64,000 bases of DNA. It comes from Sporosarcina sp. HYO08 (GTDB lineage: Bacteria; Bacillota; Bacilli; Bacillales_A; Planococcaceae). A program made the position numbers and the translations under genes. The notes below the pieces were generated by a model, which worked only from the letters and a program-made list of their open reading frames with translations, was not told the DNA's origin and did not search any database. Within the stretch, counting starts at the first letter, position 1. Every line of letters starts with the position of its first letter. Shown in pieces: positions 1 to 64,000 of the stretch. Where the stretch lies: NCBI RefSeq assembly GCF_001563475.1, contig NZ_LPUT01000001.1, forward strand, positions 434,001 to 498,000. The letters are read 5' to 3'.

Positions 1-257
1 AAAAACTGAGAAAACTCATTCCAAGACAAATGTTCGAAGTACCTGTACAAGCAGCCATCGGACAAAAAATTGTCGCCCGTTCTACGATCAAATCGATCGG
101 GAAAAACGTACTGGCCAAATGTTACGGGGGAGACATATCTCGTAAACGTAAGCTTCTAGAGAAGCAAAAAGAAGGTAAAAAGCGGATGAAACAAGTTGGA
201 TCCGTTGAAGTACCGCAAGAAGCGTTTATGGCTGTACTGAAGATGGACGAGGAGTAA
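1..257 (+). CDS. lepA: elongation factor 4 (LepA), C-terminal part
   Basis: This is the 3' end of lepA; the reading frame enters from the left edge (first full codon at base 3) and encodes the last 84 residues. The segment contains the LepA-specific C-terminal domain signature, with the stretch [18 protein letters not shown] followed by [11 protein letters not shown] and the terminal [10 protein letters not shown]. LepA is a ribosome-binding translational GTPase that back-translocates or remodels stalled ribosomes; the GTPase domain lies outside the window. A hairpin terminator follows directly. In B. subtilis lepA is followed by hemW and hrcA, whereas here two extra genes intervene. Identification is firm. 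Confidence 0.95.
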
Positions 258-273
258 AAATAATTACTGGAAG

Positions 274-310
274 GCGACTCATTCTTGTAAAAGGATGGGT
301 CGCTTTTTTT
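274..310 (+). terminator. intrinsic terminator of lepA
   Basis: A 9-bp stem, GCGACTCAT at 274-282 pairing with ATGGGTCGC at 295-303 (one G-U pair), is followed directly by seven T residues. It lies 16 bp after the lepA stop codon. Confidence 0.85.
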
Positions 311-370
311 ATTCGAACTGCAACGCTAATGTTCACAAATTTGGGTACACTTTTCGTAGAGGTGAAAATG

Positions 371-1555
371 ATGTATAAATTATTGTCTCATAATGATTTG
401 GACGGTGTAGGATGCGGTATTTTGGCGAAACTTGCTTTCGGTAAAGAGGTAAAAGTGCGTTACAACTCTGTTTTAGGTCTTAATCGTGAAGTGGAGTGGT
501 TTTTAGAAAATGATGATAAGGATATTTTTTTATTCATCACAGACTTATCTGTTAATGAGGAGAATGAAAGTAGGCTAGAGCAGTTTTGCGAAGATGGCGG
601 AAAAGTGCAGTTACTAGATCATCATAAAACAGCGTTGCATTTAAACAAGTACAATTGGGCCCAAGTGACGGTGGAAGAGGAAGAAGGGAAACTAGCATCA
701 GCCACTTCGTTATTCTACGAATACCTCACTACTCATCAATTGCTTGAGCCGACAGAGGCGACTGCGGAATTTGTAGAGCTTGTTAGACAGTACGACACTT
801 GGGAATGGGAGAGAAACGGCAATGATCGAGCTCAACGTCTCAATGCGCTTTTTTTCTTGCTTTCTATCGGTGAATTTGAAGAGAAAATGGTCTCACGTCT
901 ACAATCGAGTGATCATTTTCATTTTGACGAATTCGAAAAGAAGTTACTTGATATGGAAGAAGATAAGATTGAACGCTATATACGCAGGAAAAGGCGGGAA
1001 CTGGTACAACTTCAGGCGGAAGAATATTTTGCGGGTGTTGTCTACGCCGAGTCTTATCATTCGGAGTTGGGCAATGAGCTTGGCAGGGAATATCCTCACC
1101 TTGACTATATTGCTATTTTAAATATAGGTGGAAGAAGGATGGGGTTTCGAACGATTCACGATCATGTTGATGTCTCACAAGTCGCAGGAACATATGGCGG
1201 GGGCGGGCATGCAAAAGCGGCCGGCTGCTCTTTAACACCAGAGGCTTATCAACTATTTGTTGCGAATACATTCCAGTTAGAGCCATTGCGGGAAGATGCC
1301 CAACGAAATCACTACAATGTGAAACGATCTCCGTTTGGCACATTATATAAAAGTCGAATGAACGATGTTTTTCTTTTGTATCCGATTGACGAGGACGAAT
1401 GGGCGATTGAACAAAACGACACTATGTTAGAGGAGCGGTTTAAAACCTTTGAAGAGGGAGAAAGTTTCTTGAAAAGGAACTATGAGGCATGGCTTGTACG
1501 GGACGAAGCGTTTGTGCAATTTTTGATGGGAAAGGTGAAGAAGAAAGAGGACTAG
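371..1555 (+). CDS. nrnB: DHH-family phosphoesterase, NrnB-like oligoribonuclease
   Basis: A 394-residue DHH/DHHA1 phosphoesterase resembling B. subtilis NrnB (YngD), a nano-RNase that degrades short RNA oligonucleotides. Visible motifs are the N-terminal metal site HNDLDGVGCG (about residues 6-15), a DLSV segment, the DHH triad in LLDHHKTA near residue 90, and the DHHA1 substrate motif GGGGHAKAAG near residue 280. The start at 371 is chosen because an SD-like GAGGTGA lies 5 nt upstream; an in-frame ATG at 368 and a more distant one at 329 are less likely. The gene stands alone, convergent with the next gene and separated by a hairpin. It is absent from this position in B. subtilis. The family is certain; the exact substrate is inferred. 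Confidence 0.82.
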   Translation: MYKLLSHNDLDGVGCGILAKLAFGKEVKVRYNSVLGLNREVEWFLENDDKDIFLFITDLSVNEENESRLEQFCEDGGKVQLLDHHKTALHLNKYNWAQVTVEEEEGKLASATSLFYEYLTTHQLLEPTEATAEFVELVRQYDTWEWERNGNDRAQRLNALFFLLSIGEFEEKMVSRLQSSDHFHFDEFEKKLLDMEEDKIERYIRRKRRELVQLQAEEYFAGVVYAESYHSELGNELGREYPHLDYIAILNIGGRRMGFRTIHDHVDVSQVAGTYGGGGHAKAAGCSLTPEAYQLFVANTFQLEPLREDAQRNHYNVKRSPFGTLYKSRMNDVFLLYPIDEDEWAIEQNDTMLEERFKTFEEGESFLKRNYEAWLVRDEAFVQFLMGKVKKKED

Positions 1556-1558
1556 ACA

Positions 1559-1592
1559 GAAAAATCGGCAGGTGCGACATCGTACCTGCCGA
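1559..1592 (-). terminator. terminator between convergent genes
   Basis: TCGGCAGGT at 1565-1573 pairs perfectly with ACCTGCCGA at 1584-1592. Read on the minus strand the stem is followed by a short T-run (the A-run at 1559-1564), so it mainly terminates the TetM-like gene. Confidence 0.7.
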
Positions 1593-1595
1593 ATG

Positions 1596-3539
1596 TTATT
1601 TCAAACAATGCATTTTTGTCTCCGCTTCATGCCATGGCACAGAATAACCTTTTCCTTTCGCGCAAAAAATCGAGGAGGATGTATATTCCGGGTCCGCGTC
1701 TTTATCATACCCAATTGCTTCAATTACCTCATCCGCGTTGTGACAGTGATCGTAGCCTCCAAATTGAAGGCTTAACACACCTTTCCCTTGCGTGTAAGAA
1801 GCAAACGTAACACCATAGTTCATGAAAGTTGCTACAGGGGCGCTTCCTTGAACAACGATTTGATCGCCAATTGTTTCTGGCGGTTCAAAACTGCCATGAG
1901 CTTGTTGGATATCCGCTAAAACACGACCAATCTGATCTAAATCCGCTTTGATTTTAAAATTGTAATAAGGTTCTAGCAGTATACTTTCGGCCTTCTCCAA
2001 ACCTTGCCGCAATGCGCGAAACGTTGCTTCTCTGAAATCTCCACCGGCTGTATGCTCGTTATGAGCACGACCCGTCAATAATGTAATTTTTACATCTGTA
2101 AGAGCAGAGCCTGTTAATAAACCATGGTGATCGCGTTCGAATACATGTGTATGTATTACGTTTTGATGACCGATCGACAAGTCGTTTGCATGACAAATAG
2201 ATTCGAACGAAATGCCGCTGTTTCGTTGGGTTGGCTCAATTTTCAAATGGACTTCCGCGTAATGACGAAGCGGTTCAAAATGACCGTAGCCGTTAACCGC
2301 TGCGCCAATCGTTTCTTTATACAGGATCTTTGGCTTGCCAAAAGTGACGTCAAAAGAAAAACGCTTACGCACAATTTTTTCTAGTACTTCAAGTTGGATG
2401 AGCCCCATTATATGTACATGGATTTCTTTGGCCTGTTCATTCCAAACAATTTGCAAGGAAGGGTCTTCCGCATCTAATTGCTTAAAACATTGCAGGACTT
2501 CTTTCACGTGAATAGATGGATCAAATACTACTTTTGCAGTCAAAGTAGGAATAAGCTCAAAGGTGGATTTTTCGTTTAACACACCTATACTATCTCCAAT
2601 TTTAGCTGCCGAGAGTCCGATGACTGCAAACAGTTCACCAGCTTCTACTTGGTCTACGGGCTGGAATTTTTGACCGTTGTATCGTCGGATTTGTGTAATT
2701 TTTTCTGCCACATCTCCGTATGTGACTTCTTCGCGAACACGCAATTTGCCACTAAGTGCTTTGAGGAAGGCGATTCGATTTCCATTGTCGTCATGGCGGA
2801 TTTTATATACCTTAGCGGAAAATGGATCACTGCTGTTATAAGTTGTGTTGGTAAGGAAATCTAGCTTTTCGAAAAATGGCCATACGCCCTCATCTTTCAA
2901 TGCAGAACCGCAAGCAACTGCAAAAACTTGTTGTTCCTTGAGCATTTTTTTGAATGTTTGCAGCCATAATTCCTTGTCATAACCAGATTCCATATACGTA
3001 TCTAGTAATGTTTCATCACGTTCTGCAAGCCATTCGACGAGTGGTTCATCCATAATCCCTTCGTCAAAGCTTGATGTGATATCACAAATATCTTCTGAAA
3101 GCGCTGTTCGGACATCTTGCAACACGCCTTTTATGTCCGTTCCTTCGCGATCTACTTTATTAATGAAAATAAAAGTAGGTACGCGATGCTTCCGCAATAA
3201 ATGCCAAACTGTTTCTGTATGCCCTTGAACGCCATCAACCGCACTGATTAATAGGATGGCGTAATCCATCACTTGAATAGCTCTTTCCATTTCGGATGAA
3301 AAATCGACGTGACCCGGTGTATCAATTAGATAGTATGTCGAGTTATTATATGTAAAATGGGCTTGATCTGCAAAAACAGTAATTCCTCTTTCTTTTTCGA
3401 TCGAATGGCTATCGAGAAAGGCGTCTTGATGATCGACGCGACCTCGCTTGCGAATGCTTTTTGTATGATAGAGCAGTTGTTCCGAAAATGTTGTTTTTCC
3501 TGCATCGACATGTGCAAGTATTCCAATTGTTTTAAACAT
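1596..3539 (-). CDS. TetM/TetB(P)-like ribosomal protection GTPase
   Basis: A 647-residue translational GTPase of the tetracycline ribosomal-protection group, an EF-G paralogue. The N-terminal GTPase domain shows AHVDAGKTT (P-loop, about 9-17), RGIT in switch I, DTPGHVDF (G3) and NKVD (G4). Domains II to V follow, and the length is that of TetM/TetB(P) (about 640-650). The C-terminus, ending GKGYSVPWHEAETKMHC, resembles chromosomal Firmicute TetM-like proteins. The domain IV tip reads HTAGGDFREATF, unlike the classic TetM loop, so protection against tetracycline is possible but not proven; a housekeeping ribosome-rescue role is an alternative. It is divergent from hemW. The start is the only long-frame ATG preceded by a G-rich SD-like stretch (AGGGGCAAG). 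No mobile element flanks it. Confidence 0.8.
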   Translation of the reverse strand: MFKTIGILAHVDAGKTTFSEQLLYHTKSIRKRGRVDHQDAFLDSHSIEKERGITVFADQAHFTYNNSTYYLIDTPGHVDFSSEMERAIQVMDYAILLISAVDGVQGHTETVWHLLRKHRVPTFIFINKVDREGTDIKGVLQDVRTALSEDICDITSSFDEGIMDEPLVEWLAERDETLLDTYMESGYDKELWLQTFKKMLKEQQVFAVACGSALKDEGVWPFFEKLDFLTNTTYNSSDPFSAKVYKIRHDDNGNRIAFLKALSGKLRVREEVTYGDVAEKITQIRRYNGQKFQPVDQVEAGELFAVIGLSAAKIGDSIGVLNEKSTFELIPTLTAKVVFDPSIHVKEVLQCFKQLDAEDPSLQIVWNEQAKEIHVHIMGLIQLEVLEKIVRKRFSFDVTFGKPKILYKETIGAAVNGYGHFEPLRHYAEVHLKIEPTQRNSGISFESICHANDLSIGHQNVIHTHVFERDHHGLLTGSALTDVKITLLTGRAHNEHTAGGDFREATFRALRQGLEKAESILLEPYYNFKIKADLDQIGRVLADIQQAHGSFEPPETIGDQIVVQGSAPVATFMNYGVTFASYTQGKGVLSLQFGGYDHCHNADEVIEAIGYDKDADPEYTSSSIFCAKGKGYSVPWHEAETKMHCLK

Positions 3540-3720
3540 ATACGCTTGCCCCTGTCTTTCATTTTAATACCATTCAGTATAGCAAATCGTTCGCGAATGT
3601 TACAGATACGTTTTTCTAGTACGTCTATCCGAAATGCTGTATCATAGGATGGATGATGGGGAAAAGTTCGCCCCCATTTTGCGTAGTAAGATTTTCTATT
3701 TGGAAGGAAGTAACCCCAAT

Positions 3721-4854
3721 ATGCGAGGCATGTACATTCATATTCCGTTTTGTCACCAAATTTGTCACTACTGTGATTTTAATAAAGTATTTTTCAAAAA
3801 TCAGCCCGTTGATGCATATATCGAGTCAATCGGAGAAGAACTAACGATAATGCAACAGGAAGGCTTTTCATTTAAAGAACTAGAAACTGTCTTTTTAGGC
3901 GGCGGTACACCGACCGCATTGTCTGAACAACAGCTCGATCGCTTATTGGCCATCATTCATAATTTTGTAGACGTTAAAAACTTGCGGGAATTTTCAACAG
4001 AAGCCAATCCCGATGAATTAACAATGGGTAAATTGAATGTTTTAAAAAATGGCGGCATTGATCGCCTTAGTATCGGTGTGCAAACATTTGACGAAGAACT
4101 TTTGAAAAGGCTGGGCAGAACACATAGTCCTCATGATGCTATTCGGGTTGTCACAGAAGCGCGTCAAATCGGCTTTGAAAATATTAGCCTTGACCTCATT
4201 TATAGCCTGCCGGATCAAACCATTCATCAATGGCGCGATACGCTAGAAAAAGCAACTGCACTTGAGCTTCCTCATTATTCGGGGTATTCGCTCATTGTAG
4301 AGCCGAAAACCGTTTTCTATAATTTGATGAATAAAGGAAAACTGCCCCTGCCCGGCGAAGATATTGAAGCAGAAATGTTTGACATGCTTATTTCACATAT
4401 GATGCAAAATGGAAGAGCACAATATGAAATTAGTAATTTTGCCGTGCCAGGCTATGAATCCATTCATAACTTAATCTATTGGCAAAATGCTGAATATGCG
4501 GGTGTTGGAGCAGGAGCCCATGGGTATGTAAATGGTATTCGTTATTCGAATATTGGTCCGCTCGCGAAATATATAGAAAAAACAGAGGCAGGCGAAAGAC
4601 CCGTTTTTCAATCGCATGCTGTCACAGAAAAGGAAGCGATGGAAGAAGAGTTATTTTTAGGCTTGCGGAAAGTGAACGGCGTTTCGATTTCATCCTTCGA
4701 GCGTAAATTTGAGAAGCCATTTGACATGATTTACGGTGAGACATTAAATCGGCTAATTGAAAGCAAATTGATTGAACGGACAGATGATGCTGTTAAATTA
4801 ACGCGACTCGGCATCTTCCGCGGGAATGAAGTTTTTCAGCAGTTTCTCCTATGA
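3721..4854 (+). CDS. hemW: radical SAM heme chaperone HemW
   Basis: A 377-residue HemW (formerly HemN-like). HemW binds heme and inserts it into respiratory-chain proteins; older annotation as oxygen-independent coproporphyrinogen oxidase is probably wrong for this branch. The radical SAM cluster motif CHQICHYCDF is at about residues 13-22, with the usual three cysteines but without the extra cysteine of true HemN. GGGTPT and the C-terminal HNLIYWQNAEYAGVGAGAHG block are family hallmarks. The ATG at 3721 is preferred because GGAAGGAAG lies about 10 nt upstream; an in-frame ATG at 3634 would add 29 non-conserved residues. In B. subtilis hemW precedes hrcA as it does here. Identification is firm. 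Confidence 0.92.
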   Translation: MRGMYIHIPFCHQICHYCDFNKVFFKNQPVDAYIESIGEELTIMQQEGFSFKELETVFLGGGTPTALSEQQLDRLLAIIHNFVDVKNLREFSTEANPDELTMGKLNVLKNGGIDRLSIGVQTFDEELLKRLGRTHSPHDAIRVVTEARQIGFENISLDLIYSLPDQTIHQWRDTLEKATALELPHYSGYSLIVEPKTVFYNLMNKGKLPLPGEDIEAEMFDMLISHMMQNGRAQYEISNFAVPGYESIHNLIYWQNAEYAGVGAGAHGYVNGIRYSNIGPLAKYIEKTEAGERPVFQSHAVTEKEAMEEELFLGLRKVNGVSISSFERKFEKPFDMIYGETLNRLIESKLIERTDDAVKLTRLGIFRGNEVFQQFLL

Positions 4855-4872
4855 TGAGCAAAATACAGCGCA

Positions 4873-4955
4873 GGCGCCTCCCAAGCGGTAGCCGAAGCAA
4901 GTAGATGGGGAGTGTGCTTCTTCCTAACTGCTTGCGGGAGGCATCCGCAAGCGCC
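4873..4955. repeat. 83-nt structured intergenic repeat, copy A
   Basis: This segment aligns without gaps to 14232-14314 with 67 of 83 identical bases by my hand count. It folds as nested helices: GGCGC with GCGCC at the ends, GCGG with CCGC, and GCAAGTAG with CTGCTTGC around the variable centre. The centre diverges most while the stems stay paired. It sits between the hemW stop and the hrcA promoter. It may be a non-coding RNA or a small palindromic mobile element; no open reading frame of interest is present. Confidence 0.75.
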
Positions 4956-5028
4956 GCAGCTTTTTAGTGGGATAATGATTCTTACTCGAGTCATTTCAAC
5001 AAATATTGTGGAAAGTCGAGTGTATTCG

Positions 5029-5057
5029 TTGACACTGATTAGGGTCTTTGTTAAATT
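5029..5057 (+). promoter_or_regulatory. sigma-A promoter of hrcA operon
   Basis: A perfect -35 TTGACA at 5029-5034 and a -10 TAAATT at 5052-5057 are separated by 17 bp, directly upstream of the CIRCE operator. Confidence 0.85.
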
Positions 5058-5067
5058 ATGATTAGTA

Positions 5068-5094
5068 TTAGCACTCTCCATTGAAGAGTGCTAA
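5068..5094 (+). promoter_or_regulatory. CIRCE operator (HrcA binding site)
   Basis: TTAGCACTC (5068-5076), nine bases, then GAGTGCTAA (5086-5094) is an exact match to the CIRCE inverted repeat. HrcA binds CIRCE and represses class I heat-shock genes. It lies in the transcribed leader, 14 bp before the hrcA start codon. Confidence 0.98.
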
Positions 5095-5108
5095 CAGGAG
5101 TGATGATT

Positions 5109-6164
5109 ATGTTGACAAAAAGACAATTGCTCATTTTGCAACTGACGGTTAACGATTTCATCCAATCCGCCCAGCCTGTTGGTTCAAGGCAGTTATCGAA
5201 GAAGCCGGAAGCGCCATTTAGTCCAGCAACCATTCGGAATGAAATGGCTGACCTTGAAGAAATGGGCTACCTAGAAAAAACACATACGTCATCCGGCAGA
5301 GTACCATCTGAAAAAGGGTATCGATTTTACGTGGATCATTTGCTCATTCCGGAAAAATTGAACGTAGAAGATAGCGAACACTTGCGTTCGGTCTTTAAAG
5401 ATAAAGTCATGGAGACGGAAGAGCTTATTCGGAAGTCGGCAACGATTTTATCCGACTTGACGAATTATACGTCAATTTTACTAGGTCCGGATACGTCAGT
5501 ACATGCAGTCAGACGATTTTCGATTGTTCCTTTAGATGAACGGAATGCGGTTGCGATCATTGTTACCGACAACGGTCGTGTTGAAAATAGACTTTTCACA
5601 GTACCGGAAGGTTTTACGGCGTCTGACATTGAGAAAATGGTTAATATACTCAATGAACGTCTTGTTGGAACGCCGCTAGTCAATCTTCAGAAAATGCTCG
5701 TACAAGAGGCGAAAACGATTTTAGAACAGCATATTCAACATGCTGGAGAAATTTTCGCTTCATTGAAGAAGGCCATTTCTATCGAGCCCGAAGACCGACT
5801 GTACTTTGGCGGAAAAATGAACATGATTAAACAACCTGAATTTAATGACATTCAAAAGATGAAGACAATGTTTGATTTACTGGAAAACGGGATGCCAGCC
5901 ATGTCGTTTTTCCAAGAGGGTGCAATGGGCATCCATGTACGAATTGGATCCGAAAATAAGCATATCGCGATGGAAGATTTTAGCGTCATCACAGCGACCT
6001 ATTCTGCCGGTGAAGATACGACAGGATCGATCGCCATCGTCGGCCCGAAACGTATGGATTACGGAAGGGTCATTACGTTGCTTGATATGATGAGCACGGA
6101 CTTATCAAGAGAACTTGCAAAAATGACGATCGGCGGCAATCCGCTAGGGAGGAAAAAACAGTGA
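5109..6164 (+). CDS. hrcA: heat-inducible transcription repressor HrcA
   Basis: A 351-residue HrcA, the repressor of class I heat-shock operons through CIRCE. The N-terminal winged helix includes SRQLSKKPEAPFSPATIRNE and the SSGRVPSEKGYRFYV block (about 65-80); a GAF-like dimerisation domain follows. The start at 5109 is chosen because AGGAG at 5096-5100 is 8 nt upstream; an in-frame GTG at 5088 lies inside CIRCE and is rejected. It is the first gene of the hrcA-grpE-dnaK-dnaJ operon and represses its own transcription. Its stop overlaps the grpE start by 4 nt (GTGA). Confidence 0.97.
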   Translation: MLTKRQLLILQLTVNDFIQSAQPVGSRQLSKKPEAPFSPATIRNEMADLEEMGYLEKTHTSSGRVPSEKGYRFYVDHLLIPEKLNVEDSEHLRSVFKDKVMETEELIRKSATILSDLTNYTSILLGPDTSVHAVRRFSIVPLDERNAVAIIVTDNGRVENRLFTVPEGFTASDIEKMVNILNERLVGTPLVNLQKMLVQEAKTILEQHIQHAGEIFASLKKAISIEPEDRLYFGGKMNMIKQPEFNDIQKMKTMFDLLENGMPAMSFFQEGAMGIHVRIGSENKHIAMEDFSVITATYSAGEDTTGSIAIVGPKRMDYGRVITLLDMMSTDLSRELAKMTIGGNPLGRKKQ

Positions 6165-6775
6165 CAGAAGTGAAAGAAGACAAAGAAAAATGGGAAGAAA
6201 CGAATCCGGTTGAATCGCCGGATTTGGCAGAAGAACCCAACGCCGATGATGCGGTAGCGGACAATACAAATCTAGCAACCGAAACTGAATTGGCTGAAGC
6301 GGTTGAAGCAGAGCAAAGCCCAGTTGAGGATCCATTAACGGAGCTAACTGAGAAGTTAAAAGAAGAAGAAGATCGCCGCTATCGTTTGCTTGCTGATTTT
6401 GAAAACTTTAAAAGAAGGGCAAATCTTGATAAAGAAGCGCTCCAAAAATATCGTGCACAATCATTGCTAACAAATCTCATTCCTGTTCTTGACAATTTTT
6501 CCCGTGCGCTAGCAGTAGAGACGCAAACGGAAGAAGCACAATCAATTATGACGGGGATGGATATGATATATCGTAATCTGCTCGATGCATTAAAAGAAGA
6601 AGGTCTTACGGAAATCGAAGCAATGGAGCAAGAGTTCGATCCGAATTTCCATCAAGCAGTGATGACTGGAAATGAAGAAGATAAGCCTTCAGGCATCGTA
6701 CTTGAAGAATTGCAAAAAGGGTATATATTAAAAGATCGTGTCCTTCGACCATCTATGGTTAAAGTGAACGAATAA
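6161..6775 (+). CDS. grpE: nucleotide exchange factor GrpE
   Basis: A 204-residue GrpE, the ADP/ATP exchange factor for DnaK. An acidic, poorly conserved N-terminal tail (about 1-60) precedes a long coiled coil with the conserved RYRLLADFENFKRR segment, and the C-terminal beta-domain ends in GYILKDRVLRPSMVKV. The start codon is GTG, preceded by AGGGAGG at 6146-6152, and the GTGA overlap with hrcA suggests translational coupling. It is cotranscribed with hrcA and dnaK from the CIRCE-controlled promoter. Confidence 0.97.
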   Translation: MTEVKEDKEKWEETNPVESPDLAEEPNADDAVADNTNLATETELAEAVEAEQSPVEDPLTELTEKLKEEEDRRYRLLADFENFKRRANLDKEALQKYRAQSLLTNLIPVLDNFSRALAVETQTEEAQSIMTGMDMIYRNLLDALKEEGLTEIEAMEQEFDPNFHQAVMTGNEEDKPSGIVLEELQKGYILKDRVLRPSMVKVNE

Positions 6776-6806
6776 ATCTACAATTACGTTTAAGCGAAAT
6801 TGATGA

Positions 6807-8666
<1,860 letters not shown>

Positions 8667-8690
8667 TGTTTCATAAGTAATAATTGACGG

Positions 8691-8732
8691 AAAAAGTCAA
8701 AGTCCGATATTCCGGCTTTGACTTTTTCTTTT
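8691..8732 (+). terminator. hairpin between dnaK and dnaJ
   Basis: AAAAAGTCAAAGTCCG pairs with CGGCTTTGACTTTTT (about 13-14 bp, short AT-rich loop) and ends in a T-rich run. It probably terminates or attenuates transcription after dnaK, lowering dnaJ and downstream expression relative to dnaK. Confidence 0.75.
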
Positions 8733-8789
8733 GCACTTGCATAATGGTACAATAAGCAACAGCAAAGTTTGGCGGGAGAGTGGAAATAA

Positions 8790-9920
8790 ATGAGTAAACG
8801 AGATTACTATGAGGTGCTCGGATTAACGAAATCAGCAACGAAAGAGGAAATTCGAAAAGCGTACCGGTCCCTTTCAAAAAAATACCACCCAGATTTGAAT
8901 AAAGAAGCTGGGGCGGAAGAAAAATTTAAAGAAGTGACTGAAGCATATGAAGTATTAAGTGACGACCAGAAAAAAGCGCAATACGACCAATTCGGTCATG
9001 CCGATCCGAACCAAGGCTTTGGCGGTTTTGGAGGCTTTGGCGGCGGCGCGGAAAGTTTCGGATTTGAAGATATTTTCAGCACGTTTTTCGGCGGCGGCAA
9101 CACCCGCAGGCGTGACCCGAACGCACCAAGAAAAGGCGATGACTTGCAATATACGATGCCGCTAGATTTTATGGATGCTGTTTTCGGAATGGAAAAGGAA
9201 ATTGAAATTCCAAAAGAAGAAACATGTGAAACATGTGATGGATCTGGAGCGAAGAAAGGCACTTCACCTAAAACATGTACACATTGTAGCGGAACGGGAC
9301 ATATTAGTGTTACGCAAAACACACCGCTTGGTCAGATGGTGAATCGACGGGTATGCTCGCACTGTCAAGGAACAGGGAAAATCATTCCGGAAAAATGTCC
9401 GACATGTTATGGGAATGGCCGTGTAACGAAAAATAAAAAGATCAATGTTACGATTCCGGCAGGCATCGATGATGGGCAGCGTCTTCGCGTGGCGGGCCAA
9501 GGTGAAGCTGGACATAACGGCGGGCCGGCGGGAGATCTTTATATCGTTTTCCGCGTTCGTCCACACGAGAAATTTATTCGGGAAGAAGACGATATTTTCT
9601 TAGAGTTACAATTGACATTCCCACAAGTAGCGCTAGGGGATGAAATTGAAGTGCCCACTGTACATGGCAATGTGAAGTTGAAAATTCCTGCGGGCACACA
9701 AACTGGCACGAATTTCCGTCTGCGTGGAAAAGGCGTACAAAATGTTCACGGCCATGGCATAGGCGACCAGCATGTCATTGTCAAAGTCATTACACCTAAA
9801 AAGATGACAGAAAAACAAAAAGAACTCTTGCGTGAATTTGCATCCATCAACGGAAATACGCCAGATGAGTATTCAAGCTCACTATTCGATAAGATTAAAC
9901 GTACAATTAAAGGCGATTGA
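8790..9920 (+). CDS. dnaJ: chaperone protein DnaJ (Hsp40)
   Basis: A 376-residue type I Hsp40. The J domain has the HPD motif at residues 33-35, then a Gly/Phe-rich linker ([11 protein letters not shown], about 72-85), four CxxCxGxG zinc repeats ([32 protein letters not shown]) and the C-terminal substrate-binding domains. DnaJ stimulates the ATPase of DnaK and delivers substrates. GGGAG lies about 11 nt before the ATG. It follows the hairpin after dnaK and is 14 nt from prmA. Confidence 0.98.
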
Positions 9921-9934
9921 AAGGATGAACAGTT

Positions 9935-10879
9935 GTGAAGTGGTCCGAAATTTCCATTCATACGACGCATGAAGCGACAGAAGCAGTTGCAAATATTTTG
10001 CATGAGGCCGGAGCAAGTGGTGTCATCATTGAAGATTCTATGGAGCCAACACGTATTCACGAGGATCGTTTCGGGGAAATCTATGCGCTGCAAAAAGAAG
10101 ATTTCCCGGTAGACGGTGTGATTATTAAAGCCTATTTACCCGTTAATAATTTCTTAATCGAAACGATGAAAGACATTAGCCTATCCATTGAACGGTTAAC
10201 CGAATTCGGGTTGGATGTGGGTCACAATACCATTCATACAAGTGAAATAGATGAAGAAGACTGGGCAACGGCTTGGAAGCAATTTTATCATCCCGTTAAA
10301 ATTTCGGAACGTTTTACGATTGTACCGACATGGGAACAATATGAGCCTGTTGAATCGGATGAGCTTATTATTGAACTAGATCCGGGCATGGCGTTTGGAA
10401 CAGGAACACATCCAACGACTGTCATGTGTTTGCAGGCACTTGAAAAGTATGTTGAGTCAGGTCAAACGATCATAGACGTGGGAACTGGTTCAGGTGTTCT
10501 TGCAATTGGCGCCGCATTGCTTGGTGCAGATCATGTCCATGCGCTCGATTTAGATGATGTAGCAGTTGTTGCGGCAAAAGAAAATATCAGCCTCAACCAT
10601 GTGTCTGACAGAATCAAGGTCACACACGGCAATTTGTTAGATTCTGTAAAACCTGGTGCTGATCTCATCGTCGCCAATATTCTTGCCGATGTCATTATGT
10701 CCTTTTCTGAGGACGCTTTTACAGTTTTGCGTGATGAAGGATTATTTATCGTCTCGGGCATTATCGTTCAAAAGCGCGAGCTTGTAAAAGAAGACCTGAT
10801 TGCAAAAGGGTTTGATATTATTGAATCCGTTCTGATGGAAGATTGGGTTGCGCTCGTTGCCCGAAAAAGGGGTGTGTAA
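9935..10879 (+). CDS. prmA: ribosomal protein L11 methyltransferase
   Basis: A 314-residue class I SAM methyltransferase that trimethylates ribosomal protein L11. Conserved PrmA features are DPGMAFGTGTHPTT (about 145-158), the SAM loop VGTGSGVLAIGA (about 180-191) and the post-I motif IVANILADV. The start is GTG with AAGGAT 8 nt upstream. It is cotranscribed in the dnaJ-prmA-rsmE-mtaB tail of the heat-shock operon, an arrangement also found in B. subtilis (yqeT-yqeU-yqeV). Confidence 0.95.
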   Translation: MKWSEISIHTTHEATEAVANILHEAGASGVIIEDSMEPTRIHEDRFGEIYALQKEDFPVDGVIIKAYLPVNNFLIETMKDISLSIERLTEFGLDVGHNTIHTSEIDEEDWATAWKQFYHPVKISERFTIVPTWEQYEPVESDELIIELDPGMAFGTGTHPTTVMCLQALEKYVESGQTIIDVGTGSGVLAIGAALLGADHVHALDLDDVAVVAAKENISLNHVSDRIKVTHGNLLDSVKPGADLIVANILADVIMSFSEDAFTVLRDEGLFIVSGIIVQKRELVKEDLIAKGFDIIESVLMEDWVALVARKRGV

Positions 10880-10881
10880 CG

Positions 10882-11625
10882 GTGCAACGTTACTTTCTAC
10901 AGACTGCATTTGACGAAGAAGGGCTCGCGAACATTGTTGGGGAAGATGGTAAGCATATTGTAAAAGTCATGCGTATGTCAGAAGGCGATACGGTGATTAC
11001 AGTATCCGGGGGAGAAGCATTTCACGCATCGATCGTTGAAATGCTTCCTGATGGTGTTGTCGTCAAGCGTCAAGATGACCACGAGCTTCCTTCTAATGAA
11101 TTGCCGATTGGAGTAACCATTGCTTGCGGTCTTCCAAAAGGTGATAAACTCGATTGGATTGTTCAAAAAGGAACAGAACTTGGTATGACAAGTTTGCTGC
11201 CCTTTGAAGCAGAACGTTCCATTGTCAAATGGGATGAAAAAAAAGGCAGTAAAAAAGTGGAGAGGCTTCGCAAAATTGCGAAAGAGGCGGCGGAGCAATG
11301 TCATCGCACGGTCATTCCAATAATCGAAACACCGTGTTCTTTTAAACAATTGCTTGAAAGATCGAAAAGCTTTGATGTACGCCTTTTTGCAGATGAAGAA
11401 GACGCAAAAAGTGGAAAGCCGCATAGGATTGCAGAACAGCTAAAAAACGTGTATCATAAACAATCGGTATGTGTCTTATTTGGACCCGAAGGTGGTTTAT
11501 CCCGTCAAGAGGCCGCGGCGCTTATAGAAGCGGACTTTCAACCGATCGCTCTAGGGCCTCGCATTTTACGAGCCGAAACGGCTCCATTATATGTTTTGTC
11601 CGCTTTGTCTTATGAATTTGAATGA
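10882..11625 (+). CDS. rsmE: 16S rRNA m3U1498 methyltransferase RsmE
   Basis: A 247-residue SPOUT-class methyltransferase that methylates U1498 of 16S rRNA. The C-terminal trefoil-knot motifs LFGPEGGLSRQE and LGPRILRAETAPLYVLSALSYE are characteristic. The GTG at 10882 is chosen because it lies 2 bp after the prmA stop with a G-rich SD (AAAAAGGGG) just upstream, and the protein then begins VQRYFLQ as in homologues; a longer frame from 10843 overlaps prmA. It is part of the heat-shock operon tail. Confidence 0.93.
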   Translation: MQRYFLQTAFDEEGLANIVGEDGKHIVKVMRMSEGDTVITVSGGEAFHASIVEMLPDGVVVKRQDDHELPSNELPIGVTIACGLPKGDKLDWIVQKGTELGMTSLLPFEAERSIVKWDEKKGSKKVERLRKIAKEAAEQCHRTVIPIIETPCSFKQLLERSKSFDVRLFADEEDAKSGKPHRIAEQLKNVYHKQSVCVLFGPEGGLSRQEAAALIEADFQPIALGPRILRAETAPLYVLSALSYEFE

Positions 11626-11641
11626 AAGAGGTGAGCAGCCC

Positions 11642-12982
11642 ATGTCAAAGGTTGCTTTTCAAACATTAGGCTGCAAAGTCAATCATTATGAAACAGAAGC
11701 GATTTGGCAGCTTTTTAAAGAAGCTGGCTATGATCGAGAAGAATTTGAGAAAAATGCAGATGTCTATGTGATAAATACATGTACAGTTACAAATACAGGA
11801 GATAAAAAAAGCCGCCAGGTCATTCGACGCGCAATCCGTAAAAATCCTGACGCAGTGATTTGTGTAACAGGCTGTTATGCACAAACATCGCCCGCAGAAA
11901 TTATGGCAATTCCGGGTGTCGATATTGTAGTCGGTACGCAAGACCGCCATAAACTCCTTGGATTGATCGATGAATATCGAACTGAGCGAGCGCCGATCAA
12001 CGCTGTCCGCAATATTATGAAAAACCGCGTTTATGAAGAAATGGACGTACCAGCATTTACCGATCGAACGCGTGCTTCGCTAAAAATCCAAGAAGGATGC
12101 AACAACTTCTGTACATTTTGTATTATTCCGTGGGCGAGGGGTCTCATGCGTTCCCGTGATCCAGAAGAGGTCATTCGACAAGCACAACAGCTTGTAGATG
12201 CCGGCTATTTGGAGATCGTTTTAACAGGGATTCATACCGGCGGATACGGAGAAGATTTAAAAGACTACAATCTTGCACGCTTGCTTCGGGATCTTGAAAC
12301 GCAAGTGAAAGGGCTAAAACGTTTGCGGATCAGTTCTATTGAAGCAAGTCAATTGACAGATGAAGTCATCGAAGTTTTACGCGATTCAAAAATCATCGTT
12401 CGTCATTTGCATATTCCGATCCAATCCGGTTCGAATACGGTATTAAAACGGATGCGCAGAAAATATACGATGGAATTTTTTGCGGAGCGTTTAGACCGTC
12501 TTCGCGAAGCATTGCCGCATCTTGCGATTACTTCGGACGTAATCGTCGGATTCCCTGGTGAAACAGAAGAAGAGTTTATGGAAACTTATCATTTCATTCG
12601 TGATCACCGCTTCTCGGAATTACATGTTTTCCCTTATTCAAAACGGACAGGCACACCTGCCGCTCGAATGGAAGATCAAATTGACGAAGAAGTGAAGAAT
12701 GAACGTGTCCATCGTTTAATAGAGCTAAATGATCAACTTGCGAAGGAATATGCTTCCGAGTTTGAAAATGAAGTACTCGAAGTGATTCCTGAAGATAAGT
12801 ACAAGCTTGATCCTGAAAGCGGACTTTATGAAGGTTACACAGATAATTACTTAAAAGTTGTTTTCCCGGCTGATGAAACGATGATCGGAAAAATTGTTAA
12901 AGTGAAAATCGTGAAAGCTGGTTACCCTTATAACGAAGGGCAATTTGTTCGCGTGATGGAAAAGCAGGAAGTTCATCACTAA
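11642..12982 (+). CDS. mtaB: tRNA ms2t6A37 methylthiotransferase MtaB
   Basis: A 446-residue radical SAM methylthiotransferase that converts t6A37 to ms2t6A37 in tRNAs reading ANN codons. The N-terminal MTTase domain starts MSKVAFQTLGCKVNHYETE and carries further cysteines (NTCTVTN, TGCYAQ); the radical SAM cluster motif is CNNFCTFC (about residues 152-159), and a C-terminal TRAM domain follows. An AGAGGTGAG SD precedes the ATG at 11642. It is the last gene of the heat-shock operon and is followed by a large hairpin terminator. Confidence 0.94.
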   Translation: MSKVAFQTLGCKVNHYETEAIWQLFKEAGYDREEFEKNADVYVINTCTVTNTGDKKSRQVIRRAIRKNPDAVICVTGCYAQTSPAEIMAIPGVDIVVGTQDRHKLLGLIDEYRTERAPINAVRNIMKNRVYEEMDVPAFTDRTRASLKIQEGCNNFCTFCIIPWARGLMRSRDPEEVIRQAQQLVDAGYLEIVLTGIHTGGYGEDLKDYNLARLLRDLETQVKGLKRLRISSIEASQLTDEVIEVLRDSKIIVRHLHIPIQSGSNTVLKRMRRKYTMEFFAERLDRLREALPHLAITSDVIVGFPGETEEEFMETYHFIRDHRFSELHVFPYSKRTGTPAARMEDQIDEEVKNERVHRLIELNDQLAKEYASEFENEVLEVIPEDKYKLDPESGLYEGYTDNYLKVVFPADETMIGKIVKVKIVKAGYPYNEGQFVRVMEKQEVHH

Positions 12983-12989
12983 TCGAATA

Positions 12990-13069
12990 AGTTGGGGCCG
13001 TCTGCATTGCCTGGCACCATCAGGAACGAAGGTGCCTGGCTTTCAGTATGAAGACGGGCCCAGCTTTTT
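12990..13069 (+). terminator. two-tier hairpin terminator after mtaB
   Basis: An outer stem (AGTTGGGGCCGTCT with AGACGGGCCCAGCT) encloses an inner hairpin (GCCTGGCACC with GGTGCCTGGC) and ends in TTTTT. The size is larger than needed for termination. Confidence 0.75.
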
Positions 13070-13109
13070 CATTTGCTAACTACTAACCAAATGACTTGGA
13101 GGGTTTCAA

Positions 13110-13781
13110 ATGAGCGTGAATTATGCAAGCTATATTGATCATACATTATTGAAAGCGGATGCAACGAAAGAAGAGATTTTAAAGATTTGTGCGGAGGCAA
13201 AAGAGTTTTCCTTTGCATCTGTTTGTGTAAATCCTGCTTGGGTAGAAACAGCCGCAAAAGCCTTGCAAGGAACTTCAGTAAAAGTGTGCACAGTGATCGG
13301 ATTCCCGCTCGGTGCATCGACTCCAGAAGTGAAAGCCTTTGAAACGAAAAATGCGATTCAAAATGGTGCGGAAGAAATCGATATGGTCATCAATATTGGT
13401 GCGCTGCGGAGTGGTGACGATGTTCTTGTTCAAAAAGATATTGAAAGCGTCGTACTTGCCGCAAAAGGGAAAGCGATTGTAAAAGTCATTATTGAAACAG
13501 CACTTTTAACACAAGAAGAAAAAAGAAAAGCATGCGAAATTTCTGTTTTAGCTGGTGCGGATTTCGTCAAAACTTCAACAGGTTTTTCTACCGGCGGTGC
13601 AACAGTAGAAGATGTTAAGTTGATGAGAACGGTTGTCGGCCCTAAAATGGGTGTGAAAGCATCCGGCGGTGTTCGAAGCTTTGAGGATATGACAATGATG
13701 ATTGACGCAGGGGCAACTAGAATAGGTGCGAGTTCCGGTGTGCAAATTATGCAAGGACTTGAATCGGATTCAGATTACTAA
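13110..13781 (+). CDS. deoC: deoxyribose-phosphate aldolase
   Basis: A 223-residue class I aldolase that cleaves 2-deoxyribose 5-phosphate to glyceraldehyde 3-phosphate and acetaldehyde in deoxynucleoside catabolism. The Schiff-base lysine lies in FVKTSTGF (about residue 153), the proton-relay lysine in [10 protein letters not shown], and the N-terminal IDHTLLK is typical. TTGGAGGG precedes the ATG. It is monocistronic, between the mtaB terminator and the rpsU promoter. In B. subtilis this position holds yqeW, so this is a local rearrangement. Cytidine deaminase (cdd) is encoded elsewhere in the window. Confidence 0.96.
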
Positions 13782-13826
13782 TCCTCGGTTATTCCAATAT
13801 TAACCTAAAAAAATTCGGTTTTTTTA

Positions 13827-13855
13827 TTGACCAATTGAAAAACATACGGTATAAT
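13827..13855 (+). promoter_or_regulatory. sigma-A promoter of rpsU
   Basis: TTGACC at 13827-13832 and a perfect TATAAT at 13850-13855 are separated by 17 bp. The leader contains the palindrome CATGGAAATGTCCATG just downstream (13864-13880). Confidence 0.85.
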
Positions 13856-13914
13856 TTTTGAGTACATGGAAATGTCCATGTTTCGAAGTGTGCTCGGAGG
13901 GAGGGACAAGAGAT

Positions 13915-14088
13915 ATGACGAAAACTGTCGTTCGTAAAAACGAATCGCTTGAAGATGCTCTTCGCCGCTTCAAACGTACTGTATCGAAAAGCGGTACAAT
14001 ACAAGAGGTAAGAAAGCGTGAGTTTTATGAAAAGCCTAGCGTAAAACGCAAAAAGAAGTCTGAGGCTGCAAGAAAGCGTAAATTCTAA
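13915..14088 (+). CDS. rpsU: 30S ribosomal protein S21
   Basis: A 57-residue S21, highly basic, beginning [19 protein letters not shown] and ending in a lysine/arginine-rich tail. S21 binds the small subunit near the platform and helps mRNA binding. The ATG at 13915 follows GGAGGGAGG at 13897-13905, while the longer frame from 13858 starts in the leader. It is transcribed alone. In B. subtilis rpsU is followed by yqeY; here yqeY is missing and a terminator plus structured repeat occupies the gap. Confidence 0.97.
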
Positions 14089-14127
14089 TCTTTCTTTCAT
14101 AGTGGGATCTATTGAATTTTAAAGCGT

Positions 14128-14166
14128 AAACCGGAAAATCCGTCATGGGTTTTCCGGTTTTATTTT
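14128..14166 (+). terminator. intrinsic terminator of rpsU
   Basis: ACCGGAAAATCC pairs with GGGTTTTCCGGT across a five-base loop and is followed by TTTATTTT. Confidence 0.88.
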
Positions 14167-14231
14167 GTTATCTTATCTATTTTATTAATTCGCCTAAGTA
14201 CATGGGCAACTAGTTAGGCTGACCAGCGCTA

Positions 14232-14314
14232 GGCGCCTTCCAAGCGGCAGCCGGAGCAAGAAGACTGGCAGTGGTCTTCTGCCCGGCTTCTTGCGGGAGG
14301 TATCCGCGAGCGCC
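14232..14314. repeat. 83-nt structured intergenic repeat, copy B
   Basis: This is the ungapped partner of 4873-4955. The helices are GGCGC/GCGCC, GCGG/CCGC and GCAAGAAG/CTTCTTGC, with an alternative apical stem AGAAGAC/GTCTTCT. The change from T-G to A-T pairing between copies within the third helix supports a folded RNA. It occupies the rpsU-nfeD gap (14089-14445), which otherwise holds the rpsU terminator, an AT-rich stretch and the sigma-W promoter. Confidence 0.75.
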
Positions 14315-14379
14315 GAAGCGTCTTGTGGGGGAATCTTTGGTTCAATTAATCGCTATTTTTACTTGTTCTATTGAAAACA

Positions 14380-14405
14380 TGAAACTTTCATGCTTTTAGT
14401 CCGTA
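14380..14405 (+). promoter_or_regulatory. sigma-W-type promoter of nfeD-floA
   Basis: TGAAAC at 14380-14385, exactly 16 bp, then CGTA at 14402-14405 matches the known sigma-W consensus. In B. subtilis the orthologous yqeZ-yqfA-yqfB operon is controlled by sigma-W, the envelope-stress ECF factor. A TATAAT at 14414 lacks a good -35 partner. Confidence 0.82.
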
Positions 14406-14445
14406 TAAAAGGATATAATTGAAATAGTAGAAAGAGGTGAAAAGT

Positions 14446-15786
14446 ATGATGCGAAAAATGATCAGAACAATTCTCCTGTTTGTTTTCTTCCTTTCATTCC
14501 TTGCGATTCCTTTGATGCATTCAGATGCCCAAACTAAAAAAGTATACAAAGTGCCCATTAGCAATGAAGTCGAGAAAGGATTATACGCCTTCTTACAGCG
14601 TTCTTTTACTGAAGCTGAAGAAGCAGGTGCAGACGCTATTATTCTTGAGATCAATACACCGGGCGGCTTTGTAGACGCGGCCTGGAAAATTGGAGATCTA
14701 TTCGATCGCACAAAACTGCCGATCATTGCTTATATTCATAACGATGCCTTATCAGCCGGTGCCTATATCGCTTTACATGCCGATGAAATTTACATGTCTC
14801 CACTTGGCAAAATAGGGGCTGCTCAAGTCATCGAATCATCTGGAAATGCTGCAGATGACAAGGCCGACAGTGCATGGCTTGCTTCCATGCAAAGTGCAGC
14901 GGAATATTCAAAGCGAGATCCATTGTATGCGCTTGCGATGGCAGATCCGAAATACGATTTGCCGCAATATCGTGCCGAAAAAGGAAAGCTTTTGACATTA
15001 ACTGCGGCCGAAGCGGAATCCGAAGAAGTCAAATATAGTGAAGGCACGGTTTCTTCTTTTGAAGAATTATTGAAGGTAACTGGCTATGAAAATGCAGAAG
15101 TCATTTCAACGAGCGAAACGGTGACAGAGCAGATCGCAAGGTTTATTACAAACCCTGTCGTTGTGCCCATTTTATTGTCCATTGCGGGGCTTGGCCTTGT
15201 CCTGGAGCTGTATTCACCAGGTTTTGGCGTACCAGGGACGATGGGGATTGTTTCGTTGGTTTTGTTCTTTTATGGTCATCTCGTTGCAGGTCTTGCGGGG
15301 TACGAGACGTTACTTCTGTTTTTACTTGGGGTAGGTCTTGTGATAGCGGAAATTTTCCTTCCGTTTGGCATTGCAGGTACGCTTGGTGCATTTGCAATCA
15401 TAGGCAGTATTATTATGGCAGGCGGTAATCCGTTGAATATGGCGATATCTGTCCTCATCGCGGTGACCATTGCTATTATAGGGATGGTGATAATTATGAA
15501 ATTCTTCGGGAAAAAGCTTCATTTGCTCAATAAAATGGTGTTGATGGATGCGACAGATACGGAAAGTGGCTACGTCTCGAATGTGAATCGGAATGAGTTA
15601 TTAGGCCGTACCGCAAAAACTGCGACTGCGCTTCGTCCATCTGGAGCAGTTGTGCTAGATGGGGAACGAATCGATGTTGTTTCTGAAGGAAGCTATATTG
15701 ATAAAGGAAAAGATGTTATCATTGTGAAGATTGAAGGTTCTCGCATTGTTGTTAGAGAACACGAATCGAAAGGGGAGAATGAATAA
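14446..15786 (+). CDS. nfeD: NfeD-type membrane serine protease (YqeZ)
   Basis: A 446-residue long-form NfeD (B. subtilis YqeZ). A signal peptide (about 1-27, cleavage region near HSDAQ) precedes a ClpP-like serine protease domain with [11 protein letters not shown] and the nucleophile region [17 protein letters not shown]. Four or five membrane segments follow (about 230-355), and the C-terminal OB-fold NfeD domain ends the protein. Long NfeD proteins act with flotillins in membrane microdomains; its stop codon overlaps the floA start by one base. The ATG at 14446 follows AGAGGTG; the GTG at 14437 lies inside that SD. It is predicted to be sigma-W controlled. Confidence 0.9.
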
Positions 15787-16799
15787 TGCCAGCAATATTA
15801 GGCACAGGTAGTTTAATTGGACTGGTGGCAATTGTGTTTGTTGCCATTCTTGTATTGTCCATATTTTTTACACTCGTTCCAGTCACGCTTTGGATTTCAG
15901 CCATGGCTGCGGGTGTTCGCGTCAGTATTTTCACATTAATTGGAATGCGTTTACGTCGAGTAATTCCGAGCAGAATTGTCAATCCGCTTATTAAAGCACA
16001 TAAAGCGGGATTGAATGTTGCCATTAACCAATTAGAAAGTCACTACTTGGCGGGCGGTAATGTTGACCGCGTTGTCAATGCATTGATCGCTGCACATCGT
16101 GCGAATATCGAATTGGCTTTTGAACGTGCGGCTGCGATTGACCTCGCTGGACGTGACGTATTAGAGGCTGTTCAAATGTCTGTTAACCCGAAAGTGATCG
16201 AAACACCGTTTATCGCGGGTGTTGCACTGAATGGAATTGAAGTAAAAGCGAAGGCCCGTATTACGGTACGTGCCAATATTGACCGTCTTGTCGGGGGAGC
16301 TGGAGAAGAAACAGTTATTGCCCGGGTTGGTGAAGGGATTATCTCCACAATTGGTGCTTCCGAAAACCACGCAAAAGTGCTGGAAAATCCAGATATGATT
16401 TCGCAGACGGTTCTGTCAAAAGGTCTTGACTCTGGAACAGCATTCGAAATTTTATCGATCGATATTGCGGATGTTGACATCGGTAAAAATATCGGTGCAG
16501 AGCTTCAAACGGAACAAGCGCAAGCTGATAAAAACATTGCGCAAGCGAAAGCTGAAGAACGCCGGGCAATGGCTGTTGCAAACGAGCAAGAGATGAAGGC
16601 GAAAGTAGAAGAAATGCGTGCGAAAGTTGTTGGTGCAGAAGCAGAAGTACCACTCGCAATGGCAGAAGCACTTCGTACAGGAAACATTGGCATTATGGAC
16701 TATATGAATTACAAAAATATCCAAGCGGATACGAGCATGCGCGACTCGATTAGTAAAGTCGGCGGCAAAGCGGATCCAAATGCAAAAAAAGAACAGTAA
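15786..16799 (+). CDS. floA: flotillin-like protein FloA
   Basis: A 337-residue flotillin-like protein (YqfA) that scaffolds functional membrane microdomains. A hydrophobic N-terminal hairpin segment (about 5-45) is followed by an SPFH/PHB domain ([30 protein letters not shown]) and a coiled coil rich in EA/KA repeats (about 240-300). The start codon overlaps the nfeD stop (TAATG), indicating coupled translation. Regulation is likely through the sigma-W promoter upstream of nfeD. Confidence 0.95.
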
Positions 16800-16828
16800 A
16801 TGCCATTTCCCCGAAAGGAGATGCTTAA

Positions 16829-17299
16829 ATGGAGCAAATCATTGTTCTGATCATTATGCTTCTGTTGTCCTCCTTATTTAAAGGGAAAGGGAAGAAGGAG
16901 CAAGCTCCTCAAAAAGGAGCACCTAAACCGTTCACAGCGTCATCCGATGATACATTTAAAAAGTTGAAAGAAATGTCAAAAGAAATGATGCGGGAAATGC
17001 AGCAAGAAGTGAAACGTGAGAAGGAACCGCCGAGTCGTCAAACGCCGCCGATCGTTTCACCTGAAAAGCCGAAATTACAGCGTAAACCGGTGAAAGCGGA
17101 ACAAATAGGCGAACGGAAAAATCAGCGTGAAAAAAGTCAGCGAGAAAGTCATCGCGGACGCCTTTCCGCGCATGGTGGACAAATTGAACAACCAACTGCA
17201 TTTACAACTGAAAATCATTTATTACCGAAAACGGAAGATGACTTATTAAAAGGAATTATTTTTTCTGAAATATTAAGCCCTCCAAAATCAAAACGGTAA
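16829..17299 (+). CDS. small membrane-anchored protein of unknown function
   Basis: A 156-residue protein with one N-terminal membrane segment (MEQIIVLIIMLLLSSLF) followed by a lysine, glutamate, proline and arginine-rich region that looks disordered. I recognise no domain. It occupies the place of B. subtilis yqfB (a much shorter protein) at the end of the nfeD-floA operon and has a good SD (GAAAGGAGA). It may be an accessory of the flotillin microdomain, but that is only positional inference. A hairpin that also includes the yqfC SD follows. Confidence 0.65.
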   Translation: MEQIIVLIIMLLLSSLFKGKGKKEQAPQKGAPKPFTASSDDTFKKLKEMSKEMMREMQQEVKREKEPPSRQTPPIVSPEKPKLQRKPVKAEQIGERKNQREKSQRESHRGRLSAHGGQIEQPTAFTTENHLLPKTEDDLLKGIIFSEILSPPKSKR

Positions 17300-17303
17300 T
17301 CAT

Positions 17304-17345
17304 CGACCCCCTATCTCGCTCATAAGATGAGAATAGGGGGTTTTA
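17304..17345 (+). terminator. hairpin terminator overlapping the yqfC SD
   Basis: CCCCCTAT at about 17307-17314 pairs perfectly with ATAGGGGG at 17333-17340, followed by TTTTAT. The 3' arm is also the only SD candidate (TAGGGGG) for the yqfC start at 17351. Confidence 0.75.
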
Positions 17346-17350
17346 TATTT

Positions 17351-17608
17351 ATGAAAAAATTATTCAAAATAGGGCATACCTTATCGATTGACGACTACAC
17401 ATCATTGCATTTAACAGGTTCGTACAAACTATTGAAGCTTGGCCCCGACTTTGCCATCATCAAGAGTGGAGACTACATCATCGAAGCGTCGGGGGAGGAT
17501 TTAACCGTCGATACGCTGTCAGAGGAAGTGGCTGTTTTCTCTTTTAGAGAAATTACAGCCATCTCACTAAAATTGGATGAACAACAAGGAAGCTTCTATG
17601 GTGAATAA
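17351..17608 (+). CDS. yqfC: sporulation protein YqfC
   Basis: An 85-residue YqfC-family protein. The family is conserved in spore formers next to yqfD and in B. subtilis belongs to the sigma-E regulon; its molecular function is not established. The pattern ISGDYIIEASGE-like (here KSGDYIIEASGEDL) and the FSFREITAISL segment fit the YabP/YqfC family. The ATG at 17351 is used; an in-frame ATG at 17327 lies within the terminator stem. It overlaps yqfD by 11 nt, implying coupled translation. No clear sigma-E promoter could be assigned. Confidence 0.85.
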   Translation: MKKLFKIGHTLSIDDYTSLHLTGSYKLLKLGPDFAIIKSGDYIIEASGEDLTVDTLSEEVAVFSFREITAISLKLDEQQGSFYGE

Positions 17609-18716
17609 AAGGTACGAAGTCAAAGTATGGGGGAAAGGCGATCTCTCCGCTTTTTTAACAACGCTCGTTTCAAACAAAACGAAGATTTTATCTTTAGCAG
17701 TCGATGATGGCAAGGCGAGTTTTCGAACGGATCGAAGCGGGCTCCGCAATGTTAGGAAATTTCGGCGCCGCTATCGGTTAAAAGTAGCAATCTCACTGTT
17801 GGACAAAGGTTTAGGCCCAAATTGGTTTTTTGCCTCTCCTAGATTTTTAATCGCTTGTCTGCTTCCTTTAGTAGGCTCATTTTTTCTTTGGAAAGTGGAA
17901 GTGGATACAGATCGTCCTGAAGTTGCGGAAAGGATCGAAACAAAGCTTCAATCATCTTCAATCGTTCCTTTAAAACTCCTTTCAACACTTCCGGATGAAG
18001 GTGAAATTCGTCAAATGCTTATGCTTGAAGATCCTACTTTGTCATGGGTAAGGTTTCGTAGGGTCGGCACATCGCTGACGGTCATTCCGATGCTATCGCC
18101 CCCTGCCAATCAGAATATAGCAAAGAAAGGGCCACCTTCTGATCTTGTGGCGAGAACGGGCGGAGTCATTACACGTTTTGAATTAAAAAGTGGTGAAAGA
18201 GTCGGTTACGTTCATCAAACAGTTAAAAAAGGAGATGTACTGGCGACAGGCGTCTTAAAGCAGGGGGATAAAACGACGATTGTCGGGGCAGATGGGGCGG
18301 TCTTTGCTGATTATTGGGTGGAATATTCATTCTCTATACCGAAGCTGATTGATTATCGACAGCAAGGAGAGGAAATTATTCATTATTCCTTTCAATTGCC
18401 TTGGAAAAAGGAAGCCGGTACGGAAAATGCCGAAGGTGAAACAGATGGCTTTTGGCCGCTTGTAAAAAAAGAGCGATACATTAAGGAGGTGGGCGGTTCG
18501 CTGGAATTGAAAAAAGGGATGGAGAAAACAGTCATCATTCCACTATTGAAAAATAAACTTTTATCGGAACCTTCGTCAAAATCGATCATAAAAGATGAAA
18601 AAATTTTACACGTGACATTCGGAAGTGATAAAGTTAGTGGGACTATATTATTTCTAATGAATGACAATATTGCAGTCAAAAGACCGATTTCCCAAGGAGA
18701 CGAAGATAATGGATGA
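17598..18716 (+). CDS. yqfD: sporulation protein YqfD
   Basis: A 372-residue YqfD-family stage IV-type sporulation protein. A cytoplasmic N-terminal region (about 1-90) is followed by a membrane segment (FLIACLLPLVGSFFLW, about 92-107) and a long extracytoplasmic part with the conserved PDEGEIRQML and GVITRFELKSGERVGYVHQTV segments. The family is needed for efficient sporulation in B. subtilis, but its mechanism is unknown. The ATG at 17598 follows AAGGA with 7-nt spacing and overlaps yqfC. The 3' end overlaps phoH by 8 nt. Confidence 0.88.
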   Translation: MVNKRYEVKVWGKGDLSAFLTTLVSNKTKILSLAVDDGKASFRTDRSGLRNVRKFRRRYRLKVAISLLDKGLGPNWFFASPRFLIACLLPLVGSFFLWKVEVDTDRPEVAERIETKLQSSSIVPLKLLSTLPDEGEIRQMLMLEDPTLSWVRFRRVGTSLTVIPMLSPPANQNIAKKGPPSDLVARTGGVITRFELKSGERVGYVHQTVKKGDVLATGVLKQGDKTTIVGADGAVFADYWVEYSFSIPKLIDYRQQGEEIIHYSFQLPWKKEAGTENAEGETDGFWPLVKKERYIKEVGGSLELKKGMEKTVIIPLLKNKLLSEPSSKSIIKDEKILHVTFGSDKVSGTILFLMNDNIAVKRPISQGDEDNG

Positions 18717-19665
18717 ACAAACGATGCTCTTGCATATTGAAGACCCAAACGAAGCGGTCATGTTACTTGGAATTTCCGATCAAAATATGAAGTTAGTGGA
18801 AGAAAATTTAAATGTTTCAATACTGACAAGAGGAGACACATTCTCCCTAAACGGTGATGCTGAGGCAGTTCGTCTCGCCAAAACGTTAGTAGAACAATTG
18901 TTAAAAGTGATTCGTAAAGGAATTAATGTTAATTCGAGGGATGTCTCCACGGCCGTCGAAATGGCGAAAAACGGGACGATTGAATACTTTGCTGAATTGT
19001 ATGATGAAGAGATCGCACGGAATATGAAGGGAAAAGCGATTCGAGCAAAAACAATTGGTCAACGGGAATATATCCAACTGATTCGGGCAAGAGATTTAGT
19101 CTTTTGCATTGGGCCTGCGGGGACAGGGAAAACTTATTTGGCTGTCGTACTAGCCATCCAGGCGATGAAAACTGGATCGGCGAAAAGAATCATTTTAACA
19201 CGGCCGGCGGTTGAGGCAGGGGAAAGCCTCGGTTTTCTTCCAGGGGATTTAAAAGAAAAAGTCGATCCTTATTTGAGACCACTTTATGATGCGCTTCATG
19301 ATGTACTTGGAACGGAGCAAACGGAAAGACTCATTGAACGGGGCGTTATCGAAATTGCACCGCTTGCTTATATGAGGGGGCGAACGCTGGATGATGCTTT
19401 CGTTATTTTGGACGAAGCTCAAAATACGACCCAAGCGCAGATGAAGATGTTTTTAACACGTCTAGGCTTCGGTTCTAAAATGGTCATTACAGGCGATAAA
19501 ACTCAAATAGACTTGCCTAAAGGGACCGTATCGGGTTTAATGGTTGCCGAGAAAGTATTACACAAAGTAACAGACGTTGGCTTTCAATATTTAGAGCAGG
19601 GGGATGTTGTCCGTCACCCGCTCGTAGCAAAAATTATTGATGCGTATGAAAAGGAGCAGTCATAA
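18709..19665 (+). CDS. phoH: PhoH-like ATPase
   Basis: A 318-residue PhoH-family P-loop ATPase. An N-terminal KH-like region precedes the Walker A motif GPAGTGKTYLAV (about residues 138-149) and the Walker B FVILDEAQNTT. PhoH proteins are linked genetically to YbeY and RNA metabolism, and here ybeY lies two genes downstream as in many Firmicutes. The ATG at 18709 follows CAAGGAGAC; the longer frame from 18661 overlaps yqfD heavily. It ends at a weak hairpin. Confidence 0.92.
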   Translation: MDEQTMLLHIEDPNEAVMLLGISDQNMKLVEENLNVSILTRGDTFSLNGDAEAVRLAKTLVEQLLKVIRKGINVNSRDVSTAVEMAKNGTIEYFAELYDEEIARNMKGKAIRAKTIGQREYIQLIRARDLVFCIGPAGTGKTYLAVVLAIQAMKTGSAKRIILTRPAVEAGESLGFLPGDLKEKVDPYLRPLYDALHDVLGTEQTERLIERGVIEIAPLAYMRGRTLDDAFVILDEAQNTTQAQMKMFLTRLGFGSKMVITGDKTQIDLPKGTVSGLMVAEKVLHKVTDVGFQYLEQGDVVRHPLVAKIIDAYEKEQS

Positions 19666-19682
19666 CGACTGCTTCTTCCTTC
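19652..19682 (+). terminator. weak hairpin after phoH
   Basis: GAGCAGTC pairs with GACTGCTT around a five-base loop spanning the phoH stop codon, followed by a pyrimidine-rich CTTCCTTC. It may attenuate rather than terminate. Confidence 0.45.
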
Positions 19683-19750
19683 GTCAATTCGAGAGAAAGA
19701 TAAAAAATAAATAGGGGTATGTTTAAGAGAGACTGGGGAGAGAATCTTCT

Positions 19751-21895
19751 ATGTTCAAGACAATCAAACAAACACTGAATGAATTGAAGTTTACTTATTT
19801 ACTAGTATTTTTAGTTGGACTTTCTACAATTCTACTCTTTACTTTCATGTTAGGGAGCGTGAAAAAAGAGACGTTTGAACTATCGGAATTTCAAATTTCG
19901 CCTAAAACGATTCGATCTTTAAAAACAGTTGAAGACACAGAGAAAAGTGAGCAAGAAAAGCAGCGCGCAGCGCATGAAGTGGAGCCGGTCTATCAGTTTT
20001 CGGAAGATATCGCAAAAAATAGACAAGCCATCGCGACTTCATTGTTTGATTTTCTCATTGAAGTGAAAGAGATAGAAGTAAAATCGACAAAAGAAAAAGA
20101 TCAGACAAGTTCAGATGAGCAAATGAACAAAATACATAAGGAACAGCTTGCCGAATTACGAAACAAGCTGACAAGGCTCGAGCAAGAAGAGCCGGACTTA
20201 AAGTTGAGCGACGAAGCGATCGGAAGCTTATTGGCCCTTGATATAACGGAACTGCAAAAAATACAAAAGGCGCTTGTGGACATAATTGCAGAAGAATTAT
20301 CTAAGCCTGTTCGGGCAGTAGATTTGTCGACGGTACGTTATGAAGTCGAACAAAAACTTCGGTTATCATCGGCCATTCCATCCTCTCTTTTACAAACGAT
20401 GATTACGATTGGACGATCACTCATCGTGGAAACGGAGTTTATCCATGTCGAACTGACTGAAAAACGAATCGAACAAGCAAAAGAAGCGATTGAACCGACG
20501 CGTATTTTACAAGGACAAGTCATTGTGCGGGAAGGTCAGGTCATTGACAAGGAAGTATATCGTCAACTAGAAGTAGCAGGGTTATTGACACATCAATCAT
20601 CCGTATTGCCGATTGCCGGCCTTATTTTGTTCGTCTTATTCATCGGATCGATTTTTTATTTACATTTTACAACGTGGCGAGCCGATGAGAACATCAAGAA
20701 AAAATCATTGCTCATCGTGCTAACCGTTTTTTTTCTACTCGTTGTACTCATGAAAATAATAGCTTTAATTGAAAAAGACTTTGATGTGCTATTGGCATTT
20801 TTATTTCCGACAGCACTTGCGCCTATGCTCATAAAATTGTTAACGAATGAGCGGCTTGCGATTATGGTCACGATTCTTTCGGCGGCTACAGCAGGTATTA
20901 TGCTCCAGGAAGGTTTTGCGGCACTCGTTCAAATGGAAATTGCTTTGTATCTTCTATTTAGTGGATTGGTCAGCTTATACTTGCTTGGCAATAGCGGAAG
21001 ACGTTCAAGTATTTTACGGACAAGTCTAGGTGTAGCCGTTTCTAACTGTTTATTTATTGCATTTTATTTACTAATGACACAGTCATCCTATGAGATTTCT
21101 GAGCTGGTTTTTTACTTAGTTGCTGCGATTGCATCAGGGATTTTGTCTGGGGCGCTGACGATTGGGCTCATGCCATTTTTTGAGACGGCTTTCCGCCTGT
21201 TATCAGATATGCGTCTCATTGAATTATCAAATCCCAATCATCCTTTATTGAAAAAAATTCTAACTGAAACGCCGGGCACGTATCACCATAGTGTAATGGT
21301 TGCTAATTTAGCCGATGCTGCGTGTGAAGCGATTGGCGCAAATGGTTTACTGGCGAGGGTCGGAAGTTATTATCATGATGTTGGTAAAACAGTTCGACCG
21401 GCTTTCTTTATCGAAAATCAGCATGGAGGTAACAATCCCCATGATTCATTACCGCCCGAAAAAAGCCGCGATATTATCATTGCACACGCAGAGGATGGGG
21501 CTGGGTTGCTTGAAAAGTACAAAATGCCAGGTGAAATCGTTGATATTGCAAGACAGCATCACGGAACGAGTTTGTTAAAGTTTTTTTATGTAAAAGCAAG
21601 GGAATCAGGGAAAGATATAAATGATCAAGATTTTCGATATAAAGGACCAAAACCGCAAACGAAAGAAATTGCCATCATCTCGATTGCGGATAGTGTAGAG
21701 GCAGCCGCCAGATCGATGAAAGAACCTACGCCGCAAAAAATTGCAAAGCTCGTTCAAGCCATTATTCATGATAAAATGAATGATGGTCAATTTGATGAAT
21801 GTGACTTATCGATTAAAGAATTGAAAAAAGTGGAAAAGATTTTTTGTGAAACGTTAAATGGCACGTTTCATAGTCGAATCGAATATCCCGAATAA
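19751..21895 (+). CDS. pgpH: cyclic-di-AMP phosphodiesterase PgpH
   Basis: A 714-residue membrane HD-domain protein (B. subtilis YqfF). One N-terminal membrane segment (about 15-35) is followed by an extracellular 7TMR-HDED domain, about seven membrane segments (about 285-480), and a cytoplasmic HD domain with PGTYHHSVMVANLADAACE and YYHDVGKTVRP, containing the metal-binding histidines and HD pair. The family hydrolyses the second messenger c-di-AMP, which controls potassium uptake and osmotic balance. GGGGAG lies about 10 nt before the ATG. It starts the pgpH-ybeY-dgkA-cdd-era-recO cluster. Confidence 0.93.
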   Translation: MFKTIKQTLNELKFTYLLVFLVGLSTILLFTFMLGSVKKETFELSEFQISPKTIRSLKTVEDTEKSEQEKQRAAHEVEPVYQFSEDIAKNRQAIATSLFDFLIEVKEIEVKSTKEKDQTSSDEQMNKIHKEQLAELRNKLTRLEQEEPDLKLSDEAIGSLLALDITELQKIQKALVDIIAEELSKPVRAVDLSTVRYEVEQKLRLSSAIPSSLLQTMITIGRSLIVETEFIHVELTEKRIEQAKEAIEPTRILQGQVIVREGQVIDKEVYRQLEVAGLLTHQSSVLPIAGLILFVLFIGSIFYLHFTTWRADENIKKKSLLIVLTVFFLLVVLMKIIALIEKDFDVLLAFLFPTALAPMLIKLLTNERLAIMVTILSAATAGIMLQEGFAALVQMEIALYLLFSGLVSLYLLGNSGRRSSILRTSLGVAVSNCLFIAFYLLMTQSSYEISELVFYLVAAIASGILSGALTIGLMPFFETAFRLLSDMRLIELSNPNHPLLKKILTETPGTYHHSVMVANLADAACEAIGANGLLARVGSYYHDVGKTVRPAFFIENQHGGNNPHDSLPPEKSRDIIIAHAEDGAGLLEKYKMPGEIVDIARQHHGTSLLKFFYVKARESGKDINDQDFRYKGPKPQTKEIAIISIADSVEAAARSMKEPTPQKIAKLVQAIIHDKMNDGQFDECDLSIKELKKVEKIFCETLNGTFHSRIEYPE

Positions 21896-21914
21896 ATGAG
21901 AGGAGCTGAAAAAA

Positions 21915-22385
21915 ATGCTCGAATTGTATTTTGATGATGAAAGGGAAACAGTGGGCGAAGAGATCAAGTCATTAATCACAAATGTATTAAACCATGCAGC
22001 TAAAAAAGAAGGCATCCAACGTCAGTCGGAAGTATCTATTACATTTATGTCCGATGCGGAAATTCAAGAAGTGAATGCACAATATCGAGGCAAAAATCAG
22101 CCGACAGATGTGATTTCATTTGCATTGGAAGAGCTGTCAGAAGGAGAAGTTGCGATCGTTTCGGAAGAAGGAATGCCAACTGTTCTTGGCGACATTATTA
22201 TTTCCATTGACACAGCAAAACGTCAGGCGGAGGAATATGGCCATAGCATGGAAAGAGAAATGGGCTTTCTTGCATTGCATGGCTTCCTCCATTTGCTCGG
22301 ATATGATCATTTAACAGAAGAAGAGGAGAAAGAAATGTTTGGCAGACAGCAGGACATTTTAAGTTCGTTTGGACTGGAAAGGTGA
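21915..22385 (+). CDS. ybeY: endoribonuclease YbeY
   Basis: A 156-residue metallo-endoribonuclease needed for 16S rRNA 3'-end maturation and ribosome quality control. The zinc motif H3xH5xH is visible as LHGFLHLLGYDH near residues 123-134, and NQPTDVISFAL is conserved. AGAGGAGC precedes the ATG. It lies between pgpH and dgkA, 6 bp from the next start, and is cotranscribed with era as in other Firmicutes. Confidence 0.96.
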   Translation: MLELYFDDERETVGEEIKSLITNVLNHAAKKEGIQRQSEVSITFMSDAEIQEVNAQYRGKNQPTDVISFALEELSEGEVAIVSEEGMPTVLGDIIISIDTAKRQAEEYGHSMEREMGFLALHGFLHLLGYDHLTEEEEKEMFGRQQDILSSFGLER

Positions 22386-22391
22386 CGTCCT

Positions 22392-24059
<1,668 letters not shown>

Positions 24060-24077
24060 ACCGATGGGGTGATCGCT

Positions 24078-24857
24078 TTGCTGCATAAATGGGAAGGGAT
24101 CATTCTGAGAAGCATGCCGTACGGCGAATCCAATAAAATTGTAACCATTTTTACAGAAGAAGCGGGGAAGCTAACGGCGATGGCACGCGGGGCGAAGAAG
24201 CCGGCCAGCCGCCTCGCTTCGATTACCCAGCCTTTTACTTATGGAGCCTTCTTGCTGCGTACCGGGAAGGGGATGGGAACGTTAGAGCAAGGAGAGCAGC
24301 TTCAATCGATGCGACATATCCGAGAAGATCTTGAGGCGACCGCTTATGCGAGTTATATTATTGAATTGATTGATAGATGTACAGAGAATAACGAACGTTA
24401 CCCGGGCGTCTATCAATTGCTGCTAGAGGCACTGCATGCGATCAATGAAGAATACGATCCGGAAGCGATCGCATTGTTTGTGGAATGGAAGATGTTGCCG
24501 GTCGCGGGCATTCACCCTGTGCTGCATCAATGTGCATCATGCGGGGCGACGGAAGGAGAGTTTGCCTTTTCCTTTCAAGAAATCGGCTTTCTTTGCCATA
24601 GGTGTTTTCATGTCGATCCTTATTTGATTCGTATCTCTCCAACTCAACTAAAACTGATTCGAACGTTTTATACGGTGCCGATCAATCGGGTTGGTAAATT
24701 GACGTTAAAAAAACCAACGAAGCAATTTATGAAAAAACTCGTGCGTACCATTTATGATGAACAAGTCGGTCTGCGATTGAAATCAAGATCATTTTTAGAC
24801 CAACTAGAGACGACGCCAGAATTATTACCGAGAAAACCGAAAGAAGACAGCGAATAG
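24078..24857 (+). CDS. recO: DNA repair protein RecO
   Basis: A 259-residue RecO, which loads RecA on SSB-coated DNA together with RecR. The OB-fold N-terminus reads LHKWEGIILRSMPYGESNK and ARGAKKPASRLA; a four-cysteine zinc site (CASC ... CHRC) is near residues 153-178. The TTG at 24078 is preferred because GGGGTG is 6 nt upstream and the protein then begins like other RecO proteins; a GTG at 24069 overlaps the SD. It is the last gene of the era cluster, with the terminator overlapping its stop codon. Confidence 0.92.
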   Translation: MLHKWEGIILRSMPYGESNKIVTIFTEEAGKLTAMARGAKKPASRLASITQPFTYGAFLLRTGKGMGTLEQGEQLQSMRHIREDLEATAYASYIIELIDRCTENNERYPGVYQLLLEALHAINEEYDPEAIALFVEWKMLPVAGIHPVLHQCASCGATEGEFAFSFQEIGFLCHRCFHVDPYLIRISPTQLKLIRTFYTVPINRVGKLTLKKPTKQFMKKLVRTIYDEQVGLRLKSRSFLDQLETTPELLPRKPKEDSE

Positions 24858-24876
24858 AGCTGTCTTCTTTCTTTTG
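24839..24876 (+). terminator. terminator overlapping recO stop
   Basis: AAAGAAGACAGC pairs with GCTGTCTTCTTT around a seven-base loop that contains the stop codon, followed by CTTTTG. Confidence 0.8.
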
Positions 24877-24914
24877 TGTTGGGCGGGATTTCCAATGATT
24901 AATATCCGATAAAA

Positions 24915-24950
24915 TCAAAAAAACTGAGGCCTTAAAAGCCCCAGTTTTTA
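24915..24950 (-). terminator. terminator of glyS
   Basis: On the minus strand CTGGGGC and GGCCTCAG form a stem with a TTTTAA-type loop, followed by a T-run. Confidence 0.8.
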
Positions 24951-24965
24951 TGCGAAATCATCTTA

Positions 24966-26351
24966 TTAAAATTCCAAATGTTTTTCAATATAAGCTTTGA
25001 CATCTGCGATCGGCATGCGCACTTGCTCCATTGTGTCGCGATGGCGTACTGTTACTTGCTTGTCCTCGACGGAGTCAAAATCGTACGTAATACAGAATGG
25101 CGTTCCGATTTCGTCTTGACGGCGGTAACGTCTGCCGATTGATTGAGAGTCATCGTATTGTACCATGAAATGTTTGCGAAGTTCCGCATATACTTCATCA
25201 GCACCTTCAGAAAGTTTTTTCGATAGCGGAAGAACCGCTGCTTTCACCGGCGCAAGGGCTGGGTGGAAACGAAGCACTGTACGCTTATCGCCGTCCTCAA
25301 GCTCTTCTTCTTCAATTGCATCGCAAAGGAATGCAAGTGTAACGCGATCTGCGCCAAGTGACGGTTCGATACAATATGGAACGAATTTTTCATTCGTCAC
25401 CGGATCTTGGTAATTGAAATCTTCACCCGAATGTTCCATATGACGTTTCAAGTCAAAGTCTGTACGGTTCGCAATGCCCCATAGTTCGCCCCAGCCGAAT
25501 GGGAATTTGTATTCAATATCTACGGTCCCTTTTGAGTAGTGGGAAAGTTCGTCTTCGTTATGATCACGCAGACGCATATTTTCTTCCGTCATACCAAGGT
25601 TCAATAAGAACTGTTTGGAGTAATCGCGCCAGAATTCATACCACTCATTGTCCTCGCCTGGCTTACAGAAAAACTCCAGTTCCATTTGTTCGAATTCGCG
25701 CGTACGGAACGTGAAGTTTCCTGGTGTAATTTCGTTACGGAAACTTTTACCGATTTGTGCAATACCGAATGGTAATTTTTTACGCATGGAACGTTGCACG
25801 TTTTTAAAGTTAACGAAAATACCTTGTGCTGTTTCGGGACGCATGAAAATTTCGTTTGCAGATGAGTCGGTCACACCTTGAGATGTTTTGAACATTAGGT
25901 TGAATTGACGGATTTCAGTATAATTCATTTTTCCGCAAGTTGGACAAACGATTTTGTGTTCTTCGATCAGTTCAGCCATTTTTTCAAACGGCATTCCATC
26001 AACGACAACTTCCATTCCTTTCGCATCTAGCGCATCTTCAATGAGCTTGTCAGCGCGGTGGCGTGTTTTACATTCTTTACAGTCAATCATCGGGTCGTTG
26101 AAATTTCCAACGTGACCGGATGCTTCCCACACTTTTGAGTTCATCAAGATTGCCGCATCGAGTCCTACGTTATACGGTGATTCTTGGATGAATTTTTGCC
26201 ACCAAGCTTTTTTAAGATTGTTTTTTAACTCGATGCCGAGCGGACCGTAATCCCATGTATTTGCTAGACCACCATAAATTTCGGATCCCGGAAATACAAA
26301 ACCTCTTTGTTTTGATAAATTAACAACTTGTTCCATTGACATTTTTGACAT
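24966..26351 (-). CDS. glyS: glycine--tRNA ligase, single-chain type
   Basis: A 461-residue class II glycyl-tRNA synthetase of the alpha-2 type (GlyQS), not the two-subunit GlyQ/GlyS enzyme used by B. subtilis. Motif 2 ([21 protein letters not shown], given here in parts FRNEI and [10 protein letters not shown]) and the N-terminal [20 protein letters not shown] are characteristic, and the anticodon-binding domain occupies about 360-461. The ATG at 26351 follows TTGGAGGG. A glycine T-box leader precedes it, so expression responds to uncharged tRNA-Gly. It lies convergent with recO. Confidence 0.96.
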
Positions 26352-26581
26352 ATAAATCCCTCCAAATTAAAATAAGCACCCATCCCTGGACATCATGTCC
26401 AGGGACGAGTGCATAATACCCGCGGTTCCACCCTAATTGGCCAATCAACCATCGATTGACCCTCTTTCAAAAAATCTTGGCTCCAGGCCGCCGTTTCGTG
26501 TCGTTACGGGCTTTCACGATCCCCGTTCGCTTTGTTTGACACTACTTATAAACCTATCCTCGCCTATTCAATTACAAAAAT
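26352..26581 (-). ncRNA. T-box riboswitch, glycyl-tRNA synthetase leader
   Basis: The minus strand carries the exact T-box sequence AGGGTGGAACCGCG (plus-strand positions 26421-26434). Downstream is a strong terminator hairpin (GCACTCGTCCCTGGAC pairing with GTCCAGGGATGGGTGC, plus 26376-26412) followed by a T-rich run. Stem I lies toward 26581, with a GTGTC/GACAC helix and tandem GGC triplets (plus 26487-26492), GGC being a plausible glycine specifier. Uncharged tRNA-Gly should stabilise the antiterminator and permit glyS transcription. The specifier assignment was not modelled in full. Confidence 0.93.
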
Positions 26582-26610
26582 AGTGTAGCATGGTTCTGAA
26601 ATCTTAGCAA
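26582..26610 (-). promoter_or_regulatory. sigma-A promoter of glyS
   Basis: On the minus strand TTGCTA (26610-26605) and TACACT (26587-26582) are 17 bp apart, just upstream of the T-box leader. Confidence 0.7.
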
Positions 26611-26675
26611 TAGATGTCCATTTCGTATATAATGGTCGGGTACAAAACAATTGAACGTTTAGGGCGGTGATACAT

Positions 26676-27305
26676 ATGGAACTCAATAAGCGCCAGACAG
26701 AAATTTTGGAGATTGTTAAAATCGACGGTCCCATTACGGGCGAACAAATTGCAGAGCGGCTAAAACTCGCACGTGCTACGATCCGTCCAGACCTGGCAAT
26801 TTTAACGATGGCTGGCTACTTGGATGCAAGACCGCGCGTTGGGTACTTTTTTTCTGGGAAAAAACCTACGCAGTCTGTTGCTGATAGTATGGTAGGCATG
26901 AAAGTTCGGGACTTTCAATCTATACCTGTCGTTGTATCGGAAGACAGTTCGGTCTATGATGCCATTACACATATGTTCCTTGAAGACGTTGGAACTTTGT
27001 TTGTCGTCAACAGATCCTCCCTATTAACCGGCGTCCTGTCTCGTAAAGATTTACTGCGAACAAGTCTTGGAAATACCGAACTTGAAAAAATACCAGTACA
27101 TGTCATTATGACGAGAATGCCCAATATTACTTATTGTGAAAAGCAAGACACGCTCCTTTTCGCAGCTAAGAAAATGATTGAAAAACAAATCGACGCCCTG
27201 CCCGTTGTAGAGGATCGGGGAGAAGGCCTTGAAGTTGTGGGAAGAATAACAAAGACAAATATTACCGCAGCGTTTCTATCATTAGCGGATGACCACGAAC
27301 TATAA
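26676..27305 (+). CDS. ccpN: transcriptional repressor CcpN
   Basis: A 209-residue regulator with an N-terminal winged helix-turn-helix (about 1-60, [13 protein letters not shown] and [20 protein letters not shown]) and two CBS domains (about 75-205) that sense nucleotides. In B. subtilis CcpN represses the gluconeogenic genes gapB and pckA. The start at 26676 follows a GGCGGTGA SD. It is followed by ppsR, the same pair as yqzB-yqfL in B. subtilis, linking both to control of gluconeogenesis and pyruvate metabolism. Confidence 0.93.
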
Positions 27306-27315
27306 GGGGGATATT

Positions 27316-28134
27316 ATGAAGAAGTTGACATTATTTATCGTTTCGGACTCTGTCGGTGAAACGGCTGATCTTGTCGCAAAAGCTGCATCCAGCCAATTTC
27401 TCCATGGTCTGGAATCTGTTTCAATGAAAAGATTTTCTCATATCGAAGAAGAATCACAACTTGACGAAATCGCTTACCTAGCTAAAGAGCAAAATGCAAT
27501 TATTGTTTACACACTTGTTAAAAGTGCGATGCGTAAAAAGTTGAAAAATGAGTGCACAATCCATGGTCTTCAATGTATTGATTTACTAGGTCCTGTTGTC
27601 GACCGGATCGGATCGGAGCTGAACCAAGAGCCGATTGAAGAACCGGGACTTGTCCGAAAGCTCGATGAAGATTATTTCAGAAAGATAGAAGCGATTGAGT
27701 TCGCGGTAAAATATGATGATGGCAGGGACCCGCGAGGCATCTTACAGGCAGATATCGTATTAATTGGTGTTTCAAGAACGTCTAAAACCCCATTGTCCCA
27801 ATACTTGGCGCATAAACGACTAAAAGTAGCGAATGTCCCGTTAGTACCTGAAGTCGATCCGCCAAATGAACTTTTTCAAATCGATCCAAATAAATGCTTC
27901 GGGCTCAATATTTCTCCCGAGAAATTAAATTCCATTCGAAAAGAGCGGCTGTTAGCTCTCGGGTTAAAAGACGATGCGAATTATGCTAGGATTGAACGGA
28001 TTCTAGAAGAAATTGTGCATTTTGAAAATGTCGTTGAAAAAATTGGCTGTCAAGTCATAAACGTAACGAATCGTGCAGTAGAAGAAACAGCGAATGTTAT
28101 TCTGAGCGAATTGGCTAACAGGGATCGCGCATAA
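27316..28134 (+). CDS. ppsR: PEP synthase / PPDK regulatory protein
   Basis: A 272-residue DUF299 protein (YqfL). The family is a bifunctional serine/threonine kinase and pyrophosphorylase that inactivates or reactivates pyruvate phosphate dikinase or PEP synthase. The P-loop-like [15 protein letters not shown] is at about residues 152-166, and the N-terminal [12 protein letters not shown] is conserved. AAGGGGG is 7 nt before the ATG. It is cotranscribed with ccpN. The target enzyme is not encoded in this window, so which one it regulates is unknown. Confidence 0.92.
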
Positions 28135-28147
28135 AAAAATGAAAAAC

Positions 28148-28185
28148 GAAGGACCGCCTATCCCAATTCAGGTGGTTCTTCTTTT
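28148..28185 (+). terminator. terminator of ccpN-ppsR
   Basis: GAAGGACCGCCT pairs with AGGTGGTTCTTC and is followed by TTTTG. Confidence 0.82.
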
Positions 28186-28266
28186 GTGGAAAAGAACCAT
28201 ACTAGCTGCGATCTAGGATTATTTTGAGGAAATTGTGGTTAAACTAGTGTAATATAAAAGTTTCGG

Positions 28267-28293
28267 AGGAAATTCGAAATTTATTTGTCGAAT
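28267..28293 (+). promoter_or_regulatory. possible sigma-H promoter of dnaG-sigA
   Basis: AGGAAAT at 28267-28273 and GTCGAAT at 28287-28293 resemble the sigma-H -35 and -10 elements, with a 13-bp gap that is one or two bases longer than usual. Sigma-H transcription of the sigA operon is known in B. subtilis, though at another position. Confidence 0.35.
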
Positions 28294-28345
28294 AATGAAG
28301 GGTTTTTGAAAGTAATCTCGAATTCAATTGATATAGGTGAAAAAG

Positions 28346-30160
28346 ATGGCAAGAATACCAGAAGAACAAATAGAAGCTGTTCGATCGCAAACGGATATCG
28401 TAGATCTAATCGGTGAATATGTACAACTGACGAAGCGAGGAAAAAATTGGTTTGGTCTTTGCCCATTCCATGGGGAGAGTACACCCTCTTTTTCCGTTTC
28501 AGAAGATAAGCAATTATTCCATTGTTTTGGATGTAGTGCGAGTGGCAATGCGATTACTTTTCTCATGGATATCGAGAGCTGTCAATTCACTGAAGCAGTT
28601 AGTAAACTAGCAGAGCGCGCAGGCGTCGAAATTGACGCGGTAATTCGAGTGGGAACGGAATCCAATCCCACAAAGAAACATAAAAACTTAGTGGAAGCCC
28701 ATGCACTTGCTGCCCATTTCTACAATCATTTACTCCTAAATACAGTTGAGGGGGAAGAAGCACTACAATATCTTGAAAAAAGAGGATTTTCGCGAGCGGA
28801 TATTGAAAAGTATGGCATAGGATGGTCTCTTCATGATCGAGAAGCGTTGACAAATCTTTTACAACGAAAAGGCTATGACTTAAAAGAAATGGAACATGCA
28901 GGCCTATGCATCATGAAAAACGATGGATCAGGGTATTTCGACAGATTTCGCGGACGTATTATGTTCCCGCTTCACGACGATAATGGAAACATTGTCGCGT
29001 TTTCAGGACGTACACTCTTAACTTCAAAGGAAGAAGCAAAATATTTAAATAGTCCTGAATCGCCGATCTTCGGGAAAAGCAGATTATTATATAATTTTCA
29101 CAATGCACGTCTTAATGTACGAAAAACGGGTAAAGTAATATTGTTTGAAGGTTTCATGGATGTGATCTCAGCAGACCGCGTCGGTGTGTCAAATGGCGTT
29201 GCAGTTATGGGGACGTCTTTATCCGATGCACACCTCATAAAATTAAAACGAATGACCAATCATATAATTATCTGTTGTGATGGAGACGACGCGGGATGGG
29301 AAGCAGCAAAGCGATTTGCAGCGCTAGCCGCAGATAAAGGTCTGGACGTTCAGATTGCTTTACTACCAGATCGTATGGATCCAGATGATTATATCACGCA
29401 ATACGGTGGGACTGCATTTCGTGAAAAAATAATTGAAAATCCCCATTCCATTATGTCATTTCTTATGTCGTATGCACGACGCTCAAAAAACTTATCTTTT
29501 GAAAATGATGTCTTGCAATATATTCATGAAGTGTTGGAACAATTGGTGCTGCGGCCATCTCCGGTTGAAAGAGATGTTTATATCCGGCAGTTGGCAGATG
29601 AAACTGGCGTATCTACCGAAGCGATCAACCAACAATTCATGAAATTGTTAGGACAAAAAGCAAAACAGGCAAAAAAGGATCAACGACAAGAACAATCTTT
29701 TCCTGTTCCAAACAGTGCGCCACCGAAAAATAAAACAGGCATGGAGCGTGCAGAACAGCTGCTTCTTTGCCATTTGTTAAATGACGGGGCATTATTCGAC
29801 AGAATTCGGGAGGACAAGCAAGATTTGTTCATTCAAGACAATTATTCCGCAGTTTTTGTTCATCTTGCTGGATTTTACGAGCAGTATGGAACTCCTGATT
29901 TCCATCGGTTCGCGGAGTCTTTGCAAGACCGTGAACTAAGGCGAATTGTCTTGGAAGCCGCGATGGTGGAAAGAGACCCCGAACATGCCGATGAAGAAAT
30001 TGATGATTGTATTGATCATCTGAAGACATACCGGGTCAAAATGATGATCCAGGAAAAAATGCACGAATCGAAAGAAGCGGAAAAAATGAATGATCATGCC
30101 CGGGCATTGGAGCTGGCAAATGAAATTATTCAGCTCAAAAGATCATTGTCGGCACGGTAG
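28346..30160 (+). CDS. dnaG: DNA primase
   Basis: A 604-residue primase that makes RNA primers for replication. The N-terminal zinc-binding domain shows CPFHGESTPSF and CFGCSASG; the TOPRIM core includes ILFEGFMDVIS and the acidic CCDGDDAG; the C-terminal DnaB-binding domain occupies about 460-604. The ATG at 28346 follows ATAGGTGA, while a GTG at 28337 lies in that SD. It forms the classic macromolecular-synthesis operon with sigA 34 bp downstream. Confidence 0.97.
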   Translation: MARIPEEQIEAVRSQTDIVDLIGEYVQLTKRGKNWFGLCPFHGESTPSFSVSEDKQLFHCFGCSASGNAITFLMDIESCQFTEAVSKLAERAGVEIDAVIRVGTESNPTKKHKNLVEAHALAAHFYNHLLLNTVEGEEALQYLEKRGFSRADIEKYGIGWSLHDREALTNLLQRKGYDLKEMEHAGLCIMKNDGSGYFDRFRGRIMFPLHDDNGNIVAFSGRTLLTSKEEAKYLNSPESPIFGKSRLLYNFHNARLNVRKTGKVILFEGFMDVISADRVGVSNGVAVMGTSLSDAHLIKLKRMTNHIIICCDGDDAGWEAAKRFAALAADKGLDVQIALLPDRMDPDDYITQYGGTAFREKIIENPHSIMSFLMSYARRSKNLSFENDVLQYIHEVLEQLVLRPSPVERDVYIRQLADETGVSTEAINQQFMKLLGQKAKQAKKDQRQEQSFPVPNSAPPKNKTGMERAEQLLLCHLLNDGALFDRIREDKQDLFIQDNYSAVFVHLAGFYEQYGTPDFHRFAESLQDRELRRIVLEAAMVERDPEHADEEIDDCIDHLKTYRVKMMIQEKMHESKEAEKMNDHARALELANEIIQLKRSLSAR

Positions 30161-30194
30161 CCGCATTCCGGTGTATTAAGGAGGAACAGGTAAG

Positions 30195-31319
30195 ATGACG
30201 AAAAAAGAATTATCCGGTGATATGGAGATGGAAATGACAATAGAGGAAGTAAAGGCAGGTCTAATAGAGGCTGGTAAAAAATCAGGAGAGCTGACGCTCG
30301 ATGAAATAACGGAAAAACTGTCTGCATTTGAAATGGAGCCGGACCAGTTTGAGGAATTCCTTGACCAAATTGAAGCGCAAGGAATTGAAATGGATCGTAA
30401 AGATGACGAGGAAGAAGCGAACGAAGAAGAAGTGAAGGCGGCTGCCGAAGAGCAATTCGATTTAAATGATTTAAGCGTACCGCCTGGCGTAAAAATCAAT
30501 GACCCTGTCCGTATGTATTTAAAAGAAATCGGACGTGTCGACTTACTGACGGGCGAAGAAGAAGTAGAGCTTGCGATTCGTATCCTAAACGGTGATGAGG
30601 AAGCGAAAAAACGCCTTGCAGAAGCGAATTTACGTCTCGTTGTCAGTATCGCGAAACGTTATGTCGGTCGCGGCATGCTATTCCTAGACCTCATCCAGGA
30701 AGGGAATATGGGCCTTATTAAAGCAGTTGAGAAATTTGACCATACAAAAGGCTTTAAATTTAGTACGTATGCGACTTGGTGGATTCGCCAAGCAATTACG
30801 CGTGCCATTGCGGATCAAGCGCGTACAATTCGAATTCCTGTTCATATGGTCGAAACGATTAATAAGCTTATTCGCGTACAGCGTCAATTATTGCAGGATC
30901 TCGGACGTGAGCCTTCACCAGAGGAAATTGGAGAAGAAATGGATTTAACGGCAGACAAAGTCCGTGAGATCTTAAAAATCGCACAAGAACCTGTGTCACT
31001 TGAAACACCAATTGGCGAAGAAGATGACTCGCATCTTGGCGATTTTATCGAGGACTCAGAAGCGCAGTCGCCATCCGACCATGCGGCTTATGAACTATTA
31101 AAAGAACAGCTGGAAGATGTATTAGATACATTAACAGATCGTGAAGAAAACGTACTACGTCTGCGCTTTGGCCTTGATGATGGACGTACAAGAACGCTTG
31201 AAGAAGTGGGTAAAGTATTCGGCGTCACACGTGAACGTATTCGTCAAATTGAAGCAAAAGCCTTACGCAAGCTGCGTCATCCGTCACGCAGCAAGCGACT
31301 CAAAGATTTTTTAGAATGA
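30195..31319 (+). CDS. sigA: RNA polymerase sigma factor SigA (RpoD)
   Basis: A 374-residue primary sigma factor. Region 1.1 is acidic and short, as in Gram-positives; region 1.2 to 2.4 includes [30 protein letters not shown] and [13 protein letters not shown]; region 4.2 has the helix-turn-helix [31 protein letters not shown] is a strong SD for the ATG at 30195. It is followed by a strong terminator. Confidence 0.98.
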
Positions 31320-31323
31320 TACC

Positions 31324-31362
31324 AAAAGCATCAGCGCCTTGCGGGGCGGGCTGATGCTTTTT
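31324..31362 (+). terminator. terminator of dnaG-sigA
   Basis: AAAAGCATCAGC pairs with GCTGATGCTTTTT, giving a 12-bp stem with a T-run. Confidence 0.9.
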
Positions 31363-31465
31363 CATTTTTTTACTAAAAATATAAAACAATTGTGCGGAAG
31401 AAGATCAATAAATCAATTTGTGTCATAACACTATAAAACTTTCAGACTAATCGATATAATAGAGG

Positions 31466-31479
31466 TGTAAGCGTTTACG
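31466..31479 (+). promoter_or_regulatory. cre-like site (CcpA) before acyl-CoA dehydrogenase
   Basis: TGTAAGCGTTTACG matches the cre consensus TGWAANCGNTNWCA in 13 of 14 positions. It lies 5 bp downstream of a TATAAT (31455-31460), a position from which CcpA usually represses. No good -35 box is visible. Confidence 0.65.
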
Positions 31480-31501
31480 TTTAAGCAAAGGGGATGTAGA
31501 G

Positions 31502-32641
31502 ATGAATTTCGATTTGACAGATGAGCAAGCGATGATTCAAAAAACGATCCGTGAATTTGCTAACGAAGTTGTTGCACCGGGTGCGATTGATCGGGATCGT
31601 TCAAAGGAATTTCCTGTAGATATTTTTAAGCAGCTCGCGGATCTGGGGATGATGGGGTTGCCGTTTCCTGAAAAGTATGGAGGTGCTGGGGCAGATACGA
31701 TTAGTTTCGCGATCGTCACCGAAGAGTTGAGCCGCGCTTGTGCATCGACTGGGATTACGTATTCTGCACATATTTCACTGGGGGGAGCACCGCTTCACTT
31801 GTTTGGAACCGAGGCGCAAAAAGAGCAGTACTTAACGCCGATCTGTACGGGGGAATCATTCGGGGCTTTTGGTTTGACGGAGGCAAATGCTGGTTCGGAC
31901 GCGGGGGGGACGCAGACGACAGCGAAGGAAGATGGAGACGAATATGTCATCAATGGTTCCAAAGTGTTCATAACGAATGCAAGTTACGCAAAACATTTAG
32001 CCATTACAGCCGTTACAGGCAATGAAAATGGGCAAAAAGAAATTAGCGCTATTATTGTGCCGACCGATGCAAAAGGATTTACGGTTCTAAATAATTATGA
32101 AAAAATGGGTTTGAATGCCTCCAATACGACGGAATTAGTGCTAGACCAAGTACGTGTCCCGAAAGAAAATTTGCTAGGAAAAAAAGGGCATGGTTTCCGA
32201 CAATTTCTCGTGACGCTTGACGGTGGCCGAATTGGGATTGCTGCCATGGCGGTTGGTATAGCGCAGGCGGCCTTTGAACGAGCGCTCAGTTACTCCAAGG
32301 AACGCAAGCAATTTGGCAAGACGTTGTCTGAATTTCAAATTACGCAATTTAAATTGGCTGATATGGCGTTGAAAATTGAGTTGGCACGAAATATGGTTTA
32401 CAAGGCGGCTTGGTTGAAAGATCAAGGGAGATCTTTTACAAAAGAAGCGTCGATGAGTAAATTATATGCATCTGAAATTGCAATGGAAGCAGCAGATCAA
32501 GCGATTCAAATTCACGGCGGATATGGCTATATGAAAGAATATGAAGTCGAACGATATTTACGGGATGCGAAACTATTGGAAATTGGTGAAGGGACTTCAG
32601 AAGTTCAACGAATGGTCATCGCAAGGCAAATTGGTTGTTAA
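31502..32641 (+). CDS. acyl-CoA dehydrogenase
   Basis: A 379-residue FAD-dependent acyl-CoA dehydrogenase of standard length, catalysing the first oxidation of fatty-acid or branched-chain acyl-CoA degradation. Conserved pieces are AFGLTEANAGSDAGGT (FAD binding), ALSYSKERKQFGK, the QIHGGYGYMKEYEVERYLRDAK block and LEIGEGTSEVQRMVI, which contains the expected catalytic glutamate. AAGGGGATG precedes the ATG. It is monocistronic, inserted between sigA and cccA compared with B. subtilis, and probably subject to carbon catabolite repression through the cre-like site. Chain-length preference cannot be read from sequence; short-chain or branched-chain is likely. Confidence 0.88.
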   Translation: MNFDLTDEQAMIQKTIREFANEVVAPGAIDRDRSKEFPVDIFKQLADLGMMGLPFPEKYGGAGADTISFAIVTEELSRACASTGITYSAHISLGGAPLHLFGTEAQKEQYLTPICTGESFGAFGLTEANAGSDAGGTQTTAKEDGDEYVINGSKVFITNASYAKHLAITAVTGNENGQKEISAIIVPTDAKGFTVLNNYEKMGLNASNTTELVLDQVRVPKENLLGKKGHGFRQFLVTLDGGRIGIAAMAVGIAQAAFERALSYSKERKQFGKTLSEFQITQFKLADMALKIELARNMVYKAAWLKDQGRSFTKEASMSKLYASEIAMEAADQAIQIHGGYGYMKEYEVERYLRDAKLLEIGEGTSEVQRMVIARQIGC

Positions 32642-32821
32642 GATCATAAAGTAGAAGAATTTGAAAAAAAGATATACGATCTTCATAGAAAATACACATT
32701 TACTCTGTATAATGTCGAAAAATTCAACAATAAACCTTTTAGTTTTCCGTTGAATACAGTACAATAATATTTGATAGCTGTATTACATACAGAATAGATG
32801 TTTACAAAGGGGGTTAATTCG

Positions 32822-33184
32822 ATGAAGAATCCTGTAGTACCTTTTATACTCATTTTTGCGCTTGGAATCGGCCTTATTTTCTACTTGTCCCTTTACGGAC
32901 TCGACATGAAAAAGGAAATTGCTGGTCCAGAAGAAGGTGCGCCAACTGAATCGACAGCAGAATTTGATGCTGAGGCAGTTGCTCAAGGTAAATGTATCGG
33001 GTGCCACGGTGGTGACCTAACTGGTGGTATGGGCGGCGCAGCTCCATCATTAGTTGGATTGTCAATGTCCAAAGATGAGATTAAAGACGTCATTAAAAAC
33101 GGTAAGGGTGCAATGCCGCCACAAGGGATCAGTGATGATGCCGAGTTAGATGCATTAGCAGATTATCTTTTATCACTTCAGTAA
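32822..33184 (+). CDS. cccA: membrane-anchored cytochrome c550
   Basis: A 120-residue cytochrome c with an N-terminal membrane anchor (VVPFILIFALGIGLIFYLSL, about 4-23) and one covalent heme site CIGCH (about 58-62), with the distal methionine in GAMPPQG. B. subtilis CccA carries electrons between the bc complex and cytochrome c oxidase. AAAGGGGG is about 8 nt upstream of the ATG. The upstream region contains the inverted pair AATACAG (32753) and CTGTATT (32778), of unknown meaning. The position after sigA is conserved in B. subtilis. Confidence 0.9.
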   Translation: MKNPVVPFILIFALGIGLIFYLSLYGLDMKKEIAGPEEGAPTESTAEFDAEAVAQGKCIGCHGGDLTGGMGGAAPSLVGLSMSKDEIKDVIKNGKGAMPPQGISDDAELDALADYLLSLQ

Positions 33185-33196
33185 TATGCAAGAATA

Positions 33197-33245
33197 AGAG
33201 CTGTCGGATGCGGATTTTTTTCCGTTATCTGATGGCTCTTTTTTA
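33197..33245 (+). terminator. terminator of cccA
   Basis: AGAGCTGTCGGAT pairs, with some G-U pairs, with ATCTGATGGCTCT; an inner CGGA/TCCG extends the stem, and a T-run follows. Confidence 0.75.
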
Positions 33246-33312
33246 TTGATGGAAAGAAAGATGCAAAACGCGTCTGTTTCTTATACAATATTCAAAGAAA
33301 GGCGGAGATTGT

Positions 33313-34011
33313 TTGAAAACAGAACGATTATCTGAGCGACTTCTTGCTGTCGCTTCATTCGTTGAACCAAATGCCGTGCTTGCAGACATTGGAAGCGATC
33401 ACGCATATTTACCAAGCTATCTGATCCGTTCAGGTAAAATACAAAAAGCGATTGCCGGTGAAGTCGTGAAAGGACCTTACGAAGCCGCCCTGCGTAATGT
33501 GACGAGAGAAGGGTTGGCAGATTCGATTGTTATTCGACTGGCGGATGGCTTAGCCGCAATTGAAGAAGGCGACCGTGTAGATACAGTCTCCATTGCGGGG
33601 ATGGGTGGAACGCTAATTGCTTCAATTCTCGAAAATGGCAAGCATCGTCTTCAACCTGTTAAGCGATTAATTACCCAACCGAATATTCATGCAAAAGCAA
33701 TTCGTGATTGGGCGGTGCAAAATGGATGGAAAATTATTGATGAAGTGATTTTAAAAGAAGATGAGAAAATCTATGAAATTGTCTGTTTAGAAAGAGGAAT
33801 GGAGACGTATAGCGAACTAGAGCGAATCGTAGGGCCATTTCTTTTGCAAGAAAAAACAGCTGTTTTTATCGAGAAATGGGAAAGGGAATTAGCAGAGTGG
33901 AAGCGTGTTTTGCGGTCATTAGAACAAGCGCAGCAATCCGAGGAAATATTGCAGAAGAAAGCCCAGCTTGAAAGACAAATTCATTTAGTAGAGAAGGTGT
34001 TGTCGGCTTGA
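33313..34011 (+). CDS. trmK: tRNA (adenine(22)-N(1))-methyltransferase TrmK
   Basis: A 232-residue SAM-dependent methyltransferase (YqfN) forming m1A22 in tRNA. The SAM site VLADIGSDHAYLPSYL is at about 21-36, and AGMGGTLIASIL and ITQPNI (catalytic motif region) follow; the C-terminal third is a coiled coil. The start is TTG at 33313, preceded by AAAGGCGGAG. The stop overlaps the TTG start of the next gene (TTGA), so the pair is probably translationally coupled, as yqfN-yqfO. Confidence 0.93.
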   Translation: MKTERLSERLLAVASFVEPNAVLADIGSDHAYLPSYLIRSGKIQKAIAGEVVKGPYEAALRNVTREGLADSIVIRLADGLAAIEEGDRVDTVSIAGMGGTLIASILENGKHRLQPVKRLITQPNIHAKAIRDWAVQNGWKIIDEVILKEDEKIYEIVCLERGMETYSELERIVGPFLLQEKTAVFIEKWERELAEWKRVLRSLEQAQQSEEILQKKAQLERQIHLVEKVLSA

Positions 34012-35126
34012 AAAAAGTAAATGGTCATGAAATCATTACATTGTTTGAAAAGTGGTCGCCAAAGCGTTTCGCGATGGAAGGGGATCCAGTCGGTTTACAT
34101 ATTGGTCAATTAAATCGCCCGGTGGAAAAAGTGCTTGTCACGTTAGATGTCAATGAAGCGGTTGTCGATGAGGCGATCGAAAAAGGTGCTGCATTAATAA
34201 TTGCACATCATCCACCCATTTTCAGACCGTTAAAGGCAGTATTAACAGATACAACGCAAGGACGGATGATCGAAAAATGTATTAAAAACGATATTTCCGT
34301 TTATGCGGCACATACGAATTTAGATGTTGCACCGGGCGGCGTCAATGATATGCTGGCGTCCAAACTAGGGCTCCTGCAAACAGAAGTGTTATCCCCAACG
34401 TTGTCCGATCCGCTTTATAAGTTGGTCGTTTTTAGTCCAGTGACACATGCGGAAGATGTTAGGCAAGCTCTTGCGAAAGCCGGAGCGGGTGCTATTGGCG
34501 ATTATGAAGGGTGCAGCTTTAGTTCAACCGGCACTGGCCGATTTACGCCTTCCGCCGGCGCTGATCCGTTCATTGGAGGAGTAGGGCGCGGTGAGGAAGT
34601 GGAAGAGGAACGTATTGAAGTGGTGCTTCCGGGTCCGCTTCGCAGTAAAGTACTAAAAGCGATGCATCAAGCGCATCCTTATGAAGAAGTTGCGTACGAT
34701 TTTTTCATGCTCGATCAACGGACAGAAGCATTAGGGCTCGGCCGTATCGGGACGCTTGAAAAAGAAATGACATTGAAGCAATTTGCGGAACATGTAAAGC
34801 AGATCTTCGGCGTACCGGCAGCCCGTTTTGTCGGCGATGCTCATTCAATAATCCGAAAAGTCGCGGTGCTTGGCGGTGACGGCAATAAATATATCGGTGC
34901 TGCCAAAAGGAGCGGTGCAGATGTCCTTGTGACAGGGGATTTGTATTATCATGTGGCGCACGATGCAGAGGCGATGGGTCTCTCAGTTGTAGATCCTGGA
35001 CATAATATCGAGAAAGTGATGATTGAAGGGGTTGCTGACTACATGCAAGGGGCATGTGCCGAGGCGAAATACGATGTGGAATTTATCCGGTCTGAAGTCA
35101 TTACGGAGCCTTTTCAGTTCATCTAA
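34008..35126 (+). CDS. yqfO: Nif3-like dinuclear metal centre protein (YqfO)
   Basis: A 372-residue NIF3/DUF34 family protein. The two NIF3 halves contain IIAHHPPIF and HTNLDVAPGGVND (metal-binding histidines and aspartate) and the C-terminal VTGDLYYHVAHDA and DPGHNIEK. A PII/CutA-like domain (about 130-250) is inserted in the middle, as in B. cereus YqfO. A GTP cyclohydrolase-like role has been proposed for relatives, but no function is settled. The start is TTG overlapping trmK. It ends at a bidirectional terminator facing ispH. Confidence 0.9.
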   Translation: MKKVNGHEIITLFEKWSPKRFAMEGDPVGLHIGQLNRPVEKVLVTLDVNEAVVDEAIEKGAALIIAHHPPIFRPLKAVLTDTTQGRMIEKCIKNDISVYAAHTNLDVAPGGVNDMLASKLGLLQTEVLSPTLSDPLYKLVVFSPVTHAEDVRQALAKAGAGAIGDYEGCSFSSTGTGRFTPSAGADPFIGGVGRGEEVEEERIEVVLPGPLRSKVLKAMHQAHPYEEVAYDFFMLDQRTEALGLGRIGTLEKEMTLKQFAEHVKQIFGVPAARFVGDAHSIIRKVAVLGGDGNKYIGAAKRSGADVLVTGDLYYHVAHDAEAMGLSVVDPGHNIEKVMIEGVADYMQGACAEAKYDVEFIRSEVITEPFQFI

Positions 35127-35135
35127 TTGACGAAC

Positions 35136-35170
35136 AAAAAACCGGATCCTATTTATTTGGATCCGGTTTT
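35136..35170. terminator. bidirectional terminator between yqfO and ispH
   Basis: AAAACCGGATCC and GGATCCGGTTTT form a perfect stem with an AT-rich loop and A/T runs on both sides. Confidence 0.9.
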
Positions 35171-35175
35171 GATGG

Positions 35176-36153
35176 TTATTTTGTCGTGTACGGTTCAATT
35201 CGTTCAACAGGTGTCGGGTTTTTGATCTTCGGCAAGATGCGATTCAATTCGAATTTCCGTTCTGGATGATGCGTTTCGGGATCGTTCGGATCGAATTTTT
35301 CCAGGAAGTTCATCACTTCACGGACAACAAGTGTCGGTGTAGAAGCACCGGCTGTAACGGCGACGGTTTTAATGCCATCTAGCCAGTTAATATCCAATTC
35401 CGAGACGTCTGAAATACGATAGGCAGGCGTATTCGCGATTTCTACGGATACTTGTGCCAAGCGATTGGAGTTATTGCTTTTCGGATCGCCGACAACGATG
35501 AGGAGATCTGCTTCTCCAGCTTGCTCCGCGACGGCTTCTTGTCTTGTTTGTGTCGCCATACAAATTTCTTTTTCGGCTTGAATATGCGGATATTTCTCTT
35601 TCAACGCTTCCATAATATGCTGGACGTCCCATTGACTCATCGTCGTCTGGTTGGTCACGAGCAGCTTGTCATTTTCGACGTGGAGATTTTCCAAGTCTTC
35701 CAATGTTTCCACAAGGTGCACAGCGTGAGGTGCAACGCCAATGGCACCTTCTGGCTCGGGATGATATCTTTTCCCTACGTAAATAATATCATAGCCTTCA
35801 GAAACCTTATCACGAATCAGATCATGTGTGTTCGTAACGTCTGGACAAGTGGCATCGATTGACACGAGACCTTTTCTTTTCGCTAATTCACGCACTTCAG
35901 GTGATACACCGTGGGCAGTGAAAATAACCGTTCCCTGATCAACTTTTTCTAAAATTTCTAAGCGGTTTTTCCCGTCTAGTGTAATAATGCCGTCTTCTTC
36001 AAATGCGTCCGTTACATGCTGATTGTGGACGATCATTCCCAATATATAAATGGGTCTCGGCAACGTTTTGTCGAGCGCCGCATTCCGTGCGATAACCATT
36101 GCATCGACAACCCCGTAGCAGTAGCCTCTAGGGGTAATCTTCAAAACTTTCAT
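35176..36153 (-). CDS. ispH: 4-hydroxy-3-methylbut-2-enyl diphosphate reductase
   Basis: A 325-residue IspH (LytB), the last enzyme of the MEP pathway, making IPP and DMAPP. The three cluster-binding cysteines are seen in RGYCYGV (C12), DATCPDV and [11 protein letters not shown], with [11 protein letters not shown] and the catalytic HNQHV block. An SD-like GAGTGAG precedes the minus-strand ATG. ispG lies about 6 kb away on the same strand. The gene is transcribed alone toward the shared terminator. Confidence 0.96.
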
Positions 36154-36228
36154 TTATCTCACTCCTCTATAGGACTCTAGCATCCATTATAGCGGAGTGA
36201 GGGAATTTGGTAAACTTATCAACTAGCA

Positions 36229-36690
36229 TTACCCATTTGGCGGTTGAAAGACACGGGGAATGGAATTGCCTGCGGCTCCAGCTGAGGCGGCGGATGCAGC
36301 TGCGCTAGCTGCCCCTTCAGTAGGTAAAGATGCAAAGCCTTTGTAAAGCTTCCACATGGCAGGTAAATTTTGAACCATCGGCGCAAATTGTTGCACAACT
36401 GGCGCAAACTGCTGGGCTGTGTTCAAAAAATTATTTGCCGTTTGCATATAGGCCTCGAGACGGGAGCCTTGCGCTTGCTCTTGGCCGCCAGCCATCTGCC
36501 CATTAGCCATCTGCCCTCCGGCCATCTGCTGCCCCCCGTATCCATTATTCATTGCCCCGTGTTGAAATGGTGGTTGAGGCATTTGCATAGGATCCATTTG
36601 CGAAGGCATGCCAAAGCCCGGATGGTTCATGGCAGTAGGATATTGTGGTTGATGTTGTTGCGCGAATGGATAAAAGGATTCGTACCTCAT
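36229..36690 (-). CDS. vrrA: VrrA/YqfQ-like spore coat-associated protein
   Basis: A 153-residue protein whose N-terminal half is rich in Gln, Pro, Met and Gly and whose C-terminal half contains a hydrophobic-amphipathic region (QFAPVVQQFAPMVQNLPAMW). It corresponds by position and composition to B. subtilis YqfQ and the B. anthracis VrrA protein, members of a spore coat family. A short repeat tract (QQMAGGQMANGQMAGGQ, about 53-69) resembles the variable repeat known in vrrA. AAAGGAGATC precedes the ATG. It lies between ispH and cshB. Function is inferred from the family only. Confidence 0.75.
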   Translation of the reverse strand: MRYESFYPFAQQHQPQYPTAMNHPGFGMPSQMDPMQMPQPPFQHGAMNNGYGGQQMAGGQMANGQMAGGQEQAQGSRLEAYMQTANNFLNTAQQFAPVVQQFAPMVQNLPAMWKLYKGFASLPTEGAASAAASAASAGAAGNSIPRVFQPPNG

Positions 36691-36801
36691 GATGATCTCC
36701 TTTCGTTCATTGAAAATGGACGTTCACATAATATCCTATGCTAAAAATTCCTCTGATGGCACCATTCCGTGCTACAATAAGTTCAGGTTAGGAGGACGAT
36801 T

Positions 36802-38097
36802 ATGTCTAAATATACAGACTATCAATTTAAACCGTTTCTTCGTGAGGCGATTCAAAAACTTGGGTTCGAAAGCCCGACACCTATTCAAAAAGAAATGATT
36901 CCACTGATGTTGAAGGGAACGAGTGCCATTGGTCAGGCACATACAGGAACTGGGAAATCGCATAGTTTTCTCATCCCTGCTGTTGAAAAAATCGATGAAC
37001 AGGCAGATGAGTTGCAAGTGGTTATTACAGCTCCGACAAGAGAGCTAGCAACCCAGTTATACAATGAGCTCTTAAAATTGATCGATGAAACAGAAATCCG
37101 ATGCGCTCTTTTAATTGGTGGAACGGATAAGCAACGTTCGATTGGAAAGTTAAAATTAGCGCCTCAAATCATTGTGGGAACGCCAGGACGTATTAATGAT
37201 TTAGCAAAAGAAGGTGCACTTGCTATTCATACGGCCAAGGTTTTGGTCATTGATGAAGCCGATCTCGCATTTGATATGGGCTTTGTCGAAGATATCGATC
37301 AGTTTGCCGCTAAAATGCCGTCAGAATTAGAAATGTATGTATTTTCAGCGACAATCCCTGAGAAGCTAAAGCCATTTTTGACAAAGTATATGGAATCACC
37401 CGTTCATATTCAAATAGGGGAACAAAAGCCCCTCACTGAAGGGATGCATTACGCCCTTGTGCCAGTGCGTAGTATGAATCGAAAGAAAAAGTTGCTTACC
37501 GTAATGGAAGCGATCAATCCTTATTTGGCAATCATCTTTATGAACACGCGCCAAAATGCAGAAGAACTCGCTTCGTATCTTGCTGATAATGGAATCAAAG
37601 CAGGACGCATTCACGGCGATCTAACGCCGCGGGAGCGCACGCGCATGATGAAGCAAATTCGTGATCTAGAGTATCAATATATCGTCGCAACGGATTTAGC
37701 GGCGCGAGGAATTGATATTCCAGGCGTGAGCCATGTCATTAACTTTGAACTGCCAGACGATCTAGAATTTTTCATCCACCGCGTAGGGAGAACAGCGCGG
37801 GCTGGAATGGAAGGAACGGCTATTACACTTTATGAGCCTTCTGAAGATGATAAGATCGTAAGAATTGAGAAATTGGGCATTCCATTCGTTCACGAAGATG
37901 TGAAAAACGGTGAGTGGATCGAAATGAAAGAACGCCACGCTCGTAAAAAACGCGTTGAACAAGATGATGAAATTGTTCAAAAAGCGCGCTCGTTCGTTAG
38001 AAAGCCTTCGAAAGTCAAGCCAGGTTATAAAAAGAAAATGGCGCAACAAGTCGATCAGTTTAAAAAGCGGGAAAGGAGATTGAAACGAAAAAAATGA
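36802..38097 (+). CDS. cshB: DEAD-box RNA helicase CshB
   Basis: A 431-residue DEAD-box helicase (YqfR). Visible motifs are the Q motif with [18 protein letters not shown] (I), PTRELA (Ia), TPGR (Ib), [13 protein letters not shown] (II), SAT (III), [16 protein letters not shown] (V) and [10 protein letters not shown] (VI); the C-terminal tail is basic. CshB helps RNA metabolism and cold adaptation. GGAGGACG precedes the ATG. Its stop overlaps the nfo start (ATGA). Confidence 0.95.
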
Positions 38098-38996
38098 GTG
38101 AAAAACCATTATTGCTTGGATCCCACGTATCCATGAGCGGCAAAAAAATGCTGCTTGGTTCAAGTGAGGAAGCTTCTGCATACGGCGCAACAACCTTTAT
38201 GATTTATACAGGAGCGCCCCAAAATACGCGAAGAAGACCGATAGAAGAGTTAAATATCGATGCAGGACAAATGCATATGAAGGAAAATGGCCTTTCCAAT
38301 ATCGTTGTCCATGCACCGTATATTATAAATATCGCAAATACAATTAAGCCGGAAACATTCGAACTTGGGGTGAATTTCCTGCAAAAAGAAATCGAACGAA
38401 CTGCCGCCCTAGGTGCAGACCAAATTGTACTGCATCCAGGTGCGCATGTCGGCGGCGGTGTTGATAAAGGAATTGCGAAAATCGTTGAAGGGCTGAACGA
38501 AGTATTGTCGCAAGATGCAAATGTTCGAATTGCTTTAGAAACGATGGCCGGAAAAGGAACGGAATGCGGTCGCAGTTTCGATGAGATTGCAAAAATCATT
38601 GACGGTGTCACGCATAATGAGCGCTTATCCGTTTGTTTTGACACGTGTCACGTACATGACGCGGGGTACGACATTGTGAATGATTTTGATGGCGTGTTAA
38701 ACGAGTTTGACAAATTGATTGGGAAGGATCGGATTTCAGTCCTTCACATTAATGACAGTAAAAACGAGCGTGGTGCGGGGAAAGACCGCCACGAAAATAT
38801 CGGATTCGGTCATATCGGCTTTGATCCGTTGGCGTATATTGTGCACCATCCAGAATTTGAAGACATCCCTAAAATTTTAGAAACACCATTTGTCGGAGAT
38901 GACCCGAAAAATAAAAAAGCCCCATACAAATTCGAAATTGAAATGTTTAAGGCGAAAGAATTTCAACCAGACATGGTGGAACGATTGAAAGTTTAA
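38094..38996 (+). CDS. nfo: endonuclease IV
   Basis: A 300-residue AP endonuclease with a TIM-barrel fold binding three zinc ions. [49 protein letters not shown] and [20 protein letters not shown] are diagnostic. It incises abasic sites in base-excision repair and, in Bacillus, protects spore DNA. Translation is coupled to cshB by a 4-nt overlap, with GAAAGGAGA upstream of the start. Confidence 0.97.
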
Positions 38997-38999
38997 AGG

Positions 39000-39034
39000 G
39001 AAACGACCCGTCTGTTGCGGACGGGTTGTTTCAT
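39000..39034. terminator. bidirectional terminator between nfo and yqfT
   Basis: GAAACGACCCGTC pairs with GGACGGGTTGTTTC around a short loop. Confidence 0.82.
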
Positions 39035-39291
39035 CGCTTTTTGAAGTCATAGTATTCCTTTAGCAGTCGATTTGTTTTTTCCGCACCGATGATGTTTTTC
39101 ACTTTTTGAATGAATGCATCTGGAATCCCGCTAAACAGCCAATGGAATGAGATTTCATTTAACAGGGGACGCAGCGCACGGATTTCCTGTTTAGAAAAAT
39201 CCATTCCGTACTGAGCGGCAAGCGCTTGGGCTTCCTCATCGCTTTTCATCTTTACCTCATTGAGCAATTGAATTAAATCCACTTCTGTCAC
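39031..39291 (-). CDS. yqfT: DUF2624 family protein (YqfT)
   Basis: An 86-residue soluble helical protein matching the position and size of B. subtilis YqfT (DUF2624). The C-terminal FSGIPDAFIQKVKNIIG and LLKEYYDFKKR are the most distinctive parts. It has a good SD (AAAAAGGAGTG) on the minus strand. No function is known. It stands alone, convergent with nfo. Confidence 0.8.
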   Translation of the reverse strand: MTEVDLIQLLNEVKMKSDEEAQALAAQYGMDFSKQEIRALRPLLNEISFHWLFSGIPDAFIQKVKNIIGAEKTNRLLKEYYDFKKR

Positions 39292-39362
39292 TCCTTTTTA
39301 ATAAAATAGAATTTAGGACAAAACTCTACTATGAATCGCAAAAAACCTCATGAACTACTAAT

Positions 39363-39540
39363 CAATTACGCCAAGGCGTAATTGCGTCGGGATTTTGAAT
39401 TGTGCCCGCAGGATGCGGGTATGCAGTCGTTGGGGCCGGCACGATGCCGGTCATGCGGTCGTGGCGACAGGATGTCGCGTACTTAGACCGCCTTCCTTAA
39501 CCCCTTTCAAAATCCCTGACATCCGCCCGAGGCTTAACTT
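39363..39540 (-). ncRNA. Bacillaceae-1-like RNA element, copy 1
   Basis: Read on the minus strand, this element has three 15-nt micro-hairpins with 5-bp stems and loops ATCCT (plus 39464-39478), ATCGT (39436-39450) and ATCCT (39405-39419). The first is enclosed by GCGGTC/GACCGC (plus 39486-39491 and 39455-39460). A long-range helix GGGATTTTGAA/TTCAAAATCCC closes the element, and a perfect 10-bp palindrome CAATTACGCC/GGCGTAATTG lies at 39363-39384. Two RUCCU loops are what I recall as the hallmark of the Bacillaceae-1 RNA motif; the third hairpin is extra. It lies in the gene-free stretch 39292-39755. Confidence 0.75.
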
Positions 39541-39541
39541 G

Positions 39542-39571
39542 AATCAGCAGGGGTTTGGACTCCCCCTGATT
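39542..39571. repeat. hairpin next to RNA element copy 1
   Basis: AATCAGCAGGGG pairs imperfectly with CCCCCTGATTT. A counterpart stem (47686-47730) stands at the same place relative to the second RNA element, so it may be part of the same repeat unit. Confidence 0.5.
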
Positions 39572-39584
39572 TAAAGGAATTTTG

Positions 39585-39626
39585 GCATTCATCCCACCAC
39601 TTATCGAAGTGGGGGATGAATGCTGA
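39585..39626. repeat. strong palindrome, possible IS200/IS605 end remnant
   Basis: GCATTCATCCC then ACCACTT pairs with AAGTGG then GGGATGAATGC in a stem of about 17 bp with a tetraloop. The preceding ATTTAAAGGAATTTTGG plus this hairpin resembles, from memory, the 3' ends of IS200/IS605-family elements. No transposase or tnpB remnant is present, so this is tentative. Confidence 0.35.
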
Positions 39627-39650
39627 ATCAAGCTAATCAAAATTGTTTTG

Positions 39651-39679
39651 TTGAGTCTTTTCCCATTTTCCTTTATAAT
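39651..39679 (+). promoter_or_regulatory. sigma-A promoter of znuC-znuB-zur
   Basis: TTGAGT at 39651-39656 and a perfect TATAAT at 39674-39679 have a 17-bp spacer. Confidence 0.8.
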
Positions 39680-39690
39680 ATTTCGAGCAT

Positions 39691-39707
39691 GGAATCGTAA
39701 TGATTCC
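39691..39707 (+). promoter_or_regulatory. putative Zur box
   Basis: GGAATC, five bases (GTAAT), GATTCC is a perfect inverted repeat, 11 bp after the -10 box. The core AATCGTAATGATT matches most of the Bacillus Zur consensus TCGTAATNATTACGA on its left half. Binding here would block transcription when zinc is sufficient. Confidence 0.65.
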
Positions 39708-39755
39708 TATTTAAAAGAGCTCATTTCATTAAGAAATTGAGTGGAGGGGATTATG

Positions 39756-40526
39756 ATGGACAATACAATTATTCAATTAGAAGATGTTAGTTTTAGTTAT
39801 GAACACTCAAGTGTGCTAGAGCATATTTCCTTCCGTGTCAACAAAGGGGAGTTTTGGGCATTAATTGGTCCGAATGGCTCCGGTAAATCAACGCTCCTTA
39901 AAATTGTTTTAGGATTGCTGAAACCATCTGAAGGTCAAGTGAAATTATTTAACACGGATCTGGATATTTTTAAACAGCGTGAGCGTATTGGATTCGTTTC
40001 TCAAAAGGCAAATTCATTTAATTCTGGTTTCCCTGCAACGGTTCTCGAAGTTGTGCGAAGTGGCTTAACGAGAAAAAAAGGGCTATTTAAACGGTTTACG
40101 AAAAAAGATGAAGATCGTGCTATGTATGCACTCGGAATTGTTGGAATGGAGCCGTTTGCTTATCAAAGTATAGGGGAGTTATCGGGCGGGCAACAGCAAC
40201 GCGTTTTTATCGCAAGGGCGCTTGTGAGTAAGCCTGATTTGCTCATTATGGATGAACCGACTGTTGGGATTGACCAGCAAAATGTGGCGTCGTTTTATTC
40301 TATGCTCAATACATTGAATCGTGAGTATGGGATTGCGATTGTTCTCGTAACACATGAAATCGATCTCGTCACAGATTTGGCAACTCACGTTGCCTGCTTA
40401 AATCGTTCGATGCATTTTCATGGCGTACAATCAGACTACAAAAAGTTGGATGACGTTGATATCTCTAAATGGTATGGACATCCGGTGCGCCGCGTTCACC
40501 AACAGACATCGGAGGTGACGGAATGA
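39756..40526 (+). CDS. znuC: zinc ABC transporter ATP-binding protein
   Basis: A 256-residue ABC ATPase of the metal (Mn/Zn) family. Walker A is GPNGSGKST, the signature LSGGQQQRV, Walker B LLIMDEPTVGID and the H-loop LVTHEID. GGAGGGG is 6 nt before the ATG at 39756; an adjacent ATG at 39753 is possible. It is the first gene of a Zur-box operon with znuB and zur, which assigns zinc as the probable substrate. No substrate-binding lipoprotein gene is in the operon, so it must be encoded elsewhere. Confidence 0.88.
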   Translation: MDNTIIQLEDVSFSYEHSSVLEHISFRVNKGEFWALIGPNGSGKSTLLKIVLGLLKPSEGQVKLFNTDLDIFKQRERIGFVSQKANSFNSGFPATVLEVVRSGLTRKKGLFKRFTKKDEDRAMYALGIVGMEPFAYQSIGELSGGQQQRVFIARALVSKPDLLIMDEPTVGIDQQNVASFYSMLNTLNREYGIAIVLVTHEIDLVTDLATHVACLNRSMHFHGVQSDYKKLDDVDISKWYGHPVRRVHQQTSEVTE

Positions 40527-41398
40527 TTCAGGCGCTTCTTTCTTTTGAGTTCTTACAAAATGCATTTCTATCGGGTATTATTATTGGCGTGATCGCGCCT
40601 TTGCTTGGCTTATTCATTGTCGTCAGACGTCTTGCGCTCATCGCTGACGCTTTAAGTCACGTAGCGCTGGCAGGCATTGCGGGCAGCCTTTATTTGAGTC
40701 AACAAGTTTTATTTTTTGCGGCATTGAATCCAGTTTATTTAGGGATTGCGTCTGCTGTTACGGGGTCCTTGCTAATTGAAAAGTTGCGGGGAACTTACCG
40801 GGATTTTGAAGAATTGGCGATTCCGATTATTTTATCGACCGGGATCGGATTGGGTGCGATTTTCATCTCCCTGTCAAAAGGTTTCGGTTCTGATTTAATT
40901 GGTTACTTGTTTGGCTCCGTCTCCGCTGTTAGCCGGCAGGATCTTTGGATTGTGATCTTGATTGCCATCGTGGTTATTGGTTTTATTTACTTCTTCTACA
41001 ATGAATTATTTGCGCTGTCGTTTGATCCTGACTATGCGAAAGTGTCTGGTATTCATGGGCGTGCCATTCAAATTGTTTTTATGATCATCACGGCGCTCGT
41101 TATTGGTGCATCTATGCGGATCGTTGGGATTCTTCTCGTTTCTTCCCTCATGACGATTCCGGTGGCGGCAGCGATCCAGCTTGCAAAAAGCTTTAAAGGG
41201 GCTATGCTTTATTCTATTTTATTCGGTGAAACGGCAGTCATCGCCGGACTTGTACTAGCGTTTTACTTGGATATTGCGCCAGGCGGAACAATTGTCATCA
41301 TTTCAATTGTCATTTTACTACTTGCGCTTGCTTGGAAAACGGTCAAGGACAAGCTGAATGCGTTTGATGTGAAAGGGGAGAGATCATATGACGCTTGA
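40523..41398 (+). CDS. znuB: zinc ABC transporter permease
   Basis: A 291-residue permease of the ABC-3 family with seven to eight predicted membrane segments. Conserved pieces include VVRRLALIADALSHVALAG and the cytoplasmic coupling region VSGIHGRAIQ. The ATG overlaps the znuC stop (ATGA) with GGAGGTGA upstream. The C-terminal end overlaps the zur start by 11 nt. Confidence 0.9.
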   Translation: MIQALLSFEFLQNAFLSGIIIGVIAPLLGLFIVVRRLALIADALSHVALAGIAGSLYLSQQVLFFAALNPVYLGIASAVTGSLLIEKLRGTYRDFEELAIPIILSTGIGLGAIFISLSKGFGSDLIGYLFGSVSAVSRQDLWIVILIAIVVIGFIYFFYNELFALSFDPDYAKVSGIHGRAIQIVFMIITALVIGASMRIVGILLVSSLMTIPVAAAIQLAKSFKGAMLYSILFGETAVIAGLVLAFYLDIAPGGTIVIISIVILLLALAWKTVKDKLNAFDVKGERSYDA

Positions 41399-41801
41399 TG
41401 AGGCGTGGCGAATTTTACGAGAAAATCAGTACAAACGAACGAAGAATCGAGATTCGATTTTACATTTTTTTTCGAAAAATGATCGTTATCTCACGGCATT
41501 GGACATTCGAAACTTTATGGAAAATGAAAACCCCGGTATTAGTTTTGATACCATTTATCGTAATTTAACGACTTTTACGGAACTTGGTATTTTGGAAGAA
41601 ACGGAACTGGGCGGCGAACGGCGTTTTCGCATGCATTGTGATCCGGGTGTCCACCATCATCATTTCATCTGTACATCTTGTGGCAAGACGCGCAACATTC
41701 CACATTGTCCGATGGATATCATTACAGTGCATTTACCGAATCACGAGGTTGAAGGACATAAGTTTGAAATTTACGGTAAATGCCCGACGTGTGTTGCTTG
41801 A
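41388..41801 (+). CDS. zur: Fur-family zinc uptake regulator Zur
   Basis: A 137-residue Fur-family repressor, close to B. subtilis Zur (YqfV). The DNA-binding helix region SFDTIYRNLTTFTELGILEE, the metal-binding DPGVHHHHFICTSCGK and the C-terminal CPTC zinc site are visible. It would sense zinc and repress its own operon through the putative Zur box at 39691. The zur position is conserved with B. subtilis, but there the uptake genes lie elsewhere, so the autoregulated uptake-plus-sensor operon is a local arrangement. Confidence 0.92.
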   Translation: MTLDEAWRILRENQYKRTKNRDSILHFFSKNDRYLTALDIRNFMENENPGISFDTIYRNLTTFTELGILEETELGGERRFRMHCDPGVHHHHFICTSCGKTRNIPHCPMDIITVHLPNHEVEGHKFEIYGKCPTCVA

Positions 41802-41826
41802 TGGATACTTACAATCCAGCGATTGT

Positions 41827-41880
41827 AAAAAAACACTGTGGAAATAACCTTTTGTCAAGGTTTGTCCACAGTGTTTTTTA
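41827..41880. terminator. bidirectional terminator between zur and yqfW
   Basis: AAAAAACACTGTGGA pairs with TCCACAGTGTTTTTT; an inner AACCTT/AAGGTT hairpin caps it. Confidence 0.9.
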
Positions 41881-41910
41881 AATTACATATCAGGTAAAGC
41901 TGCCGCTCGT

Positions 41911-42477
41911 TCAAACAAACAAACGCTTAATTTGCTCGTTTGCTTCAATCCAGTTGTTCACGCGAATGACGCCATTTGGAATCGGTTTTCGATTGTACGG
42001 CGTGTCAAATAAAATGACAGGAATGTCAAGTTCTTCATGAAGATCTACTGCATTGTCATGCTTGTCTTCGAAGAAGGCGTGCACACTAAATTTTTTGGCA
42101 GCTTCGATTTTTTCGTGACTGCCTAGCAGTTCAATATGGTCAAAAGGGATCGCTTCGCGCTTAAACCAATTTACGGTCGTATCCAATACTTCGTTGCCTC
42201 TTGCGGATATATAAAAGAGTTCAAATTGTTTTTGCCATTGATCTAATATTTGTTTCGCTCTTTCTTGCGCCGGAGATGTATCATAGATATGCGCTTCCGC
42301 TTGTTGATACCATTCCCAGAACGTTTGTCGGTCGACATCAAAGGCTTTTGTTAAATCATATTCACGGATATCATCCAATACTAAATTACAACCAAATTGT
42401 TGATTAATATGAGGGAGCAGTGATGTCGGGCATGTTACCGTTCCATCGATGTCGATACCGAATCGGATAGTTCTCAT
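41911..42477 (-). CDS. yqfW: HAD-family nucleotidase (YqfW)
   Basis: A 188-residue HAD-superfamily protein of the 5'(3')-deoxyribonucleotidase/NagD-like group (YqfW). The nucleophile motif is [10 protein letters not shown] (about 6-15), with YISARG (motif II) and [11 protein letters not shown] (motif III/IV). It probably dephosphorylates a nucleotide, but the substrate is unknown. Its start overlaps the ispG stop by 4 nt, so it is translated from the ispG transcript. Confidence 0.82.
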
Positions 42478-43598
42478 TCGGCATTCCCGCTTTGTACAAG
42501 CAGCTCCTCTTGCTTTTTCTTTTCAAAATACTCGGCTGCAAGTTTATCAATTTCAATTTTCAGCTCATCTACCATCGTTTCCTCCGGTACTTTTCGAACC
42601 GTTTTACCTTTCATGAACAAAAGACCTTCGCCGCGGGCACCTGCGATCCCGATATCCGCTTCTCTTGCTTCTCCCGGTCCGTTCACGGCACAGCCGAGTA
42701 CAGCAACTTTCAGCGGTGCTTTAATCGTTGAAATGTATTCTTCCACTTCATTGGCAATGGAGATCAAGTCAATTTCAATGCGGCCGCATGTCGGGCACGA
42801 GATTAACGTAGCCGCGTTGGATGAAAGACCGAAGACTTTCAATAGTTCACGTGCCACTTTCACTTCTTCTACCGGATCCGCGCTTAAACTAACACGAAGC
42901 GTATTGCCAATTCCTGCGGATAAAAGCGTTCCAAGTCCAGCAGCACTTTTAATCGATCCTGCAAATTGTGTACCTGATTCTGTAATGCCGAGATGGAGCG
43001 GGTAATCGAATGCAGCAGCAGCCTTTTGATACGCTTCAATCGCCAAGTTCACATCTGAAGCTTTTAAAGAAACAATAATATCATGGAAATCTAAGTCTTC
43101 TAATATTTTAATATGGTGCAATGCACTCTCAACCATACCATCTGCTGTCGGATAGCCGTATTTCTCAAGGATTTTCTTTTCGAGTGAACCTGCGTTAACG
43201 CCAATTCGAATGGGAATCCCTTTTGCTTTCGCCGCATTGACCACGGCTTCTACTTTAGATTGTCTGCCGATATTACCAGGGTTAATCCGAATTTTATCCG
43301 CGCCTTGCTCAATGGCGATTAACGCAAGTTTATAGTCGAAGTGAATATCAACGACGAGCGGGATATTGATCCGTTTTTTAATTTCTCCAATGGAATAAGC
43401 TGCGCGCTCATCCGGACAAGCAACCCGGATAATTTGGCATCCAGCTTCTTCTAAACGCAATATTTCTTGAACGGTTGTTTCGACGTCATGAGTTTTTGTT
43501 GTCGTCATACTTTGGATGAAAAGCTCATCGCTGCCGCCGATCGTGACGTTACCGACTCGGACAGGACGTGTTTTTGATCTGTGTATCATTTCAGTCAT
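42474..43598 (-). CDS. ispG: (E)-4-hydroxy-3-methylbut-2-enyl-diphosphate synthase
   Basis: A 374-residue IspG (GcpE), the penultimate enzyme of the MEP isoprenoid pathway. The TIM-barrel half starts with [16 protein letters not shown] and contains [10 protein letters not shown] and RINPGNIG; the C-terminal cluster-binding half has ISCPTCGR and [12 protein letters not shown], with the expected cysteines. AAGGAGAG precedes the ATG. It sits upstream of yqfW on the minus strand, and ispH is in the same window. Confidence 0.96.
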
Positions 43599-43698
43599 TT
43601 TTTTCTCTCCTTATTCCACCATAGAACGAATAGAACTCGTTGCTCTTTTCTATTTTAGCAATCATTTGAATGAAAAGACAAGGGACATTCCTTCTTGG

Positions 43699-44031
43699 TT
43701 AAGGTTTACATTGCTCTGTAGTATGACGGGAAAGTGGGATGTAAAGTTGCTGACCGCCAATAATGGTCTGATTTTGAACATGTGGATTTAACTTGTAAAA
43801 CGCGGATAACCGTTCCATAAAATTCAATTCTGGATCCGGATACATGGCAAATAAACTTTCAATCGTATCGCCAGGGATTGTCGTTACCGTAATGGAAGGC
43901 ATTTCTTCCGTCTCATTACACGGAATTGGTTGTTTTGTAAATGAAGCAAGTGGGATTGTCCCTTCTGCAAAATCCATTCGAACAAAATGGATGAGGATAA
44001 ATAATACGATTGCTAGTATGAATATTCTCAT
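43699..44031 (-). CDS. yqfZ: small membrane-anchored LysM-like protein (YqfZ)
   Basis: A 110-residue protein with an N-terminal membrane anchor (MRIFILAIVLFILIHFV) and an extracytoplasmic LysM-like module (PGDTIESLFAMYPDPEL ... LNPHVQNQTIIGGQQLYIPL). LysM modules bind peptidoglycan. The start at 44031 is chosen because AAGGGGGCG lies just upstream; a frame extending to 44082 has no SD. It matches B. subtilis YqfZ by position. Function unknown, probably cell-wall associated. Confidence 0.75.
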   Translation of the reverse strand: MRIFILAIVLFILIHFVRMDFAEGTIPLASFTKQPIPCNETEEMPSITVTTIPGDTIESLFAMYPDPELNFMERLSAFYKLNPHVQNQTIIGGQQLYIPLSRHTTEQCKP

Positions 44032-44078
44032 AGTAAAACGCCCCCTTCCGACACTATATGTGCGAAAGGGGGAAGTAT

Positions 44079-44582
44079 TCATCTTGCCGTTTTTGGATAG
44101 TACCTAGCAGCCGCCGCAATGTAGGCGATATGGACAATAGAAGTGAGAACGAGACTGTAAGGTTTGATCAATGGAAAGAAATCGAAAAAAAATGTCAACA
44201 AAATTGGGACTGTCATCGAAATGGCGCTCGTCCGCCATATAAAACGGTAATCGTCTCGCCGTTTCATCATTTTAAGCAGTAAAACGCCGATATAGGCGAA
44301 TAGACAAATACGGACAAAGATGTAAAAAGTACTGATCACTAGTTGAAAAATAAATGCGATCGGATAAACAAGTCCGCCAATCGATTGACTATATTCCATT
44401 AATTCCGGGGAAGCTTCGAACAAGACCGCATCTCCAACCGTAAAGCGAATAAATGATATAAGCGTAAAAAGGGTCACAAATCCAAAAGTGTATTGAAATA
44501 CTTTTCCGATGGATAATAAACGAAATGCCGCGAGCTTTTTCGGTTCGTAAAGAGAAGCTTTGAATACTTGGTGCAATTTCAT
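44079..44582 (-). CDS. yqgB: DUF1189 membrane protein (YqgB)
   Basis: A 167-residue membrane protein with four predicted membrane segments (about 30-48, 70-95, 112-128, 135-150). The N-terminal FKASLYEPKKLAAFR block is typical of DUF1189, and the position fits B. subtilis YqgB. The ATG at 44582 follows AAGGAGGTG on the minus strand. It is the first gene of the minus-strand group yqgB-yqfZ-ispG-yqfW. No function is known. Confidence 0.75.
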   Translation of the reverse strand: MKLHQVFKASLYEPKKLAAFRLLSIGKVFQYTFGFVTLFTLISFIRFTVGDAVLFEASPELMEYSQSIGGLVYPIAFIFQLVISTFYIFVRICLFAYIGVLLLKMMKRRDDYRFIWRTSAISMTVPILLTFFFDFFPLIKPYSLVLTSIVHIAYIAAAARYYPKTAR

Positions 44583-44668
44583 CACCACACCTCCTTGGCT
44601 ATGTCCAGTCTATCATTTTCAACTTCAGACTAAATTCGACAAAATAATGACAAATAGGATAATTGAAT

Positions 44669-44718
44669 TGTAAAGGCAATGTAAAGATTTGGGTATAAGT
44701 ATTTACAATTTCTTAACA
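44669..44718. promoter_or_regulatory. paired PhoP-like direct repeats
   Basis: TGTAAA at 44669-44674 and 44680-44685 (TTTACA on the minus strand, 5-bp gap) is followed by TTTACA at 44702-44707 and TTAACA at 44713-44718 (5-bp gap). Each pair has the 11-bp period of the Bacillus PhoP TTHACA repeats. TTTACA-18-CATAAT could also act as the core promoter of the downstream phosphate transporter gene. Confidence 0.55.
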
Positions 44719-44772
44719 TTATCGACATAATAAAGACGCGAAATTAGAAATATGATGGGGGTAGACTGAAGA

Positions 44773-46404
44773 ATGGAAGTAAACTGGCAGGAAATGCTGT
44801 TCCAGTTTCTAGGTGGACTAGGAATCTTTTTATTTTCGATCAAGTATATGGGAGACGGCCTTCAAAAAGCGGCAGGTGATCGACTGCGCGCCATTCTTGA
44901 TCGGTTCACGACCAACCCGTTCATGGGTGTACTCGTTGGAATTATCGTCACGGTATTAATTCAGTCGAGTTCTGGAACAACCGTCATCACGGTAGGGCTT
45001 GTAAGTGCCGGTTTTATGACGCTCAGGCAAGCAATTGGTGTCATTATGGGTGCCAATATTGGAACGACAGTTACGGCCTTCATCATTGGACTTGATGTAG
45101 GTGCATATGCATTGCCGATTATGGCGATTGGTGCGTTTCTTATTTTCTTTATTAAAAAGAGTGCGATCAAAAACCTTGGAGAAGTCATTTTTGGCTTCGG
45201 TGGATTATTTTTAGGACTGGAATTAATGAGCGGTGGGATGAAACCGCTTCGGGAGCTCGATGTATTTACTGAACTTACGATTTCAATGAGTGACAATCCA
45301 ATCCTTGGTGTCATCGTTGGGACAGTTTTTACATTAATCGTCCAAAGCTCCAGTGCGACAGTCGGGATTTTGCAAGGTTTGTACGCAGAGAACCTTGTAG
45401 ATATTCATGCGGCCTTGCCAATTTTGTTTGGGGATAATATTGGAACAACAATCACAGCAGTTCTTGCCTCTATCGGCGCATCAGTTGCGGCGAAGCGAGC
45501 AGCTGCTACGCACGTTCTTTTTAATGTTGTTGGATCTGCCATTTTCTTATTGCTTCTTGCTCCTTTTAGCGCCTATGTCATTTGGATCGCTGACATATTG
45601 GCATTAGAGAGCAAAATGCAAATTGCATTTGCGCACGGCACGTTTAACGTAGCCAATACAATTATTCAGTTTCCGCTCATTGGGATTTGGGCCATGCTTG
45701 TCACGAAGCTAATCCCCGGGGAAGATGTTACAATTGAATACAAGCCAAAGCATTTGGACAGGCATTTTATCGATCAATCGCCAGCAGTTGCGCTTGGACA
45801 AGCAAAAGCTGAAATTGTGCGCATGGGTGAATTTAGCGTACAAGGTCTCTCTGAATCATACGAATATGTAAAAAATGGCAATAAAAAGCATGCCGAAATG
45901 GCTTATCAAATTGAAGATGCCATTAATAATTTGGATCGTAAAATAACAGATTATCTTGTGGAATTGTCAGCTGTAGGTATTTCTCCGCAAGAGTCTGCCC
46001 GCCATAGTATGCTAGTGGATGCCGTTCGGGATATTGAACGAATTGGCGACCATTTTGAAAATATTATTGAACTGACTGATTATCGTGAAACGAATCGTGT
46101 AAAGTTAACGCCAGATGCGTTAAATGACTTGTCGGAAATGTTCACGTTAACGATTGAAACAGTTAACAAAGCGGTAGAGGCGCTGAATACGAATGATTTG
46201 AAATTGGCGCGTTCTGTTGCAGAGCAAGAAGTACTCATTGACCGGATGGAACGGAAATTTAGAAAAAACCATATTCTGCGTTTGAATGAAGGTTCCTGTA
46301 GTGCGCAGGGTGGGATGGTTTTCGTTGATATTGTTTCCAATTTGGAACGAATCGGTGACCATGCAGTGAACATTGCAGAAGCGATTTTAGGTAAACGTGT
46401 GTAA
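44773..46404 (+). CDS. Na/Pi cotransporter with PhoU-like domain
   Basis: A 543-residue NptA/YjbB-type sodium:phosphate cotransporter. The membrane half (about 1-310) has the duplicated QSSS signature (IQSSSGTTVITVG and VQSSSATVGILQG) and GANIGTTVTA / GDNIGTTITA repeats; the C-terminal half (about 335-540) is a PhoU-like four-helix domain with DIERIGDHFENI and LERIGDHAVNIAEA. The PhoP-like sites upstream suggest induction by phosphate starvation. B. subtilis has a similar protein (YqeW) near rpsU rather than here. The GGGGG SD is about 11 nt upstream of the ATG. Confidence 0.9.
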   Translation: MEVNWQEMLFQFLGGLGIFLFSIKYMGDGLQKAAGDRLRAILDRFTTNPFMGVLVGIIVTVLIQSSSGTTVITVGLVSAGFMTLRQAIGVIMGANIGTTVTAFIIGLDVGAYALPIMAIGAFLIFFIKKSAIKNLGEVIFGFGGLFLGLELMSGGMKPLRELDVFTELTISMSDNPILGVIVGTVFTLIVQSSSATVGILQGLYAENLVDIHAALPILFGDNIGTTITAVLASIGASVAAKRAAATHVLFNVVGSAIFLLLLAPFSAYVIWIADILALESKMQIAFAHGTFNVANTIIQFPLIGIWAMLVTKLIPGEDVTIEYKPKHLDRHFIDQSPAVALGQAKAEIVRMGEFSVQGLSESYEYVKNGNKKHAEMAYQIEDAINNLDRKITDYLVELSAVGISPQESARHSMLVDAVRDIERIGDHFENIIELTDYRETNRVKLTPDALNDLSEMFTLTIETVNKAVEALNTNDLKLARSVAEQEVLIDRMERKFRKNHILRLNEGSCSAQGGMVFVDIVSNLERIGDHAVNIAEAILGKRV

Positions 46405-46420
46405 TTATAAACTAATAGAA

Positions 46421-46453
46421 GATCCCAATCACAATTGTTGATTGGGATTTTTC
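46421..46453 (+). terminator. terminator of Na/Pi cotransporter gene
   Basis: GATCCCAATCA pairs with TTGATTGGGATTTTT with a six-base loop. Confidence 0.85.
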
Positions 46454-46501
46454 GCATATGATAAGCTAAATACCTATTGAATAAAACCTGGAGGAAGGAA
46501 T

Positions 46502-46984
46502 ATGGAAATTATTGCTTGGGTTGTTGCTGGAATTCTTTTTGTGATTGCGTTTGCTGGTCTTATTTACCCGATCATTCCTTCGGCGCTTTTCATTTTTGCC
46601 GGGTTTCTTTTATTCGGCTTCATCCATACCTTTGAAGGGATGGACGTCTTGTTTTGGATCATTCAAATTTTGTTTATCGCTTTATTATTTGGCGCAGACA
46701 CACTTTCCAACCTCGTCGGGGTGAAAAAGTTCGGCGGCTCAAAGGCAGGGATGTGGGGAAGCACAATTGGTCTGCTTATTGGTCCATTTGTCATCCCAGT
46801 GGCTGGGATTTTACTCGGTCCTTTTATCGGTGCGGTCGCCGCGGAGGCGCTCGTGTCAAAGTCTGGGATCAAGCAATCCTTAAAAACCGGGGTTGGATCG
46901 CTCGTCGGTTTTTTAACATCGATTGTCACAAAAGGCGTTTTAATGGCAGTCATGATCGTCCTTTTTATTGTTTTTGTGAAATAA
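46502..46984 (+). CDS. yqgC: DUF456 membrane protein (YqgC)
   Basis: A 160-residue, very hydrophobic glycine-rich membrane protein with about four to five membrane segments. The LIYPIIPSALFIFAGFLL and GFVIP-like (here GPFVIPVAGILLGPFIGA) repeats are typical of DUF456. It matches the position of B. subtilis YqgC next to sodA. CTGGAGGAAGG is the SD. Function unknown. Confidence 0.78.
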   Translation: MEIIAWVVAGILFVIAFAGLIYPIIPSALFIFAGFLLFGFIHTFEGMDVLFWIIQILFIALLFGADTLSNLVGVKKFGGSKAGMWGSTIGLLIGPFVIPVAGILLGPFIGAVAAEALVSKSGIKQSLKTGVGSLVGFLTSIVTKGVLMAVMIVLFIVFVK

Positions 46985-47007
46985 ATGAGAAGTATAATCC
47001 ATATTAA

Positions 47008-47036
47008 TTGAACAGTCGTACTAATTTTGCTACTGT
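47008..47036 (+). promoter_or_regulatory. candidate sodA promoter
   Basis: TTGAAC at 47008-47013 and TACTGT at 47031-47036 are 17 bp apart upstream of sodA. Confidence 0.45.
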
Positions 47037-47082
47037 TAAATATGAAGTAGGTTTACTATCTATCTAGGAGGAATATACAAAC

Positions 47083-47685
47083 ATGGCTTACAAACTACCA
47101 GAACTCCCTTACGCATACGATGCGTTGGAGCCGCATTTCGACAAAGAGACGATGAATATTCATCACACGAAACACCACAACACATATGTAACAAACTTAA
47201 ACAATGCACTTGAAGGTAACGAAGAACTTCTTGCAAAATCTGTAGAAGATCTCATTGCTGATCTTGACGCTGTTCCTGAAGCAGCACGCACGGCAGTCCG
47301 CAATAACGGCGGTGGACACGCTAACCATACGTTATTCTGGGAAATTCTTTCACCAAATGGCGGCGGCGAGCCAACAGGTGCACTAGCGGATGCAATCAAC
47401 AGCAAATTTGGCAGCTTCGATGCATTCAAAGAAGAATTTGCTAAAGCTGGCGCTACGCGTTTCGGTTCAGGCTGGGCATGGCTTGTATTGAATAACGGTG
47501 GGCTTGAAGTTATGTCTACACCAAACCAAGACTCTCCAATCATGGAAGGAAAAACACCACTTCTAGGCCTTGACGTTTGGGAGCACGCTTATTACCTCAA
47601 CTACCAAAACCGTCGTCCAGACTATATCGCAGCATTCTGGAACGTAGTAAACTGGGACGAAGTAGCAAAACGCTACGGCAAATAA
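47083..47685 (+). CDS. sodA: superoxide dismutase [Mn]
   Basis: A 200-residue Mn/Fe superoxide dismutase. The four metal ligands are H27, H82, D164 and H168 by my count (in [20 protein letters not shown] and [12 protein letters not shown]). The GGxxxxxxQD-type specificity segment reads TPNQDSP, consistent with manganese. TAGGAGG precedes the ATG. It is probably monocistronic, followed by a perfect 21-bp stem. Confidence 0.97.
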
Positions 47686-47730
47686 TTAAATTAAATCGGC
47701 AGGGGGTTACCCCCTGCCGATTTAATTTAA
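47686..47730 (+). terminator. perfect 21-bp stem after sodA
   Basis: The arms 47686-47706 and 47710-47730 are fully complementary, with a three-base TTA loop; the G/C core is CGGCAGGGGG/CCCCCTGCCG. There is no T-run, so it may end transcription, stabilise the sodA 3' end or belong to the repeat that follows. Confidence 0.7.
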
Positions 47731-47880
47731 GCCTCCGGCGGATGTCACAGATTTTGAAAGGAGTTAATGTAGGAGGCAACCTAAGTTCGCCGCGTCCTGC
47801 GGCAACGGTTGCATGACCAACATCCTGTTGGCCTCAAGCGCAATTCAAAATCTGGACGCAATCACGCCAAGGCGTGATTG
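47728..47880 (+). ncRNA. Bacillaceae-1-like RNA element, copy 2
   Basis: Two micro-hairpins GCCGC-GTCCT-GCGGC (47789-47803) and CCAAC-ATCCT-GTTGG (47817-47831) have RUCCU loops. The first is enclosed by GCAACC/GGTTGC (47776-47781, 47807-47812). A long helix CAGATTTTGAA/TTCAAAATCTG closes the element, and the palindrome CAATCACGCC/GGCGTGATTG ends it at 47859-47880. Every helix covaries with copy 1. It occupies much of the gene-free stretch 47686-48195. Confidence 0.8.
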
Positions 47881-47892
47881 ATTCGAAACCTA

Positions 47893-47912
47893 GCACATAT
47901 CTTGCACGTCAA
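47893..47912 (+). repeat. 20-bp direct repeat, left copy
   Basis: GCACATATCTTGCACGTCAA recurs exactly at 48106-48125, 213 bp away. The right copy is the 5' part of a working terminator; the left copy has a degenerate 3' arm. Confidence 0.85.
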
Positions 47913-47923
47913 TATATATGCCT

Positions 47924-47967
47924 AGAGTGTAGACAAAGTTGTTTTCACTTTGTCTACACTCTTTTTA
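47924..47967 (+). terminator. strong intrinsic terminator
   Basis: AGAGTGTAGACAAAGT pairs perfectly with ACTTTGTCTACACTCT, followed by TTTTTA. Confidence 0.88.
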
Positions 47968-47979
47968 TTAGGTAAAACT

Positions 47980-48105
47980 CCAGCCTGCTTGAAAACGCTT
48001 GTCAGCCTAGGCGCGAAGTCGAGCGAAGACGCGAATAGAACTAGAGTTCATGAGCGGACGAGCGAGACGAGCAACGACGGATGCGAGCGTTTGTCAACAG
48101 GCTGG
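47980..48105. repeat. 126-bp element with imperfect terminal inverted repeats
   Basis: The ends CCAGCCTGCTTGAAAACGCT (47980-47999) and the reverse complement of 48086-48105 match in 16 of 20 positions. The inside has GAGCGA/GACGAGC-rich sequence and no coding potential. It lies between two terminators, like a MITE or a large hairpin RNA. Confidence 0.55.
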
Positions 48106-48140
48106 GCACATATCTTGCACGTCAAGATATGTGCTTTTTC
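48106..48140 (+). terminator. intrinsic terminator upstream of pbpA
   Basis: GCACATATCTTG pairs with CAAGATATGTGC, loop CACGT, followed by TTTTTC. Confidence 0.85.
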
Positions 48141-48195
48141 ATTACATAATGTTATAATTCTAGTTGGCAAATGACGAGGAAGGGAGGAACTAAGA

Positions 48196-50370
48196 ATTAA
48201 AAAAGTTAGCAAAGCGGATCAGGCAAAGATTCGCCAGCGTAAACATATCGCATTTCGAATGAACGTCCTCTTTTTCTCAATTTTTCTCCTCTTTTCAATG
48301 CTCATTCTTCGTCTAGGTTACCTGCAAATCGTCAAAGGAGAAGATTATGTCCGTGCGCTGGAACGAACGGAAGAAATTGCTGTGAATACGAGTGTACCAA
48401 GAGGCCGATTATTTGACCGCAATGGCCGAATTCTTGTTGACAATGATCCGAAAAATGCAATTACCTATACGAAAACAACTTCGACGAAATCTTCGGAAAT
48501 GCTAGAGATTGCAGAGAAACTATCCGAATTGATCGAACAGGATACAAAACGGGTGACACTTGGGGATAAAAGGGATTTTTGGATTTTACTCAATTCTGAA
48601 GAAGCGAGTGAAAAAGTGTCTAAAAAAGAACAGCGGGCAATTGGGGAAAAGTTTAAAGAGAAAAAAGATGCCCAAAGAGAAATCAATCGGCTGACGCGCG
48701 AGCGCATTACAGATGAAGAGCTGAATTCATTTACGGATCATGAACTGGAAGTGCTTGCCATCTATCGGGAAATGATGTCTGGCTATGCCTATTCACCTCA
48801 AATTGTAAAAAGCGGAAATGTAACAGAAGAAGAGTTCGCAGCCGTATCTGAAAGGTTGAGTGAGCTTCCTGGTGTGAATACGACGACGGATTGGGAACGA
48901 ATGCGCAGGTCGGATAATACGATTTTAGGCTCCACGACAAGGCCGGTTGAAGGTATCCCACGAGCACAATTAGACTATTATTTAGCACGGGATTATTCAC
49001 GGAATGACCGTGTTGGCAGAAGTTATATTGAGCAATATTACGAAGAGTTATTAAAAGGTCAAAAGACGGTCGTTAAAAACATTAAAGATCGAACAGGCCG
49101 TGTAGTAGAAACAAAAACAGTCCGGGAAGGTGAGCCTGGTAAAGATCTTGTGCTGTCCATTGACAGTGAACTTCAGACTGCGCTTGAGGAAGTTGTATCC
49201 AACAAGTTGTTGCAGTTGAAACAATCTGGGTACACGGGTGCGCTAGATCGCGCATTTCTTGTGATGATGGATCCGCATAGCGGGGAAGTGTTGTCACTTG
49301 TGGGAAAACAGGTTGGCAAAAATCCGGAAACGGGTAAGCGGGAAATCCGAGATTATGCTTTTGGTACATTCACCTCGGCATATGAGGCAGGTTCTACTGT
49401 GAAAATGGCTACTGTACTAACTGGCTACAGTGAAGGGGTTCTTCGGGTAGGAGAATCTAAAATCGACGAACCGCTAAATGTAGGCGGTCAGTGGAAGCGT
49501 TCTTTATTTAACCAGAGCGGCCGGGTAGCGGTGAATGATGTCCAGGCGCTTGGGCGATCTTCAAACGTTTATATGTTTAAAATTGCCTTCTCTTTAGGAA
49601 AAGGGGTATATCGCTTCGGCAGAGGGATGTCCATCGACACAAGTGCATTTGATACATTTAGACAATCGTTTGCCTCCTATGGTTTAGGAACGAAAACGGG
49701 AATTGACTTACCGGGTGAAACGACTGGCTTCTATAATCCAGATGACGTGTTAACGGGTAAATTAATGGACTTTGCGATTGGACAATTTGATACGTATACA
49801 CCGCTGCAACTTGCACAATATGTATCTACGATTGCGAACGGCGGTTACAGAGTGGCGCCGAAAATGTTGAAAGAAATTCGCGAGCCCTCTCAAGACGGTG
49901 AAGTGTTAGGTGCGCTTGTTGAGGAAAAACCAACAACCATTTTAAATCGAATCAATAATACTAACGCGGAAATTGAACAAGTGAAACGTGGTATGCACTA
50001 TGTTTATTATGGCAGTAATGGTACGGGGAGAAGCGTATTACAAGGTGCCAATTACGATGCTGGAGGAAAAACAGGTACAGCGCAAGCTTATTATTACGGG
50101 GATCGGGAAAGTCCTTATTTTGGCAAAGTGACGATCAATTTAACACATGTCGGCTTTGCACCTTATGATAATCCAGAAGTAGCGTATGCTGTTGTTATTC
50201 CGCATGTTTGGACAAGCCAACGCGGCTATCCACCTGCTGCAAATGATATTGTCCGCTCGGCATTAGATAGTTATTTTGAATTGAAAGAAAAGCGCTTGGC
50301 GGAGAATAATGATCCATCGGTCATTAAACCGATTATTCATGCGCCTGAGAAAAGTGAAGAGGCAAAATGA
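48196..50370 (+). CDS. pbpA: class B penicillin-binding protein (PBP2A-like), probable ATT start
   Basis: A 724-residue peptidoglycan transpeptidase if translation starts at the ATT at 48196, or 703 residues from the ATG at 48259. A membrane anchor (NVLFFSIFLLFSMLILRLGYL) precedes a dimerisation domain (PRGRLFDRNGRILV) and the transpeptidase domain with the active-site motif STVK, then SSN and KTGTA. GGGAGG (48182-48187) is about 8 nt upstream of ATT 48196, while the ATG has no SD and would leave no basic cytoplasmic tail, which the longer form supplies (KKVSKADQAKIRQRKH). The position corresponds to B. subtilis pbpA, involved in cell elongation. Confidence 0.88.
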   Translation: MKKVSKADQAKIRQRKHIAFRMNVLFFSIFLLFSMLILRLGYLQIVKGEDYVRALERTEEIAVNTSVPRGRLFDRNGRILVDNDPKNAITYTKTTSTKSSEMLEIAEKLSELIEQDTKRVTLGDKRDFWILLNSEEASEKVSKKEQRAIGEKFKEKKDAQREINRLTRERITDEELNSFTDHELEVLAIYREMMSGYAYSPQIVKSGNVTEEEFAAVSERLSELPGVNTTTDWERMRRSDNTILGSTTRPVEGIPRAQLDYYLARDYSRNDRVGRSYIEQYYEELLKGQKTVVKNIKDRTGRVVETKTVREGEPGKDLVLSIDSELQTALEEVVSNKLLQLKQSGYTGALDRAFLVMMDPHSGEVLSLVGKQVGKNPETGKREIRDYAFGTFTSAYEAGSTVKMATVLTGYSEGVLRVGESKIDEPLNVGGQWKRSLFNQSGRVAVNDVQALGRSSNVYMFKIAFSLGKGVYRFGRGMSIDTSAFDTFRQSFASYGLGTKTGIDLPGETTGFYNPDDVLTGKLMDFAIGQFDTYTPLQLAQYVSTIANGGYRVAPKMLKEIREPSQDGEVLGALVEEKPTTILNRINNTNAEIEQVKRGMHYVYYGSNGTGRSVLQGANYDAGGKTGTAQAYYYGDRESPYFGKVTINLTHVGFAPYDNPEVAYAVVIPHVWTSQRGYPPAANDIVRSALDSYFELKEKRLAENNDPSVIKPIIHAPEKSEEAK

Positions 50371-50412
50371 AAAAAGCTGCTCGTAAATTTTTTACGGGCA
50401 GCTTTTTTTAAT
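50371..50412 (+). terminator. terminator of pbpA
   Basis: AAAAAAGCTGCTCGTAAA pairs with TTACGGGCAGCTTTTTTT directly after the stop codon. Confidence 0.9.
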
Positions 50413-50495
50413 AGATTAGAATGGTTACTGCAAATTATGTGCACTCTCCAACCAATACGGTGGAGTCTCCAACGAACTTACGAAATAAGGGAGAT

Positions 50496-50930
50496 TCAAG
50501 GTTGTGAAGTAATCAATTTGGCGATCGTTTCGTAATCCATAGAATCGTCGATCGTATATTCGCCAATTTGGATTTTTCCTGCCAAACGATTAACCTTTAA
50601 ATACTTTTCAAATTCGGTGGCGTTTTGTATAATATTTGCTTTTACTAAATCGGCCGCGACAACAGTCGAATCATCGCCTGCTTTAATTTTCAGTGTCATT
50701 TTTGCTGTGTTTTTTTCAGTACTTGCATTCCTAGTTGGTGCTTGCTTAACAGTTTGCGCGATGGCAAGTTGTTCATTTGCGTGTGCAAGCCGCTCTTCCA
50801 GTTCTTGAATCTGGTGCTGCAAAAGGTCGTTTTGTTTCGCCGATTCGGTTTGTGTCTTGTCGGCAAAATAAAGGATTCCCGCAGCAATGATGCAGCCCCC
50901 GCCGATGAATCGTAATAGGTCCCTGATCAT
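50496..50930 (-). CDS. membrane protein with MltG/YceG-like module
   Basis: A 144-residue protein with an N-terminal membrane anchor (about 8-24), a coiled-coil segment (about 28-60), a Thr/Lys linker and a C-terminal module of about 60 residues (KIQIGEYTIDDSMDYETIAKLIT) resembling the LysM-like N-terminal domain of the endolytic transglycosylase MltG. The catalytic domain of MltG is absent. GAGGTG precedes the ATG, which overlaps the stop of the upstream gene. A role in cell-wall metabolism is plausible but not shown. Confidence 0.65.
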   Translation of the reverse strand: MIRDLLRFIGGGCIIAAGILYFADKTQTESAKQNDLLQHQIQELEERLAHANEQLAIAQTVKQAPTRNASTEKNTAKMTLKIKAGDDSTVVAADLVKANIIQNATEFEKYLKVNRLAGKIQIGEYTIDDSMDYETIAKLITSQP

Positions 50931-51277
50931 CGATTGGCACCTCTTTTTTGAAGTACGGCAATGACGTCCTGTTCGGTTAAAGAAGAGCGCGCAGCAATAT
51001 CATGGACGGCGTAGCCCTGTGAATGCAAAGAGTAGATTTGGTTGACAATGATTTCATGGATATTTTTGTTTTGCATTTTACTTTCCGTTGGCATCGTTCC
51101 AACGCCAATCATTAATTCCTCCTCAATCACTTTCAATCGTTTGTGTAAGTGGTTTGTCTCATTATGTAGACTAATAGAAATTTGCTCGATCTCATGATTT
51201 GATTGCCGACCGGTAAAAAACGAGGCGACGAGAGAAATAACGCCAATAATGAGCAGTATAATAATTGTTAATTCCAA
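50927..51277 (-). CDS. membrane protein with coiled coil and HTH-like C-terminus
   Basis: A 116-residue protein with one membrane segment (ELTIIILLIIGVISLVASFF), a coiled-coil region (about 30-60) and a C-terminal helical segment (INQ-like VNQIYSLHSQGYAVHDIAARSSLTEQDVIAVLQ) that resembles a helix-turn-helix. I do not recognise a named family. The TTG at 51277 is chosen over an ATG at 51310 because ACCTCC on the plus strand (GGAGGT on the minus) is 7 nt upstream of TTG. It is cotranscribed with the MltG-like gene (4-nt overlap). Confidence 0.6.
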   Translation of the reverse strand: MELTIIILLIIGVISLVASFFTGRQSNHEIEQISISLHNETNHLHKRLKVIEEELMIGVGTMPTESKMQNKNIHEIIVNQIYSLHSQGYAVHDIAARSSLTEQDVIAVLQKRGANR

Positions 51278-51352
51278 ACTGAAAACCTCCGCAAATTCAC
51301 TTTTTCCCATCGTATCATATCATTAAATGGGAAGGAAATTAGGGGATATGGC

Positions 51353-51380
51353 TAGACTTTTATGTTAAATATGTTACAAT
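51353..51380 (+). promoter_or_regulatory. candidate rpmG promoter
   Basis: TAGACT at 51353-51358 and TACAAT at 51375-51380 are 16 bp apart, upstream of rpmG. Confidence 0.5.
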
Positions 51381-51441
51381 AGAAAAGTCGTATAAATCAT
51401 GCTCATAATTTATATATTCCTGATGAGTGGGAGGGACAATC

Positions 51442-51591
51442 ATGCGCGTAAATATTACACTTGCTTGCACAGAATGCGGTGAGCGCAACTATATTTCAAA
51501 GAAAAACAAGCGTAACAATCCAGAACGTCTTGAAATGAAAAAATATTGCTCACGTGAAAAGAAACAAACTCTGCACCGTGAAACGAAATAA
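51442..51591 (+). CDS. rpmG: 50S ribosomal protein L33
   Basis: A 49-residue L33 ([20 protein letters not shown] at the start, LHRETK at the end). It carries three cysteines, C9, C12 and C36, where zinc-binding L33 has four (two CxxC pairs) and zinc-free forms have none. It thus looks like an intermediate form. GGGAGGG precedes the ATG. Its own terminator lies directly downstream. L33 sits near the E site of the large subunit. Confidence 0.95.
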
Positions 51592-51598
51592 TCTAGGG

Positions 51599-51626
51599 CC
51601 AAAACCTTCACGGGTTTTGGTTTTTT
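51599..51626 (+). terminator. terminator of rpmG
   Basis: CCAAAACC pairs with GGTTTTGG and is followed by six T residues. Confidence 0.85.
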
Positions 51627-51646
51627 CGTTGGAAAGGGCGATAAAA

Positions 51647-52222
51647 ATGCAAAAAGCGACAAAAAGAAAACAAATCTTACAACAATTGACAGGTTTAAAG
51701 CTGGACATACACGAAGCAAAATCATTAGCCATAATCGAAAAAGTATTGGCTTCTCCTGACTATCAAAATGCCAAAACGATCGGTATTACGATTTCACGTT
51801 TTCCAGAGGTCAATACAACAAGCCTCATCGAAGCTGCTTGGCAAGATGGCAAACAAGTTGCTGTACCAAAATGTATCGCATCTACAAGGCACATGGATTT
51901 TCGTCTTATCAATTCTTTTGATCAGCTGGAAACCGTGTATATGGATTTACGTGAGCCGATCATTGAAAAAACAACGTCTGTTGCAAAGTCAATGATTGAC
52001 GTGCAAATTGTACCAGGTGTTGTGTTTTCAAACAAAGGTTATCGAATTGGTTTTGGCGGCGGTTATTATGACCGCTATTTGAATGATTACACAGGAAACA
52101 CCATTTCTTTAGCATTTGATTGCCAAACAGGACATGAGGTTCCTGTTGAAGCACATGATGTGCCCGTTGCCAAAATAATGACTGAAACAAGGATAATCGC
52201 TTGTCAGGAATCAAGTAAATGA
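51647..52222 (+). CDS. 5-formyltetrahydrofolate cyclo-ligase
   Basis: A 191-residue member of the 5-FTHF cyclo-ligase family (YqgN), which converts 5-formyl-THF to 5,10-methenyl-THF using ATP. The C-terminal substrate-binding block PGVVFSNKGYRIGFGGGYYDRYL is diagnostic, and the N-terminal ATP-binding lysines are in QKATKRKQILQQ. GGAAAGG precedes the ATG at 51647. Its stop overlaps the yqgQ start by 4 nt. Confidence 0.9.
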   Translation: MQKATKRKQILQQLTGLKLDIHEAKSLAIIEKVLASPDYQNAKTIGITISRFPEVNTTSLIEAAWQDGKQVAVPKCIASTRHMDFRLINSFDQLETVYMDLREPIIEKTTSVAKSMIDVQIVPGVVFSNKGYRIGFGGGYYDRYLNDYTGNTISLAFDCQTGHEVPVEAHDVPVAKIMTETRIIACQESSK

Positions 52223-52407
52223 AAGACGTATTTGAAGTGATTCAAATGTTAAGACGATTTGGCACGTATGTGTATACGGGAGATCGGGAATCCGATCTTC
52301 ACCTCCTGATGACGGAGTTAAAAGACCTTTACGAAATGGGAATGATCGAACAAAAGGACTATTTGCATGCATCCTTACTATTGAAAAATGAAATAAGCAG
52401 ACTTTGA
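52219..52407 (+). CDS. yqgQ: YqgQ family protein
   Basis: A 62-residue DUF910/YqgQ protein with the conserved RFGTYVYTGDRESDLHLLM segment. It is helical and soluble; its function is unknown, although the family usually sits next to glcK or the folate cyclo-ligase. It overlaps the upstream gene (ATGA). In B. subtilis glcK follows, which is missing here. Confidence 0.88.
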   Translation: MKDVFEVIQMLRRFGTYVYTGDRESDLHLLMTELKDLYEMGMIEQKDYLHASLLLKNEISRL

Positions 52408-52463
52408 ATAAGTTATAGATCATCTGCGACTTTAGTCCTTTTTCACTCATAAATTGAAACTTT

Positions 52464-52491
52464 TTAGCACTTATCCCGTCTATAGTATAGT
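52464..52491 (+). promoter_or_regulatory. candidate promoter of yqgS
   Basis: TTAGCA at 52464-52469 and TATAGT at 52486-52491 are 16 bp apart. Confidence 0.5.
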
Positions 52492-52500
52492 GCGTATCAA

Positions 52501-52545
52501 AGACAGTACTACCCGATTCGTTTTGATGTTGGGGTCATACTGTCT
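52501..52545 (+). other. leader stem-loop upstream of yqgS
   Basis: AGACAGTA (52501-52508) pairs with TACTGTCT (52538-52545), and ACCC (52511-52514) with GGGT (52532-52535). No T-run follows. It would lie close to the 5' end of a transcript from the promoter at 52464 and might stabilise the mRNA or bind a regulator. Confidence 0.5.
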
Positions 52546-52648
52546 GTTCATGCGGGATATGATAAAATGTCTATCCGTTTTTGGTCAGTTTCACTATAAT
52601 AAAACTATACCAAAAGAAATTTGAACTTATAAGAAAGGGAGAGATGGA

Positions 52649-54547
52649 ATGAAGAAATTAGCTTTACCCAAACATTCCGTGCTCATCATCGCAATTATCG
52701 CAACATGGATCACCACTTATATAGGATATGTGACGAGTTTTAAGATGAAAATTGATAATGTCATGCAGGAACTGATCTTGTTTATAAATCCGTTAAGTTT
52801 CCTATTATTTGTGTACGGTGTTGCGTTGTTTATGAAGAGCACGAAACGTCGCAATATCTATTTGTTATCTGTTAGCTTGGGAACTTCCCTTATCATGTTT
52901 AGTAATGCGGTGTTTTATCGTTTTTTCAATGATTTTATTACGTTGCCAGTCTTGTTTCAAACGAGTAACTTTGGAGATTTGTCTTCTTCGATCACAGCGA
53001 ATCTTCACTTGACAGACATTTTCTTTTTCTCGGATGTGTTGATCATTTATTTAGCGATTAAATTCATTCCCGAAAAAGAGATTTCTATACAAAAGCCAAT
53101 TGCACGTAAATTGTATTTTGTTACGTCAGCAGCACTTTTAATGGTAAACCTTGGGCTTGCCGAAACGGAAAGACCGCAGCTCTTGACTCGCAGTTTTGAC
53201 CGTGAATTGCTTGTGAAAAACATTGGTGCTTACAACTACCATATTTATGACGTTTTTATGCAGTCAAAAACGCATGCACAGCGCGTATTGGCTGATGGTA
53301 GTGAACTTGTTGAAGTTGGTAACTATATTAATGCGAATTATGCAGCGCCGAGTGCAGATAAGTTTGGTATTGCGAAAGACCGTAACTTAATTGTCGTATC
53401 ACTTGAATCCTTACAATCATTTGTGATCAATAACGAAATGGATGGCCATGTCATCACACCGTTTTTAAATGAGTTGACAAAAGATCCAGATACGTTTTAC
53501 TTCACGGATTTTTATCACCAAACAGGTTTAGGGAAAACGTCAGATTCAGAGTTTTTAATTGAGAACTCTTTGTATCCACGAAATGGCGGAGCAGTCTTTT
53601 TTACACATAGTGGCAATACGTATCAGTCGCTAGCGGAACGTCTCGGTCAAAATGGTTATTTCACAAATGTGATGCACGCCAATAACCGAAGCTTCTGGAA
53701 TCGTGACATTATGTATGGCGCTTTGGGAATCGACAAGTTTTATGACATAGAAAGCTATGTCGTTGAAGAAGGTCAGGCTGTAAACTGGGGGATGAAAGAC
53801 ATTCCGTTCCTTGAGCAATCTGTTGATTTAATGACAGACATGCAGCAGCCATTTTATTCGAGACTCATTACCCTGACGAATCACCATCCATTTACGCTTG
53901 ATGAAGAGGATAAAATGATTCCGGAGTATACATCTAACTCAAATACGTTAAATCGTTATTTCCAAACAGTGCGTTATATGGACGAATCCATTAAATTGTT
54001 TTTCGAGGACTTGAAAGAAAAAGGACTCTATGACAATTCCATTATTGTCATGTACGGAGATCACTACGGAATTTCTGAAAACCATAACAAAGCGATGGGT
54101 ATGTATTTAGACAAAGAAATTACACCTTACGATAACGCAGTTTTACAAAAAGTGCCGTTATTTATCCATGTTCCTGGATATGGAAAAGCAACAACAGTCG
54201 ATGAAGTTTCGGGTCAAATCGACTTAAGACCAACGATTCTTCACTTATTGGGCATCGATACGAAGGATGATATGCAGCTAGGTGCGGATATCTTCTCGGA
54301 AGATCATGAACCATTTGTCATTTTCCGTGATGGTCGTTTTGTAACGGACAAATATGTTTATACACAAGATGTCTGTTACGACAGTGAGACTGGCGAACCA
54401 ATAGAAGCTGTTGCGTGTGAACCGTATATAGAAAACGCAGGGGTAGAGCTGGGCTATTCGGATATGATTATTAACGGTGACTTATTGCGGTTTAAACAAC
54501 AAGAAGATGAACAGCTATTGCCGAACGTGATCGGCGAGCAAGAATAA
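52649..54547 (+). CDS. yqgS: lipoteichoic acid synthase-type protein (YqgS)
   Basis: A 632-residue LTA synthase family protein. Five membrane segments (about 10-175) are followed by an extracellular sulfatase-like catalytic domain. The catalytic threonine region is TGLGKTSDSEF (about residue 295) and the metal-binding ESLQSF (about 252-257) and YGDHYGISENHN motifs are present. These enzymes polymerise glycerol phosphate onto a glycolipid to build lipoteichoic acid. The position matches B. subtilis yqgS, one of several paralogues there. AAGGGAGAG precedes the ATG; the terminator after it is strong. Confidence 0.9.
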   Translation: MKKLALPKHSVLIIAIIATWITTYIGYVTSFKMKIDNVMQELILFINPLSFLLFVYGVALFMKSTKRRNIYLLSVSLGTSLIMFSNAVFYRFFNDFITLPVLFQTSNFGDLSSSITANLHLTDIFFFSDVLIIYLAIKFIPEKEISIQKPIARKLYFVTSAALLMVNLGLAETERPQLLTRSFDRELLVKNIGAYNYHIYDVFMQSKTHAQRVLADGSELVEVGNYINANYAAPSADKFGIAKDRNLIVVSLESLQSFVINNEMDGHVITPFLNELTKDPDTFYFTDFYHQTGLGKTSDSEFLIENSLYPRNGGAVFFTHSGNTYQSLAERLGQNGYFTNVMHANNRSFWNRDIMYGALGIDKFYDIESYVVEEGQAVNWGMKDIPFLEQSVDLMTDMQQPFYSRLITLTNHHPFTLDEEDKMIPEYTSNSNTLNRYFQTVRYMDESIKLFFEDLKEKGLYDNSIIVMYGDHYGISENHNKAMGMYLDKEITPYDNAVLQKVPLFIHVPGYGKATTVDEVSGQIDLRPTILHLLGIDTKDDMQLGADIFSEDHEPFVIFRDGRFVTDKYVYTQDVCYDSETGEPIEAVACEPYIENAGVELGYSDMIINGDLLRFKQQEDEQLLPNVIGEQE

Positions 54548-54553
54548 ATAGAT

Positions 54554-54585
54554 CTGCACAGTGTACACTGTGCAGTTCTTTTTTA
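54554..54585 (+). terminator. terminator of yqgS
   Basis: CTGCACAGTG and CACTGTGCAG form a perfect palindrome followed by a T-rich run. Confidence 0.88.
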
Positions 54586-54624
54586 CATAGAAAACAGATA
54601 ATAGGAACGGAAGGGGGAGAAGCG

Positions 54625-55746
54625 GTGACAAAGAGATGGTCAGGATTATTTGTGGTTCTATTATTATGCTTAACTGGATGTGTCGATCGCCAGACAGCAC
54701 CGAGTGAATTGGCGGAAACTCCTCAAAAACCTACGGCACCTCATCAAATCGATGGCGGGACAAAGCCGCAAACTGAAGAAGTTTTGCAAGCGCTTCAAGC
54801 AGATCCTGCGACGTTTCATTTTATTGTCGGCTGGCTAGATGAGGAGCATATTGTCTATGTCGAAAAAATAAATGGATCTTATCAAGTGAAAAAATTCAAC
54901 ATTGCGACTGGCAAACAGCAGGTAATGGTAGAAGAGCCTTCCATGATTATCGATTGTCTCATTCATCCTTCCAAGAAGTACTTATTGCTCCATACGGGCG
55001 ACAATCCAATAGCCGCAACTGTTAAAATGATGACAATTGACGGCGAGATTTTAGATGAAGTATCTGTTGCATCGTCGGAATTAGGCATTCAATGGAATGA
55101 CATAGACCCTTCACGCATTCTATTGACTGCATTTTATGAAGATTGGACATTCGATGTGTTTTTGTATGATCGGCATGAGGAGTTTTTCGGATTGCTGGAC
55201 ATTGAAGATCCTTTTCCCAAATGGTTTGGGGATGAACAAATTATTGTGCTACAAGAAAAAGATCATTCACTCGATGGCGGCAGCTTATATTCGTATAATG
55301 TAACCACGAAGGAATGGAAAAGCTTACAGCAAAATGACATTATTTACTTTGATACATACGAGGATTCGTTAGTAACGATGAAAGTCCGGGATGAAAGTAA
55401 AATGATTTTTTCCGTTTATGATCCATCTCTGAAAAGTTTATCGGAATGGACATTGCCAGCTGTTAGTAATTATTCAGAATGGGTTATTCCAAACGTCGAG
55501 TGGCTATCCAAAACGAAGCTAGTTATGACAGCATCACCTGCCGGGGGACAACTAGACGAATTAAGTAAGCCTTATCAATTGCTGCTAATTGAAGAGGGAC
55601 TGCCGAAAGTTGTTTCAGAGAGTACGGTCGCGAGTAAGATCCAATGTGCACCGTCCGGAAAAAAATGCTTAACAGGCTATGGGGCTGAAATGATCGTCGA
55701 TGTTGAAACAGGAAAGGAAATGAATTGGTTATTGATGGGGGAATGA
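54625..55746 (+). CDS. yqgU: lipoprotein YqgU-like, beta-propeller
   Basis: A 373-residue secreted lipoprotein with the lipobox LTGC (about residues 16-19). The remainder has repeated blade-like segments (HFIVGWLDEEHIVYVEK, KKFNIATGKQQ, LHPSKKYLLLHTGD-like) suggesting a beta-propeller. It corresponds to B. subtilis YqgU by position. The GTG start is preceded by AAGGGGGAGA. Function unknown. Confidence 0.78.
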   Translation: MTKRWSGLFVVLLLCLTGCVDRQTAPSELAETPQKPTAPHQIDGGTKPQTEEVLQALQADPATFHFIVGWLDEEHIVYVEKINGSYQVKKFNIATGKQQVMVEEPSMIIDCLIHPSKKYLLLHTGDNPIAATVKMMTIDGEILDEVSVASSELGIQWNDIDPSRILLTAFYEDWTFDVFLYDRHEEFFGLLDIEDPFPKWFGDEQIIVLQEKDHSLDGGSLYSYNVTTKEWKSLQQNDIIYFDTYEDSLVTMKVRDESKMIFSVYDPSLKSLSEWTLPAVSNYSEWVIPNVEWLSKTKLVMTASPAGGQLDELSKPYQLLLIEEGLPKVVSESTVASKIQCAPSGKKCLTGYGAEMIVDVETGKEMNWLLMGE

Positions 55747-55779
55747 GATGATAGATCGTGATCGATTCTTCACCAATCT

Positions 55780-55820
55780 AAAAAACATCCTTTGGACATA
55801 ATCCAAAGGATGTTTTTACT
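55780..55820. terminator. bidirectional terminator between yqgU and yqgW
   Basis: AAACATCCTTTGGA pairs with TCCAAAGGATGTTTTT and has A/T runs on both sides. Confidence 0.9.
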
Positions 55821-55834
55821 TTTTCAACTTGTGA

Positions 55835-56011
55835 TTACAGTGTTGGTGGATAACCTTGGAAGATGATTGTTGCAACTGTGAAACCTCCAAAAACGACTGC
55901 CGCACCTAAGTTGAAAACAATGCTAATGATGTTACGTTCTTTGAAAGCTTGTACTGTTCCGACGACAGCCAGAATCCCAATGAGTCCAAAAATGACCATT
56001 AGTAAGTTCAT
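55835..56011 (-). CDS. yqgW: DUF2759 small membrane protein (YqgW)
   Basis: A 58-residue protein with two membrane segments (MVIFGLIGILAVVGTVQAF and IVFNLGAAVVFGGFTVATII) and a short ERN link between them. It matches the DUF2759 family (YqgW position). AAAGGAGTG is the SD on the minus strand. Function unknown. Confidence 0.82.
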   Translation of the reverse strand: MNLLMVIFGLIGILAVVGTVQAFKERNIISIVFNLGAAVVFGGFTVATIIFQGYPPTL

Positions 56012-56187
56012 CGTAAAACACTCCTTTCAGAGGGTATACATAAATAAAAAAAGTACCATATTCCCTTTCTATTGTACTGTTTATAGCAGATTTTGTCGAG
56101 GTTAATTGAGTACAAATGTTAGAAAACTGTTTTCTCTTTGCTTTTCATCCTTTATTTTCGTAAACTGTATGGCAGGAGGGCGAGAAA

Positions 56188-56826
56188 ATGTTAAAAATTG
56201 CTGTGTTGCCATTAGGACCGATTCAAACGAATTGTTATCTTGTCTATGACCAAAACCTTAATTGTCTGATCATTGATCCGGGCGAGGAGAGCGAACGTCT
56301 CATTGAAGCGATTGAAAGTAATAACCTGAAGCCGGCTGCGGTGCTTTTAACGCATGCTCATTTTGATCATATTGGAGCGGTTGACGCGATTCGAGATCAT
56401 TTTACGATTCCGGTTTATATACATGAAGAAGAGAGCGAGTGGCTAAGTGATCCAAATTTGAATGGATCTGCTAAATACCCAACTTTACCGGATGTAAAAA
56501 ACCGTGCGGCGGATCATTTGATTACAAAAGAAGGGGCAATGGGCATAGGGCCATTTACATTTGAAGTGCGCCACACACCTGGGCATTCACCGGGAAGCAT
56601 TTCATTTATATTCGGGGAAGCGGGATTCGCAGTTGTTGGTGATACGTTGTTTCGTCAAAGCGTAGGACGTACGGATTTGGCATATGGAGACACCGATACA
56701 CTGTTACAATCGATCCACGATAAATTGTTGTCACTGGATGATGACGTTGTGATCTATCCGGGACACGGACCTGCGACAACGCCGGAAGCTGAAAAAGACA
56801 CGAATCCTTTTTTAAATGGGTTTTAA
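56188..56826 (+). CDS. yqgX: MBL-fold metallohydrolase (YqgX)
   Basis: A 212-residue metallo-beta-lactamase fold protein of the glyoxalase II/GloB-like group. The metal motif THAHFDHIG (about 55-63), HTPGHSPGS (about 130-138), GDTLF and YPGHGP are all present. Possible roles are hydrolysis of a thioester such as S-lactoylbacillithiol; this is a family-level inference. GGAGGGCG precedes the ATG. It is monocistronic and followed by a repeat cluster. Confidence 0.85.
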   Translation: MLKIAVLPLGPIQTNCYLVYDQNLNCLIIDPGEESERLIEAIESNNLKPAAVLLTHAHFDHIGAVDAIRDHFTIPVYIHEEESEWLSDPNLNGSAKYPTLPDVKNRAADHLITKEGAMGIGPFTFEVRHTPGHSPGSISFIFGEAGFAVVGDTLFRQSVGRTDLAYGDTDTLLQSIHDKLLSLDDDVVIYPGHGPATTPEAEKDTNPFLNGF

Positions 56827-56827
56827 C

Positions 56828-57045
56828 AACAAAAGCGGAGGGCGCCGTTTAGCCTCGACAGGCATAAGTCAATCTAGCGGCGTGGCGATTTTTGCCACAG
56901 AGCTAGATTGCTATTAAGGAAGTCAGCCTAAACGCGCCGCGTCCTGCGGCAACGGCTGACTAACCCGCATCCTGCGAGCCTCCGAGGGGCTGGCGCCCGG
57001 AGCTGGACGAAACAAAAGCGGAGGGCGCCGTTTAGCCTTGATAGG
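56828..57045. repeat. 35-bp direct repeats flanking a structured module
   Basis: A 28-bp identical sequence at 56828-56855 (starts AACAAAAGCGGAGGG, ends GTTTAGCCT) recurs at 57011-57038; the next seven bases differ in two places. Between them, CAATCTAGC/GCTAGATTG and GTGGC/GCCAC form nested stems and the RUCCU hairpins of RNA copy 3 follow. This accounts for most of the gene-free stretch 56827-57105. Confidence 0.8.
56915..56980 (+). ncRNA. Bacillaceae-1-like RNA element, copy 3 (partial)
   Basis: Hairpins GCCGC-GTCCT-GCGGC (56936-56950) and CCCGC-ATCCT-GCGAG (56964-56978, one mismatch) carry RUCCU loops with the same 28-nt pitch as copy 2. The first is enclosed by AGTCAGCC/GGCTGACT (56921-56928, 56954-56961). 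The long closing helix and the terminal palindrome of the other copies are not visible. Confidence 0.65.
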
Positions 57046-57065
57046 AAATCGCTATAACAAACAAC

Positions 57066-57094
57066 AAAAAAACAGCCGAAATGGCTGTTTTTTC
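57066..57094. terminator. bidirectional terminator before yqgY
   Basis: AAAAACAGCC pairs with GGCTGTTTTTT around GAAAT. Confidence 0.85.
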
Positions 57095-57105
57095 GTATGT
57101 ACATT

Positions 57106-57345
57106 TTAGTGGCCACCAGGTACGTGTATGAATGTAGAATAGTAGCTAAATCCAACCATGAAAACCATTAGATAAGCACCAAAAATGTACATATACACAC
57201 GCTCAGTAAGATTCAGGTAACCTAGTAATAAGAAGAAAATTGTGTTCGCTACAAATAGAAGTGAAACTGACAGCATGTCTCCAGCGTAAAACATTACGGC
57301 GAAAATGCCTGTCCACCAGCCTAGTAGCTTGAACATGTTATCCAT
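57106..57345 (-). CDS. yqgY: DUF2626 membrane protein (YqgY)
   Basis: A 79-residue protein with two membrane segments (about 25-42 and 50-70). The N-terminal LGWWTGIFAVMFYAGDM matches the DUF2626 family (YqgY). Good SD AAGGAGGGAAA on the minus strand. Function unknown. Confidence 0.83.
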   Translation of the reverse strand: MDNMFKLLGWWTGIFAVMFYAGDMLSVSLLFVANTIFFLLLGYLNLTERVYMYIFGAYLMVFMVGFSYYSTFIHVPGGH

Positions 57346-57481
57346 GCGTGCTTTCCCTCCTTAAAAAAACTATTACAATATAAGCTCATACCCATTATAT
57401 CGGATAATGACAGCGGATGTAAACTCGAATTACATATAATTGTGAAAAAGGTGTGTATTTGAATTGTACATTGTCCTCACG

Positions 57482-57525
57482 AAAATTTCATTTTGCGCCG
57501 AAAACCGCCTGCAAAATTCGACTTT
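57482..57525 (+). promoter_or_regulatory. ComK box upstream of comGA
   Basis: AAAA-N5-TTTT at 57482-57494 and AAAA-N5-CTTT at 57513-57525 (one mismatch) are separated by 18 bp, one of the allowed spacers between ComK AT-boxes. A TATACT at 57560-57565 with a weak TTCCAA -35 lies downstream. The rest of 57346-57660 is AT-rich with no gene. Confidence 0.72.
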
Positions 57526-57660
57526 GCGGAAAAGTATTCCAATTGTATGCGGATCATCGTATACTTTCACACAAGGATGGAAAGCGGTCTTCCATCTTAG
57601 GCCATTAGATTATGTGTATGATGCAAGATGAAGGAGTGATGAACGATCGGCAATGACAAT

Positions 57661-58647
57661 ATGATTGAACACAAGTGTTTTCAATTGCTTGAAAAAGCGA
57701 TTCAGTTTGAAGCGGCGGATATTCATCTAGTTCCTACAAGAGAAGGCTATAGCATAGCGTTCAAAAAAGATGCAAAACTCCATCGATCCGGCACAATCCC
57801 CCCTCAAGTGGCGGTTCGAATGATTTCCTTTTATAAATTTTTATCTTCACTAGACATTAGCGATCGACGAAAACCTCAAAGCGGTTCTTTTCATAAGCAA
57901 ATACAAGGTGAAAATTATTCATTCCGTGTATCTACGATTCCGTCCATTTATTTAGAAAGTGTTGTCATTCGACTTCAAAAACATGACAAAATTGTACCGC
58001 TCGACGAACTTTGCATAGAACCTAAGTGGGCGGATCAATTTCGGCAGGTCGTTACCAAACAGCAAGGGCTCATTCTGCTGACGGGACCGACCGGCTGCGG
58101 TAAGACGACAACGATTTACTCGCTCACGGCCCATTGTGTCAATGAATTGCATCGGCATGTGATTACATTGGAAGATCCGGTTGAAAACAATCATGCGCAT
58201 TTACTTCAAGTGCAAGTGAATGAAAGATCAGGCATTACGTATGCTTCTGGACTAAAAGCCATTTTAAGGCATTCACCCGATATTATTATGATTGGTGAAA
58301 TTCGCGACCGAGAAACTGCTAAAATCGCGGTAGAAGCTTCACTTACCGGGCATTTAGTGTTAACAACGGTACACGCGAAAGATCCGATCGGTTGTTTTTA
58401 TCGCATGATGGATTTTGGCATTTCCCTTGAAGAATTGCGTCAGACGATTATTTGTATCTCTTCCCAGCGTCTCACTCGAGATGTATCGGGGAAAACAAGT
58501 GCGACTTTTGAAATTATCCAAGGCGCTATGATCGATCGCATTGCGGGTGCAATGGCTTCGGGTGAACGAATTTCAATGGTTCATGAATTTAAGACAGAAA
58601 TGGTTTCAAACAAATCGGCCAATCAAAAGTTGATACATGATGAATAA
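57661..58647 (+). CDS. comGA: competence pilus ATPase ComGA
   Basis: A 328-residue GspE-type traffic ATPase that powers assembly of the competence pseudopilus. ASDIH-like EAADIHLVP, the Walker A GPTGCGKTT (about 142-150), the Asp box TLEDPVE, Walker B IIMIGEIRD and the HARP-like TGHLVLTTVHA are visible. The ATG at 57661 has no SD at normal spacing: AAGGAG at 57631-57636 instead serves a five-codon ORF (57639-57656), and non-standard in-frame starts (ACG 57643, ATC 57646) are possible. It begins the comG operon. Confidence 0.93.
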   Translation: MIEHKCFQLLEKAIQFEAADIHLVPTREGYSIAFKKDAKLHRSGTIPPQVAVRMISFYKFLSSLDISDRRKPQSGSFHKQIQGENYSFRVSTIPSIYLESVVIRLQKHDKIVPLDELCIEPKWADQFRQVVTKQQGLILLTGPTGCGKTTTIYSLTAHCVNELHRHVITLEDPVENNHAHLLQVQVNERSGITYASGLKAILRHSPDIIMIGEIRDRETAKIAVEASLTGHLVLTTVHAKDPIGCFYRMMDFGISLEELRQTIICISSQRLTRDVSGKTSATFEIIQGAMIDRIAGAMASGERISMVHEFKTEMVSNKSANQKLIHDE

Positions 58648-59674
58648 ACGAAAGGGGATTCTTCAAAATAGGCCCGCATTCATTAAAAGACTAGCGACAT
58701 TAATGGAAGAAGGCTATACATTTCATGATGCAGTTAACCTCTTATTACCACACCATTGGAAGGGCTGTAAGGAAGAGATTGCGGAACAAATTGACAATGC
58801 CTTTAAAGCAGGCCATGGAGTTGTAGAAGTCCTTACAGTATTGGGATTTTCTGCTGGCACACTGCTTCCAGTTGTGATTGCGGAAATGGACGGAAAACTC
58901 ATCCTTGCTCTATATGGAATGGCAAGACGGTTGGAGAAGATTGAATTGCAACGGAAGAAGTTGAAAAATCTACTCATTTATCCAATTTTTCTCTTTCTAA
59001 TGATTTTCCTATTACTGCTTGCATTTCGGAAGTATTTCCTGCCAAATATGAAAACGTTGGTCGGTTCACGTCCGGACGATATGAACAAAATCGTTGGATA
59101 CTTGCCGACCTTTGTTTCGAAAATGCCAGATATTTTTATTGTGATGTTGCTGCTCGGTGTTTGTCTAGTAGTGGTGGCTACGTATAGTTATCGCAAATGT
59201 ACGCCTGTAAAAAAGATTCAAATTTTTATGTCTTTACCTTTTGCTGGAACATTTTTTTCAATGATCAAAACGAGATCCTTTGCGGGGGAAATGGGTAGCT
59301 TGCTTCAATCTGGATTATCACTTCAACAAGCACTTGATGTTTTAATCAATCAAAAATTGGACGCGGTTGTTAGTGAAATGGCTAAAGATGTAAAAGAACT
59401 TGTAATCCATGGCGAGCCTCTTCACGCCGCCATCGAATTAACACAAGGACTGACCCCTCATTTAGCCGATTTCGCAAAACATGGCTCTGACAGCGGTCAC
59501 CTTCCAAAAGAATTATTGCTTTATAGCGAACAATTAGAGGAGACCATCGATGTGACGTTCAATCGGGCATTGGCACTGCTTCAGCCACTCCTGTTTAGCA
59601 TCATTGCAGTTTGTATATTATCCGCCTATCTCGCATTATTATTGCCCGTTTATGGCATGATGGACAAATTATGA
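58637..59674 (+). CDS. comGB: competence pilus membrane protein ComGB
   Basis: A 345-residue GspF-family inner-membrane platform protein. It has the two GspF domains with three membrane segments (about 115-133, 165-185, 310-335) and the repeat pattern FAGEMGSLLQSGLSLQQAL. It anchors pseudopilus assembly with ComGA. The ATG overlaps comGA by 11 nt. Confidence 0.93.
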   Translation: MMNKRKGILQNRPAFIKRLATLMEEGYTFHDAVNLLLPHHWKGCKEEIAEQIDNAFKAGHGVVEVLTVLGFSAGTLLPVVIAEMDGKLILALYGMARRLEKIELQRKKLKNLLIYPIFLFLMIFLLLLAFRKYFLPNMKTLVGSRPDDMNKIVGYLPTFVSKMPDIFIVMLLLGVCLVVVATYSYRKCTPVKKIQIFMSLPFAGTFFSMIKTRSFAGEMGSLLQSGLSLQQALDVLINQKLDAVVSEMAKDVKELVIHGEPLHAAIELTQGLTPHLADFAKHGSDSGHLPKELLLYSEQLEETIDVTFNRALALLQPLLFSIIAVCILSAYLALLLPVYGMMDKL

Positions 59675-59686
59675 AAGGAGTTTGAC

Positions 59687-59995
59687 ATGAAATTTGTTAA
59701 TAATGAAAAAGCTTTTACGATGATCGAAATGATGATTGTACTCCTTGTGATTTCGGTTCTTATCTTAATAGCCCTTCCAAATGTTACAAAAAACTCAAAA
59801 ACAATTGACGAAAAGGGCTGCGATGCTTATGTGAAAATGGTGCAAGGACAAGTGGAGGCCTATAAGTTGGATAAAAAAAGTTTGCCAACGTCGATCCAAC
59901 AATTGTCAGACGACCAATACGTTCCGGAAGATGCGCAATGTCCAGATGGAAGAGCATTAACGATTGTAGACGGAAAAGTAGATGTTTCGTCATAA
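59687..59995 (+). CDS. comGC: major competence pseudopilin ComGC
   Basis: A 102-residue type IV prepilin. The prepilin peptidase site is EKA-FTMIEMMIVLLVISVL, cleavage between Ala and Phe with Glu at mature position 5, followed by a 20-residue hydrophobic helix; two cysteines (in KGCDAY and AQCPDG) may form the pilin disulfide. ComGC is the main subunit of the DNA-uptake pilus. AAAGGAG precedes the ATG, and the 3' end overlaps comGD. Confidence 0.95.
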   Translation: MKFVNNEKAFTMIEMMIVLLVISVLILIALPNVTKNSKTIDEKGCDAYVKMVQGQVEAYKLDKKSLPTSIQQLSDDQYVPEDAQCPDGRALTIVDGKVDVSS

Positions 59996-60434
59996 TGGAT
60001 GGCTCTGCCGTAAAGAGGATGGTTTTACATTTTTAGAAATGCTTCTTGTTCTATCCGTGCTCTCAGTTATAACGATGATCGTCATGCCAATAAGTGCAAA
60101 TTGGATTCAACAAGAAACTGAGGAAGACGCTTTTGACGCTTTTTTGTCATCGATTCAATTTATCCAAGCGTATGCAATGGCGAATGATGTGAGCACAAAA
60201 ATGGAGTTTAAGCATGAAGGAACGATGTATATTACGGCAACTTCAAGAAAATTAGAATTCGAGCGCACAAATTTTCCAACGGGTATGCGGCTTTCAGATT
60301 TAAGCCCAATGAAGGTTATTGAATTTCATCCGAGTGGAGATATGATACGTACCGGGACTATGACGATCGAAACGACGAATGGATTAAAAAATATTCGATT
60401 TCAATTTCAGCGCGGAAGGATGATCATCGATTGA
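59982..60434 (+). CDS. comGD: minor pseudopilin ComGD
   Basis: A 150-residue minor pilin with the N-methylation-type helix DGFTFLEMLLVLSVLSVI after a short leader. It belongs to the minor subunits that prime pseudopilus assembly. It starts within comGC (14-nt overlap). Confidence 0.9.
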   Translation: MFRHNGWLCRKEDGFTFLEMLLVLSVLSVITMIVMPISANWIQQETEEDAFDAFLSSIQFIQAYAMANDVSTKMEFKHEGTMYITATSRKLEFERTNFPTGMRLSDLSPMKVIEFHPSGDMIRTGTMTIETTNGLKNIRFQFQRGRMIID

Positions 60435-60739
60435 ACGAAAAGGGGTATTCTTGGCCGGAAGCCATTTTAACACTCGGAATTTTGGTCGTTATTTTTGGTT
60501 CACTTTTACCGTTTGCCTCTGCCATGGCAGTCAAGCTGACTGATAAAAAATTTGCGATCTATGCAGCAGAAACAGCACTGCAAGCGACGATTCTTTGGCG
60601 TTTGCACGGCACCATTGAAGGCAGCCGCATAATGGAAGGTGTGCAGTATGATTGGGCCATTGTAGAGCGCGGTATTTGCGTCGAATACCTTGCAAGGGAA
60701 AAGGTGGAGAGAAAATGCCTTTATGGAGACGCTACATAA
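60431..60739 (+). CDS. comGE: minor pseudopilin ComGE
   Basis: A 102-residue minor pilin. A short N-terminal basic region precedes the hydrophobic helix (GYSWPEAILTLGILVVIFG), with the glutamate in the PEA position. The TTG start overlaps the comGD stop (TTGA). Sequence conservation of this gene is low across species, so the call relies on position and architecture. Confidence 0.82.
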   Translation: MNEKGYSWPEAILTLGILVVIFGSLLPFASAMAVKLTDKKFAIYAAETALQATILWRLHGTIEGSRIMEGVQYDWAIVERGICVEYLAREKVERKCLYGDAT

Positions 60740-61167
60740 AGCCCAATCGTGGGTATACGTTTGTAGAAAGTATTTTCCAATTGGTCATATTAACTGTATT
60801 TCTCCATCTGCTTGTCCTTTTTTTCATGTGGAAGGGCACGGTTGAATCAAGCTTTCCAGATCACGTATCAATCGAATGGGAGCTTTTCGCCATTGACATG
60901 CAGCAAATGCTATCTACGATTGATCACCTTGAAATTCGGAGCGAAGGTACTGCGCTTCGTTTCTTGGGTGAGCAAAGGAGAATTGATATTTCACGCAGCA
61001 ATACGGTTATTCGAAAACAAGTTGATGGGCAAGGTCATGTACCATTATTAACAAATGTACGAACGATTCAATTCGAAAAAACTGGAGATCATTTGATCGT
61101 TTTAGTGAATACATTGGGCGGGGAATCGTTAGAAAGGAGCTTTGCCATTGGCCTCTCTCCGAAATGA
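60715..61167 (+). CDS. comGF: minor pseudopilin ComGF
   Basis: A 150-residue minor pilin with the hydrophobic helix YTFVESIFQLVILTVFLHLL near residues 14-33 and a soluble C-terminal domain. The ATG at 60715 follows AAGGTGGAGAG inside comGE (25-nt overlap). A longer frame from 60652 is out of context and rejected. Confidence 0.85.
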   Translation: MPLWRRYIKPNRGYTFVESIFQLVILTVFLHLLVLFFMWKGTVESSFPDHVSIEWELFAIDMQQMLSTIDHLEIRSEGTALRFLGEQRRIDISRSNTVIRKQVDGQGHVPLLTNVRTIQFEKTGDHLIVLVNTLGGESLERSFAIGLSPK

Positions 61168-61330
61168 GCAAGGCGTTATGCTTGTCGCGGCGATTCTGTT
61201 ATTATTTTTTGTCAGCCTCTTTCTTTTCACTATTGTTTCATGGCATGATAAAATATATAAGACATACGATGCAATCGAGTTGTATTATATGAACGAAGCA
61301 ATTCAGAACATGAAACGGGGCGGCACGTAA
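61148..61330 (+). CDS. comGG: minor pseudopilin ComGG, short form
   Basis: A 60-residue protein with a hydrophobic N-terminal helix (GVMLVAAILLLFFVSLFLF). Its place as the last comG gene identifies it as ComGG, but B. subtilis ComGG is about twice as long, so the soluble domain is reduced or lost. The TTG at 61148 gives 8-nt spacing from AAGGAG at 61134-61139; the TTG at 61142 is too close. It overlaps comGF. Confidence 0.68.
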   Translation: MASLRNEQGVMLVAAILLLFFVSLFLFTIVSWHDKIYKTYDAIELYYMNEAIQNMKRGGT

Positions 61331-61356
61331 ACCTGTCCTGTAAGACGGGTGGTAAA

Positions 61357-61893
61357 GTGAAGAAAGTATATTTAATTGGCTACATGGGAAGCGGTAAAAA
61401 TGCCATTGGCAAGCGTTTAAGTTTTGCGACGAAAATGCCTTTTTACGATATGGATCGAGAAATTGAAAAAAAGATGGGCATGTCCATCCCGGAAATTTTT
61501 AATACGTATGGTGAAGCGTATTTCCGTGATTTGGAGACAGACTTTTTGCGGAATTTTCGAACTGAAGCATGCATCATCGCAACAGGCGGTGGTGTTCCAA
61601 TGCGCTCGGAAAACCGCGAAATTTTAAGGAAGACAGGACTCGTCTTTTTCTTAAATGCATCATTTCGAGACATTTGGCGCCGCATCGCAAACGGAAAAAA
61701 TCGACCGATCGTTCTTCAGTCGACACGTACAGAGTTGGAAGCGTTATATCTAGAACGAAAACCCCAATATGTCCGTGCTGCACATTTTAAAGTAGAAACA
61801 GAGCATCGTACATTGCGTGAAATTACAAAGTATATTGCTTTTCAAGTAGAGCGGCTAAAAGAAGACAAATTAAAAGAGAGAATTCGACAATAG
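61357..61893 (+). CDS. aroK: shikimate kinase
   Basis: A 178-residue shikimate kinase of aromatic amino-acid biosynthesis. DMDREIE and the conserved arginine in YFRDLETDFLR, ATGGG and KNRPIV lid motifs are present. The P-loop is GYMGSGKNAIGK: the residue after Lys14 is Asn instead of the usual Ser/Thr that binds Mg2+. The GTG start follows GGGTGG. Position next to comGG occurs also in the B. cereus group, as far as I recall. Confidence 0.88.
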   Translation: MKKVYLIGYMGSGKNAIGKRLSFATKMPFYDMDREIEKKMGMSIPEIFNTYGEAYFRDLETDFLRNFRTEACIIATGGGVPMRSENREILRKTGLVFFLNASFRDIWRRIANGKNRPIVLQSTRTELEALYLERKPQYVRAAHFKVETEHRTLREITKYIAFQVERLKEDKLKERIRQ

Positions 61894-61908
61894 AATTCTG
61901 TCTTTTTA
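61879..61908 (+). terminator. terminator of comG-aroK
   Basis: AGAATTC and GAATTCT pair around the aroK stop codon, followed by TCTTTTTA. Confidence 0.6.
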
Positions 61909-62010
61909 TCGTCAGAACTGGATGAAAATTAGTGCAAAGAGCTTAAAGGCGAATGTTTATCTGGTTTCCCAACTGTTTCGTTCGGAAAAATAACGAACTT
62001 TGAAAAACGA

Positions 62011-62039
62011 TTGCGCTTTCTCGGATGAAATGTTAAGAT
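62011..62039 (+). promoter_or_regulatory. candidate promoter of the gcv operon
   Basis: TTGCGC at 62011-62016 and TAAGAT at 62034-62039 are 17 bp apart, about 75 bp upstream of the riboswitch. Confidence 0.55.
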
Positions 62040-62113
62040 GTTAGGCGAAAGGACATTATTAGTCCCAATGTTACTCATCATTACAAAAAAATGAACACTT
62101 TGCGGATGAATGT

Positions 62114-62310
62114 ATGGGGAGAGCACGCGTTAGGCGTCGCCGAAGGAGCAAACAGGAAAACTGTGAATCTCTCAGGTAACAAGACTCATACAGGACGCAT
62201 CTCTGGAGAGCGCTAGTTTGACTAGCCACCAAAGAAGAAAGCCTTTTGGCAAAACTTTCAGGTAAACGGACAGAGGTTCCTTATATATTAGGGAATCTCT
62301 GTCTATTTTT
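62114..62310 (+). ncRNA. tandem glycine riboswitch
   Basis: Two glycine aptamers are visible. The first (about 62114-62211) has GGGGAGAGC, CGCCGAAGGAGCAA and AATCTCTCAGGTAACAAGAC; the second (about 62212-62275) has CCACCAAAGAAGAAAGCC and ACTTTCAGGTAAACGGACAG. A terminator hairpin (GACAGAGGTTCC with GGGAATCTCTGTC, 62269-62303) and a T-run overlap the 3' edge of the second aptamer. In B. subtilis the equivalent RNA turns on the glycine-cleavage operon when glycine is abundant. With the upstream promoter this fills the gene-free stretch 61894-62334. Confidence 0.96.
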
Positions 62311-62334
62311 ATCAACATGAGGGAGGAAAAGACC

Positions 62335-63429
62335 GTGACAGAATTAAAACGAACGGTTCTATTTGACCGCTATGCCGAGTATGGCGGGAAAACAATCGAT
62401 TTTGGCGGTTGGGAACTGCCGGTTCAATTTTCAAGCATTAAAGCTGAACACGAAGCGGTACGTACAAAAGCAGGATTGTTTGATGTTTCTCACATGGGCG
62501 AAGTCGTTGTCCGCGGGGAAGGGGCATTAGCCTACTTACAAAAACTTGTTACAAACGATGTATCTAAATTAAAAGATGGCCAAGCACAATATACAGCGAT
62601 GTGCTATGAAAATGGCGGTACGGTTGACGACCTACTTATCTACAAGCGTGCCGACAATGATTACCTACTTGTCGTGAATGCATCCAATATCGAAAAAGAT
62701 CTTGAATGGATGCAGCAATATGTGTCAGAAAATGTCGAAATTGACAATCAATCCGACAATTATGCACTGCTCGCGCTTCAAGGTCCGGTTGCACAAAGTG
62801 TTTTACAAAAACTAACAGATGAACCACTTGCAGACATTAAGTTTTTCCGATTCAAAGAAAATGTCAATATTGCAGGTCACGAAGTTCTTGTTTCTCGCAC
62901 AGGCTACACAGGTGAAGACGGATTTGAAATTTACGGGTCACCCGAAGCGATTCATGCACTGTGGCCAGCCATCCTTGAAGCTGGAGAAGCGGAAGGCGTT
63001 GTACCAGCAGGTTTAGGCGCACGCGATACACTGCGTTTTGAAGCGGGTCTGCCGCTTTATGGTCAAGAATTGTCAAAAGACATTTCTCCGCTCGAAACTG
63101 GACTTGGCTTTGTCGTGAAATTGAATAAAGCTGAAGATTTCATCGGAAAAGAAGCACTTGCAGCACAAAAAGAAAATGGTGTACCGCGTAAACTCGTTGG
63201 TGTTGAAATGATCGACAAAGGGATTCCGCGCACAGGTTATAAAGTATTTATTGGCGATGAAGAAATTGGTGAAGTTACGACGGGTACACAATCCCCAACG
63301 TTAAAAAAGAACATTGGGTTTGCATTACTGAAAACTGAACATACCCAAGAAGGTACTGAAGTCGAAATCGAAGTGCGCAACAGACGATTAAAAGCTGTCA
63401 TTATTCCAACACCATTTTATAAACGATAA
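62335..63429 (+). CDS. gcvT: aminomethyltransferase (glycine cleavage T protein)
   Basis: A 364-residue T protein that transfers the aminomethyl carbon of glycine to tetrahydrofolate. Recognisable pieces are [39 protein letters not shown] and [17 protein letters not shown] (catalytic Asp region). The GTG at 62335 is chosen because GGGAGG is 8 nt upstream; the ATG at 62317 lies before that SD. It is controlled by the glycine riboswitch and is followed by gcvPA. Confidence 0.96.
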
Positions 63430-63451
63430 ATAGAAAAGGGGACAAATGGAC

Positions 63452-64000
63452 ATGAAGCATCGTTACATTCCAATGACTGAAACTGATCGTGCTGAAATGC
63501 TAGAGACGATTGGTGTTTCATCCGTAGATGAGCTTTTTGCGGATATTCCTGAAAAAGTTCGATTTAAAGGCGAATACAACATTAAACAAGCAAAATCAGA
63601 GTCGGCATTAACAAAAGAACTTTCACGACTTGCTGCGAAAAATGCGGACACGAATACATACGCATCGTTCTTGGGAGCAGGCGTTTACGATCACTATAAG
63701 CCAATTATTGTTGATCACGTCATTTCTCGTTCAGAGTTTTACACAGCGTATACACCGTATCAGCCTGAAATTTCTCAAGGAGAGCTCCAAGCGATTTTTG
63801 AATTCCAGACAATGATTTGCGAGTTAACAGGAATGGATCTTGCAAACTCTTCTATGTATGACGGCGGTACAGCACTTGCAGAAGCAGGAACGCTTGCGGC
63901 AGGTCATACACGTCGTAAAAAAATTCTTATTTCAGAAACTGTACATCCTGAATCTCGTGACGTTGTACTTTCCTATGCGACAGGACAGTCTATTGAAGTT
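63452..64000 (+). CDS. gcvPA: glycine dehydrogenase subunit 1, 5' part
   Basis: The first 183 codons of the N-terminal subunit of glycine decarboxylase (P protein), which is split in Firmicutes. The start [20 protein letters not shown] and [24 protein letters not shown] and [13 protein letters not shown] are typical. The ATG at 63452 is preferred for its 9-nt spacing from AAAAGGGGA; an in-frame ATG at 63446 is also possible. The gene runs off the right edge; gcvPB is expected next. Confidence 0.95.

Follow-up and report, generated by a model that had tools for sequence, protein, structure and literature searches.

Bacillaceae-1 hairpin repeats in mobile palindromic elements of Sporosarcina sp. 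HYO08, with a complement strand that is a plausible CsrA decoy

The Bacillaceae-1 motif (RF01690) was described by Weinberg et al. in 2010 (PMC2864571) and has been without an assigned function since then. A 2015 paper, according to which the discoverers of the motif were unsure of its strand, put forward CsrA binding by the strand complementary to Bacillaceae-1 (PMC4333381). The repeat of CsrB reads CAGGA(U/A/C)G (PMC7652899).

The window analysed here is a stretch of 64,000 nucleotides from Sporosarcina sp. HYO08. Its three loci share sequence, structure, and loops with Bacillaceae-1. They differ from the described motif in that copy 1 appears to be the remains of two units, in that the copies are probably modules of mobile elements away from rRNA, and in that the folding strand is apparently the complement. 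With the CsrB, CsrC, and RsmZ sponges they have in common the CAGGA(U/C/A)G hairpin loops, the pairing of sites, and a csrA gene in the host. Unlike these sponges, they have one to three putative sites per unit rather than many, and are dispersed repeats rather than one gene. A further difference from the CsrB/CsrC/RsmZ systems is that Bacillus CsrA is controlled by FliW. REP/BIME and MITE repeats are likewise short, palindromic, intergenic, mobile, and composite, with tens of copies; here, in contrast, dependence on RAYT is not seen, and there are three covarying helices and conserved linkers. Computation shows the family membership, the covariation, the modular placement, the lack of the carrier in relatives, the strand preference in pairing, the co-occurrence with csrA, and the retention of loops.

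Bacillaceae-1 copies in the window and beyond

Seven 15-nucleotide hairpins are distributed over three loci, as the first-pass annotation of this DNA had described, with the sole exception that the CCCGC/GCGAG stem of copy 3 contains one mismatch. The enclosing helices listed there, GCGGTC/GACCGC, GCAACC/GGTTGC, AGTCAGCC/GGCTGACT, and GGGATTTTGAA or CAGATTTTGAA with their partners, are all present in the sequence. Its recognition of the already known Bacillaceae-1 family was correct: in cmscan, all three loci match RF01690 with 68.7 to 72.1 bits (E 1.6e-10 to 2.5e-11), above the gathering cut-off of 35 bits. The features of the three loci are:

39436-39502, Rfam orientation minus, CAGGA-loop strand plus: Bacillaceae-1 core of copy 1 (RF01690, 68.7 bits)
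39464-39478, plus: hairpin 1 of copy 1, GCGAC-AGGAT-GTCGC (sequence and Rfam alignment)
39455-39491: helix around hairpin 1 of copy 1, GCGGTC (39455-39460) with GACCGC (39486-39491)
39436-39450, plus: hairpin 2 of copy 1, CCGGC-ACGAT-GCCGG, with a loop lacking GGA
39405-39431: third hairpin of copy 1, CCCGC-AGGAT-GCGGG (39405-39419), and orphan helix arm GCAGTCGTT (39423-39431)
39389-39399 and 39506-39516: carrier stem, GGGATTTTGAA with TTCAAAATCCC, enclosing all three copy 1 hairpins
47766-47831, plus: Bacillaceae-1 core of copy 2 (RF01690, 70.1 bits), hairpins at 47789-47803 and 47817-47831
56912-56978, plus: Bacillaceae-1 core of copy 3 (RF01690, 72.1 bits), hairpins at 56936-56950 and 56964-56978, in a repeat that its flanks place in a different (AAGCGGAGGGCGCC) type

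The layout is that of two RUCCU-type hairpins, the first of which lies inside an outer helix. Copy 1 departs from it in having the RUCGU loop variant in hairpin 2 and one additional hairpin; the third hairpin and the ATCGT loop noticed earlier are both there.

Covariation, which had been claimed from the window copies, was computed over 44 diverse copies. The score is 0.616 versus 0.172 after shuffling, double changes number 148 versus 36 and affect 14 of the 16 pairs, and 99.1% of the cells in the structure are paired. Sliding the partners abolishes the covariation. These covariation and pairing values therefore place the structure far beyond chance, and the claim is upheld.

A genome-wide count gave 31 Bacillaceae-1 matches (3.05 Mb, 32 contigs). 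In a sample of 250 genomes of the order, 191 have the motif; one congener, G119, reaches the maximum of 80 copies, and G133 has 66.

No rRNA or tRNA was detected in the window, in agreement with the earlier statement that none of the copies is near rRNA. The association of Bacillaceae-1 with rRNA operons mentioned there applies to the B. subtilis group (genomes assigned by eye from the rRNA operon layout), where the motif lies directly 5’ of 16S rRNA in either orientation according to species (loci L208, L209, L210, and L212). It does not extend to this family, where a link to rRNA was rejected: across four complete genomes, a 5S gene lies within 2 kb of only 1 of about 140 copies, which is about the chance level.

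The type A carrier and the third hairpin of copy 1

Copies 1 and 2 are each contained in a palindromic element of a kind designated here as type A:

39361-39632, minus: type A element with copy 1, 272 bp, ends ATCAATTACGCCAAGGCGTAATTG and GGGGGATGAATGCTGAATCAAG
47732-47882, plus: type A element (domain II), located downstream of a superoxide dismutase gene and carrying copy 2 at the apex

Type A elements are approximately 150 to 380 bp in length, are composed of hairpin domains, and have recurring ends beginning with ATTCAGC and finishing with GGCGTAATTGAT; they are also found at locus L313 and at many loci of G119. The ends of the copy 1 element recur at most of 56 sites listed from the compared loci, a list made with a simple pattern in which a few entries are chance matches. 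The sequence TAATCAA is present on both flanks of this element (39359-39365 and 39634-39640). Aside from the Bacillaceae-1 core, no Rfam family was matched by the type A carrier in the window, which may represent a kind of mobile palindromic element that has yet to be described.

The intergenic region that contains the copy 1 carrier lies upstream of an ABC-transporter gene (39741-40526). Among the loci of 29 relatives, 25 were readable, and the element is absent from the orthologous region in 24 of these 25 congeners, the empty sites being judged by eye. Absence at the orthologous site in relatives, a MITE-like property, is thus found for this carrier. In G225 the same region holds an independent, shorter element on the opposite side of a Zur-like box. 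This box (GGAATCGTAATGATTCC, 39691-39707) is common to the congeners, lies upstream of the ATPase gene of the ABC transporter, and is adjoined in the window by the copy 1 carrier.

The position of Bacillaceae-1 within type A elements varies. In G119, it is at the apex only in 10 elements, at the junction only in 3, at both in 4, and at neither in about 8, the classes having been set by a regular expression that misclassified at least one "neither" element. Other copies reside in repeats of unrelated kinds, designated types B and C. A type C composite repeat, CAGCCTG..TTGAAAACGCTTGTCA...TTTGTCAACAGGCTG, is found at 47978-48111 with no Bacillaceae-1 core, while elsewhere in the genome a type C repeat has two cores inside. 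A third repeat type, AAAGCGGAGGGCGCCGTTTAGCCT, at 56828-57040, contains copy 3, and a second such segment lies at 57014. No insertion of the core alone was observed between sister strains, and plasmids and phages gave no match to the copy 2 element.

The empty orthologous sites, the alternative slots, and the varied contexts give good support to the mobility of the copy 1 carrier, and they indicate that the Bacillaceae-1 core has changed contexts as a module. Copy 1 would have arrived within the 272-bp element.

The first-pass annotation read copy 1 as having three hairpins instead of two. The extra hairpin exists, but it is better read as part of a chimera of two copies. At locus L025, a complete core lies inside the hairpin-1 loop of another core and is flanked by the two halves of the outer one. 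Locus L027 retains the outer left arm GGCAGTC together with the outer right half AACGACTGCATACCCGCATCCTGCGGG, and L022, which is copy 1 of the window, retains the right half only. The orphan arm GCAGTCGTT next to the third hairpin is without a partner, whereas L025 and L027 still have the partner arm GGCAGTC. The nested form and the two remnants point to a second Bacillaceae-1 copy that has been partly deleted; the third hairpin would be its hairpin 2, from the 3’ half in the Rfam sense. One unit would have been inserted into the other, followed by deletion, an order of events that we infer from the retained parts.

Folding strand and co-occurrence with csrA

The loops read RUCCU, as had been annotated, on the strand modelled by Rfam. 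On the other strand, which is the one supported by folding energy and by the wobble seen in the extension pairs, they read AGGAY. The complement of the Rfam strand was the more stable with ViennaRNA in 171 of 178 cores, by a mean of 5.1 kcal/mol. In 167 of 178 cores, pair (52,68), which lies outside the Rfam structure, is A.C when read on the Rfam strand and G.U when read on the complement; a G-C pair follows at (51,69) in 164. An invariant A-C combination taken alone could have other causes. Pair (11,49), which is in the Rfam model, occurs 29 times as C.A on the Rfam strand, equivalent to G.U on the complement, and once as G.U on the Rfam strand. Across the 16 core pairs, A.C mispairs and G.U pairs on the Rfam strand stand at 57:38 (p 0.06), a weak asymmetry. 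Together, the extension pairs and folding energies favour the complement of the Rfam strand as the one that folds, either as RNA or as single-stranded DNA.

Loops on the complement strand read CAGGA(Y)G, and csrA is present in the source genome (G000; PF02599, E 3.4e-22). GGA in hairpin loops and CsrA encoded in the same genome, as in CsrB-type systems, are thus both found here. The candidate loop is a pentaloop, one nucleotide below the usual SELEX hexaloop, which counts against a CsrA reading.

Within the class, the motif is present in 79 of 234 csrA-positive and 3 of 165 csrA-negative genomes (Fisher 1.3e-17, a value inflated by shared ancestry). Seen from the motif, csrA is carried by 79 of 82 motif-positive genomes class-wide and by 60 of the 61 outside the family. 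At least four copies are present in 20 of 35 csrA-positive versus 1 of 10 csrA-negative genomes of genus g5 (p 0.012), in a tally made by hand with the four-copy cut-off picked after the data had been seen. The presence of csrA and phylogeny are confounded.

At least one GGA loop is present in 185 of 188 copies from csrA-positive genomes versus 35 of 44 from csrA-negative genomes; for this count, the loop window and the thresholds were chosen with the data in view, a single false hit was discarded on visual inspection, and two related genomes supply most of the csrA-negative copies, with loop decay mainly in the G131 and G133 lineage. It supersedes an earlier count of 132 of 132 csrA-positive copies, the inclusion of more, lower-scoring copies having raised the exceptions from zero to three. 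A looser scan was full of false hits. Either hairpin may lose its GGA, and the csrA-negative copies preserve their stems and linkers. Among other csrA-negative genomes, G016 and G024 keep the GGA loops, and G056 holds remnants without them.

CsrA decoy, selfish DNA, and other readings

At a rough probability of 45%, the preferred reading is that Bacillaceae-1 is a mobile palindromic hairpin repeat and that its complement strand could plausibly act as a decoy for CsrA. The folding strand would be the complement of the Rfam model, with two short hairpins whose C-AGGAY-G loops are spaced about 28 nucleotides apart, a layout that resembles the paired sites of CsrB/RsmZ-type RNAs. We infer that this strand may be transcribed, that its one to three GGA hairpins may bind CsrA, and that the bound CsrA would be titrated or tethered locally. 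In any genome with csrA, such binding would expose the GGA loops to selection. The repeat would spread via its mobile carriers, separately from titration of CsrA, and spread as mobile DNA in modular carriers would explain the copy number, the odd contexts, and the three-hairpin forms.

A stronger version is unlikely, namely that Bacillaceae-1 is a Gram-positive sponge-type CsrA-binding RNA carried as a cassette in mobile palindromic repeats, with copy 1 made multi-site by the jump of one cassette into another. If it were true, a global regulator would be titrated by transposable elements. The present analysis adds the modular mobile carrier, the proposed origin of the third hairpin, the evidence for the complement strand, and the independent but confounded support for CsrA binding. 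Strand evidence, loop retention, and csrA co-occurrence make the 2015 conjecture, reportedly authored by Gardner and Eldai, directly testable.

Selfish DNA with no role for CsrA is nearly as likely as the decoy. The repeat would then be REP- or MITE-like hairpin DNA whose single-stranded hairpins are recognised by a trans-acting transposase, and its resemblance to CsrA sites would be coincidence or a by-product. Tens of copies, nesting, alternative slots, and a carrier absent in relatives all fit this account, and strand-specific pairing could equally stem from single-stranded DNA. The copy-rich state of two csrA-negative genomes, G133 with its expansion to 66 copies and G131 with 20, argues that spread is independent of CsrA. 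What selfish DNA fails to predict is the confinement to csrA lineages and the retention of at least one GGA loop. Y1/RAYT transposases are moreover dispensable, being absent from the copy-rich genomes G119, G143, G225, G228, and G231; dependence on RAYT/Y1_Tnp was rejected on the basis of many copy-rich genomes without Y1_Tnp, although G000 has a RAYT-like gene.

Orientation also bears on the choice. In G119, where the replication origin was guessed from 5S genes, the copies that lie outside type A are divided 26:24 relative to replication, without bias, as selfish DNA would allow, and type A elements are co-oriented with it 19:3. This co-orientation and the hairpin ends of the type A carrier, which we take to resemble IS605-type ends, are shared with non-autonomous elements derived from IS200/IS605. 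In contrast to those, no autonomous element with matching ends was found for type A: a single IS605-type locus of the genome was read, and it was rejected as a partner because its ends do not match. Neighbouring genes were assigned by taking the longest ORF. On this basis, where a type A copy of genus g1 is flanked by tandem genes, its GGA strand is antisense to them 20:1, and copies in g10 are without orientation bias. A gene-orientation bias of the genus, 32:6 for G000, G119, and G125 combined, was rejected as a property of the motif, as it is mostly that of the type A carrier. Around copies 1 and 2, the complement strand offered no conspicuous promoter-like site. The lack of bias outside type A, the antisense GGA strand within it, and the promoter result argue against a strand-specific transcript. 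That either orientation is found in the rRNA leaders of the B. subtilis group likewise weighs against the decoy.

A regulatory RNA on the Rfam-modelled strand, located for instance in 3’ UTRs or rRNA leaders and acting via its RUCCU loops, is improbable. That strand is in the 16S leader of G548 and G263, two genomes of the B. subtilis type, and in the sense orientation in the type A copies of genus g1. The leaders of G400 and G468, however, have the opposite orientation, the G119 copies outside type A are unbiased, and the extension pairs are mispaired on this strand. Chance hairpins or an artefact, countered by the Rfam scores and the covariation and with no supporting point found, can be dismissed for practical purposes.

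Elsewhere in the window, an ordinary tandem glycine riboswitch is present at 62106-62277, upstream of the glycine-cleavage T-protein gene (62317-63429).

What the first reader, a model, noticed from the sequence alone, without database searches (positions are those of the whole stretch)
56828..57045. Composite repeat: direct 35-bp repeats around nested stems and a partial RUCCU module
A 28-bp exact duplication flanks about 155 bp that contains two nested stems and the two RUCCU hairpins with the same 28-nt pitch and 13-nt linkers as copy 2. The GTTTAG part of the direct repeat can also pair with CTAAACGCGCC next to the first hairpin, competing with the AGTCAGCC helix, which suggests alternative folds.
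Basis: seen in the sequence. Interest (0 to 1): 0.52.

Follow-up and report, generated by a model that had tools for sequence, protein, structure and literature searches.

The report
Nested mobile hairpin repeat with RNA motif
The spot is one copy of a scattered, hairpin-shaped repeat found in many Bacillus-related bacteria, into which a second small repeat (the Rfam motif 'Bacillaceae-1', so far listed as a small RNA of unknown function) has been inserted; the 'direct repeat' is simply the start of the next, broken copy in a tandem row.

Summary
In detail: a 28-bp exact (35-bp, 94%) repeat, 183 bp apart, flanks a stem and two RUCCU hairpins. The RUCCU part is Rfam RF01690, Bacillaceae-1 (72 bits). 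The downstream repeat is the 5' arm of a second, truncated tandem head; adjacent heads elsewhere share arms likewise. All 18 congeneric yqgX loci examined lack the composite. Bacillaceae-1 behaves as an independent insertion module: in this genome 27 of 30 copies sit inside repeats of three kinds; others lie in a holin-like toxin gene or inside another copy; insertion adds 62-72 nt and 5-12 nt of target are missing (12 of 14 comparisons). Its copy number is largely decoupled from the head's. Rare G-U pairs suggest pairing is kept at the DNA level. The proposed alternative fold is not conserved. Best reading: nested, non-autonomous mobile hairpin repeats; the mobilising enzyme is unknown and no RAYT link was found.

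The parts
56824..56826 (+). stop codon of the upstream metallo-beta-lactamase-fold gene (yqgX-like, name recalled); element starts 4 nt later
   Evidence: the stop lies at the matching place in relatives
56831..57008 (+). head repeat ('type III'), end-to-end hairpin of about 117 nt plus the RF01690 insert
   Evidence: only match of model R1 in the window, E = 2e-11, full length; this copy was not in the model's alignment
56831..56856 (+). 5' arm of the head (outer helices, pairs with 56983-57008)
56870..56910 (+). apical hairpin of the head, 17-nt arms
56912..56978 (+). Bacillaceae-1 module (RF01690) in place of the 3' strand of the CATAAG/CTTATG helix and the loop after it
   Evidence: 72.1 bits, model 1-67 of 67; versions of the site without the module in L014 and other loci
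56983..57008 (+). 3' arm of the head
57009..57013 (+). 5-nt joint between tandem units; joints of a few bases are seen in other arrays
57014..57045 (+).
   Evidence: partial R1 match, 7.1 bits, E 0.045 in 196 nt; 28 exact bases shared with the first arm
57064..57096 (.). terminator-like hairpin, conserved in relatives without the element
47766..47831 (+). RF01690 copy inside a 'type I' repeat
39436..39502 (-). RF01690 copy inside a 'type I' repeat, followed by the remains of another RF01690 copy
47980..48107 (+). 'type II' repeat without RF01690: comparator for six filled copies elsewhere in the genome

Best explanation
The segment is a nested repeat. Outer layer: one copy of a ~117-nt non-coding hairpin repeat ('head') scattered through Sporosarcina and other Bacillales, often as tandem units 120-126 bp apart with short joints. 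Inner layer: Bacillaceae-1 (RF01690), a second ~65-nt repeat that entered the head in place of a few bases of one helix strand; the two-layer unit then spread as a unit in some genomes. The copy landed between the yqgX-like stop codon and its terminator in this lineage and was duplicated in tandem; the downstream unit later lost all but its 5' arm. Shown: family membership, copy number, covariation, tandem structure, absence at the site in relatives, RF01690 present or absent at equivalent sites. Inferred: that spread is by transposition of a single-stranded or cruciform DNA hairpin by an enzyme encoded elsewhere, and that pairing is kept at the DNA level.
For: R1 finds this copy independently. 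Head covariation: 95.1% of cells paired, 438 two-sided changes against 151 in shuffles, 24 of 35 pairs with compensatory change. Head in 40 of 41 congeneric genomes, 0 to 85 copies, and in 15 of 151 genomes of the class, 11 of 81 genera; not in Rfam. RF01690: 27 of 30 held copies of this genome lie in repeats of three kinds. Filled against unfilled copies in five contexts: in 12 of 14 comparisons RF01690 adds 62-72 nt and 5-12 nt of target are missing; L025 (28 nt missing) and the window copy against L119 (mis-anchored) did not fit. Copy numbers largely decoupled: G040 24 heads/0 RF01690, G051 6/68, G016 4/43. All 18 relatives lack the composite at this site. Adjacent heads share arms at 90% or more in 20 of 43 pairs against 2.2% for unlinked ones, and mostly lie 120-126 bp apart; here 183, i.e. 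a plain unit plus the insert. G-U pairs are 2.9% (head) and 2.0% (RF01690) of standard pairs against 6.9% in 60 tRNAs. The RF01690 copies nearest to this one are two others in head units.
Against: No autonomous partner found. Target-site duplications are weak for single heads: 5 of 31 with a match of 5 nt or more, 1.5 expected, shuffles reach 5; one clean nested case (L023). RAYT-type transposases are not linked: 1 of 30 Y1_Tnp loci has a head within 1.5 kb, and G042 has 66 heads and no Y1_Tnp match. Head and RF01690 copy numbers still correlate moderately (Spearman 0.40, p = 0.009). Relatives at the site are only 58-73% identical in the flanking protein, so exact insertion ends cannot be read there. 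No transcript data were seen.
Confidence: 0.72

Rival explanations
1. Cis-acting RNA element of the yqgX-like 3' UTR: the hairpin (with or without RF01690) stabilises or processes the mRNA, perhaps with alternative folds.
For: Strong structure conservation. Element 5' end lies within -10..+15 nt of a same-strand stop codon in 16 of 31 arrays that follow a same-strand gene. Co-transcribed bcr3 repeats correlate with longer mRNA half-life in B. cereus (PMC3446304, passages read).
Against: Both orientations occur: of 71 arrays with both neighbours called, sense 15, antisense 29, convergent 16, divergent 11. Missing at this site in 18 relatives. Few G-U pairs. A-rich 5' flanks hold stop triplets in 32 of 51 against 47% of shuffles, so some stop-codon calls are by-products.
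Confidence: 0.15
2. RF01690 here is a free-standing small RNA gene and the flanking repeats are incidental.
For: Rfam lists it as a gene/sRNA; Weinberg et al. 2010 (PMC2864571) mark it as a structured RNA that is not cis-regulatory (table passage read).
Against: 27 of 30 held copies sit inside other repeats at several different points of them; copies interrupt a Hol_Tox gene.
Confidence: 0.05
3. A unit bounded by the two 35-bp direct repeats is excised or amplified by recombination between them.
For: 28 exact bases, 183 bp apart; tandem heads share arms.
Against: The second repeat is the beginning of the next unit, and no other copy of the exact repeat is in the genome. Recombination may still act on such arrays.
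Confidence: 0.05

Closest known systems
Bacillaceae-1 RNA, RF01690
   Same: The inner module is a full-length member over the gathering score.
   Different: Described as an sRNA candidate; here it behaves as an insertion module inside other repeats and, elsewhere in the genome, inside a toxin gene.
MITE-like repeats bcr1-bcr3 of the Bacillus cereus group
   Same: Short non-coding intergenic hairpin repeats, multicopy, partly in UTRs (PMC3446304 and PMC3733652, passages read).
   Different: No sequence comparison was made (no bcr sequence was fetched); the head reaches many Bacillales genera, has no perfect terminal inverted repeats, and clear target-site duplications are not general.
REP/BIME elements with RAYT transposases
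   Same: Hairpin repeats between genes, in tandem or mosaic groups.
   Different: No Y1_Tnp link; the unit is longer (REPs 20-40 bp, abstract of PMC3733652) and nested.
BOX elements of Streptococcus pneumoniae (recalled)
   Same: Modular intergenic hairpins with optional inner modules.
   Different: Different sequences and lineage as recalled; here the inner module also lives in two other repeat families.

Membership tests
RF01690 Bacillaceae-1 | score above the curated gathering cut-off over the full model | tested here: met
   72.1 bits against 35, positions 1-67 of 67
RF01690 Bacillaceae-1 | transcribed as an RNA | not testable with these tools
   no expression data on hand
MITE | no coding capacity, short, multicopy | tested here: met
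   ~117-nt unit, 26 matches in this genome
MITE | terminal inverted repeats | tested here: inconclusive
   ends pair as imperfect arms with compensatory changes, but the outermost bases differ
MITE | target-site duplication | tested here: inconclusive
   5 of 31 single copies against 1.5 expected, shuffles reach 5; one nested case, L023
MITE | related autonomous transposon with the same ends | not tested
   only Y1_Tnp and TnpB-type genes were looked up; no systematic search for shared ends
REP associated with RAYT | repeat flanks a Y1 transposase gene | tested here: not met
   1 of 30 Y1_Tnp loci has a head nearby; G042 has 66 heads and no Y1_Tnp match
any Rfam 15 family (for the head) | covariance-model match | tested here: not met
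   7 head-bearing loci at E up to 1: no family reaching its cut-off on the heads apart from the RF01690 inserts
bcr1-bcr18 of B. cereus | sequence and structure of a named bcr family | not tested
   no bcr sequences were fetched

The most novel reading that the evidence does not exclude
Bacillaceae-1 and the head are minimal mobile DNA hairpins (about 65 and 117 nt). Bacillaceae-1 moves by replacing some 5-12 nt of the target with the hairpin, without a target-site duplication, possibly by template switching or a single-strand-specific enzyme not yet linked to it; Rfam's 'sRNA' is then a DNA parasite that nests in other DNA hairpins.
Probability: 0.25. Interest if true: 0.72.

Novelty: new variant of a known kind. 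Interest (0 to 1): 0.48.

Why it matters
It recasts a catalogued 'small RNA of unknown function' as an insertion module that nests in other repeats, adds a widespread structured repeat family of Bacillales that Rfam 15 lacks, and offers filled/unfilled pairs with a regular small target loss: a direct handle on how very small non-autonomous hairpins spread in bacterial genomes.

Tried and rejected
A link of type I repeats to TnpB guide-RNA ends was considered: of six TnpB-like loci of the genome three (L054-L056) showed no such sequence downstream by eye; for L057-L059 the printed stretch was cut or badly placed. Dropped, not excluded. RAYT link not met; copy numbers correlate only weakly with Y1_Tnp counts (Spearman 0.37, p 0.018). 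General target-site duplications not supported for single heads. Plasmid and phage collections: no match. The alternative fold was rejected as a conserved feature. The filled/unfilled script failed for L025 (28 nt) and for the window copy against L119 (negative length); these two of 14 are not used. In one search, L064 was read in the wrong orientation; corrected. In one search head-borne copies in L109 (second copy) and L113 were labelled 'other' by a strict pattern, and L110 and L111 were not picked up by it. For alignment A1, 63 of 67 extracted units were used; four (L161, L216, L034, L094) were left out as odd in length or ends. Head and RF01690 counts are lower bounds (candidates scored were capped). 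Literature: searches in the held open-licence library listed no paper whose title or abstract start describes the head, or RF01690 as an insertion module; subscription papers are not held, and most listed papers were seen only in the listing.

Full report
What is there. The 35-bp direct repeat (28 bases exact), the 17-nt stem and the two RUCCU hairpins are present as described. The RUCCU pair is a complete Bacillaceae-1 motif, RF01690, and its 28-nt pitch is usual: 24 of 30 held copies of this genome. The exact repeat core occurs only here in the genome, but related arms are found at many other places.

The outer element. Loci from this genus and from a pattern scan of named genomes gave 67 plain units, 63 of which were aligned, about 117 nt each. 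They share the letters CGACAGGCATAAG...CTTATGAC and have helices whose letters change freely while pairing is kept: 95.1% of cells paired, 24 of 35 pairs with two-sided changes, 438 two-sided cells against 151 in shuffles, and a sharp drop when partners are slid. A model (R1) made without this copy finds just one match in the 64-kb window, 56831-57008, E = 2e-11. R1 has matches in 40 of 41 genomes of the genus and in 15 of 151 genomes drawn from the class. Named records with the core pattern include Sporosarcina, Planococcus, Bhargavaea, Jeotgalibacillus, Neobacillus, Mesobacillus, Litchfieldia, Metabacillus and others. Contig lengths of two congeneric genomes equal those of Sporosarcina records, so the window is taken to be Sporosarcina. 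Rfam has no family for it.

Why there is a direct repeat. Heads often stand in tandem with joints of a few bases. In 43 adjacent pairs the start-to-start distance is mostly 120-126 bp, and 20 of 43 share their 5' arm at 90% or more, against 2.2% of unlinked pairs. Here the distance is 183, one plain unit plus an RF01690 insert. The downstream copy is only a 5' arm. So the repeat marks the start of a second, truncated unit.

At this site in relatives. The gene before (yqgX-like, recalled name) and the terminator-like hairpin after it are conserved; of 18 congeneric loci none has the composite. Sixteen have only a spacer, G004 has a mini hairpin with head-like arms, and G014 a relic of another repeat. 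So among the genomes looked at the copy is found in this lineage only.

The inner module moves on its own. In this genome 27 of 30 held RF01690 copies lie in repeats: about 16 in 'type I', 6 in 'type II', 5 in heads (with flanks read; two weaker hits had no locus). Positions differ: two points in type I, two in type II, three in heads across the genus, inside another RF01690, and inside a Hol_Tox gene in two genomes, of which intact homologues exist elsewhere. Comparing filled with unfilled copies in five contexts, 12 of 14 comparisons show 62-72 nt gained and 5-12 nt of target missing, mostly 6-9; the comparators are diverged copies, not ancestors. Numbers of heads and RF01690 per genome are largely decoupled (G040 24/0, G016 4/43, G051 6/68), though a moderate correlation remains (Spearman 0.40). 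The RF01690 copies closest to this one are two others in heads of this genome, so the nested unit seems also to spread as a whole; of the five head-borne copies of this genome the other two have type I copies as nearest neighbours.

DNA or RNA. G-U pairs make up 2.9% of standard pairs in variable head helices and 2.0% in RF01690, against 6.9% in 60 distinct tRNAs found in the same loci. Arrays lie in both orientations to genes: sense 15, antisense 29, convergent 16, divergent 11, with 12 of 83 at locus edges (ORFs by a simple script, not curated genes). Both speak for pairing being kept in DNA. Against this, 16 of 31 arrays behind a same-strand gene begin within -10..+15 nt of its stop, 1 of 40 at an opposite-strand start; A-rich flanks explain part of it.

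What moves them is open. Single heads show no clear target duplication (5 of 31 against 1.5 expected), with one clean nested insertion of a head in a type I repeat (L023). Y1 transposases are not linked. No plasmid or phage record matches.

Exact GTTTAG/CTAAAC complementarity is found in 1 of 15 composites listed, the window copy; 4 arms were not parsed, and L034 could form it with two G-U pairs. The best fold does not use it.

Verdict. A nested pair of non-coding hairpin repeats, most likely mobile and non-autonomous; a new variant of the kind 'bacterial small interspersed hairpin repeats', containing a known Rfam motif in a role not described in what was seen of the papers listed by the searches.

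Noticed in passing
L013/L358 (G000:C6:16369-16435) and L332/L357 (G046:C1:715860-715926): RF01690 interrupts a short holin-like toxin gene (Hol_Tox, PF16935 for intact homologues) at the same place in two species.
   Followed up: partly
L340, L343, L347 (G039, G043, G017): RF01690 lies a few bases upstream of another short holin-like ORF, between a conserved leader and its start, in three genomes.
   Followed up: no
L030, L033, L035: One RF01690 copy inserted in the first RUCCU hairpin of another.
   Followed up: partly
L122, L127, L130, L133, L134, L137, L147: A further hairpin module (GGAGGGATGYAGTTCAATCCCTCC-like) sits in head apical loops or inside RF01690.
   Followed up: no
window 47711-47885 and 39360-39553: Type I repeats (several hairpins) that carry the other two RF01690 copies of the window.
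   Followed up: partly
L109-L134 after the last head: A ~55-nt tail follows many heads and is similar between loci of one genome; tails look related between Sporosarcina and Litchfieldia/Metabacillus.
   Followed up: no
L221, L222: Records named Arthrobacter and Pseudomonas hold heads; mislabelled or contaminated assemblies are likely.
   Followed up: no
window 62106-62277: Tandem glycine riboswitch aptamers.
   Followed up: no
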